NCBI RefSeq assembly: GCF_026210795.1 | Contig: NC_089447.1 | Location: 4,032,501-4,096,500, forward strand | DNA from: Rhizophagus irregularis | Lineage: Eukaryota > Glomeromycota > Glomeromycetes > Glomerales > Glomeraceae | Reading direction: 5' to 3' | Length of the DNA: 64,000 nt | In this document: positions 1-64,000 of the stretch, one piece after another | How positions within the stretch are numbered: position 1 is the stretch's first letter | Layout of the letters: every line of letters begins with the position of its first letter | Translations under genes and position numbers: made by a program | The notes under the pieces: generated by a model | Told to the model about the DNA's origin: nothing | What the model saw: the letters and a program-made list of their open reading frames with translations, nothing else | Database searches by the model: none

Positions 1-121
1 CACGTTACTGACTGTGTGAATGAGCAACTTTTGTAATGCTTTAACAGCTGGATCATTTGCTGAAACCACCCGAAATTACACACACCCAACAAGACTCTAA
101 CGTAACTTTAGTAACACTAAC
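1..121 (-). other. possible edge-truncated exon and intron
   Basis: On the minus strand a GT-AG stretch (121 to 60, with a TTACTAA branch-like site) is followed by an open stretch from 59 to the window edge. That stretch could encode about 20 residues resembling an ordinary helical protein segment (NDPAVKALQKLL). The upstream minus-strand open frame (341-117) is low-complexity, serine/leucine-rich sequence and looks more like a leader or UTR than protein. The gene, if real, continues outside the window, so the product cannot be named. Weak support. Confidence 0.2.
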
Positions 122-721
122 CTAATGTCTCGTTGAAGAGGGAGAAGACGAAGGAAAGGGAAAGGGAAAGAGAAAGAGTATATATATTTGAGATTTTTTT
201 TTTCAATATAAGAATGTTCCAGCTCAATTGCTTATTAACTTCTGGATTTTCTGAAAAGTTAGGGAGGGAAGAAGGTAAACGAAGGAAGAACAAGAGGAAA
301 TAAATGGAAGGTCGACCCGAAGAAAAAGAGAAGGCTTTCAAAAAAGCATCGATGATGATGTTTTAACTGTTGATTACTTGATACGTGACACAAAGTTCAA
401 TTAGCATATTGGATCCCCGGAAGTGTCAAAATCAGGCATGTGATTATTTGTGAAATATAAACATATAAACAACATTCTGATTGGATACTAATTGTGGCGA
501 TCATTCATTATCTAAATTAACAGTTCGCCGTATTACTATTAAACGTTGGAAATAAAATCTATTAACAATATATTAATTGATTTTTTTGATTCACTAATGA
601 TTGTTATAATTAAGATTTAATTTATTTATTATTATTTGTTATTTATTATTACTTATTATATGTTCTAAACATAAAGTAAAATTTTCTTTTCGTCCAAAGG
701 CATAAATTTTAATATAAAAAA
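122..721. other. AT-rich intergenic sequence
   Basis: I see no gene, RNA or recognisable repeat here apart from poly-purine low complexity at about 140-200 and TTATTA-rich sequence at about 620-660. Confidence 0.5.
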
Positions 722-992
722 TATGATGCTATTCACCATCTATACATTATCTTTACTATACATAAAAAATAAAAAATGATAACTAGCGGTAGGACTTCGA
801 GGTAGTCATTTTACACTGGTGATGCTAACCATAATAAGCATACTTTGATTGAATCTACCAAGCGAGAGGTCCACACCTTCTATATAATCAGAAGTATGAT
901 ACTCCTCCGTAGCAAGTCCTATTGACCCCTTCTTCTCGGACTGGTGCTATTCACCACCTGTTAGACTTCATTGGAATATCATGTCCTTCTAT
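722..992 (+). repeat. 270-bp dispersed repeat, copy 1 (inverted partner of 6284-6552)
   Basis: This stretch is the near-perfect reverse complement of 6284-6552. Shared landmarks are GATGCTATTCACCA at one end, ACTAGCGGTAGGACTTC, and AGACTTCATTGGAATATCAT at the other end. Homology stops abruptly beyond 992 and before 722. The two copies flank a 5.8-kb segment holding two genes, so they could be the termini of a composite element, or simply two insertions of one short repeat. I found no convincing target-site duplication outside them. Confidence 0.75.
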
Positions 993-1074
993 AAATTTTC
1001 ACTAAAAAGTGGCCTTTATTTACCTATAAAATAAATAGTAAAGATAAAGTAAGTGAGAAGTCTATCAATTGCTG

Positions 1075-1365
1075 CCTCTGCTTTGTTAGTGGTCCATTAA
1101 AATGATTACTTGGGATACTCACTTAATGATAACATAAACTCCAATCCTAAATGTCTTACCTATTTTTTAATTCTACCTTAGTATGAGTCCTGTTATATCT
1201 TCTATACCCGTTAGAGACCGTCTAAAAAAGAGAAAACTGAAGAGTTAGTAAATGTTTTGTTAAAGAAATGAAGAAAAAACTACTTACCCGAAATCCTATA
1301 CTCAAAGACGCTTAAAAAAGTAAAAAATGAAGTGTTAGTAAAAGGAAACAAAAAAGAATTTTTTT
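1075..1365 (-). ncRNA. exon-intron array (minus), short copy
   Basis: On the minus strand there is a clear intron-like stretch from 1287 to 1222 (66 nt). It has donor GTAAGT, branch-like TTACTAAC, a pyrimidine run and acceptor TAG. A second TACTAAC plus pyrimidine tract plus AAG acceptor lies just upstream (about 1345-1308), so the 20-nt stretch between them is a micro-exon. The flanking sequence has stop codons in all frames. The layout matches the larger arrays at 6807-7520, 12918-13856 and 47178-47745. Transcription is inferred only from splice signals. Confidence 0.5.
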
Positions 1366-2015
1366 TTAAAAAAATACACACATATTTGCCGAATGAGATC
1401 TAACATATTATAGATAGCCATTTTAAGTAGATTTTGATATACTGTGATGGGATTTTCATGAAGATCACCAATAACCGAATGAGAAGTATTAATGAAAGAT
1501 TAGAAAAAACCTAAATTTTCTTTAATTTCGTTGGTAAGTGATTTTATAACTGAAGAAAGTTATTGTATTTAGGAGATCTAGGGTTTTAAAAATAAGTTTT
1601 TTAATGACAGAAAAAGAGAAGAAGGCATTTTAAGCTTATTTATTCCGCTTTTGAATTTTTAACTTTGATCTTTTACTCCATCTTTGAATTTTGATTATTT
1701 AACTAAACCCCAGAAATTTGTAGACGTTATTTGAAAATAATTAATAATTTTAATAATCGTATACTTAGTAACATCACTAACATTACATGCATGATGAGTG
1801 AATTTACTCTTTTAACAAAATATAACTGCATTAAGCTATACAGAAGTCTACAAGTGAATTAAAATGGATTTATTTATTATTTATTATAAAAAAGGAGATC
1901 CAATCTCAACCAAATTAATCAAATAGAATTGAAAAAAAAAGAGGTCAACAAAGAGCTAACAAAAGCAAAACCTAGGATAAAATTTTTCAAACTTTCTCTT
2001 GCTTTGTAACGTGGT
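1366..2015. other. AT-rich spacer
   Basis: No gene seen. Poly-A/T runs and a few isolated GTAAGT- or TACTAAC-like words that could be decayed array units. Confidence 0.4.
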
Positions 2016-2510
2016 CTAATCAGATTTCGTATTACTTTCCTATATATGAATTTTATAGAATGAATAAAAAATTTTATCAAAAAATAAATAATAAAAATTT
2101 ACCTTGTTCTTTTGTTCCATTTCACACTTGAAATACTCATCCAAACTTTTAAATGATGGTTGAGGAAACTGTGATGATTGTGATTGTTGTGAAGATGGTT
2201 GTGACGTATTTATATATGTTTTCAAACTATTTAAATATTGTTTTTCCTTCATATCTTTTATTTGTTTAGTATAGAAATCAATCCATTTCAACAAATTTTG
2301 TTTTTCACGTTCAGATTTCATATATTCATCAATTACTTTTTCTTTAGCTTCTTCAATAAATTTTTTAAGTTTCTGCACTTCAATTTGCAAGTCACCTATT
2401 TCTTCCTCTTTGGCTTTTATTTGTTTTATGTGAGACGTTTTCTTTAACTTTTGTCGTTGTCGTAGGCGAGTGATTCCATTTCTTCGTGACGCCTTTGAAG
2501 GTTTACCCAT
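2016..2510 (-). CDS. basic coiled-coil protein, two exons
   Basis: Exon 1 runs 2510-2103 (136 codons). An intron follows at 2102-2040 (63 nt, GTAAAT to ATAG). Exon 2 (2039-2016) adds ESNTKSD and a stop, giving 143 residues. Without splicing the frame would run into an AT-rich tail, so the spliced model is preferred. The N-terminus is very basic (residues 1-30, many K/R, motif RLRQRQKLKK). Residues 30-95 form a charged heptad-like coiled coil. Residues 105-125 are rich in Q and S. The basic region followed by a coiled coil recalls bZIP proteins, but the NxxxAxxSR signature is absent, so no DNA-binding role is claimed. The ATG at 2510 is the first in the frame. The zinc-finger gene lies upstream on the same strand, and both sit between the inverted repeats at 722 and 6552. 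Confidence 0.6.
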
Positions 2511-2516
2511 ATTGGA

Positions 2517-3198
2517 AACAAAAAATAAAGAAATAAAGAACCAGATATTTAAAAAAGATTTTTTTTTTTTATCAAAAAAAAAATGTGGAGGATTTCCATA
2601 AACTTAAATCCCATAATTTCATCAGTATAAATAAATATATAATTCTTTCTCCTTATTCTTCAGTATTTATACTCCCTCTTATGAAGGAGAATATGTCTAT
2701 AGGTAGACTTTTTTCCCATGTCTTCAGATAGGGTAATAAAATTCGCCATGTAGTCCTCGTTCATAAGTTGTATTACTTTTTTTATATTAGAGCGGGTGGT
2801 GGTGTGACGGATTTTATAATCACTTGATTAGAAAATCTGATTGGATATTATTTTATTTATATGATCAATATGTGACTTAGCCGATCTCTTCACAACGCAT
2901 TCAATACTTTTTTATATTTAAACCAATAATAGAATCGTTCTTCATGGATTTTTATTGGGTATTGCCTCTCAAGAAGATATAGAAGTGCATTTATTTTTAG
3001 ATTAAAAAAGACTCTCATTTAACATTAAAAAAACTGGTAAAAACACTTTTTATTGAAACTTTTCCTGAGCGTCTTTTGTTAATTTTTTTTGTGGGAAAGA
3101 TATATAAATTTAATAAATTTAATGTTGAACCTTTAAAAAATAAGTTTAATTACATGTATATAAATTTTTATATCTAAATTATTTTTTATTTTTTTTTT
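2517..3198. other. AT-rich intergenic sequence
   Basis: No gene seen. This is promoter-proximal sequence of the coiled-coil gene plus the 3' flank of the zinc-finger gene, with poly-A/T runs. Confidence 0.4.
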
Positions 3199-3831
3199 TC
3201 AAATATACAATCCTCTTGATACAAAAAAATGTATGTACATAAATCCACCATTATGTACATTTTTTTTAGCATCAATGTCTTTTTTTTGCTTCCATTCAAC
3301 TATGAGTTCTCCATAAGAATATTTTGGATTCTTGATTGCCTTTTTTAATCTAAGTTTACTTAATGGGCTCTCTTCTTGGTTTTGACTGCTTAATTGAACA
3401 AATGTTTTTTGATTTTGCTGATAATATTTCACCCCCCAATTGGAATCATCAAAAATATTGGATAATTCTTGATAACCTGTAGATCCGCGAAAAACACACT
3501 TTAATGCTCCAGTTCTTTTCGTATAATAGTGAATATAATTTTTAAAAATTTCTTTAAATAAATCCACTGGACAATCCATAGATACAGTTTGTAATCCAGT
3601 ATTTTTCTTTCCAAGTCGTCTATGAATCAAATAAACAATATTTTCTTTAAATTTATTAATTAAAAAACTTGGAATTTTTTCTTGTCTTGCAGGTATTTCA
3701 TTGTATTTACGGATTATATTTTTATGTTGAAAGAGACCACGACTAGACTTGAAACTTTTTTTGCAAACAATACATTCAGTGTTATTAATAATTATAAATG
3801 GAAGAGGAGGAATTTCATCTTCTTTATTCAT
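3199..3831 (-). CDS. zinc-finger protein of a lineage-expanded fungal family
   Basis: Single exon of 210 residues starting at the ATG at 3831 (MNKEDEIPP). The open frame extends upstream to 3924, but that part is hydrophobic, AT-driven sequence and is not conserved-looking, so I reject the longer start. Residues 20-45 hold a C-x2-C finger half followed by FKSSRGLFQHK, i.e. a degenerate C2H2 finger whose second His is not clear. The rest carries family signatures I recognise from many Rhizophagus predicted proteins: YLIHRRL, NYIHYYTKRTG, CVFRG, NWGVKYYQQNQ, ELIVEWK and a terminal MYIHFFV. Function is unknown. The high copy number of this family in the lineage suggests mobility or neofunctionalised cargo. 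The frame is intact. Confidence 0.75.
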   Translation of the reverse strand: MNKEDEIPPLPFIIINNTECIVCKKSFKSSRGLFQHKNIIRKYNEIPARQEKIPSFLINKFKENIVYLIHRRLGKKNTGLQTVSMDCPVDLFKEIFKNYIHYYTKRTGALKCVFRGSTGYQELSNIFDDSNWGVKYYQQNQKTFVQLSSQNQEESPLSKLRLKKAIKNPKYSYGELIVEWKQKKDIDAKKNVHNGGFMYIHFFVSRGLYI

Positions 3832-3924
3832 TATAAACCCGGAAACTAAAAGTTGAAGAAAAAAGGACCGGTTAAAAAAATAAGAAAAGAAAAAATACTT
3901 ACAGCATATCTTTAAACTTATCAC

Positions 3925-6283
3925 TAAACTTACCGTGTGTTTAAAAAAATAAAGTTTTAGTTCAGATCAAATAACTAAAATAAACAAGAGACGTCATAGA
4001 CGTCATGTGTATCATATGCGCCATGTGGTACTGTAATAAAAATAGAAAATCACGATCAATTCATAACTTATTTTATATATTTATATAATAAAATATTAAT
4101 CGTTTTAAGCTAATCTGCTTGAAATTTCACTGCTTTTTTTTATATCAGATTATGGAAAGCTGTTTATTTTTTTTTATTTTTTAGAGTCTTTTCTCATTCA
4201 TCATAGCAGTTTTTTGAAACTTTTTAACAGTAATTTAAAAAGAATATCTATTTTTCTGATTTTTTTATGAAGTCCGGTTGACCAAATGAGTGGAGTACAG
4301 TCATATGAAGTATTACGAAAATGTGATTTGTAAGAGTAATACGAAAAGGAGTGGTGTAAAAAAGTATAGTATATCACATGAAATAATCTACTCAACAATA
4401 TGATTTGTAAAATTGCGTATGTATAATAAATAATTATTGTATAATTTATTAAACTCTCCTGCAACTGATTTGATAATCGATAATAAAGTCAAAAAAAAGT
4501 CTTTCTTATTCCACGTAAAAGAAATATTATTTTTGTGTATATAGAATAATATTTCGCTAAAAGAAGCGCGTCAATTGAAATTGGCTAATTAAGAATTAGT
4601 ATTAATTAAAGATTTTAATAAAAAAATTCACAGTTGAGTATAAATAAATACAAATATACAATATTTTTTTCGTTTGATAATATACACTATTACAGTTGAG
4701 TATAGTTTTATTATCTAAATCATACACAAATATTGATTTCGCGCCATACTATACTTTTTTGGTTAACTCGATACCACTCCTTTTTTGTCTTACCGGATTT
4801 GTAAACCTACTATTATGTAATATTATATAACAAACACCTATTGTACATAAAATATACTATGAATTCGTTTTTGAATTTTAAACAATTTTTGCTTTTTAAT
4901 TTGTATTATAGAATTATCTAACATTTAAAAAGAACGTGAATTGAAAATAGAATATTTTAACTGTGAATATATAATGTACAATTAAATAATAAAAGTACAC
5001 AGGTATTAAGTTAAGTAGTACTGTATGGTAATACAAATTCGGACGGACTTCAATCCTTTTTGTTCGTACGTACGTTTCTAACAGATAAATTTAGTACGTA
5101 CGAATGCTTTAAAAAATTTTCGTACGACTTTGAATTTTCGTACAATTTTGAATTTTCATACATGATTTGTTTTTTAATAAAATACTATGTTAAAAAATAT
5201 AAATATATCAATAATACTCATAAATTTCCATTTTTTTTAACAATATTCAGTTCTATAATAATAAATTGACTCATAAAGTCATAATAATTATATAAACCTG
5301 TTCAAATTCAGGATTTACCAATTCAATTATAAAGTCGGATATATTATCAATATTCATATTTACAATTATTTTTCTTCTTCAAAGTAGTAAAGATTGTTTA
5401 TGACAAATATATAATAAATAAAACGCTAAAATCATTACATTACAAATATATAAATTAATCAGATCAATTATGTTATTCAAAATGTAATTGTACCATTTTC
5501 ATTATCGAAAGTTCTATTTCATGATGCTACGATGCAAAATTATTAGTACGGTAAATCAAAATTTATTTTTAATAGTCCGTTTGAGTACGGAAAAATTAAA
5601 AAATTTTTTCAGACGTACAGTACTATTTTGCTATATATTTTAGTGTACTTCAAAAATTTTATAACTGTACGTACTACTGAGTACAGTGTACTACTAGAGT
5701 ACCGTACTCAATCATTCGGTATAACGTAATGATGTTTGTTATATAATACTGAATATTCCCTATAATATTACTAAATTTAGAATAGTATTCCCATAAAAAT
5801 CCTTGTGTATTACTTAAACTGTCGCTTAATTAGGCAATTTGCCGTTAACTAGCCACTATTATATTCAGTTGAGAAAAAAAAATTTATTTTCGGCACCACC
5901 CAATTTTTTTTATTTCTCAATTTTTTTTTTATAAAATTTTTTTTTCTAATTTTTCAGAATGACTGGAATTTTGAACAAACAAACGAACTACAGTTAGTTC
6001 ATTTCATTTATTTTTTTTTTACTTTTCTTTTTATTATGAAGAATATATTAATATTTTTTTTCTTTTTTTTAAAGAACGAAAAAGAACGAACAGACAAAGT
6101 CCAAAATCGGTTCTATAACTATAGTACAGCCATATAGTCTAGTCAATTAATATCCCTACTTTCTATTTTATAGGCGTATAAAGTTCAATTTATCAAAATT
6201 TCACACTTCAATCTTTCAGGTTACTTTGAGTTAAATGGTAGAGAAGTGGGAAGGGGATAAACATTTCATTTTAGGGAAGCAGA
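3925..6283. repeat. gene-free AT-rich segment with weak inverted repeats
   Basis: No gene seen over 2.3 kb. A weak inverted pair shares ACTATACTTTTTT and CCACTCCTTTT words (about 4340-4375 and 4745-4785). GTAC-rich runs (CGTACGTACG and related words) occur at about 5065-5130 and 5580-5720, and poly-T tracts at 5870-6080. The predicted short open frames here are low-complexity chance frames. Confidence 0.4.
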
Positions 6284-6552
6284 ATTATAGAAGTACATGA
6301 TATTCCGATGAAGTCTAACAGGTGGTGAATAGCATCAGTCCGAGGAGAAGGGGTCAATAGGACCTGCTACGGAGGAATATCATACTTCTGATTGTATAGA
6401 AGGTGTGGACCTCTCGCTTGGTAGGTTCAATCAAAGTATGCATATTATGGTTAGCATCACCAGTGTAAATGACTACCTTGAAGTCCTACCGCTAGTTATT
6501 ACTTTATTATGTATAGTAAAAATAATGTATATAGTCATATGAATAGCATCAA
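6284..6552 (-). repeat. 270-bp dispersed repeat, copy 2 (inverted partner of 722-992)
   Basis: Reverse-complement copy of 722-992 with only scattered substitutions. In this orientation it reads GGTGGTGAATAGCATCAGTC near the start and ends at GAATAGCATCA. The copy contains GGTTCAATC, which resembles a pol III B box, but a matching A box at the right spacing is not convincing. It closes the 5.8-kb segment carrying the coiled-coil and zinc-finger genes. Confidence 0.75.
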
Positions 6553-6806
6553 ATTTTTTTTTAATAGAGTTATATCTGTTTCTGTAAACTGCAATGTAAT
6601 AAACGTGTTTTTATAAAAATGTGTATTTGCATCATACATATCACCTGACAATATTGAAGTAAATTCGTGTTATATTATTTAACCTTAAATTAAAAATTCC
6701 CATATCGTTTCTATGTTTATTAGATAAAAATTTTTATTTAACTATTTCAAAGAAAAATTTTAAAAAAGTCTTGAGATTAGTCCTAAGTCGACGTATTAAC
6801 CCGTTC

Positions 6807-7520
6807 CTATTAAAAAAAGAAAGAAAACGGTTAGTAATTGTTCAAATGAGAAAGAATTCAACAGTCTAAAAACACCCACTCACCACAGTCCGCTTGGGAA
6901 ATCCAGAATGAAATTCTATAAAATAAAAAAACGGTTAGTAACCGTTCTAGGAAAAGGAACTAACAGTCCAAAACCAACCTACTCACCATATAGAAGTTCA
7001 GAATGAAATGCTAAAAAAAAAGGAAAGAAAACAATTAGTAAGCGTTCAAGTGAGAAAGAATTCAATAGTTTAACACCACCCACTCACCACAAGTCCGCTT
7101 AGAAAATCCAGAATGAAATTCTAAAAAACAAAAAAACGGTTAGTAATCATTTTAGGAAAAGGAGCCAACAGTCCAACACCACTACTCACCACAAGTTCGC
7201 TTGGGAAGAGTCCAGGACGAAATGCTAAAAAAAAAAGAAAGGAATGGTCAATACCGTTCCTAGAAAGAAAATAAGAAAAAATCTGAACTCTACCTTAAAG
7301 AAAGTATATAAAAAGTTTACCAACCGACCCTATCTAAAAAAAATAAAAAGGAATGGTAAATACCGTTCTTAAAAGAAAAATGGAAAAAAAATTCTAAAAT
7401 TTACCTTAAAGGCATAAAAAAACATACCCGTTCCTATTTAAAAAGAAAAGGAAAAGGTATAGTTAAATACCATTTCTAAAGAAAAAAAAAATAAAAAAGT
7501 AAAAAAAAATCTTCGAAGCT
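6807..7520 (-). ncRNA. tandem exon-intron array on the minus strand
   Basis: Read on the minus strand, this is a chain of short exons and introns. Examples are introns 7087-7011 (77 nt), 6986-6916 (71 nt) and 6883-6807 (77 nt). Each has donor GTGAGT, an ACTAACCG-like branch region inside a short inverted repeat (CGGTTACTAACCG), a poly-pyrimidine tract and acceptor TAG. The exons between them are about 24-36 nt and are copies of one another (CATTTCATTCTGGA ... AAGCGGACTTGTG). Further units to 7520 use GTAAAT, GTAGAG or GTAAGC donors. The exons contain stops and carry no conserved frame, so a non-coding multi-intron transcript is the best reading. It points toward the minus-strand genes at 3831 and 2510 and could be their 5' leader. 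That link is inference. Confidence 0.6.
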
Positions 7521-9193
7521 TACCACAAAACGTAAAACTGGAATTATTAAAATTTTATTTTTTTGCCTCAGATCGAAATTGAGGCACCTCAGATTATCAA
7601 TAATTCACATTACGCACCTTACATGACGAATTCAATCTAAAGTGCGAACGAAGATTCATGTATTTAATGTATTTAAATTATCAGATTTATAATTAAGTTA
7701 AATCTGAAACAATTAGAATAAATCAATAATCAATCTTTTTAGTTTAGTCAGCCAATCAAAAAATTAAATAATCTCTGACATCATGACAGCGGCAAAAATT
7801 ATAATCATGTACAGTATTCTTCCGAAGAAATTTTCCTAATTCTACACAAGCTGAAGAAAAAATTTCACCCTAAGAATTACCATTCTTGGATTGAACCCGT
7901 GACTTAATAAATAAACATTGAACTTAAAATTTTTTGCAAGTATTTAGTTATTAAATTAGACTATATTATTTTATATCCTGCATACTACCGTGAAATTCGA
8001 AACTAGGATTTCCAACTCTTTCGTTCCATACTAAGATTACCGAGTTAATAGGTGCAAACCTGTTCATTTTACGTAAACAAACATTATATTATAATTCCAA
8101 CCTAAATTCTCTCGTTTTTTTCATTTTTTCTGACTCTTTACTAATCCAATTTCTAACCGCAGTTAATGTTTTAGGAACATCAACACCGTTATATAATCGA
8201 GATACCATTGATTGATTAAAACTAATATAATGTGTTGAATTACTCTTATTTCACGAGATACTCTATAATATTACTGTATATAATGATATATCTGATATTG
8301 TAGGTACTTTGAATTTCTATAGATACGTCTGAACTTAATCCAAAAATGGGTTCTTGGGGAAAATTTCTTCAGAAGAATACCTTCTTGAATCAACACTGCA
8401 TAAGTCATCGCACCCTACTGACCCCCTTGCTATAAAATATTTATTTATATTATGCAGAGGGGTGATGATTTGGTTACACGGGTCAGAAGGTAATTTTTGC
8501 ATAAACAACGTATAAAGCGTATAAAGTATAAATGTATAATCTATACGTGTCATATTACTATTTATTGAAAACTTGTTTTAAAACCTGCTTTTCTATATAC
8601 CGAGTTTTTGAAACCTGATTAGTAAATATTTTAATTGTAGTAAAAATACTGATTGTTACTTCACACTTTTTCAATCATATAAGAATTTTAAGAATTTGAA
8701 ACAAAAATAATAAATGCGAAACCTAACATCATCTATTTCGATAGCAAAATAACAAACGCACAAGTTTCTTTTTGGACAAACTCAGCTTTCATATCCTTGC
8801 ATACTCCACAAATTCATCTCGTAATATGCTGTATTATGTTATGTTATCCAATAACATTATTTGCAATAAAAAAATTAAGTGGTAAATACAAAATATATTG
8901 TGATAATTAAAATTACCTTCTTAAAGATTGTAATTATTTATTATTATTATTATTATTTTAGACTTTCAAAAAATGCAGGTTTAATTGGATTATTTTTACT
9001 GGTCATATTCAACTAGTATAAAATTTTCTTATACTGTAATACTACGTATAATGTATACTGTACTGTCTATAAACAAACAAATATTCTATTTTTGGTAATA
9101 TTGAATCTGACACGATTATTTATACAGCTATATTAGAGTTATATGATATAAAAAGTATGTAATTCAGTCCAAATTTAGCAGAAATAATTTTTT
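7521..9193. other. AT-rich intergenic sequence
   Basis: No gene seen. A TTA microsatellite lies at about 8938-8960. Two diverged copies of a TTCTTC-GAAGAAATTTTCC word occur in inverted orientation (7818 and 8358), the first next to a minus-strand GGGTTCAATCC that resembles a tRNA T-arm. This may be a decayed tRNA-derived repeat, but no tRNA fold could be completed. Confidence 0.4.
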
Positions 9194-9355
9194 TTGTTAT
9201 CGTCATCAATATTTTTTATCTTTGCCAATACTCCTTTATTTTCGTCAAGTCTTTGTCAATATTCTTTTCGTCAGGTCTTCATCAATACTCTTTTGTCTTC
9301 ATCAAGTTTCATCAATACTTTTTTATCTTTATCAAGTCTTCGTCAATACTTTTTT
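9194..9355 (+). repeat. imperfect minisatellite, CAT-CAA-TACT units
   Basis: Units of about 25-30 bases built on GTCATCAATACTCTTTT/GTCTTCATCAAG repeat about five to six times directly upstream of the transposase-like pseudogene. The open frame across it is a by-product of the repeat. Confidence 0.55.
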
Positions 9356-9404
9356 TTAATAATCTTTAAATTCCTATAAGTAGTATTTAATACTCTTAAA
9401 TACA

Positions 9405-11592
9405 ATGCCAAAAGTAAAAAGTAAAAAAATTGAAAATGTTCCTAAGGAAATTACCGACTATCCTAAAACAGATTCTATATTATATACAGATGGAAAAAGG
9501 AGTTATAATTACAAAATTAAGCAAGAAGGTTTATATCCTCAACCTCCAATATTGGCATATACCCAAGGAAAAAACAAATATAAAATTCCAAATGGATATT
9601 GTGTGGAAACTACTTGGGGTCGTGGGGAAAAAAAGAAAACTGTAAAGTGCTTTATTAATTATGTAGAAGGAAAGCCACTTTTTAAAATTATGTATGGTAT
9701 AAATTTCTCAGAAGAAGTCCAATCAAATATATCTTCAACAACAGCAGCAAATGCAGTTCTGAAGGTTAGCTTATCGAATTTTTTTTGTGTTAAAATCGAA
9801 TTAAATATATTTAATAATTAAATTTTATTATCTTTTTTTAGAAACTTTTTCCCTTAAATGAAAAATCATTAATTTCTGGAGTACATCTTTTTGGCATTCA
9901 TCTAATAACATTAAAGCAAGCTAGAGAAAACGTAAGAAGTACAAAGGAAAATAATATTCAATTAATATCACTTGAACATTGTAGTAAATCAACATTAAAT
10001 AAAAGGCAGCATAAATTTGGAAATCAATTGAAACAACATGTTCAAGTTGAAGGATCCAAAATCTATGGTAAAGATCAAGTTGTTCTTAAGCAAATTTCTT
10101 ATAGCATTAGAGATATGGATTTCCAAATTGATTATGAGGAAAAAAACGATATAAAAGAAAAAAAGCTTATTTCAGCAGTACAAGCTATTGATTTAAATTA
10201 TATTCCTCGTGAAGGTTATCGAGCATTAGCTGCAGTAGAATCTAATTTACAACGTGAATGGGCCATCTCTAAACAATGACTTAAATTAACAACAGAAATG
10301 AATCAGAAAATACCAATTACTCTTATCAATCTTCCATTGGATTTTGCTGAATATTCAAACTCTGAAATAGTTCAAAATATCAAAAAAGGTGGAACTCGGA
10401 GCGTTAAAGACATTTTAAAGTATATTGTACCCACCCTTATTTCTAATGAAATATTGGATATTAATAATCCAATTATCCACTTAAGAGTTTCTGGCGATGG
10501 CCGGAATGTAGGCAGAAAAATTAAGCATGTAATGGTAACCATAGCAATTTTGAATGACATACAAAATATCCATAAACCTGACCACCACTATACAACCATT
10601 CTCTTTTCAGGTGTGGAGAAATATGAGGTTTTAGAAATTATGATGGCATCTTTTATTAAAGAACTAGATGAAATAAAAAAAAATGGGCTAATGATTGGCG
10701 AAATTATATGGAATTTTGTACTTTATTTCAGTTCTGACTGGAAATTTTTATCCATATGTTTAGGATTCAATTCAGCAAATTCAAAATTTTTCTGCCCATG
10801 GTGCCAAGTATCAAAATATGACCAAGGTAATGATTGGAAAATAAGTAAGAAAATGGAAAACATTCATGAATATCCAGGTCATAATAGGAAGCCACTTTTT
10901 AATATGATTCCACTGGATAATTAGGTACCAGATGAACTTCATATTTTGCTTCGTATTTGGGATCGTCTCTAGTGTTTAGTTTTAGCCGAATTAAAAGAAT
11001 TTAATCAATTTGATGATATATGTCGTGATGAAATTGTTAAAGAAATGAATAGGATTGGTGTTAATTTCCAGTTTTGGCAAGAAAAATCCAATACGTGGAA
11101 CCACACATCATTGATGGGTGATGACAAAAAGAAAGTTTTAAAAAATTTTAACTTTAAGCGTATATTACCATCTTCACGTGCAAATGCAATCCGAGAATTA
11201 TGGGATCACTTTCATCAAATTTATCTCAATCTTAAATTGAAGAATTTTGATGCACAACAATTTCGATTCGAAGCCGAGGATTGGTTGGAATTATTTAAGG
11301 TATTATACATGCCAAGTGATATAACTCCATATATGCATGTTCTTGTCTGCCATATGTCCGAGTTTATGGAAAGACATAAACAATTTGGCATAAAGGCATT
11401 TTCGTGCGCGGCTGTTGAAAAAAAAATCACTAGCAAGTAACACATTTTTTTAGACAGACAATGAAAGATGGAGGGAAAAACAAAAAATCAGCAATAACTG
11501 ATATTCTTGAATATGAAAATAGGGTTCTATTTTATTTATTTGATAATGTTGAAACTTCAACACCAAAACCAAAAAAAATAAATTTAAAGTAA
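9405..11592 (+). pseudogene. dead transposase-like gene (GDGRNVGRK / CPWC family)
   Basis: Exon 1 (9405-9764) is joined by a GT-AG intron (9765-9841) to a long downstream frame starting at 9842 (KLFPLNEKSL). The frame then carries a TGA at about 10277, two TAGs near 10922 and 10970, and a frameshift plus TAG near 11415-11435. Beyond these breaks the homologous tail resumes (RQTMKDGGKNKK) to a stop at 11592. Recognisable blocks are SGDGRNVGRKIKHV, SICLGFNSANSKFFCPWC, VNFQFWQE, TSLMGDDKKKVL, and DITPYMHVLVCHM. I recall this block order from repetitive, transposase-like hypothetical proteins of sponges, cnidarians and Glomeromycotina; no catalytic triad is established. The N-terminal block (YVEGKPLFKIMYG) may be DNA-binding. 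Multiple lesions mark it as inactive. An exon-intron array follows on the same strand. I found no terminal inverted repeats. Confidence 0.7.
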
Positions 11593-11734
11593 TATTTTTT
11601 GGTTAGAGCGGTAGAATTAATTTATTTGTATTACATAGAAGTGATAGAACTGATTAAATAAATGATATATTAGTAACAATTTGTTATATTTGTTTTTCTT
11701 TGACAAATGGCTTGGATAGTTAGGACGTGTATTT

Positions 11735-13856
11735 TAAGTAAGAAATATTCTAACAATTCTCTTTTCCTTTTTCTTATATTTATAAGGACACCGGCTTTTT
11801 GGAATTTGACGAAACCACACTTTCAGTTAATGTATTTTAATGTTTTTTCTTTCCTTTTTTCTTGTAGAATTAAGTAATTTAATGCACATATAAAGCATTA
11901 AACTATATTTTATTCAGTGGAATAAACTTAACGAAGTATGTAAATGTTAGTATTTATTATTGTTTTTTTAAAGTTTTAATATTAATACTGTTTATTTTTT
12001 TAAAGCGCAATTTTCTTAGTTTCTTGAGAGGTAAATATACTTGGGTAGACACATAGCGTTTTTAGACTGGTATTAATGCTGGAACTAACATCTGGCAAGT
12101 ATAGTTTGGTAATATATGGTGACATAACTGCATTTTGAAAGGACATTAACTATTTTTCTATGTTCTTTTATCACTTTTAGATACCAACGAAGCGAGTGAG
12201 ATTGTACCGAAGCATTTTGAAGAAAACTGTTTTATATTTTTTAACTTTCCTATAAGGCAGTATAGACGTAAGTAATTTCTAATTTTTGTTGTGATGCAAT
12301 AACAATAAATAAATTTTTTTTAAAAAAAAAAAATCTTGTTGAATCAAGCCAACTAGACTATATTATTAAACAACGGGTAAGTCTTGGTAAAAACTAGAAG
12401 AGCATTTTTTTATTTCTTTCATTTTTTGTAACTAATTACTGCGTTCTTTTTTTTTTAGTTTCGTAAAAAAAATATAGTTTATAAATGAAAGGCTCGGGAA
12501 TGTTTGAGATATCAATCCGTAATCGTATTAAAACAATATTCTGGGTGGATTGATGATCTTAGACGGTTTGCTCTTCAGGTATTTGGACGTGTGGAAATCT
12601 GGTAGTACGAATATCCATATTTTTAGGCTTATTAAATGCCTTATCTGTTATATATATTCTTTTTATTTAAATCGTGAAACGCTTATTTATAACGTTCTAT
12701 TTTTTTTTTCTAGATTTCGGGTTATTTAATTTTATAGTTTCGGAATGTTTTGATTGCCAATTGAGTGAATCAGGTAAAACATTTCTAAATTTTCGGTTCT
12801 ATTATTATTATTACCCTCTCCGTCGTTCTTATGTATTTATTTTTATAGATCTCGACGAAATTGATGACGCCTAAAGAATTTGTTAGATAAGTTTAGTTTA
12901 GGTTCAAGATTGAAGTGGTAAGTTTCGCAATAATTGGGAATTTTATTTTATTTTATTTTAAATAGAAACGTCATCTAACGTTTCTTTTTTTTCCTTTTTG
13001 TAGGTTTCGGACTTTTAGGTTAATGGGAAAGTGATAGTGGTAAGCTTTGCGAAATTGTATAACGAAACGTCTTACCAACGTTTCGACTTTCTCTTTTTGT
13101 TAGACAGCTGACTGGACACGTGAGATTTTCTACGTAGGTTTTAGATTCGGGTTGGGGACTCTTGAAATTTAAGTTTCGCAGCATCCAGTTGCGAAACAGT
13201 TTTTATACGTTTCTTAATTTTATTTTTTTTTTTGTAGGTCCTCCGGAGTAACGATTAGAAACGCTGGACTTGGAAATGGTAAATTTCCTTACTATTCTCT
13301 TTTTTTTTTTAATAAAAATAACGTTTCTTTTTTTTTGTTTTTGTAGATCTTTCGGGTTTCAGTTTGAGTGCTGAAAACTTTACGTAGCTATTTTGCGGTG
13401 TCAGCTACGTAACTAGCAAGGGGGAGGAGTATTTAACAACATTTCAAGGTAAGGATAAAGTGCGATTTTAATGTGCAGTGTATCTATTTTTTTTTTTTGA
13501 CTATCATCGATTGATCATATCTCACTGATCGTTTTCTATTTATTTATTTATTTATTTATTTTAGATTTTCGGCATTTACCGGTCTTTTCTTCTCTAGGTT
13601 GGCTGATAAACTGAATAGGTAGATCGGTAAAGTATTTTTTTCTGCTTTGTATTTTGTTTCACTTTTCATTTCTTGCACTAAATTCTTTTTTCATTAGATC
13701 TTCCGGTTGATACAAGTAAAACGAAAAAAGAACATGATTATTATGCTTAGGAAATGAACATCAAAAAATGACATAGTAGTAGAAGGTGAAACAAACTGCT
13801 TTTTTTACTATTTCTTTAAGAAACGTTACTATCGTTCTTAATGTGTTTTTTCTTAG
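11735..13856 (+). ncRNA. long exon-intron array on the plus strand
   Basis: At least six consecutive intron-like units can be delimited: 12918-13003, 13040-13103, 13279-13346, 13449-13564, 13627-13697 and 13786-13856. Each has a GTAAG/GTAAA/GTGAA donor, most have a TAAC/TAAT branch word within or near a GAAACGT...ACGTTTC inverted repeat, and all have a pyrimidine tract and TAG. Earlier units are visible at about 11740-11787 (before exon GACACCGGCTTTTTGGAATT) and 12770-12848. Exons are about 35-175 nt, stop-rich in all frames, and share words such as GGTTTCGG and TTTCGG. No protein frame links them. This looks like the exon-intron chain of a non-coding transcript or a very long UTR. It is cut on the right by mitochondrial DNA. 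Confidence 0.6.
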
Positions 13857-13864
13857 ATTTTTGG

Positions 13865-14164
13865 AGATCCGCTAGGGCTGTTAACCCGCGCGCAAATGGA
13901 ATCGCTGCGGCTTCATGAAAATGGCTAATGACAGGGTAATGAAAGGAAGATTACCTTATTAGCGTGACTGGGGATTACAGCTTCCTTAAACAGAAGTTTC
14001 AACCCATCAGCAAAAGGTTGAAGAATCCCGTAAAACCCTACGACATTAGGTCCTACCCTTCGTTGCATAGAAGCCATTACTTTCCGTTCAGCAAGAGTCA
14101 TGAAAACAATACTCCCTAACAAAGGTAGTAGAATTATGAAGGATTCCAGTAAGAAGAATAGCAT
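13865..14164 (-). pseudogene. nad1: mitochondrial NADH dehydrogenase subunit 1, N-terminal fragment
   Basis: The frame opening at 14164 encodes the N-terminus of complex I membrane subunit ND1, with hallmark words [29 protein letters not shown] and [11 protein letters not shown]. The frame is lost after about residue 75. Homology resumes in another frame as AIPFARGL and ADLQ down to about 13865, so there is at least one frameshift before the gene is truncated. An intact ND1 has over 300 residues. It belongs to the mitochondrial insertion and cannot be functional in the nucleus. Confidence 0.9.
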
Positions 14165-14401
14165 ATTAAACAGATTGGGAAGATTAACTTCTAAGTAGGA
14201 AATAAATCAATAAGTAAGGGGTATTTTCAATAATAAAAGTGGAGTAAGTACATCAGATAGAGACTGGGTAGTTAGTGAGGGGAGTAGATATAAGGAAGAG
14301 TGTAACTATTTTATAAGTAACCAAGCCAAGGTTGGCAACAGTGAGAGGAATACCTTGATTTTATCTTAGGAATCAAATAATATCAAGTTAATAGATGCTA
14401 T
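14165..14401. other. mitochondrial intergenic sequence within the NUMT
   Basis: Sequence between the nad1 start and the tRNA copy. No gene recognised. Confidence 0.5.
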
Positions 14402-14471
14402 CAGGAGAGGGAGGAATCGAACCCCAACAAGAAGCTTGGAGCTTACCATTTTACTATTAAACTACTCTCCT
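14402..14471 (-). tRNA. trnW: mitochondrial-type tRNA-Trp (CCA), nuclear copy
   Basis: On the minus strand the acceptor AGGAGAG pairs with CTCTCCT. A D-arm (GTTT/AAAT), an anticodon loop CTCCAAG with T at position 33 and anticodon CCA, and a T-loop TTCGATT are in the expected order over about 70 nt. The anticodon stem has a mismatch and a G-T pair, and the T-stem has one mismatch, which may reflect decay after transfer. It lies between nad4 and nad1 remnants on the same strand, as expected for a contiguous mitochondrial piece. Expression in the nucleus is doubtful. Confidence 0.75.
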
Positions 14472-14538
14472 TATTGGCTATCCTTTTCGTTGCTTAGCAA
14501 GTATTGGTTAAAAAGGGAGTTTCCTAGATTAGCCCGTT

Positions 14539-14895
14539 CTAACTACGGGAGATTTTGGAATAAATAAGGGATGATACAGAAAAATCTAGGATGACGAAAG
14601 GAACAATACCTAGTACGAAAATTAACAGAAGAAAAGGAAGTAGTATGAAGAACTCTCTTAGAGATATCTAGAACGAGGATAAAGGTAACGGCTACTCTAC
14701 TGCAAGCCGATTGTTGTAAGTCCAAATAGTATACGGTACAGTTAAGGCTACTGAGGAAGAGGCCAATATGGTGATAAATGGGTTTCGTTGATAGGCACCT
14801 GCAAAAGAAAGGAACTCTCCTAAGAAGTTAGCCGTTAGTGGTACTGCCATATTAGCTAGACAGAAAATGAAAAACAGAGAAGAGCGATTGAAGTG
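14539..14895 (-). pseudogene. nad4: mitochondrial NADH dehydrogenase subunit 4, C-terminal fragment
   Basis: On the minus strand, reading from about 14895, one frame encodes LANMAVPLTANFLGEFLSF, then YTIWTYN, then REFFILLPFLLLIFVLG and SVSSLIYS, ending at a stop at 14539. These are the conserved C-terminal helices and tail of ND4. Two in-frame stops interrupt the frame after NNRLAVE and before ISLREF. The alternative open frame 14725-14543 is a shadow. This is a relic inside the mitochondrial insertion. Confidence 0.85.
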
Positions 14896-14996
14896 TCTCT
14901 ATTACAAGTAGCGATATCAAGAAAGATTTGACAGCGAAAATATTACCGGATTGGTAGGTTGGGAGTACCAAGGATACGAGTAGGTATTTTGTTGTT

Positions 14997-15625
14997 TGCT
15001 GGAGTCGAACCAACTGGAACTTGTCCACACCTTGAACAACAAATAAGAACTATAGTACGTTTTCATTTATTCAATATTGACTTAAGAAGTATAACACTTA
15101 ATTTCTTTTTTTAGGAACGGTTAGTTTTACCTTTAAACCGGTTGATGTTAATTGTAGAAATAATTAATAATCTTGTAAGTTTTTTTTAGTGGAGTGAATA
15201 TGCAGTATGTGGTGTAATAGCATTATAAATGACATTAATCCTCCCTTTTTTTTATTTTTTAGATTTTGAACAGACTTTTCTAGAAGATTAAACAAGTTTC
15301 CTAAATGTGATGGTATAATGGTGTTAAAGACATTTATTAATGTCTTTTTTTTATTTTAGGTTTCAGATTTTCTGAAAGATTAGAAGATTAAGTGATAAAA
15401 GTAAGTTTTTTGGGGGTAAACGGATGAGTAATGACTGTATTATAAATATTATTAATACCTTTTTCATATTTTTCAGATTTGGACTAAATTAAAATGATCT
15501 AAGGATTTCTGCAATTTGGAGTCGTGAAGAATTTAAAAGTTTAATAAAAAACTATGGAGTCAAGCCAGCTGGAATTACATTCACACCATAAACAACAAGT
15601 AAGAAGACTAAAGTAAACATGCATT
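14997..15625 (+). ncRNA. exon-intron array resumes right of the NUMT
   Basis: Two similar exon-like segments (about 14999-15050 and 15556-15605) share GGAGTC..GCC/ACC..CTGGAA, CACACC and AACAACA, the second ending at a GTAAG donor. Between them are intron-like stretches with acceptors ATTTTTTAG at about 15262, TTATTTTAG at about 15359 and TTTTTCAG at about 15477, with GTGATG and GTAAGT donors and ATTAATG branch-like words. The exon word GGAGTCGAACCAACTGG first looks like a tRNA T-arm, but it recurs as an array exon (also a diverged copy at about 12340), so it is not a tRNA. The two array halves were probably continuous before the mitochondrial DNA inserted. Confidence 0.5.
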
Positions 15626-16870
15626 CTTTTTTGGATTGGATCCTTTGTTGGATTTTTAGTTGGATTTTTGGTTGGTTTCTTGTAGTTATAGCAACATATA
15701 AATAATTGTAAATTAAATAAATAAATAATAAATGAAAGTAAAAAACAAAATGTTACTTTGCATTAATTTTATATCAATTTCACTTTCTAATGCCTAAACA
15801 ATGTAAATTTTGGCCGGTATTAACATAATTTCAGCCAAAACTTAACTTTATAGTAGCATGTATTAATTTTTATTTTCAAGTCAATAATATAAAAATTCTG
15901 CATATTATGTGATGCTTTGGTAATACTTAAATATTAAAAAATAATAAAAATTTAAATTTTGGGTGAGTAATCAAATCAGCCCATATGACACTCTTTAACC
16001 TCTATCCCACTCCCTACAATATACCACTATGGTGGTAAAAAAAAAAATCAATTACTGTAGACATTTTTCAGAGTATAATTTGAAAAGAGTGGAAAGGAAT
16101 TGAACTGGAGATTTTTATTAATTTAATTAAAAGTATGCCATCAAAATTAGAACAAATAATTAAGGGTAATGGCAATAAGATAAATTATTAATTATGTATA
16201 GTCAAACTTTTTCGCAATGTAATAAAGCATATATGTTTAAATTTTTATGAATTTTCAATAAATATTCATTACACAAATAGATAAAATATTATTATAATTA
16301 TTTTTTTTGCGCACTGTATATGTTAAAATTTTTGTAAAACATAATTATAAATATATATTAAGTATTAACCAATAACCAATAAAATTTATTTTTTATAATA
16401 TGATTATAATTTATAAGTCTAAAAAAATTTGACTACTAAATAAAACATTGGTTGACTTTAAATTGAGTGTACCATACATATAAGTTTTATATAACTTTTA
16501 AAATTATAATTTATATTTACTCTACAAATTTACTTAATAAAAAATATTATAAATACCATTTTTAACATTTTTGATAATTTATAATTAAGGAGTGAGAAAT
16601 ATCAAATCTCATTTAGAATGAGAAATAAATTAATTGCTTATTACATATCACAAATTTTATTATATTTTTAACTTATTTATATTTTATTTATTTATTAATA
16701 TAATATAAATTTTAGTAACATGATATGTGCAAATAAACAGTATAATTCAATATGTATAATCCTTTGCTTTGCTTTAGACAACTATTTATTATTCTTATAT
16801 ATTATACTAGTAATAATCATTACTGATTTTTATTTATATATTATTTTATTATATTTTTAATATATACAGT
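15626..16870. other. AT-rich intergenic sequence
   Basis: No gene seen. Very AT-rich with a few direct TTTTTGG/GGTTGG words at 15630-15690. Confidence 0.4.
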
Positions 16871-16872
16871 AT

Positions 16873-17626
16873 AGTAGGTTGCCAAAAGTAACCAATTATC
16901 TAAAAATTAATAAAATCAGTTATTATATATTACAAACTATAAACTTTTTTATGTATTGTATCTTTTAAAAAGAAGTTATATTTTTCATTGATTTTATTTA
17001 TTTAAATATCTTAGATGTAATATTTAATAATACCCTGATTATTTTATAAGTTTTAAACACCTTTTATTAATAGTAAAAATTCATATAATAGAAGAATACA
17101 AAACCAAACTTCTGAAATTTGCAAGATATCTAGAGTACTGTAATCTATAATATATGATATTTTCATTAATAATTTTATACTTATTTTAATAAAAATCTAT
17201 TTGAAATATTTTTATTTAATTAATAATAAAAATATAAATATTTAATTTGAACTAAAAAAAATTTGACCTTTTAATCAAAGCAGCTAAAGTGAAATAGATG
17301 CCAAAAATCAATTCTTTAACTAAAAACTAATTCATTTTCAAAAAATCAGAAAAATTTGATTAGTAATTACTAAAAAATCCATTTTTAGAAATTAGCAAAA
17401 TTGTAAAATTTTACAGCTGCTGCTGATTTTTTTGAAAATAAGCTAATTTTTAGTTGAAAAATCAATTTTTGGCATCTATTTCTTTGGTTGAAAGGTTACA
17501 TTAAATTAAATATTATTAATTAAGTAAAAAAAGTCTTAACATTTCTAAATTTAAAATAAATATAAATTATTAATGAAAATAGCTGATTTTATTTACTGTA
17601 ATTTTAGGTGGTTGGTCACTTTTGAC
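16873..17626. mobile_element. 750-bp near-palindromic fold-back (MITE-like) element
   Basis: The ends are inverted copies: left GTTGCCAAAAGTAACCAA..., right ...TTGGTCACTTTTGACTA, followed inward on both sides by CTAAAA.TTA and AATAAAATCAG. Inner arms also match (AGATGCCAAAAATCAATT against AATCAATTTTTGGCATCT), with the centre near 17370. No coding frame. The target duplication could not be fixed because the flanks are TA-rich. Confidence 0.65.
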
Positions 17627-18195
17627 TATCTATGAAAAATATGCTATTTCAAATATGCTAAAGCATTCAGAATATAAGAAAATTTAATTAAAAACTAATT
17701 ATGCATCAATGAATTTATATGCATTTTTTAGCTGTGGAATGTGGATGAATAAAAATTGGGTTTACCATTAAAGCACTAGATTTTGGCAAATTATCTAAAG
17801 TTAGTACGAATGAAATTGCGTAATAAAGTATTTTTTTAATTGTCAGGAGAGTAATTCGAAGATCAGTAATTTAAATTTACGCGACTTTGCGACTTTGTAC
17901 AATTTGTACGACACGCGACAATCGCGACATGTATCATTCGTAAATGAATTATCGTAGATTTTGGAAATAAATCACGGGCCTAATCTTTCCAAATGTGTAA
18001 TTATGATGTAATATGAATGCAGATCTCACAAGGTGAATTTTCAAATTTGACCATTTAAAGATGTACATCAACTTTAAAAAAATACAAATTAATTCACGAA
18101 AAAAAAGTCTCGCGTGAAATTTTTTATTTCTCTCAAAATTATTACGAAGAAAATCCTAAACTTTTATTTTCCGCTAGGAATAAAAAGTAGAAAAT

Positions 18196-19802
18196 ATGCG
18201 TCTAATCATTCGTTCCGATTATAATGAAGTATCAGAATATATATGTAAATAAAATAAATGATTATTACATTATTACATGAATTTTTCTCTTAATGTCATA
18301 ACTTTCTAAGATGTTTTCTTTTTTATTAAATACTAAAACTTAAGCAACTTATGTCAAAAATCGTATCAACGAATTTAAACCAACTAAAGAGCGTCCTTTT
18401 GTCCTCGGCTTACCAACTGGTTCTTCTCCGATTGGTTTATATAAAAACTTGGTAAAGTATCATAAAAACGGAGAGTTGAGTTTTAAGCATGTTGTTACCT
18501 TTAATATGGATGAATATGTTGGTCTGCCTAGGTAAAAATTTTCTAAATTAAATATCCGCTAAATTATTTAAATAAGTTTGATCTCAAATTTTTTTTTTCA
18601 CTTGGTTCATCAAGGGATCATCCGGAAAGTTATCATTCCTTTATGTGGCATCACCTATTCAAACATATCGATATTGAACCGAGAAACGTAAACATTCTTG
18701 ATGGTAATGCCGAGAATCTTAGTGAAGAATGTGCTAGATTTGAGAAAAAAATAAAAGACATTGGAGGTGTTGAATTGTTCATTGGAGGTTAGTTTTCCTT
18801 ACACATGAAATATTTAAATTTCTCATGTAACAAATATTGAGATCGCTTAATATTAGGTATTGGACCTGATGGACATATTGCTTTCAATGAACCTGGGTCA
18901 TCTTTAATGTCAAGAACTCGTGTTAAGACTTTAGCTTACGATACTATCTTGGCGAATTCAAGGTTCTTCGATAATGATATAAACAAAGTACCAAGGATGG
19001 CTTTAACCGTTGGTGTTGGGTATGATTCAAAATAAGTTCATGCATATTTAACAATAATGAATTATTGGGTAGAACTATAATACTATAAGATTATTAATTC
19101 ATCAGTAGTCTAATAGATTATCATTTAACCAACAAATAATAATAACTTTTTACTAAATTATCATAATTCTTTTATATAATCTAGTACTGTTATGGATTCT
19201 CGCGAAGTTGCAGTTATTATAACTGGAGCACATAAGGCGTTAGCTCTTGCCAAGTGTATTGAAGAAGGTAATTTATGATTTATTGTGTTTAATTTGTTGT
19301 AAAATCTTCTGATTAAAAAAAATCTGTATTAACTCGACAATGACAAATCAGGTGTAAATCACATGTTTACCGTTTCGGCGATTCAACTACACTCAAAAGC
19401 ATTAATCGTTTGTGATGAAGATGCAACACTTGAATTGCACGTTAAAACCGTGAAATATTTCAAGAGTATTGAGCATGTTATTAATAATCTTATCGGAGCT
19501 GAAAATGTCGGTCTACAAGGTAATATTCATTAATAGAGCCTAAATTATCATTTTTTGGGGAGAGGAAAGATTTTTTTTAATAAAATTATTTATTATTCAA
19601 AGAATATCTATAATTTTAAATAAATAAATAAAAATTATTGTAAAACTCGACAATTAAATTACTTTTGCTTTTTTTTTCATAAATAATAAAACTTTTATTA
19701 TAATAATACAATATTTAAATGATAGGCAACGTCAAGAAATATCCAAGTCCCGAAGTAACACCAACCAGAGAAGCATTTTACAATTTACCATTCAATAGAT
19801 AA
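18196..19802 (+). CDS. glucosamine-6-phosphate deaminase, seven exons
   Basis: Exons are 18196-18244, 18345-18531, 18615-18787, 18857-19019, 19185-19267, 19352-19519 and 19726-19802. All introns are GT-AG, and the phases sum exactly to 900 nt, i.e. 299 residues. The protein converts glucosamine-6-phosphate to fructose-6-phosphate and ammonia, linking chitin and GlcNAc turnover to glycolysis, presumably in the cytosol. Signatures of the GNPDA/NagB family are clear: [13 protein letters not shown] (phosphate binding), FNMDEYVGL (catalytic Asp of the general base), [16 protein letters not shown] (catalytic Asp/His/Glu cluster), [15 protein letters not shown], and CDEDATLEL near the C-terminus. 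The length matches animal and fungal homologues. The start is supported by [16 protein letters not shown] matching the usual N-terminus. No lesions. It stands alone with AT-rich flanks. In fungi the gene is often tied to GlcNAc use, but no regulatory site is visible here. Confidence 0.95.
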
Positions 19803-20850
19803 CATTCAAACGAATGCTAAAGATGCGACAAGAATATTTAGATTTTTGATTTCTATATTTTTTTCCTAGGATGGTAATATTATAATATAATAGATAATAT
19901 ACTGTACTGTAAATGTAAATAGTAAACAAAATATAATAAACTGAATTCAATGAATTAATGTTACACGTTTTCGTAAATACGGTATATTGGATATGTTGAT
20001 CTTCTGGCCGGATTGGGAACTCCGTAGGGAACTCTTGAATTGGACTTGCAGTAAAGGTGGTACACAATATTTAGAATTCAGATTTCAGCTCAAGAAGCAA
20101 TTTCAATCTATATTTATTTTGTTGGATTAAATTAAGAACCTCATCAATATTTATTATTAAACAATTTTTTTTATAATTGGAATGGGATTAACTTTAATTT
20201 ATTTATTCATTCGAATGGGATAAGATTATGACAGGTTTTTAATAGAAATATCGGGTTATATGATAGCCGCAAGACGCAGCAAAGAAGAATTTAAGAAGCA
20301 AATTAGTTACTAATCGGGCCGTCGCCGAGATTTTTTATTTCATTAGTTACACAGTTATTGAATGAATGATCACAGTTTGTTTTGTTCGTAATAATTACTG
20401 AAATAAGTATAATCTACTTTTAGAATCGGGATGCAAATTGTTGAATGTCGATCACTTGCGAACCTTGTATGATTAAATATCCAATCGAATTTCGTTAATA
20501 TTTATGAAAAGAATAAACAAAAGAATAAACAAATACCCTCAAAATCCTTTTAAAGAATTCAAAAACAAAAATGTTTAATTTATTTTATTTTTAAAATAAA
20601 AAAAAGGAAATTATCGAATTAAAATTGATACCGTATGTATTTTCATGCGGCTTTCAATAGGACCTTGTACTCCATTAATCACATATTTATACTATACAAA
20701 TTGCAATTCAATAAATTATTCTTTTCATAAAAATTTCGTTCATAGATAAAAAGAAAAGAATAACTTGATTAAAAAATCATTTCTAAAATATTTCAAAAAA
20801 AAAAAAATTCCAAAAAATACATTTTTTTAACTTATTTAACATAAAAAAAG
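19803..20850. other. intergenic sequence between deaminase and lipase genes
   Basis: Holds the 3' flank of the deaminase gene and the promoter region of the lipase gene. The minus-strand frame at 19792-20067 overlaps the last exon and is judged a chance frame. A GC-richer patch at about 20245-20335 has no recognisable gene. Confidence 0.45.
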
Positions 20851-22715
20851 ATGACATTAGAATTCCTAGAAAAAATTGATACAGAAAAAATTTTTACGAA
20901 AAAAGATAAACATAAAGCTGATATATTCTCATCTAATGATAAAACTTCCGTCGTTGAAGATAAAGATAATAATAGCGAATCATCAAATGATGTATTAATT
21001 CAAATATTTGATATCTCTAAAGTTGATCGTCCACATATAGTAGATTTATGCTCAACAAAAAAAAGTGTTTTACCCAGAGCTTTAGAAAATGTTCCTCTTA
21101 TTTCCCCTTCTATAAATTATTTAAGTTATTTTATACAAGTTTTACAACATTTAATTCTTACAATAATATTTGATTGGACCGCAATTATTACTCACCCCGT
21201 AAATTTCTTATTAACCTTTGTATTTTTTCCTACGTCTGCTATAATATTATTCTTTCTTGAAATTATTTTAAGATTCATATCTTTTTTAAATTTGGACTCT
21301 AATAATGAAACCGTTTTACAATCTTGGTCTAAATTAATACCTTTAACTGAATTATGTAAGTGATAAAATTATGATAATAATATTGAAAAAAAAAACAAAA
21401 AAAAAGATTATAATCTTAATTATTTTTATTTTTTTTTGCAGTGGCGAATCTTCGTTCAGGAATGGAATCTTTAGATCAACATCCTACATCAGATATTCAT
21501 AAAGGATTTAATTTAGATCGAACACAATTCTTGTTATTTCTTTCAACTATCATGTACGAGAGAAACGAAAAACAAGTTATTAAAGCTTATCGAATGATTT
21601 CCAAAATGAAAAAGGATATTAATAATAAAAGTGATGAAGATTTACAAACCGTTTATAAAATTCTTAAAGAAAGTGAAAAAAATATAAGAGATCAAATAAA
21701 AGATTTTGATCTTCAATTCACTTCACTTTCCGAATTAAATACTCTTGGAGGTCCTTATGTTGGAATGTTTTGGTCTGAAGAAAGAAATTTTATAACTATA
21801 GCTTGTAAAGGTACAACTCCAACTAATTTTAGTGAATGGTTAACAAATGCATCATTTCAACGTACGGATGCAAGAGCTTTTTTATTTGGTGAGGTTCATC
21901 AAGGTTTTTATAGTCAACTTTTCCCTATTAACGATTATGAATCAGCAAAACTTGATAGAAATTGTCCTGCAACAAGAATTATTAAAGCTGTTAATCAAAA
22001 AAGTGAAGAAATTAGAAATAAAAACATGGAAAAAAATAATATAAAACTTAAGGATACCCCTTTAGTAAATATTTATGTCACAGGTCATTCATTAGGTGGT
22101 GCATTAGCCAATTTATTATACGGTAGATTATTAAAATATCCTCGATGTTTAGGTGAACATTGTATATTAAGAGATGGTACAACTTTTGCAAGTCCATCAA
22201 TTGGAGATTCGGATTTCGCTGCAGAATTTTCATCATTATGTAATCGTTCAATTGAGGAATATAAAACATTATGGAGAATTGTATGTGATAGTGATATCGT
22301 ACCACGTGTTCCAATTGGTCATAATAATCCAAAATTACGAAGATATACTCAAAAAATACATATAATGAATTATTTTCATGTTGGTGATGAAATAAGGTTT
22401 TATCAAGATGGTACTAGACCTTCGTCTATGCGTGATATTTTTAGTGATAATAAAGAATTATTATTCCTTGAACATGGTTTAGGTTGGAATGAATGGAAAA
22501 GTTTATTTGGTCTTTATGATCCTCTTGATGATAAAAAACATCATATTAAATCTTCTTTCGATCCTAGATATAATACAAGTTTAATACCTATTGAAAGATT
22601 ATTATTACCTTTTATTCGTAACCATATGACTCATCGTTATCTTGCTGCTTTGGAAAAATCTAGAAAATTTTTTAATAATAATATAGTTGTTAAAGGAGGT
22701 GATAATATAGTTTAA
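20851..22715 (+). CDS. membrane-anchored class 3 lipase-like protein
   Basis: Exon 1 (20851-21355), a GT-AG intron (GTAAGT to TTTGCAG) and exon 2 (21442-22715) give 592 residues in phase. The alpha/beta-hydrolase nucleophile elbow is GHSLGG (Ser near residue 384, preceded by NIYVT). The likely acid is in VCDSDIVPRVP (about residue 453), and a His in NHMTHRYLAAL near the C-terminus (about 565-570) fits the third triad position. ITIACKGT provides the oxyanion-side strand. Residues about 95-150 are strongly hydrophobic (two or three membrane segments around ILTIIFDW and FLLTFVFFPTSAIILFFLE). The first 80 residues are charged and probably cytosolic. A role in triacylglycerol or other lipid-ester hydrolysis at a membrane is inferred from the family. 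No premature stop or frameshift. The second exon alone would lack the membrane region, so the two-exon model is preferred. Confidence 0.88.
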
Positions 22716-23320
22716 TATTATACATACGTACATACATATATCACTTAATTTTTCCTGCACCCCTTGTTGCATTAATTATCAATCCGTGTAAATAATTACA
22801 CTGGATTTAATTAGTTGGAATATACTTGTATTATTTTAATTATATTAATTTGGTTAGAAACTCTTTATTTATCCAATTTTAATATTAAAAATATTTTTAA
22901 TATTGTACAATTTTAACGGTGTAACATTCGGAATATTCCAATCATCTGAATTAGAATTTGCCTTTTTATTCTAATAATAATAAATATACAGTATATTTAC
23001 TATTTACTATTTATTTGGAAAACAAATTTCAATTTTGTGAAAGGAATCAATATACCAAGGATTTTCAAAATAATTCTAGGCTTGTTGATTTACGATTATA
23101 TTTGTGAATCTGATAATCGTTTGGTACTGGTAATCACGGTAATCCGTAAACATTAGTTATGTTCATTGTTAGTTTCTACATTCGTTATTTTATTATTTTA
23201 TTTATCACTTTCATTATTTTGTTCTTTTGAAGACAAATTGGCAAAGCAGGTAATGAAGGCTAGATAGTAGTTTAAGTAAATAATTCAGTATATCCTACTT
23301 ATCTGTTTTGATGATATATT
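22716..23320. other. AT-rich intergenic sequence
   Basis: 3' flank of the lipase gene. I see no gene or clear repeat. Confidence 0.4.
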
Positions 23321-23412
23321 CAGTGTTGGTTACTGGACTAAGTCCAGTTTAGAAAAATTTAATTGGACTGGACTAGTCCAATACATTAAGTCCAGTTCCG
23401 TCCACTTCCATC
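23321..23412 (+). mobile_element. solo hAT-type terminus, GGACT-rich subterminal repeats
   Basis: Begins CAGTGTTGGTTACTGGACT, a hAT-like terminal inverted repeat, followed by several TGGACT/AGTCCA words. A related end in opposite orientation lies at 59130-59226 (…TAACTAACACTG). I found no matching partner end nearby, so this is probably a remnant. Confidence 0.5.
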
Positions 23413-23582
23413 AACTTCAACATGTATAACATATAATTCAAACCCCAAATTGTTGGTATTATCTATATTAGAAATGTTTTAATGTTACTTGTACATATAA
23501 TATATAAGATAATAAAATAATTACTTATTTTATAATATATAACTTACATGTAGCATCAATCCCAAATTCCTTAATTAAAATA

Positions 23583-24264
23583 TTATTTTAATTAGCATTT
23601 GATACAATCCTATTTCAAAGGCAATAGCTTGTACTGGAAAATCTACTTCTAGTATTTTCATACAATTATATTCCTCTAACAAAACTTTGGCTGATAGAAA
23701 GGTATTGGAATCTCTTTTATATCTAATTTCCCCCAATTTACTCCACCAAAAATAAATCTGATTTTAGCAAATTTCTGGATCTAGGCCATTTTCCACAAGG
23801 CGTGCATATATCTCTTTTGGCAGTAGATCAATATTTTCACTAATAAAATCTTTCACACAATTAGGTACACCAATTTCTTTAGGTAATTCATGCAATATTT
23901 TATGAATAACATTTACTGATGTTATCTTCATTTCAAGATCAATGACAATATTAATTTCTCCATGACAATCAAATCGTTTCATAGGAAGAGTATCACATTG
24001 CTTTTCTGGATTAAAACATTTCCAGAGTTTTTTTGCACAATCAGACCTTTGAGAACATTTATATCGAAAATTAATTTCTTGCTTATTTTTTGCACTATAT
24101 CGCTCATCATGAAATCTATATTTATTTATTATTTAGTTAATAAGCATATAAGTATTAATGTATCATGAACAAAACACATACCTCCAATTGAAATTATCTG
24201 CATCACTTATTTGCTCTATTATACCTTCTGCAATATTTTTGGATGAGTTATCATTTAACATCAT
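23583..24264 (-). pseudogene. MULE-type transposase N-terminal domain remnant
   Basis: On the minus strand a possible start at 24264 (MMLNDNSSKN) leads through an intron (about 24181-24115, GTATGT donor) into NWRFHDERYSAKNKQ, FRYKCSQRSDCAKK, MKRFDCHGEINIVID and a block ending ENGLDPEIC-stop at 23764. The frame stays open beyond that stop (NQIYFWWSKLG..., to about 23583), so the stop is a single in-frame TAA. The Cys/His spacing and blocks resemble the WRKY-GCM1/FAR1-like DNA-binding region that precedes the MULE transposase core. The DDE core is absent, so the copy is truncated as well as interrupted. Confidence 0.6.
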
Positions 24265-24547
24265 ATATTAAGAGTCTTTTTAAAATCAAGCCCATTTTCT
24301 TTATTTTCTCCATCTCCATTTTTAAATTCTCTATAAGTTCGTCATATTCAATCAAATTAACAATTTGGCATTCAATTTCTTTTCTTTCCCGCTTCTGATT
24401 ATCATGAATTGCCTTTTTCTGATTTTGACATATCGAACATATACTGTAAGTTTTATTTAAACCTGAAAATAATTCAAATGAACAGGTCTGTTGACATCCC
24501 AAACATTTTTTACTTTCACTTAAAATTTCTATTTCCTGCAAATACAA
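24251..24547 (-). CDS. small cysteine-rich (C-x2-C) protein or lost first exon
   Basis: A 98-residue frame with two C-x2-C knuckles about 20 residues apart (CLGCQQTC ... CSICQNQKK) followed by a charged helix, a plausible single zinc site. It lies just upstream of the MULE-like remnant on the same strand and out of frame with it. It could be the first exon of the same gene joined by a frameshift or an unseen intron, or a separate small gene. Function unknown. Confidence 0.35.
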   Translation of the reverse strand: MYLQEIEILSESKKCLGCQQTCSFELFSGLNKTYSICSICQNQKKAIHDNQKRERKEIECQIVNLIEYDELIENLKMEMEKIKKMGLILKRLLIYDVK

Positions 24548-24648
24548 TGTGGTATTAATAATTATATAACATAAAAATTAAATAAAAATATAAAAAACTA
24601 CCATTTAAATTTAGTGTTTATTATATGTAGGTTAGTATTAAAAATTTA

Positions 24649-25076
24649 CAGTCAGACCTCTATGTACCGATACTGTTGTTTTGGAAAAAATATATCGGTA
24701 TATCAAATTATCATTACATAACCGTCATCAGTGAATCATAATGCGGGCCAAAATCCAATTCTTGCCAGCATTATGTAAACTCCAGATAGCTAATATATTA
24801 AATGTTATGTGATTTGGATGGAACCTTTATGTTAATTCTGGCCAAATTCATAGTGTTAACCTAAATTAATACCAGTGTAACATAAAGTATCAGTACATCT
24901 TACTATGTATTAATTATAAAGAGGCAAAGAAAAGTATCGGTACATATTATATCATGAAACCATATATAATATCAGTACAACGAGATTTTTTTATTAATTG
25001 TGAAATGGGACATAGAAAATTTATCAGTACAGGCAATTATCGGTACATAAAATATCGGTACATATAGGTCTGACTG
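24649..25076. mobile_element. 428-bp Tc1/mariner-like MITE with TA duplication
   Basis: Terminal inverted repeats of about 24 bp, CAGTCAGACCTCTATGTACC at the left and its complement at the right with one difference, are flanked by TA on both sides (24647-24648 and 25077-25078). TATCGGTAC words repeat internally. There is no coding capacity. Confidence 0.8.
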
Positions 25077-25078
25077 TA

Positions 25079-26844
25079 GTTTGAATTCTTTAAAAAAAAA
25101 TAAATAATAATAATATTCACAATATGTTTCAAATCTATATATCGCAAAATAATTAATCGCACGTGATATTATTACATAAACAAACTGCAGCTTGAACACG
25201 CCACAGTGCTTTTTTTTGGGGTAACGCTAGGGTAGTTCAAAATCACATGACTTAAAATAAATTTGATTGGCTAATGTAATACTTAATGTTAATTAGAATT
25301 ATGCATAATTTTTTATATATAATTTATTATTCATTATAACTATTTAAAAGTAATTTGATTAAGTATATCATCAGGAACTTTTCTATGGGATTTATATTTT
25401 TTTAGCAAGTTTTCCTGCAATTCCTTTTTGAGAAATAGGCATAATATAATTTGTAATAAATAAAAACTACCAAAGTTTTTTTAATTTTTTTTCAAAATTT
25501 TTTTAACAAAGCATGGGTAAGTTTATAAGCTAAAATGATTTATTTGAATAAGCACTATCAAATGATTATTTTTTTTTATATTACACAAAAATCACTTATT
25601 TCCCATCATAATAAATTACACGAACTTCAAACTTATGTAACACTAGCAAAATTTATTATTTTTTAATCTAACCTGATAAGTTTAAAAGCTCTTGATATGC
25701 TTTATTAAAATTATCGGTTAGAATTTTAAAATATTATTTTTTGCTAATATGACATCTTTTTGAAAATGTCACATTATGACAAAAAAATTGGGTTGGTTAT
25801 AAAAAAATTTTCATATTTGGATAAATGACTTTTAACATATTTTTTTATATTAACTATTTTATTACTATAAGCTAGTGATACCTGGCTAAACTCTTTTTGC
25901 CAAAAATTTCGGTTTTGTCACCAACTAGTTTCGGTTTCGTCATTGACTAAACTATATAGTAATATTTTTTAAGTTTAAATTTTATTTATATAAAATTGTA
26001 ATTTTATTATAAAAATATATTAAATTATATTATAAATAAAATAGTTTTATAAATTCCTTTAAAAAATATTATATTTTAATATAAATTTATTATTTTTTTT
26101 TTTATAAGTAATTATTATAATTAAAAATCCATGGAAATCCATAAAAAATCCATGGAAATACTATGGAATATTGAATTTCGGCATTTCGTCTTTTAATTTT
26201 AAATGTCTAAACTATTTTGGTGAGATCCCCCAATTCCCTCTGTCATCAATTTACAGAGTTGCCACATCGAATGGGCATTCTCATGGTCGAACAAACGAAT
26301 AATCGAACGAACGAACAAATAAACGAACAAGCAAATAATCAACAGCATAATTAACAAACAACATAATCGATGAACAACATGCAACAACATATAACAACAA
26401 CATTCTTGGTTCACGACATAAATAGCGTTAGTAATATAAAACATCAAACGATATAAAATAAAATTTAACTTCTCTAAATTTTCCCCAAATTATATCCACT
26501 TTTACCTTTCATTTCAAATTTTGATAGCTCTCGCTATGAACTATTACTTTTCAAAAGTGTACATTTAATTCATCTTAAAATTTTCATTTTATTCAATTAA
26601 AATTAATTAAGCAAACATTAATTAAAGTTTAGGGCGAACCTATTACCTTTAATTAATATTAAACTTTACTAACAAATAATTAAATGAAACTTATATTTTT
26701 ATTGAGTTCTGTGGATGAGAACTGTGGAATTACTTTGAATTCTGCCCTCTATTTATACAAATTTTATGATACTTTCTATTCTAATATGTGCTATCTATAT
26801 ACTATCTTTTATGTTCTTTTTACATACTTTATAAAAAGTATTAT
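25079..26844. other. gene-free AT-rich segment
   Basis: No gene seen. AACGAACGAACAAATAAACG-type simple repeat at about 26285-26345, paired TTTCGG words at 25900-25945, and a CCATGGAAATCCAT repeat near 26130-26160. Short open frames here lack protein-like composition. Confidence 0.4.
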
Positions 26845-27372
26845 ACTTAAAATATACTTAAAATATATTTAAAATATACTTAATTTAAAAATTGCAAAAT
26901 ACTTATAATATATTTTTAATATATCTAAAATATACTTAAAATTATCTTAAAATATATGTCTAATATATTTAATTTTTGCCCATATACTTAAAATATATTT
27001 AAATTATATTTAAATTAAAATTTAAGTATATTATAAGATTATTATAAGTATATTTTTTACATACTTAAAATATACTTAAAATATATTATGAAATATATTA
27101 TAAGATATTTTAATATTAAATATTTTTACATATATATTACTAAATATACTTAAAATATTTATATATTTAAGTATGTAAAAAATATATCATAATATACTTA
27201 AATTTTAATTTAAATATAATTTAAGTATATTTTAAGTATTTGGGCAAAAATTAAATATATTAGAAATATATTTTAAGATAATTTTAAATACATTTTAAGT
27301 ATATTATAAGTATTTCGCAATTTTTAAATTAAATATATTTTAAGTATATTTTAAATATATTTTAAAAAGTTT
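26845..27372. repeat. 525-bp AT-only palindrome (ATACTTAAAATAT family)
   Basis: The left arm (26845 to about 27105) is mirrored by the right arm (about 27115 to 27372). Anchor words are TTTAAAAATTGCAAAATACTT on the left with its complement on the right, and GCCCATATACTTAAAA against TTTTAAGTATTTGGGC. The whole is built of TACTTAAAATAT motifs. It is probably a fold-back MITE. No gene. Confidence 0.7.
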
Positions 27373-28308
27373 TTAATTATATTTTAAATATAAATACTTT
27401 TTATAGGGATATTATCTTTAAACTATCTTTCTAATATGCTATCTATATTTTAAATACGCTATTTTAATATGCTATCTTTAATATGCTATCTTTTAATATG
27501 TTATCTTTTATGTTCCATCTTTTAATATACTTTCTTCCAATATGTTTCTATCTTTAATATATTATATTCCATCTTTTGTGGCTTATATCTTTTCGTATCA
27601 TCTTTTATATTATCTTTTATCTTCTATATTATCTTTTATATTATGTTTTATAATATTGTTTTTATGTATTTTCATTATGCGTGTTCCTTTAATCCGCTAT
27701 CCCTCCATTTTATATGATTTACCTTTTGTGGCTTATAATTATTCTTTCTAATTGTTCTTATTGTTGAATTCAATAAACTGGTTGCTAAGTCACAATTGAT
27801 CGACTCCCTACTCAATCTATTGGTTTCTTGTTAATCATTCGATAAATATTACATCATGTAGATCATTTCTCTTCTTAAATGTTTATCTTTTTCGGCTAAT
27901 CATTTATCCATTCACGCTGATTCAAGATTTGTTCGTTCGTACTTAATACTTAATGTTCACATTTGTCTATTTAGTATATTATTTGTTCATGCTAGGTATT
28001 CAACCGCTCACATCAGTTTAGTCAAATGACTAAATATTTTGGTTTCGCCCAGGATCTCTACTATAAGTATATTTACGAGAAACTTTATCTATACATATCA
28101 TATAGGCTGATTTGTCTACCTTTAATTAAAATATTAATTTTATTACATTTTTATTATACAAAATACTATATAATATACAGTAAATTGGAAATGAGTATTA
28201 AAAAATTTTTATTTAATGTTATTATACTATAATTTGGTAAATATTTCTTTTAAATTAATATAATTCTTAGCACTTACTATATATATTAAAAATTTGTATC
28301 TCAACTTA
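27373..28308. other. pyrimidine-biased simple repeats, no gene
   Basis: TATCTTTTAATATGC-type degenerate repeats occupy about 27410-27640. The rest is AT-rich with no supportable gene. Confidence 0.4.
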
Positions 28309-28615
28309 AAACGTAAATATCTCCAGATCCAGTGATCCAATTGGCAAGCTCTTTTTTCGTTCATATAGACCAGATCAAAGGCTTTCCAAAGAGCCTAAAT
28401 TTATAAAAAATGGATCAGTGGATCCCAAGATATTTGCATTTAAGCATGTTAAAAAGTTCATACGTCAACTTTAAACGTAAATATCTCTGGATCTAATAAT
28501 TCAATCGGTGAGCTCTTTTTTCGCCTATAAAGTCCAGAACAAGGGCTTTTCAAAGAGCCTAAAATTATAGAAAGCGGATCAGTGAATCTTGATATATTTG
28601 CGTTTAAAGATGGTA
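28309..28615 (+). repeat. tandem pair of ~150-bp fold-back units
   Basis: Two direct copies share AAACGTAAATATCTC, GAGCTCTTTTTTCG/AAGCTCTTTTTTCG, CAAAGAGCCTAAA and GGATCAGTG. Each unit is itself palindromic (GTAAATATCT.. against ..AGATATTTGC, GATCCA against TGGATC). This suggests a small duplicated fold-back element. Confidence 0.65.
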
Positions 28616-29181
28616 ATACAAACTTCGACATAAAATAATTATTTTTATTGTTTGAAAATATTTATTATGATACCATCTTTTATATGATATTTTTATTATA
28701 CTTTTATAAACATTTATAGCTACTAAGGCTATATATATTTTATTAAAATATACTTACTTTTTAATAATATATGTTAAAAATTCCATATATATGAGAAATG
28801 GGTTTTTTATTAGTGAAATGGGTTTTTTCACAGCTCTTTTACATTTAATAATTTAAGTTTCGCAAATGTAAATTTTTGTTCAACTTAATATTTAGTCAAG
28901 TGATCATCAATCAGATGATTTTTTGGTATTACAAAACAATTTTGAGTAACAAAAATTGTAAAAATCAATCAATAACTCTTTTTAATGCAGAGTAGACAAA
29001 TCAGCCCATATGTTTTTTTTATTTTGTACTAGTATACATCCAAAGTTTTGCATAAAACTTATTATATTATACATATTGGGCATAAGGTATTTAAAATTTT
29101 AATATGCAATTAATGTTCCAATCTGACAGATATCCGTCATCTGTTTATCTGATCTGATTGAAATTCATCATCTGGAATATC
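28616..29181. other. AT-rich flank of the hAT element
   Basis: No gene. CATCTG/ATCTGACAGATATCC words at 29115-29181 recur right of the hAT element (31720-32075). The hAT may have jumped into an older repeat. Confidence 0.4.
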
Positions 29182-29189
29182 CGCATAAG

Positions 29190-31710
29190 TAGGGTTGGTA
29201 AAGTCGGTCCTAGTCCAGTTTTAGTTCTAAGACTTGCAAGTCCTATCTGATGGATCTACAAACTAAGTCCATATATGATTAGTCCAGGACTTGTGTTCGA
29301 CCAAGTCCGGTTCTGGACTAGATCCTAAGACTCAGTCTTAAACCAGTTTAACGTATATCATTTATTATAAATTCTGTATAAAATTTCTTTTTTTTCTATC
29401 GTTTTCCTTAAAATTAATATAAAAACATTATAAAAAAACTCCAAAAACTCCAAAAAAATATACTAAAAGTTTTATTTGTATAAATGATGATCAATTGATT
29501 ATATGTTAATATGTTATACAACGTAATACTAAATACTGCGTTTAACAAATAAAACATATATTATTTCAACCAAATTTGTTCACCAATATTATTCTCAACC
29601 CAACTTTTTGTACATAACAATGCTCTTGCAGTCTCAGGACATAAACAATTTCGAACTTTGGTGATTGTATTGCCTGCAACAGAAAATGCTTGTTCACAGG
29701 CTACACTTATGGATTGTGCTAAGTAGTCTTTTGCCATTAGTGAAAGTACCGGAAATTCAGTGGAGTGGGTTTGCCACCAAAGAAGCGCTTCCACATTTTC
29801 ATCACATGACAAAGCTAGATATCTTTCTATTTCAGCAAAATCAGGGCTAGGTAAGGGTGGTAGTATTGTTTCAGCAGTTACTCCTATGCGACGTTTTTTT
29901 AGTTGACGAAAATATTCTCGTGATGATGTAGAAGGAAGGAAAGTTTGTGATTGTGGCTTTTGGGAAAGATAGAAGGAAAATTGTTCACGTAAAGCGGCAA
30001 TAGCATTTGTCGTTGGTTCACCTGGTTCAAAAAGAGAAATTTTATTTTGGGGGTTTAATATTGATGAGATGGTAGTATTATTATCAATAATTAACCAGTA
30101 TTCTTTAAGTTTTTCATTTATTGAAGCCGCTAACATGTATTGTCTGAATTTATCCTCCCTTTTCACACAATACTTTAGATAATTACAAATTTCATTAAAG
30201 TAAAATCGAACATCAGCAATAGTTAGGTACAATGATCCTGAGAGATTTTTTGTTGCTCTTTCAAGAGGTTCTAAAACGATCACTGTTTCCTTTATTAATA
30301 ATTAAAAAGGATTTAATTTTGTAAGTAGTAATAACGAAAAAAAAAGAAATTTGTTATTGAAAAAAAAATATTATTTCATTTTTACCTTTATTTTCGTCCA
30401 TGCTTCAACATCTGGCATTAATTCACGCACACTATCATGTTTAGCTGCAAGCATTTTCAATGCCGTTTCCATTTGCTGTAACTTACAAAGCATGTAATAG
30501 GTGGAGTTCCTCTCATTTCTATGTCTATTTCTGGCCGAAGGTACTCAAGTTTCTCTATAACACATAATTCACGTAATTCATCACATAATAAGACTGAATT
30601 TTTAATTTTTGACATTAGTTGTCGCACTTCTACAATTTCTTGATCAACTATTTCCATTCCTTGCTTAACTGCAAGGTTAAGTATATGTGCTGAACAACGA
30701 TAATGGCTGAAGGTAAGATTATTTAATTCTTTTTCAAATTCTTCTGATAATTTTCGTTTACATACTAACATCGCAGATTCATTATCTGTAGTAAGTGCTA
30801 ACGCTTTACCTGCTAAGTTGAATTCATTAAGAACATTAGTGATTGCTGCTGCCATATTGATTCCTGTATGACGAACTTTAAAGGAAATAATATCAAGTAA
30901 AAAACGCTGAAAACCTCAATTTTGGTCAATATAGTGACTAATTGTTAGGCCAAGGTATGCTTCGCTACTTATAGTTGATGTCCATATATCGGCAGTGAAG
31001 GAAACTTTGCTGGATATTTTTTGTAAATCATAGCCAATATTAGAACGACGTTCATTAAATTCATCAATAATCATTTCTTTTATTTGATGTTGATCAGGAA
31101 TTTTGTAACGAGGATCGAAAATATGCATCATTTCAATAAATTTTTCATTTTCCATAACACTAAAAGGTTGTTAGTTATCAATAATCCAAATAACAACTGC
31201 TTTATCTTGTTCCAATTTTTCTTTTGCAGGCCAAGGGTCTGTACATTTGAAATTTAGTGTTGTTTGCTTTCTGACCTTTAGAATTATTATGTTGTGCTTA
31301 TTTAAAAGATGCCATTCAATAGTAGTATTACTTGACTTAATAGAAAATACATAATTGCACCTTTTGTATACAGATACCTCGCTTGAATAGCGCCAGCTTT
31401 TGCAATCTACATAATTCCATAGAAGTGAAGTTTTTCGAGAACTTCCTTCAGTACGTAATATGTTATCCAAAATGTCATCACTCTCCAAGTCAACAAAATC
31501 GAACGCGTCATCTAAACTCATTGTGTAAGTTTGTACAACAAAAATTAAAAATACCGTGTAATATATATACCAAATATAAGAACCCTTTTTATTGGTTAGG
31601 ACTCATTTAAGACTAACTCCTTATTAGTCCAAAAAATCGGACTTAAAGATCTGCAGACTCAGTCTTAGGACTGAGTCTTTAAGTCTGAAATAAGGACTTT
31701 ACCAACTCTA
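29190..31710 (-). mobile_element. complete hAT transposon with 8-bp target duplication
   Basis: The element starts TAGGGTTGGTAAAGTC and ends with the complement of TAGAGTTGGTAAAGTC. The 8-bp duplication CGCATAAG is perfect at 29182-29189 and 31711-31718. Subterminal AGTCC/GGACT words are frequent at both ends. It carries one minus-strand transposase gene that is now broken. Clean ends and an unmutated duplication point to a fairly recent insertion. Confidence 0.92.
29561..31521 (-). pseudogene. hAT transposase, broken by two stops and a frameshift
   Basis: Starting at 31521 the frame encodes a BED-like zinc-finger region (LLWNYVD, CNYVFSIKSS, WHLLNKH). It then meets TAA after WIIDN, continues in frame (QPFSV, FDPRYKIPDQ, FTADIWTS), meets TGA after HYIDQN, and continues again (LALTTDNESAM, HYRCSAHILNLAV). 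A one-base change shifts the frame near 30505, after which NSTYYMLCKLQQME follows. A GT-AG intron (about 30387-30283) leads to the last exon, which ends with the hAT dimerisation region: ALLWWQTHSTEFPVLSLMA, CEQAFSVAGNTIT and ARALLCTKSW. hAT enzymes are DDE transposases acting in the nucleus; this copy cannot make a full protein. Confidence 0.88.
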
Positions 31711-31718
31711 CGCATAAG

Positions 31719-32147
31719 TATCATCCAGATTATCTGAATTATTCTTAAATTATCCATTAATACCATTAAAATTTATATTAAGATATAATTCTGGCTGGAA
31801 TTAACTGATCAGCACTGGAATTTCCTTTTTTGGAAATATCATGCAATATGAATTTCTATTTTTCACAGAAATTAAAATTTCCTTTTTTAAAAATTTGTGT
31901 AATGTCACGTGATTATGTGTAATCTGATAAGTATCTGTCAGATGAATCTATTATTATCCGTTATCTGACATATTTGATACATTATTATCTGTCATTTGAC
32001 ATATTCAATCCATCAATGTATCTATCATCCATTTATCTACCAGATAACAGATATTCGTTAAATCTTCTGAATAACATCTTAACAGATTGAAATACTACAT
32101 GCAATTTTGTTTAAAAATTTTATTTAAATTATTTTTTAAGGATAAAT
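31719..32147. repeat. ATCTGACAGAT-rich repeat flank
   Basis: Multiple TATCTGTCA/TATCTGACA/CAGATAACAGATATTCG words, matching those left of the hAT element. Probably the remainder of an older repeat that received the hAT. No gene. Confidence 0.4.
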
Positions 32148-32472
32148 CTAATTGTAACAGCCTGTTACGCATTTTATTTGTAACAACCTCCAATTTTATC
32201 CAATTAAAATTTAAGATCAGGCGAAATGTAAACAAAAACAAAAAGATCAGTCATGTAACCAAGACAAAAGAATTTTTTAAAAAATTTCAAGAAACTGCTT
32301 ATAACTTGAAATTTTGTCTATGAAACTGTCTTAAGTACATTAAGTAAAAGTTTTTCAAATTAAATTTTGCATATAAAAATTTTATTTGTAAATTACATAC
32401 TAAATTTATTATTAAAAAAAAATAAAAAAAGGATGTTACAAATAAGATATGTAACAGGCTGTTACAAATACA
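32148..32472. mobile_element. ~325-bp inverted-repeat (MITE-like) element
   Basis: Arms TTGTAACAGCCTGTTACGC ... TTATTTGTAACAACC on the left and the complement of TTGTAACAGCCTGTTACATA ... TTATTTGTAACATCC on the right. Arm identity is high for about 45 bp. The two small frames (32087-32323 plus, 32299-32481 minus) are mirror images produced by the arms and are not genes. Confidence 0.7.
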
Positions 32473-32719
32473 TTTATTCATTTTTTAATAATTTTTTTTT
32501 AAGAAATTTTTTAAGTATCTGTTAGAATTTTTAAATAATTTTTAATAATATTTAGTAAAATTTTCAATAAAATTTATTTGAAATTTTTCTTTAAAAATTT
32601 TTTTTTATATAAACTCAGATTTATATTAATTGTTTAATTTATAATAAAATTTGAATTTATGTAATGATTTTGTATAAAACTTCTAATAAAATTAGACGTA
32701 TAAAGAGGACCCCGAACAA

Positions 32720-33807
32720 TATATATATAAGTCAGATAAAAAATTCAAAATTTACTAAGATCAATAAGCAAATATTTTTCATGTCTGCTAAGCAAACTTT
32801 TATCTAACCCATAAATTTTTTACACTGCTAAGCAATTTATTTTATGACATATATATTTATATATAATTTTTTTTATAAAATATGTATATAAAAAAAACTA
32901 AAAAACAAAAATTTTTGAAATAATGTATAAATAAAGCTATTATTATTTTTTTGTAATATTACAACTTATAAATGTTTCTTATTAATATTTTCGTATATCT
33001 GTTCTGTGACTTCAGAGCGTAATTTAGGCACTTTAGTCAAAGGAAACATCCAAAACCTTCTTAAGTAAAGTTGTTTAGCAGGTTCGAATCTACTTACATA
33101 TAAATTTTTATCATGATTGAATAGATATTTATGGATTTATTCATGTTTTTGTAACGCCACCAATACGCGGAATTTTTATTTTTAAAATTTACTGTAAAAT
33201 TTGTCAAAAAAAATATTTTTAAAAAATTTTCTAAGTAAAAATGAAATAACTTTTATTGATTATTACAAAGATTATAGTGTAAAATTATAAAAAAACAGAA
33301 AAACACTTATTTTTCCTTCCCATCCACGCATTGCTCTCATTTTCAATATATATTTTTTTACTGTTACACAGACACGTATATGATTATAATTTTAATGTTA
33401 TGCGGACGCGTATTTGTTTTATCAAAAACACGTTACACAATCACGTCTAAAAATGATTCCTGTATTATGTATACAATTAATAACTAAATTTTTTTTATAC
33501 AAACATGTTTATAACTTTGTTTACATATTTTATTAGATTTTTTTAATGTGAAAAATGTAAATATTTTTTTTTTTATTTTTAAAACTTTATTATAGATGCG
33601 ATCATGTCCCATTATAATCACGCTTACTTACATATACTTACATATATAAACTTACAAATATAAGATAAACAAATACATATAAAAATTAAGCATTATGAAA
33701 TAAGACTACTTTTCATAAAGAACAAGTCAACCTGTTACCTAAACAATCACATCATTGTTAAAAACTATGATGCGACCTCAAATTCAAAGGTGACTGTCAT
33801 GATCTAC
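32720..33807. other. left shoulder of the 13.9-kb element
   Basis: No gene. It contains subterminal repeats, poly-A/T, a cluster of ACACGT/GACGCG words near 33365-33450, and the 3' flank of the retroelement. Where the retroelement ends and the host element begins cannot be fixed by eye. Confidence 0.35.
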
Positions 33808-34642
33808 CTAAAAATTTGCCCAATGACCGCCTCGATGGAATGCCAAATCATTCCATTTATTCCAATTACTTTCTAACATCTTACAGTCAACATTTTTAAC
33901 ATCCACTTCAGTGCATTTACTATGTGATTTAGCTTTTTTATCTTTACCGCTAATACCGCACCGCTTTTCTTCCTTTATTTGTAACTCGTTCTTTGGTTTC
34001 CAAATAAGCACTTTGAATTCTAATAAAACTCTCCCAGTTATTTGTTTCAGTACCTTATACAACAATTTTTCTTCAGTTATTTTATAGCACCTTAATAATT
34101 CTATTAACTGACAACTGACTTGATTCTTCATTAAAAATGTAAAATCATATAAACATCCAATATCCCACATACCAAGCTCATTAATTTTACCTTTTAATTC
34201 TTGTGTATCTATATCATCTTTTGAATACTTCTGTATAATTTTAGCTAAAAAAATTTTTAATCGTTTGAGTATATCTTGCACAATATTTTGAATCTTACTA
34301 CATTTCCAAAAATAATCAAAGGTTTCTTCTTCTATTTTACAAAAATTACATCTCCAATCTTCATCATATAGATCTGGCTTACGCTTTTTTAAATTAGTAC
34401 AAGTTGGTAATTCATTACAACAAATTTTAATCTTAATAAATGATTGTAAATAATGATCCTCAAACAATGTATCATATTGATTTATGTTATTTAACTTTAA
34501 AGATATTTTCCAATCTATCAATCTTAATAGATCTGATTGTCTATAAACTTTATTACAGTGTAGCATTAGGAATTCTTCTATAAATTGAGCGTCCTTTATT
34601 CTTTTTATCATAAGAATAGGGTTACGTTCTATAGGCATATCT

Positions 34643-35838
34643 AAAGCTCTGAACAGTTCGGGCTAAACTGGAAAACTGATCCGAAACCGGCTCAAAATTC
34701 GGTTCGGTTCGGTTCGGGTATTAGAACCGAAAAACCGGCGGTTCAGTTCAGTTTAATCTGATTTTTTATAAAAATGCGAAAAATCGAATAGCCGGCCATC
34801 TAGTGATCGTACAAAGTTGAACCATATATCATTGGATTTGGCTCAACGAGACGCGTTGAATTGCGGTAAGATCATGTCTCTAGCATCGATAGATCACACG
34901 TTAACCCACGCTAAATGATTTATAAATAATTGGAATTAGCAAGCTATCTATCAGTGCTAGAGACATGATCTTAGCACCATTCGACGTGTCTCAGTGAGAT
35001 GAATCCAATGAATATGAATTCATTCATATACGACCACTGGATGGCGAATAATATCAAGTTTCGCATTTTTTTAAAATTTTCAAACGTTAAAAATTAAAAA
35101 TTCCGATACATGAATTTATTCGTCGTCCAATGGCCGCACAAATATGAATTAGGACTCATTGGATTCGTCTCGATGAGACGAGTCGAATGGTGGTGAGATC
35201 ATGTCTCTAGCATCGATAGATAGCTTGCTAATGCCAATTTTTTATAAATCATTTAGCGTGAATTAACTTACGATCTATTGATGCTAGAGACATGATCTCA
35301 CCACCATTCGACTCGTCTCATCGAGACGAATCCAATGAGTCATATTTCATAATTGTACGACCATTGGACGACAAATAAATTTATGTATCGGAATTTTTAA
35401 TTTTTAACGCTCGAAAATTTTTAAAAAATGCGAAACTTGATATTATTCGCCATCCAGTGGTCGTACACGAACGAATTCATATTCATTGGATTCGTCTCAC
35501 TGAGACGCGTCGAATGGTACTAAGATCATGTCTCTAGCACCGATAGATAGCTTGCTAATTCCAATTATTTATAAATCATTTAGCGTGGATTAACGTGTGA
35601 TCTATCAATGCTAGAGACATGATCTTACCTCCATTCGACGCGTCTCGTCGAGATGAATCCAATGATATATGGCTCGACTTAGTACGATCACTAGATGGCC
35701 GGCTATTTGATTTTTCGCATTTTTATAAAAATCAGATTAAACTGAACCGAACTGCTGGTTTTTCAGTTCGGTTCTTACAGATTTTGGCTCTAATCCGAAC
35801 CGTCTATAATCTGGACCAAACCGACCCATTTGGAGCTT
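34643..35838. mobile_element. 1.2-kb multi-level palindromic element (MULE-MITE-like) in the retroelement
   Basis: A strikingly GC-richer palindrome. The outer arms carry GGTTCGGTTCGGTTCGG and AGCCGGCCATCTAGTGATCGTAC. Inner arms carry four copies of CTAGAGACATGATCTTA-like words and CATTCGACGCGTCTCA in alternating orientation. The ends read AAAGCTCT and, inverted, AAAGCTCC. The flanks share TAGGCATATCT (34632-34642 and 35839-35849), i.e. a duplication of 9-11 bp depending on one or two shared bases. The insertion separates the RNase H part from the C-terminal Cys segment of the retroelement. The plus frame at 35619-35951 is a by-product of the palindrome. Confidence 0.8.
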
Positions 35839-38499
35839 TAGGCATATCTCTCCAACAAACTGTACCATTGTGTAATAACAATTTATCCTCTATTATTAAT
35901 ACATTTTTCTCAGCACCAGATTTAGCGAGCTTATCTGCTTCTTTATTATAATCACAATCACTATGCGCTTTAACTTTACTTTGAGACTATAGATCCTAAT
36001 TATCTTGAATAAACATAACCATAAAACCTTATAATTAACTTTTGATCTTTCTATATTTTTAATCGTCAAAAAGTTTAAATCATCAAATGTATTAACTACC
36101 CATTGAGAATCACTATATATTTCGATATTTGCAGCTTTAGGACAGGTCATTAAACTTAATATCACTGCCATTAATTCAGCCTTATTAGAGGAAGGATTAT
36201 CTGCAATTTTACAATTAAAACTTTTCTTTATAGGAGCGCTAATTATGAACGCACAACCCATCATTATTTTGTTAGTTGCTATATTTTTCATCAACCCATC
36301 TGTATAAATCTCTATATCAGTTTTTTGCGTTAAACTATTTGCAATTTCTATTAACGCATTACGATAATCACTTGGATGTATATATTTGAACAAGCCATTC
36401 ACTTTTTCAATAATACATTCATTTTTAGACGTTTTTCCACAGTATTTACATTCCGCTTGAACTAACGTCTCATAAATAGCCATATCTGCTATATAACGAT
36501 CATTTTGTATTGAATTTGCATTAACTTTAACACAATTTTCTATATTAATATCTGCTATACACCTTACTTTAGTGTTACTTCTTTTATTTCTGATCTGATT
36601 CGTTTTCACTTCGCATCCTCCACATTTTTTAAGGATTGGTAACTGTACTGATGGTGATATTTGATCATTTTCTAGGTTTTGTATCCAATGTTCTATACGA
36701 ATTTGTCCTCATTTGGATTATCTAAAACACGCCCTATTATAGGTTTACCTATTTGATCATGAAAGGTTGTTATCCAATTTTTTGTTTTTAAATTATTAAT
36801 TTTTGTATTTACACTATGTATATTATATTCTAATTGATAATCAGTTTTCACTTTCTTAGATTTTAAAGGATCTTCAATAAGTTTAGTTTCTATAAACTTG
36901 AACCAACTAGGGATTCTACCCTGTGTATTTATCTTAGTCCTGTGTTTCAAATCTTTATATCTCAGAAGACGTATACCATCTGACGACATTAACTGATTAA
37001 CGAAATAAACATTTTTCCCTTTCAGTCCCTTACTAATTCCATTTGAAAATATTTCTTTATGTGTACATATTTTTACTATTAGTAATAATCCCTCTTGAAT
37101 CTGATTAACTTTCACACCACTTGATTTTATGGTTAACATATTGTCATATAAAAGTGCTAAAACACGAGCTAATAAACAGTGTTTTACTTGTAAGTCTTTC
37201 TGACTGATATTCCATGTTGCTAATGGAGATTTATTAGACAATAATTCACTTTGCAATTGTTTACAATCTATTTCAAAAATATCTTTCATCATACCCTTTG
37301 ATATCACTTGATTATATAATCTACTTAACTGTTTTTGAGCTTGAATCGTATTAATATCTTTAATAGCGTAGCACAATGATGAATGTATAATACTATTAGA
37401 AGTAGTAAGTGGCAATGACGCTTTTCTTTTAAACATATATCTACAGGTAGAATTTAATTTTTCTGTTTGAGAATTTGTCCAAACTAACAATTGTGCTTTA
37501 TAATCAACACAAAGAATGATCACGTGATTATATATATATTTCATCTGCAAATCCGTTATTTGTTTGAAGCTAATTGTTTTATTATATCTTTTAATAATAT
37601 CCTTGCACTGATTAAAGACATAATTAGTTTTTAAATCTAAATTAATCCAAACACCTAAAATTTTCACAGATTCTTTTGATGTTAATGGTTTAATCATTCT
37701 TTTTGACGATCCAAAATTAACTTCAACAATATCTTTATTTAACTTTTTGTTCGTTATCATTTCAAACTTATCATAATTTGTTTGTATATTATTCATAGTG
37801 TTGAATTCATCTGCAATTTTCAAGATCTGCTCTAACTGAGCTTTACTTTTAGTAATTCACGTGACGTCATCCATATATGACTGTGATGATATATTGATCC
37901 TGAGTTTTTCTTCTTGGTCTGATTGTACATTACTTTTAAAGCAATGCTCAATTTCATATCCCATTTTTAATGAATTAATTTCTGCGAGCAATGGATCATA
38001 ATAAATTGTCCATAGCAGCGGTGAAATGACCTCACCTTGATCTATTCCTATGATAGACATATATTGTTTCATTATTCCTTTTTCTTTTATAACACTTTTT
38101 TTACTATTCGTAAATAAGTTAATCATCAAACAGATCAAAACCTCTGGGATCTTAATTCTTTGCAATGCTAATTTAAGCATCTTAATTATACATGAAACCA
38201 AAATTGGTTAATTTTGACCTCCAAAATGGTCGAAATGGTCGAAATGATTTCGACTTGAGCCCCTCCAAAAGTCAAAATGGTTGAAATTACATCATAGTTA
38301 TATGATTTTATAGTAAACAATAATATTAAAATTCAAAGTTAACGAACTCCGCATCCAGTGATTCGATTTTTATGATCTTTACACGGTTGGATTCAGCTCA
38401 TTGAGAGGATTCCAATGACATGTATTTCATATTTGTAGCATCAATATTGACGGAGTTATTCACGTTTAAAATTTGGTATTAAATAGTCTTATAATTTTA

Positions 38500-40170
38500 T
38501 CGTAGAGTAAAAAACAGACAATAGCCTTTTCCTATTCGGTAATCTGTCGTACTCTCTGAAATATAGTGGTACAATTTTTTTTTATATTTTTAAAATAATG
38601 TGCCACATAGACTCCCGGTCAAACGATCATCAAAACACTTGCAAAGTATACTCTTTTTTGGTTGTGATCAACACGAAAAGTTTGCCTGCGAATTTAATAT
38701 CTTAGATTTTAGATTATAGATTTAATAATAAGAATAATGAATCCTAAATCTAAGAGTATAACGCCCACCCTCCCTCCTTATGAACCGATGGGCTATATAT
38801 ATTTTTTTTCCTTCATTTTTTTTCATTTTAAAAAAAAAAATAAATTTCGGGTTACTCTACATATTACGCAATATTTACTTACGCAAAAAAAAAATTTTAT
38901 TTTATACCCAATATAATTTATCAATTTATTCAAAATTTTCTTCATTATCTTCATATATAAAAAATTACTCAATGTATTATGCAATATTTACAAAAAATAA
39001 AATAAAGAAAATTTTACGTATTACTCAATATATACTGTATTATATAATATAAAATTTGTCAATTTATGTAAAAATAAATAAACCCATATATTACTGCAAT
39101 ATAAAATTTATTTTTTTCATAAAAATTTTTCAAAATTAACTTATTACGAAAATTATTACAAAAAATATATTTTGTAAAAATTATTTTTTCTTCATAAAAA
39201 TTTTACACATTACTCAATCAATCAATGTATTTTACAGTATAAAATTTATTTATTCATAAAAAAAATAATTTAAATCAAAGAAAAAAAACTGATCTTTATT
39301 TGTTTCCTATTTCTTTTTTTTTACTCATTTACTCAATCAAATTTCATAATTTCATAATTTTTACATTTACATAAATAAATAAATCGAATAAATTCATGTA
39401 AAAAAACTGGTATAAAAACAAATTTTTTTTTCGTGACTTTTATTTGACTGTTCTAATTTCCATAAAGGTATAAATAAATAAATAAATAATTACAAAAAGG
39501 CAGATGATGTGGCTATAATACAAATATTACATTAATTAAAATATAAATTATTTCCAAATATATAAGTTGTTTACGATATAATATAAATTTTTATATATTA
39601 TCTATATAAAAAAAGGAAAGATTCGGATGATGTGGCTTAAATAATTACAATATTACATAAATTACTCGTGCTTCTAAAAAAAAAAATCCTAAAATAGGTT
39701 TTTTTGCGGCGATCAGACTCCTTTATTTTATTATCGAAAAAAAAAAAAAAATAGATCTTTAGTTAATCAAATCAAATAAAAATTTTTTTTAAAAAAAATG
39801 AATCTTTATTCTGGAGTGCAAGAATCCACTCTTTATCATATTTTTTTTAAAAACTTTAATAAAAGAATTCCTTATATTTTAATTGAAACATTTTTTTTAA
39901 GTCTTTTTTTTTAATTTTTTTAAATAAAAAAAAATTTCATGTAATTAAAATAAAAATAAAAAAATTTCATGTCGTAAATTCATACATTTTGCATTTTTTT
40001 TTCTTCAAATTAAAACCCGATTATCATTTCATCTATTGAATATTCGTATATAAATACTCTGATATTTTTTTTTACTTAAAAAAAAAACGTATATTTATAT
40101 TTTTCAAATATACAGTTTTATTCTTAAAAAAAAAAAAATTACAATATCTTTTCTACCTCCTATATCTCTA
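38500..40170. other. AT-rich 5' region inside the 3.7-kb element
   Basis: About 1.6 kb with no gene: poly-A/T tracts, repeated TACTCAATATA/AAATTTAT words, and a CATAAAAA microsatellite-like stretch. It precedes the OB-fold-like gene and may serve as its promoter region. The plus frame at 38780-39052 is low complexity. Confidence 0.4.
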
Positions 40171-41127
40171 ATGCCAGCAAAGTTGAGTACGATATGCTAC
40201 ATTCACGATTCAGCCCAGAGGTCAACAAAGGAATATAGCATAAAAGAAATAACTGGAATATCCAGACTGAGTGATGAAGACCCAACCAAAATCATATATC
40301 TAAAAATTAAAGCGTTTGTTCCATTGGATAAAGAAATTGATACACAAATTGAAGAATTTGAAAATGGCCAGGTAATTTACTTGAGAGGTAAATTTATTGC
40401 CTGCAATGGATGGTACACGGTAATGTTACTTATTTTTAGTTCAAAAAACAAAAATTAAAATAAAATAAAAATTAGTATCAAATTATTAATTTTGAAAAAA
40501 TTGAATTAATAGGTCAACGCTACATCAATTAAACCTATGCCAAGTCTTGATTTTGATATGATGCCAGCTGTAGGCATAAACATAATGGTGACGGGTTTGA
40601 CCACTCAAACTGTTAAAAATGTAGGTGACGAATCTGTTCTTAACTTTTACGTGGAAGAAAATCTTGGAAATAGAGAACCAAAGGATTTTTGGTTAGAGAT
40701 GAAACATAATTCAAATATTAATTATTTGGCCAATAAAACTAATTCTATCAATCAAACCATGAGATCTACGATGGCAATTTTATCAGGCCTACTCTATTAT
40801 CAAGAATCCATCATAGATACCAGCACAACTGAAGAGTCTATACCTGGGAAACATATCTTGAAATTAGATGATATATCACTAATTTCTAGCAACCGACCTA
40901 ATACATCTGCTCAATCCATTAATCTACCATGGTTGAACCAAGAATCAACAAGTTCAAGGAACACACCTCGTACACCAAGAGGATCTACACCACGTTTAAA
41001 AAGAGGTCGTGTTACACTTTCACAACTATCTTCCACCAGGAAGACTCGAAGCCAATCACTAGCATCCGCATTACAAGAAAACCCCCTTCCAACCACGACC
41101 CAAAACGAAACCTCTAGTGAAACTTAA
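40171..41127 (+). CDS. OB-fold-like protein inside a TIR element
   Basis: Exon 1 (40171-40419), a GT-AG intron (40420-40512) and exon 2 (40513-41127) give 287 residues with no lesion. Residues about 20-95 look like a five-strand OB-type barrel (IIYLKIKAFVP, QVIYLRGKFIACNGWYTV, NATSIKP), followed by a second strand-rich block (INIMVTGLTTQTV, VLNFYVEENLG, DFWLEMKH). Residues 185-287 are disordered, rich in S/T/R/P with RTPRGSTPRLKRGR-like basic stretches. I recall similar proteins from many Rhizophagus gene models, but cannot give them a validated name. Nucleic-acid binding (RPA-like) is an inference from the fold-like pattern only. An intact frame amid dead transposons implies recent mobility or retained selection. 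Confidence 0.7.
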
Positions 41128-41601
41128 ATAATAAAATTTATTTTCTTATTCTTTTTTAAAAAAATATATATATATATATTTTTAACCATATAATTGCTGA
41201 GCATAAAAAAGTTAATAATAAACAAAAAAGGTATCGGAGATTGCATTAAACTTATTTTCCTTTATTAAATATATAAAATTTTTCACATTAATTTTTAATT
41301 TATTGTATTTTTTTTTTAAATAATAAATAAAATTAAAATAATACATCAAATGAAACAATTTATTTTTCTTCATTATTCTAATGATGATTTACAACATTTA
41401 TGATAATCTCGTATAAACAAATGCATTCTTACATTTCTAAAATTTATAATCTTTAATTATTTTAATATTAAAAAATAATATGCTCCGATCCCTGATTATT
41501 GATCCTGTGATGCTATTAATTAATACGCTCGAATTTGTCCCCGTCAGTCCCATGTTCTGTGGTGGGTACTGAAACAAAAAAAATACTGGCTAGTTTATAA
41601 T
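41128..41601. other. 3' flank of the OB-fold-like gene
   Basis: AT-rich; a TATATATATA run at 41165-41180. No further gene. Confidence 0.4.
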
Positions 41602-44600
41602 ATTAAAATTCAAAGTTAATGATCTCCGCATCCAGTGATTCGATGGTTATGATCTTTACACGGTTAGATTCAGCTCATCAAGAGGATTCCAATGATATGT
41701 ATTTCATATCTGTAGCATCAATATTGACGGAGTTATTCACGTTTAAAACTTTATATTAAATTATAATTATAAAAATCACATGACTATGATGTAATTTCGA
41801 CTATTTTGACTTTAATTTCGACTTTTGACCTTCTCAAGTCAAAATATTTCTACTTTTGGGCTTTAATTTCAACTTCATATATAATCTTAATATCTACCCT
41901 ATCGTAAGCTTTAGAGAGGTCCTGAAAAGTCAACCATAACTCTTTATTATTCTTCTTTGCATCTTCGATACAAGTATTAATGATTCTTAGAGGCGCCTCT
42001 GTAGATCCACCAGATAGTCCCGTGTGATTACCTCCTTTTAATATATTACGCTCTGCAATAACTTTAGATAATCTTTTTGTAACAATTTTCACTAACATTT
42101 TTCTCAAAGTTTCTAGGAGTATTATTGGTCTAGTTTTTGTTAATGAGTACTTCCAATCCATTGTCTTCAGGATAGGATACAATAACGCATGTCTCCATTC
42201 TTCAGGAATATCACCAACTTGTAAACATAAATTTGCTAATTTTAATGTGATACTTTTCATTGAAGTTCCCATATGTTTGAGCATTTCATTCGATATCTAG
42301 GAGATTCCTGGCGCGTTATCATTTACTAACTTTCTAATCATATGGTCCCATTCACTCTCACTAATAGGTTGAATAACCTCGTTATACCAACATTAATTTA
42401 TATCTTGTTTAGGGCTATATTGACGAATCCATCTTCCTTTTAACTTTTCATTTGAATTCAACTTTTTTCCTGCAAATGATTTGAAATGTTCAATCAACTC
42501 ATTTTCTATCAATTCCTCATCTGAAATTAATTGTTTTACTGAATTTTTTTCTATTACTATTTTATCCAGGACAATTTTACTTCTTTTTCTATTCAACGTA
42601 GAATCTAGGAACCTTTTTTTATTATCTTGTAGATCCTCACACTGTCATTGGATATAAAACTTCATTTTCTCTTCTTTATATATTTTACTTTCTTCAGCAA
42701 AATTCACCTGAACTAATTTAAAGGCTATCTTGACTATTTCTTTAAACTCTTTTATATTTTTATTGAGCAGTCCATCTATGTCTATTGCAAATTTAAAACA
42801 TATTTCTGATATTGTTTCATAATGCTTTTCTATAAATTTTTTACACTTTCTATAATTAGTTAAGTTCAAACTCATGATCTTTTTTTCCGTTAAATTTGTT
42901 AAAATATATGATAATTTATGTAAAAATCTCTTATAAAACACGATAGTTTTTGGTAACACTTATTTGTTCGGGTTACCTTTCTTTTTCGGCAATTCATTAT
43001 TAGCTTTTTTAAACGTATTTCGAATTGTATTCCATATTCTATTTATATTATTGATCGAAATTTCTACATTATCAATTATATCTTTTTCTTTATCCAATAA
43101 CTTTCCTATTTTTTCTGCATATGTTTCCCATAATTGACTATCTATTTTCTTATAATCCACTTTCAAATTATTATTGTTATGTTTTTTCTTTTTAAATAAT
43201 TGTTTTGTATGAAACAGGTCATCTATTTGGAAATATACCGTTACGGCTGAATGATCGGTTTCAAATATGTGGACTTTATTCGTAGACGCATAGATAGTAT
43301 CTAGTACTAAATTTTCTGTGACCCATATGTAATCAATTCTAGATTTTTTATCTGATCTATTCCATGTATTCAGTGGTTTATCATGGTAAATTAAATTAAT
43401 ATCAATCATAACGTTCTTTTTTAATATCTGAAAAATATGATCTTTCCAGAAAATTTTTCGATTTGCTCTTTGTTGAGCTATCGCTGTATCATAACTTGCA
43501 TTAAAATCTCCAATACAGACTATTTTAGCTTTTAATTTTTTCTCAGCTGTTAAAATTTCTTCTAATTTCGTATAAAATTCCAAAATTTCATCTTTATAAC
43601 TATTATTCGAAAAGTTATAAATTGCAATTATTGTGAAACGAATCTTTCCTTTCAAAAGTAACGTAAGTTTTAAAGCTCAACCTTCAATGATATCTTTTTT
43701 AATAACATATTTTGCATAATCATTATTCATTATAATCTCAACTCCAGTCAAAAAATGGTTGTCATCGTCGCATGACGATCAAGTCGTTATATCCTTATAA
43801 TCTTTATAAATCATTTTCGCACTAGCAGTTTGAAGTTTTGTTTCTGTGACTATTAAACAACTAATCTTATTAATTTTCATATAATTTAAAACTTGTTCTT
43901 GCTTAAGTATTGTATTTAATCCTGACACATTAATTGTTGTTATCTTAAATGTATTATTAATGTCCATAATACCATCAATAGATGGTCGAATATCTATAAG
44001 TTGTACTATCATTGTTGATTATATTGGGGGTTGGTTATTCTGTTATTGAATTCCATAGCCCTGTCTTCATTGACATATGGTGTTTGGTTGTTCATTAAGT
44101 GGTCAAATTTTCCAGACATATCTTGTAATATACTAAACGCCTGACCCATTCTGACTTCAAAATTGTCTAATTGTTATGTATTTCCTTCTTGACTATTTGG
44201 GGACGAAGGTGATGTACCCAACGCGGTTGATGGTTCATATATGAACTTTTCTGTCTCAACTGTTTTATTTACTTCACTATCTTCTTCCATAGGAGATAAT
44301 GTACGAGTTTGTACATTTGGCGCAACATTTTTATCGATATACACATTACATGTTTGTTGAAATTCTTTTACCCTTTTATTATTATTATTCATGAACGTAT
44401 TATCATCATTAGCAAACAATAATTCTACTTTTCTATTACTCAAAATCTCAGCTTGATTAATATGATTAATTTCTAAATTTGAAACTCTCTCATTCAATCT
44501 TTGTATCATATTCATGAATTTTTCCATTTGTCGTTCCAATCTATCCAGCCTATCACCCTCATTATTAACTGGTGTAGGATTAATATTCTGTTGATTCCAA

Positions 44601-45316
44601 GGTTTTCTTACTGGCTCTTGTGTCTCTTGTTATTTTCCTTTCCCTTTGTAAGATTGAAATGGCCTTGACTTGATGTTAAAACATTCGCTCTTACATTGGG
44701 TACTGTCTTAATTTTCTTTACAGCTTCAGCATAACTTGAAGGACCTTATGATGGCATTTCTTGTTCAACTTCTTCATCCCAATTGTGCATACCTTCTGAC
44801 TTATCAGGTTGATATTGTGAGTTTCTAGGGAATAATGGTTTGAACCCCATATTTGGTCTGGATGCTTTTACTCCATATCTACTATAAATCTGTTGATATA
44901 CTTCATGTGTTGATGACATGTTTCTTTTCCTCTAATTTTCCGGACATGTTCTGACTCAATGATAAGGAGAACCACATACGTGGCATGTGACTGCATCATA
45001 ATTAACGAAAACTAAGCCTCGATTGTTGAAAGAGAATTTCTTACCTAGAGCATTATTAAGGTCGTTCTCATTATCAAAAAGACAAATGCGAACCTTTCTT
45101 TCTCATAATTTTTTGAAAACCTATTTTTAGGTACGAAACATGATTTTGCCTTCATTTGTATGATAATATCTTTCAAATCAGCAGCGTATGTACCTACAGG
45201 TAAATTAGCTAATTTCAACTCATATTTAAAACGTAAATTCCTTTCATCCTTCGTTAAGTTAGATGGAAAAATTCTAAACGCATATTTGCAAAATCTCAAA
45301 TCTCAATAACTATAAG

Positions 45317-45465
45317 CAGTGTTGTCATAGGGACAGGACATGTCCATGGACGGGACGGGATGGGACAGTCCAGGACACGTCCAAAGATTTTAGCAATGTC
45401 TGGGACATTTGGACATTAAAATCACGTTATCTTAATTATAAATTATAGCCCATTAGTTGCTGTCT
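45317..45465 (-). mobile_element. hAT MITE, one half (inversion-split)
   Basis: Starts CAGTGTTGTCATAGGGAC and matches, base for base with few changes, the reverse complement of the right half of the MITE at 50856-51119, including GGACAGTCCAGGACACGTCC and AATTATAGCCCATTAG. Homology stops abruptly at about 45465 in the middle of the MITE. The missing half lies at 46033-46146 in opposite relative orientation. Confidence 0.85.
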
Positions 45466-46032
45466 CTAACAGTCTAACGTAGGGCTAAATGCCTCTATAC
45501 ATGCTCAAACTAACGCAAGTCACCCTAGTCAGAATACAACTTTTAAAGAAGCGAAAAAAGATGATGGTTGGACTATTATTAAGAAGACTCAACATTTTAG
45601 TATTTTCATCTGCGAGATAGTCTTTCAGGCGATAATATTATTGCTAAAAAAAATTTTGCATATAGGAAAATTTCGGATGTGCTTGGGCTAATTTCATTGA
45701 CACCAACTTCCATTAAAGGTATTAAGGTGATTCGAGCAACATATGAAATAAAAGCACAAGCAGCTGAAGTTTGTGCCAAGAAAATTGCAGATGATAATGA
45801 TGTAAGATTTGCTAAATTAGAAGTAATCAACAATCAGCAAAATGATAATCTTAATGATTATGAAATTAAAATCTGGGATGTTCCACTAGATGTGAACAAG
45901 TAGATGTTAAAAGTATATTTGAAAAGTTTTGAACCAATTAAAACCCTCAAATTTAATGTTAAAAATTTATACTATGAAGTAGTAGTTAGATTCAACGGTA
46001 AACAAGTTGAAGAAAAATTTAAAGACTTATGG
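45466..46032 (+). pseudogene. inverted ORF1 segment of the LINE-like element
   Basis: A plus-strand coding remnant: blocks AQTNASHPSQNTTF and DDGWTIIKKTQHF, then LTPTSIKGIKVIRATYEIKA, EIKIWDVPLDVNK (RRM-like), a stop, and NLYYEVVVRFNGKQVEEKF, ending at the MITE boundary after FKDLW. It is the missing part of ORF1 of the minus-strand retroelement, flipped. See the inversion finding. Confidence 0.75.
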
Positions 46033-46146
46033 CAGTGTTGTACATGGGACATGTCCCGCCAAAATTTTAATGTCCCAGACATTATCCCATCCATGTCCCG
46101 TCTACGTCCCGTCCAAAAATTGTCCAAGTTTACAATTTGTCTTATC
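46033..46146 (+). mobile_element. hAT MITE, other half (inversion-split)
   Basis: Starts CAGTGTTGTACATGGGACAT and matches the left half of the intact MITE at 50856 (GTCCCGCCAAAATTTTAATG, TTTGTCTTATCA). It ends abruptly at about 46146, where retroelement ORF1 N-terminal coding begins on the minus strand. Confidence 0.85.
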
Positions 46147-46689
46147 ATATTACTATTCGTCTGTATGGGTTGCTGAGCTATCAAAGAGCTCGTCAAAGCA
46201 GCCAAAGTGCTACTTTCTGAAGGTTGGGTAAATTCTACTCCTTCCATATTACTCTTTCCAAATTCTATAACGAAAAAACAATATTTTCTATGACTTAAAC
46301 GGTAATAAACGAAAAATATTTCTTCAAACTACTAGTGTGAAATTTGTGACTGAACAATCAGCGGGAAGAGTTTTTTGTGAAAAATGTAAATATATATTAT
46401 ATTATATATATATATTAAAAAAATTTATCCTGCTACGCAAATATATATCTGACTATTAATAATTTAATACTCAACTATGCATAATTATATCTGACTATTT
46501 AAAAATTATGTTATCAAATAAGCAATAATAAATCTCACATAGGAAAAATTTTTATATGTTGGTTAAGCAAACTCAAAACCTACCTTTATATATATTGTTT
46601 GGGGTCCTGTATAAAGTTATATTAAAGTTTTGAGTTTGGATCTGAGTTGTATATGTATTCTTCAGGATTCTATACACTAGAGGTACTAT

Positions 46690-47045
46690 TTGAGTTCTAA
46701 AAGACCATCTGGATTGAATTTGGATGCTCATTAGCACATCCAGATTCAATCCAGATTGTCAAACTAATCTTAATTTTGGCCAAAATTGTAATTTTGGGCG
46801 GAATTAAAGTTTCAATAACAAGAGTTAGCTCTGCCTAAACTTTTAGTACTGGCCTAAGCTAAAGTTACTTGCCGAAACTAAAGAGTTTCGACATGTCAAA
46901 ATTGTCGAAACTATTTCGACATTTTGACAATGGCCTTCCGATTTGTTGAAATGCCGTAATAGTTTCAACATGTCGAAACTATTTTGGCGTTTTAACATAG
47001 TATATCATATGATATACATATAGTTTGGCATTACTCTATTCGGTT
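46690..47045 (+). repeat. TCGAAATGTCGAAACT-type repeat, left member of an inverted pair
   Basis: Repeated TTTCGACATGTC/GTCGAAACTATTTCGAC words preceded by GGCCTAAGCTAAAGTTACTTGC and TAATCTTAATTTTGGCC. A related block in inverted orientation at 58640-58930 has GCTAAAGTTGCTGAAACT (inverted). The two flank the whole array, hAT and array region, so they may be ends of one 12-kb element or two separate insertions. ATCTGGATTGAATTTGGATG at 46711 is also palindromic with CATCCAGATTCAATCC. Confidence 0.5.
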
Positions 47046-47177
47046 AGGATTGGTCAATCTGATAATCAATATGTAAAAAAAAAAATTTTTTTTTTATTTT
47101 TGTTATTTTTGTAAAGACACCAAACTGGATAAACTTGGACATGAATAAATTTGGATATGGATAACATGGACATTAAG

Positions 47178-47745
47178 GTAAGCAGGTATTCTTTTTTAAA
47201 TTTATTATAACTTTTAAGAAACATTTTCTAACGAAAAATGAAATATTATAGGGATACCAGCTTTCTTGGAATTGATGAAACTGGAATTTACATATAAACG
47301 GACAGGTAAAAGGAAAGTTTTTTAAAAAAAATTTAATGTTTTAAGAAACATTTTTAACGTTTCTTTTTTTCTTTTTTTTCGTTTGTAAGGATACTGGCTT
47401 CTTGGTATTGGACTTAAGACGAAATGGCACCTGAAAAAGAAAGGTTAAGTCTTTTTTTGTTGCTTCTTTCATTTCTATACTAACTCGTTGCTAATGTCTT
47501 TCTTTCTTTTTTTAGATCTTTGTCTTTGGTATTTTAGGAATAAAGATCTGGTGAAAGGTGAGTGAAATGGAGGATTTTTTAATTATTTTTGGTTATAGAA
47601 CATTTACTAATGTTCTATATATTTTTTTGTAGTAATAACTTCTTGAAGACGAAATCGGCACTTGAACGTGAAATGTAAATGTGAGTTTTACTTTTCTTTA
47701 GTTACAGAACATTTGCTAACATTCTTTCCTTATTTTTTTTATAGT
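47178..47745 (+). ncRNA. exon-intron array upstream of the hAT gene
   Basis: Introns 47178-47251 (74 nt) and 47306-47389 (84 nt) are clear, followed by three or more ending near 47516, 47632 and 47744. Donors are GTAAGC, GTAAAA, GTTAAG, GTGAGT, GTGAGT; branch-like words are TTTTCTAACG, CTAACTCG, TACTAATG, GCTAACATT; acceptors are TAG or AAG after long pyrimidine tracts. Exons are diverged copies of GATACTGGCTTCTTGG, and one is also present at about 11788 in the left array. The array ends about 330 bp before the hAT ATG (48075) on the same strand, so it may be a spliced leader region of that gene or an independent non-coding transcript. Confidence 0.62.
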
Positions 47746-49031
47746 GACGATTTCTTGGAGATAAAATTAACACTTGTGTCACAATGTGTCCTTCACTTGA
47801 CTAAGGGGTTTTTATAAAAAAAAAGGTCATAATCTTATTTTATATATCACGAGAGTGATATTTTAACTTATAAGTATAAAGATAATGAGGGTTGTCTATC
47901 ATGAGATGTTCTGTGTAATTTTAACGATAAATTTGTGTAATTTTAATTTATTTTAATTATCTCGATTAAGAAAATTCTGCAATGTTAATTAGATTAAAAA
48001 ATCGTCATCATTCCAAAAAATCCTCACAATGTGTCATTTTTTGATAAAAAAAAATTTTTTTATTCTCTATAAAAATGACTACTAATAAATGCAAAGAAGG
48101 TCGTCCGCAGAATGAAGTATGGGAGCATTATACGCAAGGCGAGCGTAATTCAGAAGGGCATGCAAGTGGGACTTGTAAATTTTGTAAAAAAATTTTTAGT
48201 AGAGGTGATGTGTCTACATTACAGAGACATATTGCAAACCATTATCCAAACGCCCTACCTCACTTAATTCAAAATTATCAAAAAGTATTTGAAGAGAAAG
48301 CGAACAACAATAATAAAAAAAGAAAATTTTCTAATCAAACATCTTTATATGATTATCACGATGCTGATGAACCACTTTCTCAAAGAAGAATTGATAGAAT
48401 CAACAGAACTTTGTTAAAATTCTTTGTATGTTGTGGAATATCTTTTCGTGTAGTAGAATCACCATTTTTTACAGATTTTATCAATGAACTTAACGTTGCA
48501 TATGACCCTCCATTTCAGGAACTATTGGCCAATTGCTTATTTAAAGATGAATTAGGGAATGTTAATTCTAAAATTCATAAAGAATTGCAAATGTCAGACA
48601 ATTTAACACTAGGTATGTTACTTAAAAAAAATTTTTGATAAAAATCTATTAATATATTTAATTTATATTTAATTTTTAATATTAGCTTTAGACGGGTGGT
48701 CATCTTCTAACCATAGATCTATATAACAGGGCGGACATCTCTATTTTATCACGATTTTGCCGATTATTTTGCCGATTATTTGTTGATTATTTATTCAATC
48801 TTATCACATAAGAAAAATACTATTATTAGTTATTTTTTTGCAAAATTTACATAATAATCTATACTAAAATCTTAATAATAGCTTAACTTTACTTTGGAAT
48901 TATAGTATATTAATTTTCACCTAAATCAGAATATTATTAAGCAACTTTACTAATGGCAACTTTTTATAATTTAATAAAAAATAAGTATTTTTATTAAAAT
49001 TAAAATAAAATAAAGGATTTTTATCTATTAT

Positions 49032-52000
49032 TTACATATTATTATAGTTTTGCCATATATTGTATTGAATTTCATATTGATTATTTATATTATATTCTTT
49101 TTGTTCTAAAAGACTATCAATATTTTCATCATCATAATCTTCATCTAAACCCTTTTCTTCTAAAAATTCAGGTATTTCATTATCTTTTAATGGTTTAGAT
49201 AATCTTTTATTCAAAGTAGTAATATTTGTTTTAATACTTTCTGATAAATAATTAAAACAATATTTGCATTTTTCATTAAGTAGATTTAGACATTCTTTAT
49301 GATAACTATGGCCACATATTAAAATAATGTTTGATGATGAATTTGATAATAAACAATTTTCTGCATCACAAAATTTATCAATATCAGGTAAATTTGAAGT
49401 ACTCCAAGCTAAAGGAAGAAGCATAACATCTATATTTCTATTATTAAAACTTGGAAGTTCAAATATATTATTGTTACTATTATTTGATTTTCCAATATTA
49501 TGATAAATTTTGTCAAAAAGAGATAATAAGAATAATGAAACCTTTTTCTCTAAAGATATTAATTTAACCTTTGAAATATTAACATTTCTTGTATTAACAA
49601 AAGTGGTTTTAAATCTATTATCATTTCTTTCAATATCAATGGTTTTTGCTTTTTGTATAATTTGTTTATCAGTATTTGATTCAGCTGTTTGATATCTAAG
49701 AGAACTATGAAAATTTTCAACAAAATAATCATTAAAAATTGGTAAATTATCTTTTAAAATATCTAGTATTGGATGATTATTTAATGTCCAATAAAACACA
49801 TCACTTAAAAATATAAGTGGTGCTTTATTATAATTATATCTATGTAATCTTTGAAATAAAATCCAAATTTTTACAATACTTTCTAAATATCCTTCAAAAA
49901 ATCCACATCTGAAAAGTTTAATATATATGTCTAAAGTAAGTGGTAAAGAATTGTCTAATAAATCTATCATCATTAAATATTCAATATCTTTTATATTTTT
50001 AAAACGGTTAACAATTAAATTACGAATATTTTTCCATCCATAATAAGTTAAATTTAATATAAGATTAATAAGTCTTGGCTTTGGTTTTTGTGCTAAAATC
50101 TTGTTAACTCCAAAGAGATCATGATATATCATTTCAAAAAAAAAATGATATTTTTGAAATAATGTTTCTCTACTATTTAAAGAAATATGTAGTGGTCCAA
50201 TCATGCATAGGAATTATACTTAGTATTTGAGATGAAATTCCAGAATTTTCTTTTTTATTAAGTTTTAATGTAATAGCTCTTCTTAGATTGACTTGACCAG
50301 GCCAATCACAAATTGTAGGTATTACAAAGTTATTAAAATAATCTTTTTGTTCTATTTTTTCAAATACCTTAAATAAAATATTTGCAGATTCAATATAATC
50401 TTTTGTATTGTGCAAAGGATGTAAAATAAAATCTACCAACTTACTATTTTTCATTGATCTTAATTCCTGTTGATTTTGAACACGTCCATCATAATTATGA
50501 ACAGTAAGAAATTCCAATTTATTTTCATAAGAATCATCAGATAAATGCTGCTTCCACATTTCATTTTGTTGATAATAACTTTTTCCTAATTTACTCATAA
50601 AGTTAACATTAATATAATCTATAATTAATTTAAAATCAACACCTTTAGGATTATAAATTGGAATATTGTTTAATGAGTAATAAGGTATTTTAGGAGTATT
50701 AGGATTTGAGTTTAATAAAATTGTTACAAAATGATTAATGTCATGTGTTTTTAATAGAGTTGGTTGATTTCTTCTATGAATATTATGATAATCATCAATA
50801 TTAAGTATAAACATATTTTCAATGTTTTGTAAACAATAGTCATTTACAGTATACTCAGTGTTGTACATGGGACATGTCCCGCCAAAATTTTAATGTCCCG
50901 GACATTGTCCCGTCCATGTCCCGTCCATGTCCCGTCCAAAAATTGTCCAAGTTTACAATTTGTCTTATCAAGACAGCACCTAATGGGCTATAATTTATAA
51001 TTAAGATCACGTGATTTTAATGTCCCAATGTCCCGGACATTGCTAAAATCCTTGGACGTGTCCTGGACTGTCCCATCCCGTCCCGTCCATGGACATGTCC
51101 CGTCCCTATGACAACACTGAGTATACTGATGATCTTCTGAAATAAGAGTTTTTTGTCAATTTACTGTTCTTCTGGATACTGATAATCCTATATTTGCAAG
51201 TGTATCAATAGAAGAAGCTGATGCTCCAGAAGTTTCTAAATATAATCCAATATCTGCTTTAATTCCATTTATATATTTGTTATTAATACTAGCTAAAAAA
51301 TAACATAAAGAAACTAGCTTTTTTTTATTATTATTATTTGTTTTTTCAGATTTTGTATTAGGATTAGTTCCTTTATACAATTCATCAAAAAAACCAATTA
51401 AATCTGCATCTGCTTCTTCTAACATAATTTCAAATTCATCAGGATCATAAATTGTTTTTTGTTTTAATACTCTTTGATTTTTGTAAAGAATGCTAGACAT
51501 TTTTTTGATTTTATTACTTAAACTTATTTCATTTGAAATAGTTAATTGTGTTATGATTTCTTGATAATCTGATTCAAACTGTTTTAATTCTTCTTCACTG
51601 TATAAAACATCTTTTCTAAATGAATAAGTATGATTTCCTATATTTAATATATTATCATCATTTTCTTTTTTAGAAATTGGTGCATTATATTCTTCTAACT
51701 TATTATAATCAGGATCCTTATCTGTCCTTTTTCTGCATAAGCTACAAATTTTAGCAGTTTCATCTAAATTTAAAATTGAAATTAATCTCTTTGGAACCTT
51801 TTCAAGATTAAGGTTTTTTGATTTTTTATTTGTATTTTTTGATTGGCTTTTATATTCATCATGCTTTGGATGAGAACAAGTTTCATTAAGTTTAAGGTTA
51901 TGTACTTCATTAGTAATAAATTTATTAAAGTGAGTTTGACATAGTTTCATTCCAACTAAAATAATTTCTTTATTTGTTATTGGAATTTTTATATTATTAG

Positions 52001-52064
52001 TAATTTGCCTAATCACTCCTTTGCAATCAGTTGAATTAAAGGTGCAAGTAGATTCTGTTGACAT
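49032..52064 (-). pseudogene. ~900-residue D-D-E-like protein with C-terminal RING-like motif
   Basis: Frames 52064-51156, 50868-50173 and 50204-49032 join into one protein after removing a MITE and correcting one TGA (after SRRTVN) and a 4-base shift at about 50200 (ATGCAT). The N-terminus has Cys/His clusters (CTFNSTDCKG, CQTHFNK, CSHPKH, CSLCRKR), probably DNA-binding zinc sites. The centre has FILNIDDYHNIH, TICDWPGQVNLRRAITL and, in the third frame, NDYFVENFHSSLR. These three acidic sites could form a D-D-E nuclease core. A C-terminal CDAENC..ICGHSYHKECLNLL..CKYC matches RING spacing. I recall the DDYHNIH block from very many Rhizophagus proteins, and the layout faintly resembles DUF6589 proteins. 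Transposase function is inferred from the TIRs and target duplication around it. Confidence 0.7.
50856..51119 (+). mobile_element. 264-bp hAT MITE (CAGTGTTGT family) with AGTATACT duplication
   Basis: Ends CAGTGTTGTACATGGGACAT and, inverted, CAGTGTTGTCATAGGGAC. The 8-bp duplication AGTATACT is perfect (50848-50855 and 51120-51127). The interior is a GTCCCGTCCATGTCCCGTCC-type repeat. It interrupts the D-D-E-like gene in the middle of a coding region; removing it with one duplication copy restores the local frame. Other members: split copy at 45317/46033 and a terminus at 61891. Confidence 0.92.
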
Positions 52065-54614
52065 TTTATTGAATAATTTTTTTAAAACTTTAATATTTAT
52101 ATTAAAAAAAATGTTGTTTTTTATTAAATTATAAAAAAATAGTACTGTTTTATATTTAAATTAAATAATAATATTTTGTATTAAAAATGGTGCTATTTTT
52201 ATAAAAAAAATTTTGTGAATTTTAAAACTATTTATAAAAAAATGAACAATATATTAAAACTTTAATTATTTTATTTGAATTTTCTATTTAATGTTAATAA
52301 ATTAATTCTTAAAACAGATCATAAAGTTAGGCTAAAAATTAGCCTTATTAACCTTAATAATTGCAAGTATTCTTTTAATGATAACTTTTTGTTTATTAAA
52401 AATTATCCATGTTTATTTTAACCATAGATTTTTGAATACTTAAATAATATATTATAAAAGTTTCAAGTTTCGCCTGAACATCTGTGGCTTCACCCGAAGC
52501 TTCAAAGTCAAATTAGCAGATGATCAGCATATGATTTGTAAATACTAATTATTGAATATTTCGGCCCAAATCTAACTTTGGCACTACATTTTTTTTTGCC
52601 ACAATAATTTTATAGTATATTTTTGATAACCTAAATTACCAAACAAAATGATTATAAAATTTTTTTGAGAAATATAGTTTTACTTGAAGCCCTCAAAAAA
52701 ACGTGATAATCAATATATATGATCGGCAAATGATCGGCAAGGTGATAATTAGCATATCCGCCCTGTTGATCTATATGGAATTTTACTATACTAACTCCAA
52801 ATAGAAAAGAATATATATTTCAACTTTCTGATCCATCTAGTGATTCACACACTGGGGAATATATTGCAGAAAAGATTAAAGATGTTATCAATCGAGTTGG
52901 AGTATCAAAATTTTCAGCTATTGTTAGTGACAACGGATCTAATATTTGAAAAGCACATGAATTAATTGAAAAAAAATTTCCAAATATAATGAATGTTCAA
53001 TGCATTTTACACTATATAAACTTAATGTCATGTGACATAGTTCAACATTCATTTGCTGATAAGCTTCTAAAAAAAGTGAATATTTTAGCAACATTCTTTA
53101 GAAATAATGCTAGAGTAGGTAAAAATATTTTAAACTCAAATGTAATAATTTATTTTAATAATTGCTAAATTGAATTTTTTTTTTTTACAAAAAAAAATTA
53201 CTGTAGGTGCTAAGTTCCAAAAACTTTTAAACACAATGAATATTAAAGGTGGTGTGATCGTGCTTTACTGCAAAACAAGGTGGATGACTACTTATAAAAG
53301 CATTGACAATATTTTGAGAGTGAAAGCTGTTCTAGAAAATGTAAGTAAAACTAATTTTATTATTTATACTATTATTATATGAATAATAAATTTTTCTATA
53401 GATGGCAGCCAACCATTCAGATTTATTAACAAATGATAAAATTAAACCTATCATTTGTTTGTGGAATTTTTTTAATGAGTTGAAGGTTCTTGGATTTATT
53501 CTAAATCCATTGTGTAAAGCTGTATTAGCGTTAGAAAGGAGAGAAGTGGATTTAAGCGATTGTTACTTAGAATTAGCTCAAATTTCTCTTGCAATAAAAA
53601 AATTACCACGTCAAGTTTATTCAGAATTTCGTAATTATTGTATTGAAAAAATTAATGCACGTTTCAATGAATTTGATGATAATGATTACTTGCTGGCATT
53701 TTTTTTAACCCTCTTTTCTGAGGTATTGATTTATTTATTTTATTTATTATTATTTTGACTCACTATAATAATTAAATAATACTAAAATTAAATATATTTA
53801 ATTAGCTGAACTCCTAAAACATGGAATTTAGATGCGAATAGTTAAATATGCTGAAGTAACAGCACAAAAATTAGGGATGGATTTGACTAAGGCTCATACT
53901 CTTTGCTCTCATTTATTGAAATATAAAAATAAAGAAAGTCCTTTTAATTAACCATATACAGAGGGAATAGATAACCCAATTAAGTGGTGGTCAAGTATAG
54001 AATTAGAACCACCTTATTTACAACAACTTGCAATTCACTTATTTTCGATCTGCCCTAATAGTGCCAGCTGTGAGCGTGGATTTTCAATTTGTGGTTGGCT
54101 CTCAAATAAAAGGCGTCTCAAACTTGGTGTAGAGCGATTAGAATCAATGTTAAAATTAATAACATATTATAGGTCAAATGTATCTCACGAACTAGCTTTT
54201 TATGGAAAAAGTATTAAAAAAAATTCTCAGAAATTTAGTGATAGCGAATTAAATAATATTATAAATAAAATCTTAGCAGAACAGCGTTTGAAGATAATGA
54301 TGATGATGATGAAACCACACTGAAAGAGGATCAAGATGTATAAAGAACAACCGATGGACACATAATTCCAAATCATAAAGTAATGGTATGGATCGAAAAT
54401 ACATTAGATCTGTCTAACCCAAAAATTTTAAATGGATTAGAAAATTTTGGAGAGTTTCCAGAAGAAGAGGAAAATGAAATGAATGGTAATGTGAATGGAA
54501 ATAATCAAGATGATAATGAAGTAATGGGGAGGGATATATTAAATTATAATGTTGATGATTTGGTGAAAGAGTTTGAGAATTAACAATAATTATATTATTA
54601 ATAGTAATAATAGT

Positions 54615-56303
54615 TAGTGCTCTACACGAGCCAAACTGGCTCATGAGCTGGCTCAAGCTTTTCAAGCTGAGCCAAGCCAAGCCATGATTAAATTGGCTTG
54701 GTGGCTCACGAGCCAGCTTGGAAGAGCTCGAGCCAGTTATTAGGCTCAGCTCAAAAAGCTCGAGCCTGTAACAGACTTAGCTCAAAAAGCTCGAGCTGGC
54801 TCATGAGCCAAATGAGCTATTATACAAAAAATGTTGCAAAACGTTTTTATATAATAATGCATGCATAAACGAAATGTTTTTGCAACTTTTTTTCATTGTT
54901 TATTAAAGAACGTTGTGAAAACATTTATTTAAGTTTTTACATGTAAAATTGAAAAAAAAAACGCTGGAACTAATGATTCCAGCATTTTTACATGTAAAAT
55001 TGAAAAAAAATGCCGGAACTAATGATTCCGGCATTTTTACATGTAAAATTGAAAAAAAAAATGCCAGAACTAATGATTCTGGTGTTTTTACATGTAAAAT
55101 TGAAAAAAAAATGCTGGAACTAATGATTCCAGCGTTTTTACATGCAAAATTGAAAAAAAATGCCGGAATTAATGATTCCGGCGTTTTTACATGTAAAATT
55201 GAAAAAAAAATGCCAGAACTAATAATTCTGGCATTTTTACATGTAAAATTGAAAAAAAATGCCGGAACTAATGATTCCAGCGTTTTTACATATAAAATTG
55301 AAAAAAAAACGCCAGAACTAATAGTTTCAGCGTTTTTACATGTAAAATCAAAAAGAAACTGCCGGAACTAATAATTTCAGCGTTTTTACATGTAAAATTG
55401 AAAAAAATGCCAGAACTAATGATTCCGGCGTTTTTACATGTAAAATTGAAAAAAAAATGCCGAAACTATCAGTTTCAGCGTTTTTACATGTAAAATCAAA
55501 AAGAAAAACACCAGAACTAATGATTTCGGTATTTTTACATGTAAAATTAAAAAAAAATGCCAAAACTAATAGTTTCAGCGTTTTTACATGTAAAATCAAA
55601 AAGAAAAATGCCGGAACTAATTATTCTGTCATTTTTACATGTACAATCGAAAAAAAATGCCGAAACTATCCGTTTCAGCGTTTTACATGTAAAATCAAAA
55701 GAAAAATGCCAAAACTATCAGTTTCGGCGTTTTTACATGTAAAACCAAAAAGAAATACGCCAGAACCAATTATTCTGGTGCTTTTACATGTAAAATCAAA
55801 AAAAAAATGCCGAAACTATCAGTTTTGGCGTTTTACATGTAAAATCAAAAGAAAAATGCCGAAACTATCAGTTTTGGCGTTTTTACATGTAAAACCAAAA
55901 GGAAATACGCCGGAACCAATTATTCCGGTGCTTTTACATGTAAAATCAAAAAAAGAATGCCGAAACTATCAGTTTCAGCGTTTTTACATGTAAAATCAAA
56001 AGGAAAAATGCTGAAACAAATAGTTTTGGCGTTTTATATAAATATAAAAGTAAAAAATGTTTTGCAACGTTTTTTTTAATAATTTAAAGTAAAAACGGTG
56101 CAAAAACGTTTTTATGATAAAGCTTGAGCCAGCTCGAGCCCAGCTTGGCTCAAGCCAGGATTTTTATGGCTCAGCTTGGCTCGAACTGAACTAAGCCAAG
56201 ATTTTTTGTGGCTCGGCTCATTTCAGGCTTGGCTTGGCACAGATCTTCAAGCCGAGCCAAGCCAGACTGTAGCTCGGCTCGAGCCGACTCATGTAGAGCA
56301 CTA
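54615..56303. mobile_element. 1.7-kb hAT-like TIR element filled with hairpin minisatellite
   Basis: Ends TAGTGCTCTACACGAGCC and, inverted, TAGTGCTCTACATGAGTC. The flanks are ATAATAGT on both sides (54607-54614 and 56304-56311), although the surrounding TAATAATAG microsatellite weakens that 8-bp match. Subterminal regions are dense in GAGCC/GGCTC words (AGCTCGAGCC, TTGGCTCA). There is no transposase inside. It sits directly after the hAT transposase gene. Confidence 0.8.
54940..56040 (+). repeat. ~21 copies of a 51-bp hairpin unit
   Basis: Each unit holds the palindrome TTTTACATGTAAAA, an A-run, and an imperfect hairpin of the form GCCGGAACTAATGATTCCGGC. The hairpin stems vary between units in a compensated way (CTGG/CCAG, CCGG/CCGG, CCAG/CTGG). 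The long open frames on both strands here (for example 54949-55371 and 55457-55993) are products of the repeat and not genes. Confidence 0.9.
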
Positions 56304-56311
56304 ATAATAGT

Positions 56312-56890
56312 AATAATAGTAATAATAATTGTGAAATTGTTAAACATCAAAATTAATTTTGTACAAAATATAAATCAACAATAAATCGCCACTTACAGTA
56401 GTAAAGATGCAATCTATAATAAATAGATTCATTGCTATTTACTGATAAAATTCTAATTATCGATATCTTTCAGTTTTTTTTGAAAAAAAAAAAACATTTT
56501 TTTTTATTAAAAATAAATTCTTTTTCAGTTTTTTTAAACTGAATTTTTTTTATTTATTTCTTTGATTCTTAAAAAAATGTACTACGAAGTAAAAAGATTT
56601 ACCGATCAATTGATAAAATTGATAATCGATATTTTTTAAAATTTTTTTTTAAAGACGGTTTTTAAAACCATTATTTTATTATTTTTATTTCATTAATAAA
56701 ATGGTTAAATTATTTTATTTTTTTAAAAAAGAAGACCAGTTCTTTGAACCATTACTTTTTATTTTTAAAATAGTTTTTAAACCATTAGTTTTTTATTTTT
56801 AAAAATTTTTTTGTTTAAAGAAAACAGTTTTTAAACCGAATATTCTTTGTTAAATAAAGCTTCCAGACTTAGATTTTGAACTGAAATACT
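56312..56890. other. low-complexity spacer, possible decayed array units
   Basis: Poly-A/T with repeated AAACGGTTTTTAAACCATTA-like words (56645-56835), reminiscent of array introns. No gene seen. Confidence 0.4.
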
Positions 56891-56950
56891 GAAAATGTAA
56901 GTTGAGAGGGATAATGTGTTTTATTTTATTTTTGGAATATTACTAACATT

Positions 56951-58150
56951 AGGACCCCGAATAATACTGATATAACTCACAAACGGGTTTGCGTAGAGTT
57001 TATATGAAATTACTTTTTAAACCCATAAATTGAGTTTGCGTAGATCGGTCAATTTTGGGATAACTCACATATCACGTTTGCGTAGAGTTTATAAATATAT
57101 TGCATTATATGTTAATCAATTGTATAATATTGATAAAAATTAAGTTGCGCAAAACCATTAAGGATGGGTCCGTAATATATTTATGAAATTTGCAATATTA
57201 CGGATTTTGGTAATTAATTGTATATAGTAATAAAAAGTAATGCATTTCGCATTATTTTAATATTTTTTAATAAAAAAAAAGTGCGAAATGCACTTACTTT
57301 AACAAAAAATGGTGAATTTCGCACCATTTTATTAACATTTTAATAGAAAAAAGTGCGAAACGCACAATTTTAATAAATAATTGGTGAGTTTTGCACCATT
57401 TAATTAATATTTTAATATAAAAAAGTGCGAAACGTACCATTTTATTAATATTTTAATAGAAAAAGTGCGAAACGCACCATTTTATTAATAATTTAATAGA
57501 AAAGTGCGAAACACACCATTTTAACAAAAAAATCGGGAGTTTCGCACATTTTATTAATATTTTAATATAAAAAAGTGCGAAACGCAACATTTTAACAAAA
57601 AAATGGAGAGTTTCGCACCATTTTATTAATATTTTAATATAAAAAAGTGCGAAATGCACCATTTTGACAAATAAATGGAGAGTTTCGCACCATTTTATTA
57701 ATATTTTAATATAAAAAAGTGCGAAACGCACCATTTTGACAAATAAATGGAGAGTTTCGCACCATTTTATTAATATTTTATTATAAAAAAGTGCGAAACG
57801 CACTATTTTAACAAATAAATGGTGAGTTTCGCATGATATTATTAATATTTTAATAGAAAAAGTGTGAAACGCACCATTTTAACAAATAAATGGTGATTTT
57901 CGTACCATTTTATTAATATTTTAATAGAAAAAAGTGCGAAACACACTATTTTAATATAAAATGATAAGGTTGGCATGATTTTATTAATATTTTAATAGAA
58001 AAAATGTGAAATGAATTATATTAGTAACAAAAATTTTTTTGAACTAAGATTTGGATTTGCGTAGCGTTACTATGAAAAAAAAGTTGCGTAGAGTTAATAG
58101 TAAATGCATGCCGATCATTTGTGAGTTATATTAGTATTATTTGGGGTCCT
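56951..58150. mobile_element. 1.2-kb AGGACCCC TIR element inserted in an array intron
   Basis: Ends AGGACCCCGAATAATACTGA and, inverted, AGGACCCCAAATAATACTAA. The 8-bp duplication CTAACATT is perfect (56943-56950 and 58151-58158). Subterminal GTTTGCGTAGAG words occur at both ends. Same terminal family as the 13.9-kb element. No transposase inside; the centre is a 72-bp tandem array. Confidence 0.92.
57240..58010 (+). repeat. ~11 copies of a 72-bp GTGCGAAAC hairpin unit
   Basis: Consensus blocks GTGCGAAACGCACCATTTT, ACAAATAAATGG, AGTTTCGCACCATTTT and ATTAATATTTTAATA recur with a 72-bp period (for example GTGCGAAA at 57648 and 57719). GTGCGAAAC and GTTTCGCAC in each unit can pair as a hairpin. 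The minus frame 57803-57453 (repeating FVKMVRFALFY) is a repeat artefact. Confidence 0.9.
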
Positions 58151-58639
58151 CTAACATTCCTCTTTTTTCTCTAGAAAATTACAATGGCTCCTGTCTTGAA
58201 ATTTAACGAAATGGTAGGTTAGAGAACGTATTTTATAAGTTTTTTTTTTATTGTATAGAAACGTTAATAACGTTTCTTTTTCTTTTTGTAGGGTTGCTAG
58301 ACAAATACTATAACCAAACTTTAAATTAGGTAAAAAGGGACCAGGAAAGGGATTTTTCGTGTTTTTTATTTAAGAAACATTATTTTAAAACATTTCTTTT
58401 GGCTTTTCTTTTTTATAAAGTTGTCAGACATCATTTTAAAACAATTCATTGTACATATTAAACATCAATAAATAATATAAATAATTAATTAATCCAATCT
58501 TAAATACAATTTCAGATACAACTATAATAATTAGTTAATAATATAATAAAATTCGTATATTTTTATATTTTTAAATTTGTATTAGTCATATAATATCTTT
58601 TTTAACATAAATATAGTTAATTTATTAGTAAATTTAGTT

Positions 58640-58930
58640 TCGACAATTTTGATATGTCAAAACTATTTCAGTAATTTCGTACAATTTCAGCAATTTCGAC
58701 ATGCCAAAACTAGTTTCAACATTTCGACAATTTCGACATGTTGAAACTATTTCAACATTTCAGCATTTCGATACATTTTAATTTCAACATTTCGACATTA
58801 GCCTATTGAGTTTCAGCAACTTTAGCCCAAGCTAACTATAATGCTGGTCAGAATTAAAAATCAGATTAATTCGTCAAAAATAATTGGATACGTTAATTTA
58901 GATGAACAAATCAATCTGAATTGACTGAAT
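58640..58930 (-). repeat. TCGACATG/GAAACT repeat, right member of the inverted pair
   Basis: Dense ATTTCGACATG, TTTCAACATTTCGAC words followed by GAGTTTCAGCAACTTTAGCCC and a TAATCTGA-like outer part when inverted. It mirrors 46690-47045 across the array/hAT/array segment. Confidence 0.5.
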
Positions 58931-59129
58931 TACAGATCGTAGCACTACTATACATGTCTTACATAAAGTATATTTATTACAAGTATTTGCTTTTTTATTA
59001 AGAACTTTTAAATATACTGTTAGTCAATACTTTTCCATTTTAAAAGTATGCAGATGTACAATAATATAAATGGTACAAACTACATGAACAGTGATACTAA
59101 AAAAAAAAATTTTTTTTTAAAAATTTTAT

Positions 59130-59226
59130 TTACTCGGTCCAGTTCCAATTGACAAAAGTTTACTGCACTGGACTATCCAGTCCAGTACTATTCCACTGGA
59201 CTGGTCTAATCTAATAACTAACACTG
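59130..59226 (-). mobile_element. solo hAT-type terminus (GGACT-rich)
   Basis: Read on the minus strand it begins CAGTGTTAGTTATTAGATTAG followed by CCAGTCCAGTGG/GGACTGGACT words, matching the end at 23321 in opposite orientation. No partner end was found close by. Confidence 0.5.
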
Positions 59227-60779
59227 ACAATATTAGCTTCAAAAATGATTGATAGATTGGAAAAATATTAGAAAAAGTGGGAACAACCCTCTTTTTACTT
59301 TTTTATTTACTATATTTTGAATATATGATGGAACAATTCAACAATTCAGTTTCTAATATTAATTATTCAGAATTTGGAAAGTAGCTCATGTACTATCAGT
59401 CAGTGGAAATGTCATTTCTCTTGCCGATCATTAATTAAAATAATTTTGTGTAACCATAATTGAATATATCACCATGTAGCTAAAAAAAGAAATTTTTAAT
59501 ACAATGCTTATACAAATTAAGTAAATTAATAGTTCATCATGTGTACTATAAATATTTGTCATCATTTCCTCTTTAGTAATATTTTTTTTTCTTTACATAT
59601 TACAAGAAAGTTCGTCTTAAAAATGAAGTTTTCCTCAAAATGCAACTTAAAAGTGGGTATAAAATACAATTTAAATAACACAAATATATGTAATTTTATG
59701 AGAAGAAAAAGATTTATTAAGTTAAAAAGGGCAGTTATTTAGGGAGATCTTGTGTAAACTGCAAAAAACCAATTTTTATAATAAAAAAAATTTTTCTTGA
59801 TTTCAATAAAACTCTTAATAAAAGCTTTCTTAACCAGCAATTATTTTATTTTTAGGTATAATTTGGTGAAATGAACAACTTTTGTTAAGCTTAGAATGGT
59901 GATTATTAAGCTAGATGTTTTGTTATTTATAAATTTTGTTGAATTTTTTAATTATAGTGTTAATAAAAAAAAAATTTTTTTTTATTAGAATAATATTATT
60001 AGGTCTATTTGAACGGTATAAATGAGGTTTAATCGCAAAAATAGTTAAATATTATGTTTTTATTTGTTTATTTAAATTAGACATTTAATACTTAATTCTT
60101 AATATTATAGTAATCATGTAAATTATTATAACATTAAAAAAAACTTTAAAATTTTTAATTTTAATTCGTTTAACAAGAAAATAAAACAAAAATTATTTAT
60201 TCATAGAAAAATTCTTATTGACTATTAGGTCTATTTACTTTGTTAAGTCATAAATACAAATAGTATAATATGAATAAGTAAAATATTTTTTTATATATAT
60301 AAAAAGTATCTAAAGTAGTGTTAAAATAAAAGATATTTATTAAATATTTAAAAAAAATAAGCAAAAGAATAAGATTAAATAAATTTTCTAAATTTTTATT
60401 AGTTTGTTGTATTAAAATAACCATATAATTGACTACTTTCTTTGGCCAGATGCAACCGAATAAAGTGAAGTTTTTGACTTTTAAAAGGTTTAAAAATATT
60501 TTTCAAATCTTGAACGAATATGTTTACTATTGTTGGAAAAAATGTTACATTGCATAAATATGGTGTTACTTTTGACCTGAAAATTTCGATTTTAATGTAA
60601 TTTGGGCTGGCATTACAAATTCGGCCAGAATTAAAAAAATTTTGGCCAGAATTAAAATCTGAAAATTGTCAATTTTAGCCATTTGTACCAACTTTGGCCA
60701 ATCTTAAATTTATATATATACTATATGCCATATAGCCATACTGTCCCAATAATTTATATTGAGATATCATAGTACAAAA
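59227..60779. other. AT-rich segment without a gene
   Basis: No gene seen. GGCCAGAATTAAAA words at 60605-60700 echo those at about 46770. The short plus frame at 59539-59742 is not convincing. Confidence 0.4.
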
Positions 60780-61891
60780 AATCTCCTTCTAATTTTTGGG
60801 AACATTTCCACTGACTGCTATTATTGTGCATGGTCTGAAAAAGAACCAAAATGCATTCTTAATGAATTTAATGATTTTTAGTTAGCTCAATATCCATTTG
60901 ATCTTAATATATATAGACAATTTAACAATGATATTTAATGTTATTAGTATTTTGCTAGTATTTTAACAAATGAACTGGAATTTGTAGCTTGTAAAGTTTT
61001 TGGCATTTATATAAATATTGCTTCTGTTGAAAGATTGTGAAGCTATATGGGGTTCTTACAAATTACAATCAAAATGTCATAATCGATTGATGGTAAGTTT
61101 AAATATATATTTTTTTAATTTATTATATTTATTACATAATATAGTATTCTAATATTTTCTTTATTATATTATATAGTCAACTAAAGCTCTTTCAATAAGT
61201 AAATTGAAAGCTGAAATTACATATGGACATCATCTTCATAATAATTCATTATTAATTACTGAACCTACTATTGATGATATTAATGTTGATTAAAATCCTA
61301 CATTAATAATCTGGCTGATAATTTAGTACTAACAGAAAAAAATAATTCCGAAGAGTCAGATAATAAAACTAATGAATCTGATGAACCTAAAAATGAATTT
61401 GGTGAATATCTTTAGGGTTGGGTAGAAAATAGAAATATTAGAAAAAGAGAAAAATGCTAAATCTAATGGAAATTCTAATGAGGATAACGATAGTACAGAT
61501 AATAATACAGTAAATATAAATGACATTATTCATCCTACTATTGATGCTAATGCTAAATGGAAACTCTTTTCAAAGATAACATAAATTTGCCATTTTAACG
61601 AAAAATTTGATGTCAAAATGTGAAAATAAAATTTATATAATTTTATCTAAATATGATTAAGCTGAACTGTAAAAGTGTAAATATTTATTTTTATTTTATG
61701 TCAAGCAGGAAGTACAATGGGTTGTAAAAATGTAAATATTTAATTATTTATAAAATAGATCAGAAAATAATTCAATATCATATGATTATATTTTTGAACA
61801 AAATGTCTGGAATATAAAAATTTTGGATATAGATACAGACTGTCCTGTTCCAGACATCCAAAGTCTATGTTTGTATCCCATGACAACACTG
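60780..61891 (+). pseudogene. decayed hAT transposase 3' end with CAGTGTTGT terminus
   Basis: The hAT dimerisation region is readable as NELEFVACKVFGIYINIASVERL-stop-SYMGF (about 60968-61056). After an intron-like gap (GTAAGT at about 61093 to about 61178) comes STKALSISKLKAEITYGHHL, ending at 61293 and followed by an acidic tail in shifted frames to about 61450. The sequence runs to a terminus at 61891 whose complement is CAGTGTTGTCATGGGATAC, the same family as the MITEs at 50856 and 45317. It is thus a plausible relic of the autonomous parent of those MITEs. The 5' part of the gene is gone or unrecognisable. Confidence 0.65.
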
Positions 61892-62718
61892 ATGCAAGAG
61901 ATTGAAGATTTTATTTAAAAAAGAGCAATATTTTTATTTAGTTCATCACCATAAGCTAAACTAGTGAATAGCGCATATATGTAAGCAGAAAAGAGACATC
62001 AACATAAATAAATATTATAAGTTCTGTTTTGGTGCAATAAATATTTAGTTATTTTTTTCTGGATATAGAAAATACCTTCTAAAAAAATATTACGCAAATT
62101 TGAAAAAATCAAATATATATATCATATACTATTGAGAATATCAAGGATAAAAATACTTTTGAAAATAAAAAGGTTATTGCCAAAATTGTAAAAATAATTT
62201 CAACATTTTGACATGATGAAATGACAAAATAGAAAAATTTTCAATATGATAAAATTCACTAATTTTAACAAGCAAATTTAATCAAAGAGTCCATTATAAA
62301 GTTGAAATATAATATAATTAAAATACATCAAAATCTTAAAAATATTTTATGAGAAATCTATTATTTATTGTATATAATTATATATTTATATGAAATTCTC
62401 TAAATCATCTGAAAAATTCGAAGAATCTGATGATTGTACAGATATATATTGTTATCCTGTCAACGATTAAAGCTGACTAAAAAACTTTAATGCTTTAACA
62501 GGTTAACTGGAGTTTAACTTAATAGGAGAGTCTTAAGTTAATTACAAATAATCACGTGAAATAATATTGGATGTTTAGTTAAAGAAAATAGGTTTTTATT
62601 AAAATAATGTAAGATTTTAAATACAACGAAAAATATAGATAATCTCTTGGTTGCAAAATTAACTATCTTGAATTATACTACTGAGAATAATACTCTTTTC
62701 AGAATATATATTTATTCA
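61892..62718. other. AT-rich spacer
   Basis: No gene or clear repeat seen. Confidence 0.4.
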
Positions 62719-63384
62719 GTACGGTATGAATTTGCAAACCTGTACGGTACAGTTGATCAAATTTTGTGATAATCATTCTGTACCGTACCGTACTGATTCT
62801 ATATATAAAGAGATTATTATAGAACCAGTACGGTACAGTACGAAATGATCAACCATAAAATTTAACCAACTGTACTGTACCATACTGGCTCTATAATAAT
62901 CTCTCTATATATAGAACCAGTACAGTACGGTACAGTTATTATTTTAAATGGACATTTTGGATATTAGTGTCCAAATTATTAAAATGAATATTTTGGATAT
63001 TGGTGTCCAAATTATCAAAATGAACATTTTGGATATTGGTATCCAAATTATCAAAATGAACATTTTGGACATTGATGACCAAATTATCAAAATGAACATT
63101 TTGGACATTGATGACCAAATTATCAAAATGAACATTTTGGATATTGATGTCCAAATTATTAAAATGGACATTTTGGATATTGGTGTCCAAATTATTAAAA
63201 TGAACATTTTGGACATTGGTGTCCAATTATTAAAATGGACATTAGTGTCCAATTAATTATATGCTAAATGTACCATACTGATTTTCTTTTTATTATAGAT
63301 ACAGTACGGTCATGTTAATCAAATTTTATAATTTTGTATGAGGTGATCAACTGTACTGTACAGGTTTGCAAATTCATACCGTAC
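62719..63384. mobile_element. 666-bp TIR element with GTACGGTATG ends
   Basis: Terminal inverted repeats of about 42 bp begin GTACGGTATGAATTTGCAAA and continue through CCTGTAC-GTACAGTTGATCA at both ends with one or two differences. Further inverted AGAACCAGTACGGTACAG words lie inside at 62831-62935. The target duplication is not clear. The core is a 36-bp tandem array. No coding gene. Confidence 0.82.
62948..63256 (+). repeat. ~8 copies of a 36-bp TTTGGACATTGGTGTCCAAA hairpin unit
   Basis: The unit ACATTTTGGATATTGGTGTCC plus AAATTATCAAAATGA repeats every 36 bp. Each unit contains TTTGGACA..TGTCCAAA, a hairpin. Because 36 is a multiple of three, it yields long open frames in three frames on both strands, which are artefacts. 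Confidence 0.92.
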
Positions 63385-63529
63385 CAATTATCCTACTACC
63401 TTTCTTTTTGTATAACTTAAAAACTACAATACAATTCTTAATTATCTGTGAAACTATTTAACTAACTACTCCTTCAACTTGGTAAAATCCTATCATTATT
63501 TATAATAAAATAAAAATGAAGAATATTTG

Positions 63530-63650
63530 ATAAAATAAATAAATAAAATAAATAAAATAAATTAAATAAAACTAATAAAATAAATAAATCAAATATATTA
63601 AATTTATCAGATTTATCAAATAAATCAAAAAAATCAAAAAAATCAAGGGA
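63530..63650 (+). repeat. AATAAATAAA/AATCAAA microsatellite
   Basis: Simple ATAAAATAAATAAAATAAAT repeats passing into ATCAAAAAAATCAAA. No gene. Confidence 0.7.
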
Positions 63651-63890
63651 TCTACAAAATGATTTACAAAATTGATCTACATAAAATTACTACGCCACAT
63701 TTCTATTTTAACAATATGAAAAAATCAATCATCCTAAAAAGAGGAAAAATATAATCAAGATATGTTAAGATTGTAAAAGTAAAAGATAATTAAATGGATA
63801 AATTAGCCAGTAATGGCTAAAAAATCTAGAAATAATTGATGCAAGACTACAGGTAAGGCTGCATTAAACCTAAACTTTGTTTAACATAAT

Positions 63891-64000
63891 AGGACCCCAC
63901 TTACTTATAATAAAGGTTACCGTAACTCTAAGATAAAATCACTAAGAAAAAAATTTTGATGATCCTACTATAAATAGATAAATTATATCTAAAAAAGGAA
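63891..64000 (+). mobile_element. left end of a third AGGACCCC element (window-truncated)
   Basis: AGGACCCCACTTACTTATAA has the terminal octamer of the elements at 32706 and 56951. The rest would lie outside the window, so neither the partner end nor the target duplication can be checked. Could be coincidence beyond the first 8-9 bases. Confidence 0.4.

What the first reader, a model, noticed from the sequence alone, without database searches (positions are those of the whole stretch)
6807..7520. Tandemly amplified exon-intron units: candidate new class of intron-rich non-coding transcript
Seen directly: on the minus strand, copies of one 24-36-nt exon alternate with 71-77-nt introns (7087-7011, 6986-6916, 6883-6807) having GTGAGT donors, an ACTAAC branch region, a pyrimidine tract and TAG. 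The exons carry stops and no shared frame. The same architecture appears at five other places in the window on both strands. Known: these four signals in this order define fungal spliceosomal introns. Inference: an exon plus its intron is the unit of tandem duplication, giving RNAs whose product is mostly splice junctions. I know of no described fungal repeat of this kind.
Basis: partly seen in the sequence, partly recalled or inferred. Interest (0 to 1): 0.85.

Follow-up and report, generated by a model that had tools for sequence, protein, structure and literature searches.

The report
Tandem exon-intron arrays inside fungal transposons
In a fungal genome, at least two unlike kinds of jumping gene carry head-to-tail rows of tiny exon-plus-intron units that seem to code for no protein; the row in this window is a decayed piece of one such element, and if the rows are really spliced they may be a previously undescribed way for jumping genes to look like ordinary genes.

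Summary
On the minus strand at 6807-7523 four clear and about three degenerate units (24-35-nt exon, 69-77-nt GT-AG intron) lie head to tail. The locus is a decayed copy of the ~1.3-kb terminal inverted repeat (TIR) of a Ginger2-like DNA transposon. Eight paired long-TIR copies in the same genome carry inward-facing arrays at both ends; a sister family has an ordinary 126-128-bp TIR and no array. Two further, distantly related array families are dispersed: F3 (159 exact copies of its branch hairpin), read in full in two TA-flanked, pogo-like elements, and F4 (182 matches to its donor-hairpin pattern). Exon lengths mix reading frames. Splice-signal columns vary less than the rest: F4 mean 0.7% against 11.9%, F3 0.8% against 8.4%, F1 6.1% against 14.0%; rank tests are modest (p 0.006, 0.026, 0.053). 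F4 branch hairpins keep a branch motif in 30 of 36 distinct variants (permutation mean 6.7, maximum 17). No RNA data were available, so transcription and splicing are inferred. Best reading: splice-competent leader arrays in DNA transposons, perhaps boosting expression or evading silencing. A new class of non-coding transcript is possible but unproven.

The parts
7549..7646 (-). remnant of the outer part of the transposon TIR (86% identical to positions 48-143 of the L010 TIR)
   Evidence: G000:C19:4040049-4040146, minus 4032500
7225..7523 (-). outer part of the array: about three degenerate exon-intron units, each with an inverted repeat at the putative branch site, pyrimidine tract and AG
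   Evidence: by eye
7190..7224 (-). exon of 35 nt
7121..7189 (-). intron GTGAGT..TTACTAAC..TTTTTTAG
7088..7120 (-). exon of 33 nt
7011..7087 (-). intron GTGAGT..TTACTAAT..TTTTTAG
6987..7010 (-). exon of 24 nt
6916..6986 (-). intron with perfect branch-site inverted repeat AACGGTTACTAACCGTT
6884..6915 (-). exon of 32 nt
6807..6883 (-). intron GTGAGT..TTACTAAC..TTTAATAG
47306..47745 (+). second array in the window (similar exons, branch-site hairpins) upstream of a zf-BED ORF 48075-48638; related to family F3
11720..13730 (+). third array in the window, related to family F4
58121..58420 (+). short array of about three introns (AGAAACGTTAATAACGTTTCT branch hairpin), followed by AATAAA; weakly related to F4

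Best explanation
The array is a decayed copy of a leader built from tandemly amplified exon-intron units that sits in the long TIR of a Ginger2-like DNA transposon. In intact elements the unit array lies just inside the terminal ~130 bp at both ends and points inward. A transcript starting near either end would run through short (mostly 21-41-nt) exons separated by introns of about 70-95 nt and, from the left end, into the integrase (transposase) gene. A typical intron has GTRAGT or GTAAAT, a hairpin holding the branch motif at the 3' side of its loop, a pyrimidine tract and TAG. Other families (F3 in pogo-like non-autonomous elements; F4, a dispersed multi-exon unit distantly related to F3) have the same plan. 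Shown: anatomy, tandem unit, TIR location, orientation at both ends, lower variation of donor and acceptor columns, mixed exon lengths. Inferred: transcription, splicing, and the role. The most likely role is a spliced leader that raises expression or nuclear export of element transcripts and/or makes them look like host genes to intron-sensing silencing; the branch hairpin would help the spliceosome find each intron.
For: Paired elements with inward arrays: 8 TIR pairs; I read six of them at least in part (L009, L010, L011, L014, L024, L025), the other two (C15 and the second C3 pair) are known from matches only. TIR alignments of 1280-1389 columns at 97.9-98.8% identity within L009, L010 and L011. 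H2C2 and rve integrase domains in L010; integrase matches lie between all 8 TIR pairs, some broken or split. Of 16 loci scanned for exact TGTTGTGCCTCAG ends, 7 have both, and 6 of these have matching 4-bp AT flanks; L017 does not. Sister family L028/L029 (61% identical integrase segment) has 126-128-bp TIRs; L028 has a ~230-nt leader with no array. Array not needed for movement: 8 paired ~500-bp elements match the TIR only over the outer 70-95 bp (one of the 8 read in full). F4: donor GTAAGT or GTGAGT in 100 of 104 distinct units; YTRAY in 30 of 36 distinct branch hairpins (93 of 104 units) against a permuted mean of 6.7, maximum 17 in 1000; donor GT varies in 1.9%, +4 to +6 in 0%, AG in 0.5%, exon 12.0%, other intron 13.7%. 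F3: donor GTAAGT in 98 of 104 distinct units. F1: GTAAA or GTAAT in 60 of 65; YTRAY in 19 of 19 distinct 20-nt branch hairpins, from the 46 of 65 units with one of that length. The genome holds 198 palindromes TTTCGCAAY-N5-RTTGCGAAA; 182 matches of the longer pattern begin in GTRAG; reversed controls 0. Precedents: introns counteract HUSH silencing (PMC8770142 abstract); poorly spliced transposon transcripts feed RNAi in Cryptococcus (PMC5851062 passages).
Against: No RNA data. No intron-less copies of joined exons were found in the genome (F4: 0 matches; F3: one single-mismatch match, probably chance; F1 not tried), so there is no DNA footprint of splicing. The rank tests are weak, units are not independent, and many other columns are equally quiet (39 of 99 in F4, 45 of 79 in F3, 43 of 85 in F1). 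As columns, the F4 CTAAC (9.6%) and F1 CTGAC (13.3%) motifs vary about as much as the rest. A 12-13-bp stem overlapping the donor in F4 might hinder U1 (inference). G-U against A-C counts in stems do not separate RNA from DNA palindromes: F4 h1 53 v 15, of which 27 G-U fall at donor +3; F1 15 v 11; F3 4 v 26. The C18 copy of the window locus has lost a donor and part of an intron. F4 is not shown to be a transposon. F3 and F4 unit models cross-match weakly (best E 1e-05 and 4.9e-05, reversed controls 0), so they may share an origin and are not two independent cases.
Confidence: 0.5

Rival explanations
1. The units are subterminal binding sites (palindromes) for transposase or host factors, amplified in tandem as in other DNA transposons; the splice-like signals are by-products and the arrays are not spliced.
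For: Typical units carry one or two palindromes, up to 12-13-bp arms in F4. In F1 they lie at both ends of the element. Stem arms stay complementary through changes on both sides (F4 h1 pair 12: 54 T-A, 44 C-G). G-U versus A-C counts do not prove an RNA structure. In F4 the hairpin-2 columns vary less (7.7%) than exon or other intron columns.
Against: 8 paired ~500-bp elements that match only the outer 70-95 bp have spread; the one read has no array. Donor, pyrimidine tract and AG are strand-asymmetric, and donor and AG columns are among the quietest. F4 branch loops change by indels but mostly keep YTRAY.
Confidence: 0.2
2. The arrays are passive: an intron-bearing leader or non-coding gene duplicated by unequal exchange within elements and copied with them. 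Splicing may happen but the number of units has no selected role.
For: Neighbouring units are near-identical (L056: 12 copies of a 111-nt unit at 97% match). Unit number varies among copies (4 to 14 near-full units in the 22 F3 stretches fetched, some of which cut the array). Decayed copies lose signals.
Against: The same plan occurs in at least two groups without detectable sequence relation (F1 against F3/F4); array matches lie at both ends in 8 of 8 paired F1 elements; signal columns vary less than others on average.
Confidence: 0.25
3. Transcripts act as a decoy for branch-site or other splicing factors, as proposed for the vertebrate RNA Gomafu.
For: Many near-perfect branch motifs in tandem on one RNA; Gomafu carries tandem UACUAAC repeats that bind SF1 (PMC3116199, abstract).
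Against: Gomafu is described as carrying the repeats in a non-coding exon (title of PMC3116199); here each branch motif is embedded in an intron-like unit with donor and acceptor, and excision would remove it.
Confidence: 0.05
4. The units are introners: mobile introns that insert singly into host genes, seen here in nests.
For: Related introns in many copies; two of the 24 listed F3 clusters are single sites.
Against: Copies come as head-to-tail arrays including the exon. Of 159 exact F3 sites the 100 listed fall in 24 clusters, 22 with two or more sites, each on one strand (counted by hand). Of 20 candidate introns in chaperonin and proteasome genes only 1 has a branch hairpin with stem score 7 or more.
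Confidence: 0.05

Closest known systems
Ginger2/Tdd DNA transposons (PMC2836005, passages read)
   Same: TGTNR-type ends (TGTTG), 4-bp AT-rich target duplications, H2C2 zinc-binding plus rve integrase domain
   Different: Published Ginger2 TIRs are about 50-180 bp; here about 1.3-1.4 kb, largely filled with exon-intron units. The sister family in this genome has 126-128-bp TIRs. No phylogeny was made.
Introners / introner-like elements and proliferating stwintrons of fungi (PMC9860276 passages; PMC8469720 abstract)
   Same: Repeated fungal introns with canonical signals and, for stwintrons, internal symmetry
   Different: Those insert singly into genes; here exon plus intron is amplified head to tail in leaders or inner parts of DNA transposons
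Gomafu/MIAT RNA with tandem UACUAAC repeats (PMC3116199, abstract)
   Same: Many branch motifs in tandem on one non-coding transcript
   Different: Bare motifs in an exon, not complete introns; vertebrate
Introns and silencing of mobile elements: HUSH (PMC8770142 abstract); SCANR in Cryptococcus (PMC5851062 passages)
   Same: Provide a reason why a mobile element would profit from well-spliced introns
   Different: Host surveillance systems, not arrays; neither was tested in this fungus
Tandem subterminal repeats of plant DNA transposons (titles and abstract starts only; otherwise recalled)
   Same: Tandem repeats just inside the ends, sometimes in transcribed leader sequence (recalled)
   Different: Not known to me as complete exon-intron units
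Yeast intron 'zipper stem' that aids splicing (PMC12311795 abstract)
   Same: Secondary structure near donor and branch site can enhance splicing
   Different: A single regulated intron; here a small hairpin encloses the branch motif in most units

Membership tests
U2-type spliceosomal introns | GT donor, branch motif, pyrimidine tract, AG acceptor in order | tested here: met
   Window: 4 of 4 clear introns. F4: GTRAGT in 100 of 104 units; YTRAY in 30 of 36 distinct branch hairpins. F3: GTAAGT in 98 of 104.
U2-type spliceosomal introns | removed from RNA in cells | not testable with these tools
   No RNA reads. Search for intron-less joined-exon copies of F3 and F4: none convincing.
Ginger2-like DNA transposon (intact relatives of the window locus) | TGTNR ends | tested here: met
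   TGTTG/CAACA in the 7 of 16 scanned loci where both exact ends were found
Ginger2-like DNA transposon (intact relatives of the window locus) | 4-bp AT-rich target duplication | tested here: met
   Matching 4-bp flanks in 6 of those 7 loci (TATA, TTTA, AAAA); L017 does not match
Ginger2-like DNA transposon (intact relatives of the window locus) | H2C2 zinc-binding and rve integrase domains | tested here: met
   PF17921 E=6e-07 and PF00665 E=1.7e-09 in L010, both over cut-off
Ginger2-like DNA transposon (intact relatives of the window locus) | TIR of about 50-180 bp (reported range, PMC2836005) | tested here: not met
   1280-1389 aligned columns; met by the sister family, 126-128 bp. Hence 'Ginger2-like', not filed as a member.
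Ginger2-like DNA transposon (intact relatives of the window locus) | integrase groups with Ginger2 in a tree | not tested
   No tree made
pogo/Tigger-like element (F3 host element; label recalled) | TA target duplication and CAGT-type inverted ends | tested here: met
   TA flanks and CAGTC..GACTG ends at 2 of 2 loci read in full (L056, L058); no empty site was compared
pogo/Tigger-like element (F3 host element; label recalled) | DDE transposase | not tested
   Non-autonomous copies; no autonomous relative was sought
Introner | single copies inserted as introns of host genes | tested here: inconclusive
   98 of the 100 listed F3 sites lie in clusters; host genes were sampled only in 20 candidate introns

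The most novel reading that the evidence does not exclude
DNA transposons of at least two unrelated kinds in this fungus have acquired tandem arrays of tiny non-coding exons and hairpin-branch introns, so that each transcript undergoes many splicing events and yields almost no product: splicing itself is the function (an 'intron passport' against intron-sensing silencing or for export), the array can pass between kinds of element as a module, and the F4 units are free-standing genes of this kind. This would be a new class of intron-rich non-coding transcript.
Probability: 0.26. Interest if true: 0.88.

Novelty: new variant of a known kind. Interest (0 to 1): 0.66.

Why it matters
If the units are spliced, transposons in this fungus have turned the spliceosome into part of their own expression machinery more than once. 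That gives a natural dose series (about 4 to 14 near-full units per F3 stretch read) for asking how intron number affects expression, export and silencing of mobile DNA. It would also supply ready-made, mobile exon-intron units for intron gain, and a natural test of whether a hairpin around the branch site helps splicing. It affects genome annotation too: such arrays could be misread as multi-exon genes or as unclassified repeats.

Tried and rejected
Coding repeat: thought unlikely. F3 exon lengths fall in all three classes mod 3 (59, 51, 22 of 132), F4 likewise (7, 45, 31 of 83, which leaves out L098 because it lies inside L099; with it gave 7, 49, 34 of 90), and window exons are 35, 33, 24 and 32 nt. 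In L010 the 24-nt exons are open in all frames (read by eye), so a coding use in F1 alone is not formally excluded.

Known RNA family: the window gave only a tRNA at gathering thresholds.

Generic structural intron scan of the window: no excess over the Markov background, so it was not used as evidence.

F3 and F4 unit models cross-match weakly, with no match in reversed controls, so I count two unrelated groups (F1 with the window locus and L022; F3 with F4). I lowered the probability of the novel case from 0.28 to 0.26 for this.

Branch hairpins as a general feature of host introns: I used 29 of 43 chaperonin segments and 11 of 26 proteasome segments, which gave 28 neighbouring pairs from 12 genes; 20 pairs from 7 genes gave a candidate intron, 8 gave none (7 of these on the minus strand). 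1 of 20 has stem score 7 or more, 0 have 8 or more. Some of the 20 (very long or low-scoring) are doubtful; this control is small.

RNA versus DNA palindrome by G-U/A-C ratio: inconclusive. The F4 branch-hairpin tally in that call was out of register and was dropped.

Genomic footprint of splicing (joined exons): none for F4, one weak match for F3; F1 was not tried. Viral contigs: one match of the F4 junction pattern (L100); in the 309 bases read around it no array is visible and I take it as chance; none for the F3 exon.

Rows dropped before counts: nhmmer hits not covering nearly the whole unit model, and identical units (F4 253 hits, 111 near-full, 104 distinct; F3 147, 142, 104; F1 87, 80, 65). 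F1 branch hairpins other than 20 nt long were left out (46 of 65 kept). The rank tests left out columns in T runs of four or more and donor position +3; branch columns entered the F3 test only, AG columns the F4 test only. Seeds for the models were chosen from arrays with typical exon starts, so they lean towards good units. F3 stretches read: 22; F4: 22, of which L098 lies inside L099; they were picked from the listed places, not at random.

Full report
What is at the locus. On the minus strand, 6807-7523 is a head-to-tail array. Four clear introns (7121-7189, 7011-7087, 6916-6986, 6807-6883) have GTGAGT, ACTAAC or ACTAAT, a pyrimidine tract and TAG. Exons are 35, 33, 24 and 32 nt. The region 7225-7523 holds about three more degenerate units (by eye). 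The branch motif lies in a small inverted repeat, perfect in 6916-6986 (AACGGTTACTAACCGTT). The window is 27% G+C, so single matches to such signals mean little; a generic scan was no better than a Markov background.

The locus is part of a transposon end. A search of the window's own genome (146.7 Mb, 32 contigs; by size and base composition I take it to be Rhizophagus irregularis, which is recalled and not tested) found the array at 98% on C21 and 90% on C18, and related arrays in inverted pairs a few kb apart. The C21 and C18 copies belong to segments of at least 8-9 kb that match the window at 93-96%, so they are copies of the same event. The inverted pairs are elements of about 5 kb: L009, L010 and L011 have TIR alignments of 1389, 1280 and 1299 columns at 98.3, 98.8 and 97.9% identity. 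Searching with the L010 TIR gave 77 matches (40 of 133 candidates scored, so a lower bound): eight long-TIR pairs (two on C3, one each on C2, C8, C12, C15, C17 and C27; one C3 pair spans 12 kb), shorter relatives, the window locus with its C21 and C18 copies, and eight ~500-bp paired elements that match only the outer 70-95 bp (one of them read: no array). In the window, 7549-7646 is the remnant of the outer TIR.

What element it is. L010 encodes an H2C2 zinc-binding domain (PF17921) and an rve integrase core (PF00665). Integrase-segment matches lie between all eight TIR pairs, some broken or split. Of 16 loci scanned, seven have both exact ends (TGTTG..CAACA); six of these have matching 4-bp AT flanks and L017 does not. 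This fits Ginger2 (PMC2836005, passages) except for TIR length: 50-180 bp reported, about 1.3-1.4 kb here. A sister family (61% identical integrase segment) has TIRs of 126-128 bp at 98-100%; in L028 the start codon, recognised by eye from the shared MEY..FIS start, lies about 230 nt from the end without an array. So the array was gained inside an ordinary Ginger2-like end, or lost in the sister.

The units in intact elements. In L010 the inner units are exons of 24 nt, then GTAAAT, ~50-60 nt (longer in one), AGAACGGTACTGACCGTTCT, a T-rich tract and TAG. The array faces inward at both ends, so the left one would form the leader of the integrase transcript. Of 65 distinct near-full F1 units, 60 keep GTAAA or GTAAT at the donor (54 GTAAAT, 3 GTAAAA, 3 GTAATA) and five have the site deleted or changed. 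46 units had a branch hairpin of exactly 20 nt; its 19 distinct forms all contain YTRAY.

Other families with the same plan. The two best further arrays in the window (47306-47745; 11720-13730) led to two large dispersed families. F3 has a 111-nt unit; L056 carries 12 copies at 97% match. Its branch hairpin AAGAACATTTACTAATGTTCTT occurs exactly 159 times in the genome, 0 times for the reversed control; the 100 listed sites form 24 clusters, 22 of them with two or more sites, each cluster on one strand (counted by hand). At the two loci read in full (L056, L058) the array lies in an element of 2.4 and 1.7 kb with CAGTC..GACTG ends and TA flanks, pogo/Tigger-like by recall. F4 has a ~125-nt unit with two hairpins: one begins inside the donor (GTAAGTTTCGCAATGTTACATTGCGAAACTT), the other holds the branch motif. 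In L099 the F4 array follows a CT-rich stretch and is followed by AATAAA motifs, as for a small non-coding gene. L057 has a Plavaka transposase ORF beside an F4 array, on the opposite strand, but F4 itself was not shown to be mobile. A cross-check of unit models: F1 does not match F3 or F4; it matches the window locus (E 1.6e-05) and a piece of L022 (E 9.7e-05). F3 and F4 match each other weakly across exon and intron (22 and 14 hits, best E 1e-05 and 4.9e-05; reversed controls 0). So there are at least two unrelated groups, and F3 and F4 may be old cousins in different surroundings.

Are the splice signals kept? F4, 104 distinct units: donor GT differs from consensus in 1.9%, +4 to +6 in 0%, AG in 0.5%, against 12.0% in the exon, 13.7% in the rest of the intron, 12.2% in hairpin 1 and 7.7% in hairpin 2; the CTAAC columns differ in 9.6%; donor +3 differs in 27%, almost only A to G, which keeps a good donor. 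F3, 104 units: 0.4-1.5% in donor, branch motif and hairpin, against 8-9% elsewhere. F1, 65 units: donor 7.7% and 3.8%, against 10-15%; its branch columns are as variable as the rest (13%), but the changes keep YTRAY in the hairpins counted. Column rank tests (T runs and donor +3 left out): p = 0.006, 0.026 and 0.053. These are modest, the units share ancestry, and 39 of 99, 45 of 79 and 43 of 85 other columns are as quiet as the noisiest signal column. Two further tests: F4 branch hairpins differ by indels and substitutions, yet 30 of 36 distinct forms keep YTRAY, against a permuted mean of 6.7 and a maximum of 17 in 1000; and the genome holds 198 palindromes TTTCGCAAY-N5-RTTGCGAAA, while the longer pattern beginning in GTRAG has 182 matches. 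The second is partly explained by shared descent.

Controls and negatives. Exon lengths mix frames: F3 59/51/22 of 132 and F4 7/45/31 of 83 in classes 0/1/2 mod 3. Host introns seldom have such hairpins: 1 of 20 candidates with stem score 7 or more, a small control drawn from part of the segments found. Stem changes do not favour G-U over A-C consistently, so RNA hairpin and DNA palindrome cannot be told apart. Joined-exon copies, which would prove splicing through retroposed RNA, were not found for F4; F3 gave one single-mismatch match; F1 was not tried. The C18 copy of the window locus has lost one GT donor and most of one intron, as expected of a dead remnant.

How it most likely works. The ~500-bp elements that match only the outer 70-95 bp argue that the arrays are not needed for transposition. 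That points to a role in expression. I infer that transcripts start near the element end, are spliced through the array, and so gain what introns give: better expression or export, or escape from silencing that senses missing or poor introns. Precedents are HUSH, where introns counteract repression even without splicing (PMC8770142, abstract), and Cryptococcus, where poorly spliced transposon transcripts feed RNAi (PMC5851062, passages). A structure that brings the donor near the branch site enhances splicing of a yeast intron (PMC12311795, abstract). None of this was tested in this fungus. I put about 0.75 on the units being splice-competent in vivo and about 0.35 on the expression or anti-silencing role.

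Is it new? Searches of the paper library listed nothing that, by title and abstract start, describes tandem exon-intron units in transposon ends; only the listed papers were screened in this way, and subscription journals are largely missing. The study of transposons in R. irregularis (PMC11075540, abstract start and passages) says that two thirds of the elements remain unclassified; the word intron does not occur in its main text. The introner survey (PMC9860276, passages) has no occurrence of Rhizophagus or Glomer in its main text. I rate it a new variant of a known kind (intron-bearing leaders and subterminal repeats of DNA transposons), with a real chance of being a new class.

Noticed in passing
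window 13925-15050: Apparent nuclear copy of mitochondrial DNA: fragments matching NADH dehydrogenase subunit 1 (PF00146) and a Proton_antipo_M protein of the subunit M/4 type (PF00361, TIGR01972), with a tRNA at 14402-14471.
   Followed up: partly
L028 4126-6857 and L029 2084-4811: Sister Ginger2-like family with nearly identical 126-128-bp TIRs, probably young; no array in the L028 leader.
   Followed up: partly
L015, L016, L017, L018, L019: Short derivatives (L017 about 1.7 kb) with inverted arrays at both ends; on one side the array runs into what looks by eye like the C-terminal part of the integrase gene.
   Followed up: no
L021 (G000:C16:4917200-4919323): An array-bearing copy that runs into a telomere-like TTAGGG repeat at the contig end.
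   Followed up: no
G000, e.g. C1:326974, C3:1730999, C9:2899013: Other GTRAGTTTCGCAAC-GAAAC-GTTGCGAAAC palindromes that look isolated in the listing, not in the F4 ~125-nt spacing; perhaps a further related family.
   Followed up: no
window 54933-56011, 57245-58011, 62938-63243: Three other tandem arrays, periods 50, 72 and 36 nt; units of the first two contain short inverted repeats (by eye).
   Followed up: no
window 850-1000 and 6260-6420: A similar stretch seen by eye in opposite orientations; window 716-994 matches L012 and L013 at 89% beside the array segment.
   Followed up: no
window 21441-22715: ORF with a class 3 lipase domain (PF01764, E=2.6e-19).
   Followed up: no

What the first reader, a model, noticed from the sequence alone, without database searches (positions are those of the whole stretch)
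48725..52767. A 4.0-kb DNA transposon with an apparently undescribed D-D-E-like transposase plus RING-like tail
Seen: perfect 9-bp duplication (GATCTATAT), matching AACAGGGCGGAYAT termini with TGCCGAT subterminal repeats, and a single long gene filling the inside. The gene has N-terminal Cys/His clusters, IDDYHNIH, CDWPGQ and VENFHSSLR acidic blocks, and a RING-like C-terminus. Established: 9-bp duplications and DDE cores are typical of DNA transposons. Inference: the lineage-expanded DDYHNIH protein family is a transposase, which would explain its copy number.
Basis: partly seen in the sequence, partly recalled or inferred. Interest (0 to 1): 0.82.

Follow-up and report, generated by a model that had tools for sequence, protein, structure and literature searches.

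The report
Undescribed P-element-like transposon family in Rhizophagus
This is a dead copy of a jumping gene from a family, apparently not yet described, seen so far in root-symbiotic fungi; its cutting enzyme is predicted to fold most like that of the fruit-fly P element but has its own sequence, its own ends and a 9-base footprint.

Summary
The host assembly is Rhizophagus irregularis. One correction: the inner gene is not one long frame here. This copy is dead (in-frame stop, nested 264-bp hAT-type element, frame shift); an uninterrupted copy exists.

The family is real. The exact 14-bp end occurs 139 times in the genome, the reversed control 0 times. Of 37 elements with paired ends, 27 have an exact 9-bp duplication and 2 an exact 10-bp one; swapped flanks gave 0 of 1332.

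The parts
48716..48724 (.). left target-site duplication GATCTATAT
   Evidence: sequence; exact 9 bp
48725..48738 (+). left 14-bp terminal inverted repeat AACAGGGCGGACAT (the 'far' end, downstream of the gene)
   Evidence: 139 exact hits of AACAGGGCGGAYAT in the genome, control 0
48758..48778 (+). two subterminal TGCCGATTA repeats, 34 and 46 bases from the end
   Evidence: one mismatch to TGCCGATCA allowed
49032..50213 (-). third open piece of the transposase gene: post-beta5 helix, helical insertion domain, catalytic E, RING-like tail
   Evidence: 90% identical to residues 529-918 of the L087 protein
49257..49370 (-). RING-like Cys/His cluster C-x4-C...C-x-H-x2-H-x2-C...C-x2-C
   Evidence: sequence; sub-threshold Pfam RING hits
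49716..49718 (-). codon of the conserved Glu (VENFHS), proposed catalytic E
   Evidence: E in 70 of 72 aligned rows
50187..50198 (-). codons of GPLH, in the place of the C/DxxH motif of P, hAT, MuDR, Kolobok and Dada
   Evidence: G 71/73, H 72/73; follows beta5 in the model of a relative
50173..50889 (-). second open piece of the transposase gene: first and second catalytic D (its upstream end, from about 50856, is insert sequence)
   Evidence: 94% identical to residues 313-529 of the L087 protein
50305..50307 (-). codon of the conserved Asp of CDWPGQ, proposed second catalytic D
   Evidence: D in 72 of 73 rows
50791..50796 (-). codons of Asp-Asp of IDDYHNIH, proposed first catalytic D
   Evidence: 57/57 and 56/57 rows
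50856..51119 (.). nested 264-bp non-coding element with CAGTGTTGT ends and 8-bp duplication AGTATACT (hAT-type MITE) that splits the gene
51156..52160 (-). first open piece of the transposase gene (first ATG at 52064): N-terminal zinc modules and helical region
   Evidence: 92% identical to residues 1-315 of the L087 protein
51735..51878 (-). putative zinc module C-x-HPKHDEY...ICxxC
   Evidence: sequence; same module once in L087, twice in L089
51930..52046 (-). N-terminal C-x6-C...C-x2-H cluster
   Evidence: sequence; strand-strand-helix arrangement in the model of a relative
52720..52739 (-). two subterminal TGCCGATCA repeats, 29 and 40 bases from the right end
52754..52767 (-). right 14-bp terminal inverted repeat AACAGGGCGGATAT (the 'near' end, upstream of the gene)
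52768..52776 (.). right target-site duplication GATCTATAT
   Evidence: single copy in four empty paralogs
48048..54323 (+). the interrupted target: a decayed hAT transposase gene (BED finger 48048-48638, hAT dimerisation region 53952-54323)
   Evidence: zf-BED 25.5 bits, Dimer_Tnp_hAT 28.4 bits, both over cut-off

Best explanation
A dead copy of a cut-and-paste DNA transposon from a superfamily-level lineage of DDE transposons, seen so far in Glomeromycotina, whose catalytic core is closest in predicted fold to P-element transposase. Shown: 14-bp inverted ends, 9-bp target duplication, empty sites, many coding and non-coding relatives with the same or related ends, conserved D, D, E. Predicted: an RNase H core with a helical insertion between beta5 and the E helix. 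Inferred: the N-terminal zinc modules bind the TGCCGATCA repeats, whose first copy sits 27-29 bases from one end and 33-35 from the other, so that the two ends are told apart; the core cuts at the ends and joins them to target strands 9 bp apart; gap repair gives the duplication; the short copies are moved in trans. The role of the RING-like tail is open (pairing of subunits or contact with host proteins).
Confidence: 0.88

Rival explanations
1. It is a divergent Mutator-like element (MULE): 9-bp duplications and 14-bp ends fall in the MULE range, and MULEs abound in this genome.
Confidence: 0.08
2. It is a true, very divergent member of the P superfamily rather than a sister lineage.
For: P-element transposase is the best structural match, and tied with Hermes. 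GPLH follows beta5, 34 residues after the second D; in P the D(2)H motif (D339) lies right after beta5, 35 residues after D303, and the insertion lies between beta5 and alpha4 (PMC8230255, PMC7776569 passages). P ends also carry unequal spacing of transposase sites, and internally deleted copies occur (PMC7776569 passages).
Against: Duplications are 9 bp, not 8. No THAP domain or other named transposase family in the Pfam tables shown. DxxH reads GxxH. 162-164 residues between first and second D against 72 in P. THAP domains are said to be absent from fungi (PMC7776569 passage).
Confidence: 0.2
3. It belongs with DUF6589, a Pfam family of unknown function, which would itself then be a transposase family.
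For: One member (P0255, Gigaspora rosea) matches DUF6589 positions 100-162 at E 0.0015 over residues 335-399, which hold GDWPGQ...VLH, the region of the second D and the GPLH motif.
Against: 1 of 57 members scanned, 17.8 bits against a cut-off of 27. No DUF6589 match in this genome, but the model rang in no control genome either, so that search says little.
Confidence: 0.25
4. The protein is a passenger or a domesticated host gene, and the ends belong to an element moved by another transposase.
For: RING-like tail and hypothetical-protein annotations in databases.
Against: Two coding clades each have their own version of the end, and 8 of 13 coding stretches held have paired ends with an exact 9-bp duplication; it is the only frame of 120 (L087) or 150 (L089) codons or more in those loci, and it has the predicted fold and residues of a transposase.
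Confidence: 0.03

Closest known systems
P element / THAP9 (P superfamily)
   Different: 9-bp instead of 8-bp duplication; 14-bp ends (31 bp in the fly, 13 bp in zebrafish; PMC7776569 passages); no THAP or other named transposase match in the Pfam tables shown; GxxH for DxxH; 162-164 residues between the first two D against 72; C-terminal RING-like domain; fungal host. GTP binding untested.
hAT (Hermes)
   Different: hAT makes 5-8 bp duplications (PMC12730594 passage); zf-BED and hAT dimerisation models, which do match the hAT gene it interrupts, do not match it above background in the tables shown; GxxH for C/DxxH.
Mutator-like elements (MULE / IS256)
   Different: No MULE match in the tables shown; weaker fold match; GxxH; long first-to-second D spacing.
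DUF6589 (Pfam, unknown function)
   Same: One sub-threshold match across the second-D/GPLH region.
   Different: 1 of 57 members; not over the cut-off; relationship unproven.
KDZ and Plavaka
   Same: Transposon groups of fungi present in the same genome (23 and 123 scored places).
   Different: None of those places lies within 3 kb of 68 places of this family; Zisupton makes 8-bp and Plavaka 2-3 bp duplications (PMC12730594 passages).

Membership tests
Cut-and-paste DDE DNA transposons | Terminal inverted repeats flanked by a fixed-length target duplication | tested here: met
   27 of 37 exact 9 bp, 2 exact 10 bp; control 0 of 1332; 3 further pairs exact; empty sites
Cut-and-paste DDE DNA transposons | RNase H-like catalytic domain with D, D, E/D | tested here: met
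   Models; conservation; fold matches. Predicted, not solved
Cut-and-paste DDE DNA transposons | Excision and strand transfer by the encoded protein | not testable with these tools
   needs a bench assay
P superfamily | 8-bp target duplication (PMC7776569) | tested here: not met
   9 bp in 27 of 37, 10 bp in 2 of 37
P superfamily | N-terminal THAP C2CH domain (PMC7776569) | tested here: not met
   No THAP match at E up to 5 for L087 and L089, nor at E up to 3 for 20 members, of which some lack the N-terminus; profile search only
P superfamily | [C/D](2)H motif right after beta5 (PMC8230255) | tested here: not met
   G in 71 of 73 at the C/D position, H in 72 of 73; place right after beta5 agrees
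P superfamily | GTP-binding helical insertion domain | tested here: inconclusive
   A helical insertion is predicted at the same place; GTP binding not tested
MULE | 8-11 bp target duplication and ends of 14 bp or more, or none (PMC6446971) | tested here: met
   9 bp; 14-bp ends
MULE | Transposase of the MULE family | tested here: not met
   No MULE match in 22 individually shown members, while the model works in this genome (150 places). Sequence-profile sensitivity only
hAT | 5-8 bp duplication (PMC12730594) | tested here: not met
   9 bp
hAT | hAT C-terminal dimerisation region | tested here: not met
   No match; the neighbouring hAT gene does match. One zf-BED hit at E 3.8 in L091 is noise
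KDZ / Zisupton | KDZ transposase domain | tested here: not met
   23 KDZ places in the genome, 0 within 3 kb of 68 family places; no KDZ match
Plavaka (CACTA-like) | Plavaka domain and 2-3 bp duplication | tested here: not met
   123 of 180 candidate places scored, 0 of the 123 within 3 kb; no match; 9-bp duplication
DUF6589 | Match over the Pfam cut-off | tested here: not met
   1 of 57 members at 17.8 bits, cut-off 27
RING finger | C3HC4/C3H2C3 cross-brace cluster over a Pfam cut-off | tested here: inconclusive
   Many sub-threshold RING hits (zf_RING_Vps8 in 39 of 57, best 6.2e-5); none over a cut-off in the tables shown, but a precomputed PF23555 for P0213; RING-like spacing in 59 of 73 rows

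The most novel reading that the evidence does not exclude
The family is a separate superfamily of DDE transposons, a fungal sister group of the P/THAP9 lineage reported from animals. It would include DUF6589 proteins as further, unrecognised transposases. It would pair one 'near' and one 'far' end by an asymmetry like that of P elements and of the 12/23 recombination signals, with a 9-bp target stagger and a RING-type tail.
Probability: 0.35. Interest if true: 0.75.

Novelty: new variant of a known kind. Interest (0 to 1): 0.62.

Why it matters
About a quarter of the R. irregularis genome consists of unclassified repeats that are not expanded gene families (24%, PMC8647823 passage). The curated library of PMC11075540 kept a coding DNA element only if it matched one of a list of known transposase models, and filed short elements with inverted ends and no transposase domain as MITEs (methods section); so the coding copies of a family like this could be dropped and its short copies left without a parent. 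A defined transposase, defined ends and a set of short copies let such repeats be named and their recent activity measured across isolates of a plant symbiont. It also adds a fungal relative, by predicted fold, of the P/RAG/hAT group with an end asymmetry of its own, and a first functional hint for DUF6589.

Tried and rejected
Pfam and NCBIfam scans for a known transposase domain: none in the tables shown (NCBIfam for L087 and L089 only). One search shows 25 of its 49 families; the other 24 were not seen. PDB sequence searches gave nothing meaningful. DUF6589 model against the own genome: no match, and none in the control genomes, so uninformative. KDZ, Plavaka and MULE models as within-genome positive controls: they match elsewhere; the KDZ and Plavaka lists were compared with ours by script, the MULE list by eye only (no shared place seen), and only 150 of 407 MULE candidates were scored. 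Ends of the remaining coding stretches: L080, L081 and L082 show one end each, L086 and L091 none of the two 14-bp types and only a shared left end of a third type. Absence of a family from the fold lists excludes nothing. Profile-profile comparison with MULE, P or DUF6589 proteins was not done, because no alignments of these could be had. Papers: eight searches listed none whose title or abstract start describes this family; DUF6589 is in no paper held. Of nine papers I saw found passages only (PMC12730594, PMC11075540, PMC8647823, PMC5718144, PMC10045372, PMC3706591, PMC8230255, PMC6446971, PMC7776569), plus one methods section of PMC11075540. Subscription journals, preprints, supplements and Repbase were not searched.

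Rows dropped: of the 139 places of the end, one search lists only the first part; the 32 short elements are stretches in which two facing ends lay within about 1.3 kb, so single ends and decayed copies were not examined. One search was made before L079, L083 and L084 were tested, so they are not in its 37, nor is L085. The alignments hold chosen, not all, homologs (73 rows in A3, 57 in A4, 52 in A5); the protein searches list 120 of 176, 117 of 117 and 120 of 262 hits.
Full report
Where we are. The window lies in a 146.7-Mb, 32-contig assembly. Its contig lengths (for example 5,894,816 and 5,296,510) recur as the contigs of Rhizophagus irregularis proteins OCT59_023513 and OCT59_028915 in the protein search, so the host is R. 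irregularis, an arbuscular mycorrhizal fungus.

The observation. 48725-52767 begins with AACAGGGCGGACAT and ends with the reverse complement of AACAGGGCGGATAT, and GATCTATAT stands directly outside both. The target is a decayed hAT transposase gene: a BED finger to the left and a hAT dimerisation region to the right, both over the Pfam cut-off. Seven places match the left flank, the window included. Of the six others I fetched the four best; in all four the hAT sequence runs on without an insert and with a single GATCTATAT. This is a direct view of empty sites.

The gene in this copy is broken. The minus strand carries three open pieces, which match residues 1-315, 313-529 and 529-918 of the protein of an uninterrupted relative at 90-94% identity. 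Between them lie an in-frame stop, a 264-bp insert with CAGTGTTGT ends and its own 8-bp duplication (50856-51119; 46 matches in the genome, itself and fragments included), and a frame shift. The relative, L087, is 3776 bp long, has the same ends, the 9-bp duplication GTGCCATAT and one open frame of 948 codons. L088 is 99.7% identical to it, with another duplication (GATAAATAT) and damaged reading frames.

A family, not one element. The exact end AACAGGGCGGAYAT occurs 72 times forward and 67 times reverse, the reversed control 0 times. A sister clade, about 67% identical in the C-terminal part, ends in AGCATAGCGGACAT: 86 plus 87 exact hits, control 0. Its copies L089 and L090 are 4553 bp long, differ at 3 bases, and have the duplications ATAAATAAA and ACAATGGTC; L083 (3852 bp) and L084 (4563 bp), with up to two mismatches in the ends, have exact 9-bp duplications too. 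In a third, more distant clade L085 shows AGCATGAGGA/AGCATAAGGA ends 3192 bp apart with the duplication TATCGCTAC, and one boundary coincides within 3 bases with where similarity to L091 and L086 starts (sequences). In all, 8 of 13 coding stretches held (window, L080-L091) have both ends and an exact 9-bp duplication; L080, L081 and L082 show one end, L086 and L091 only a left end of the third type.

Short copies. I fetched 32 stretches with two facing ends of the first type. In 22 of 32 the longest alignment to a coding element is 337-541 bases at 68-85% identity and lies in the region upstream of the gene, while in 10 it is about 154 bases. With five coding elements this makes 37: 27 have an exact 9-bp duplication, 2 an exact 10-bp one, 3 a 9-bp one with one or two mismatches, 5 none that can be recognised; left and right flanks swapped among loci agree in 0 of 1332 pairs. 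A further short copy, L079 (900 bp), has an exact one. The duplicated 9-mers show no fixed target sequence.

Unequal ends. The first TGCCGATCA-like repeat (one mismatch allowed) lies 27-29 bases from one end and 33-35 from the other in 30 of 37 elements; no element has two like ends; 7 lack the motif on one or both sides. In the window, L087 and L089 the near end is upstream of the gene. P elements also have unequal spacing of the transposase sites at their two ends, compared in that review with the 12/23 signals of V(D)J recombination (PMC7776569 passages). That the motif is the transposase site here is inference.

The protein. Among listed homologs with an organism name the hosts are Rhizophagus irregularis, R. 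clarus, R. diaphanus, Gigaspora rosea, Diversispora epigaea and Entrophospora; many rows carry no organism. The one named exception, a 'Bacteroidetes' metagenome protein on a 4.3-kb contig, 92% identical, is most likely fungal DNA misfiled. In the 73-row alignment the D of D-W-P-G-Q is kept in 72 of 73, the E of V-E-N-F-H-S in 70 of 72 (K in the other two), and the two D of D-D-Y-H in 57 of 57 and 56 of 57 rows that reach that far.

What it is like and what it is not. P, hAT, MuDR, Kolobok and Dada share a C/DxxH motif after the second D (PMC10045372 passage) and make duplications of 4-10 bp (PMC3706591 passage). Here the place right after beta5 reads GPLH (G 71 of 73, H 72 of 73): the histidine is kept, the C/D is not. 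The distance from the second D is 34 residues here and 35 in P (D303 to D339; PMC8230255 passage). The duplication is 9 bp against 8 in P. Pfam shows no THAP, hAT dimerisation, MULE, KDZ or Plavaka domain in 22 members shown one by one, although the hAT, KDZ, Plavaka and MULE models match elsewhere in the same genome. The one thread to a named family is a sub-threshold DUF6589 match (E 0.0015, 1 of 57 members), which falls on the second-D/GPLH stretch. So it works, by inference, like a P/hAT-type transposon, but membership in P, hAT or MULE is not supported by the tests made. I rate it a new superfamily-level lineage, open to revision by Repbase or profile-profile work.

Extras. The N-terminus has a C-x6-C...C-x2-H cluster and a C-x-HPKHDEY...ICxxC module, the latter once in L087 and twice in L089, which helps to explain the longer protein. 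The RING-like tail matches many Pfam RING models weakly (zf_RING_Vps8 in 39 of 57 members, best 6.2e-5). In Gigaspora P0090 its spacing is that of a usual RING-H2 (pattern recalled).

Novelty in print. None of eight library searches listed a paper that by title or abstract start describes this family. The curated R. irregularis library required, for coding DNA elements, a match to one of a list of known transposase models, and took short elements with inverted ends as MITEs (PMC11075540, section read). So the coding copies would have been left out unless they matched one of those models, while the short copies may be in it; I could not inspect the library itself.

Changes made on checking. 

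Noticed in passing
50856-51119: A 264-bp hAT-type non-coding element (CAGTGTTGT ends, 8-bp duplication AGTATACT) nested in the transposase gene; 46 matches in the genome, itself and fragments included.
   Followed up: partly
L077 (G000:C17:2165400-2166450): A short copy of this family inserted into another short copy of the same family: both flanks align to L056 and to the element's subterminal region.
   Followed up: partly
L047 (G000:C1:1907800-1909500): A 1286-bp double element with an internal copy of the end and a 9-bp duplication outside the pair, probably two short copies joined.
   Followed up: no
L089 protein residues 67-114 and 192-236: Duplication of the C-x-HPKHDEY...ICxxC zinc module in the sister clade, present once in L087.
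   Followed up: partly
P0122: A 'Bacteroidetes bacterium' metagenome protein that is 92% identical to the fungal transposase, most likely misfiled fungal DNA.
   Followed up: no
P0255 residues 335-399: Weak DUF6589 match over the second catalytic D and GPLH region, a hint that this Pfam family of unknown function may be transposases.
   Followed up: partly
33808-37856 and 42960-43676, minus strand: Open frames that look by eye like LINE-type retrotransposon pieces (endonuclease and RNase H-like); no search made.
   Followed up: no
21420-22715: Open frame of 431 codons that by eye looks like a class 3 lipase (GHSLGGA motif, recalled); no search made.
   Followed up: no
54903-55993: Minisatellite-like stretch giving long repetitive open frames, on both strands in its first part.
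   Followed up: no
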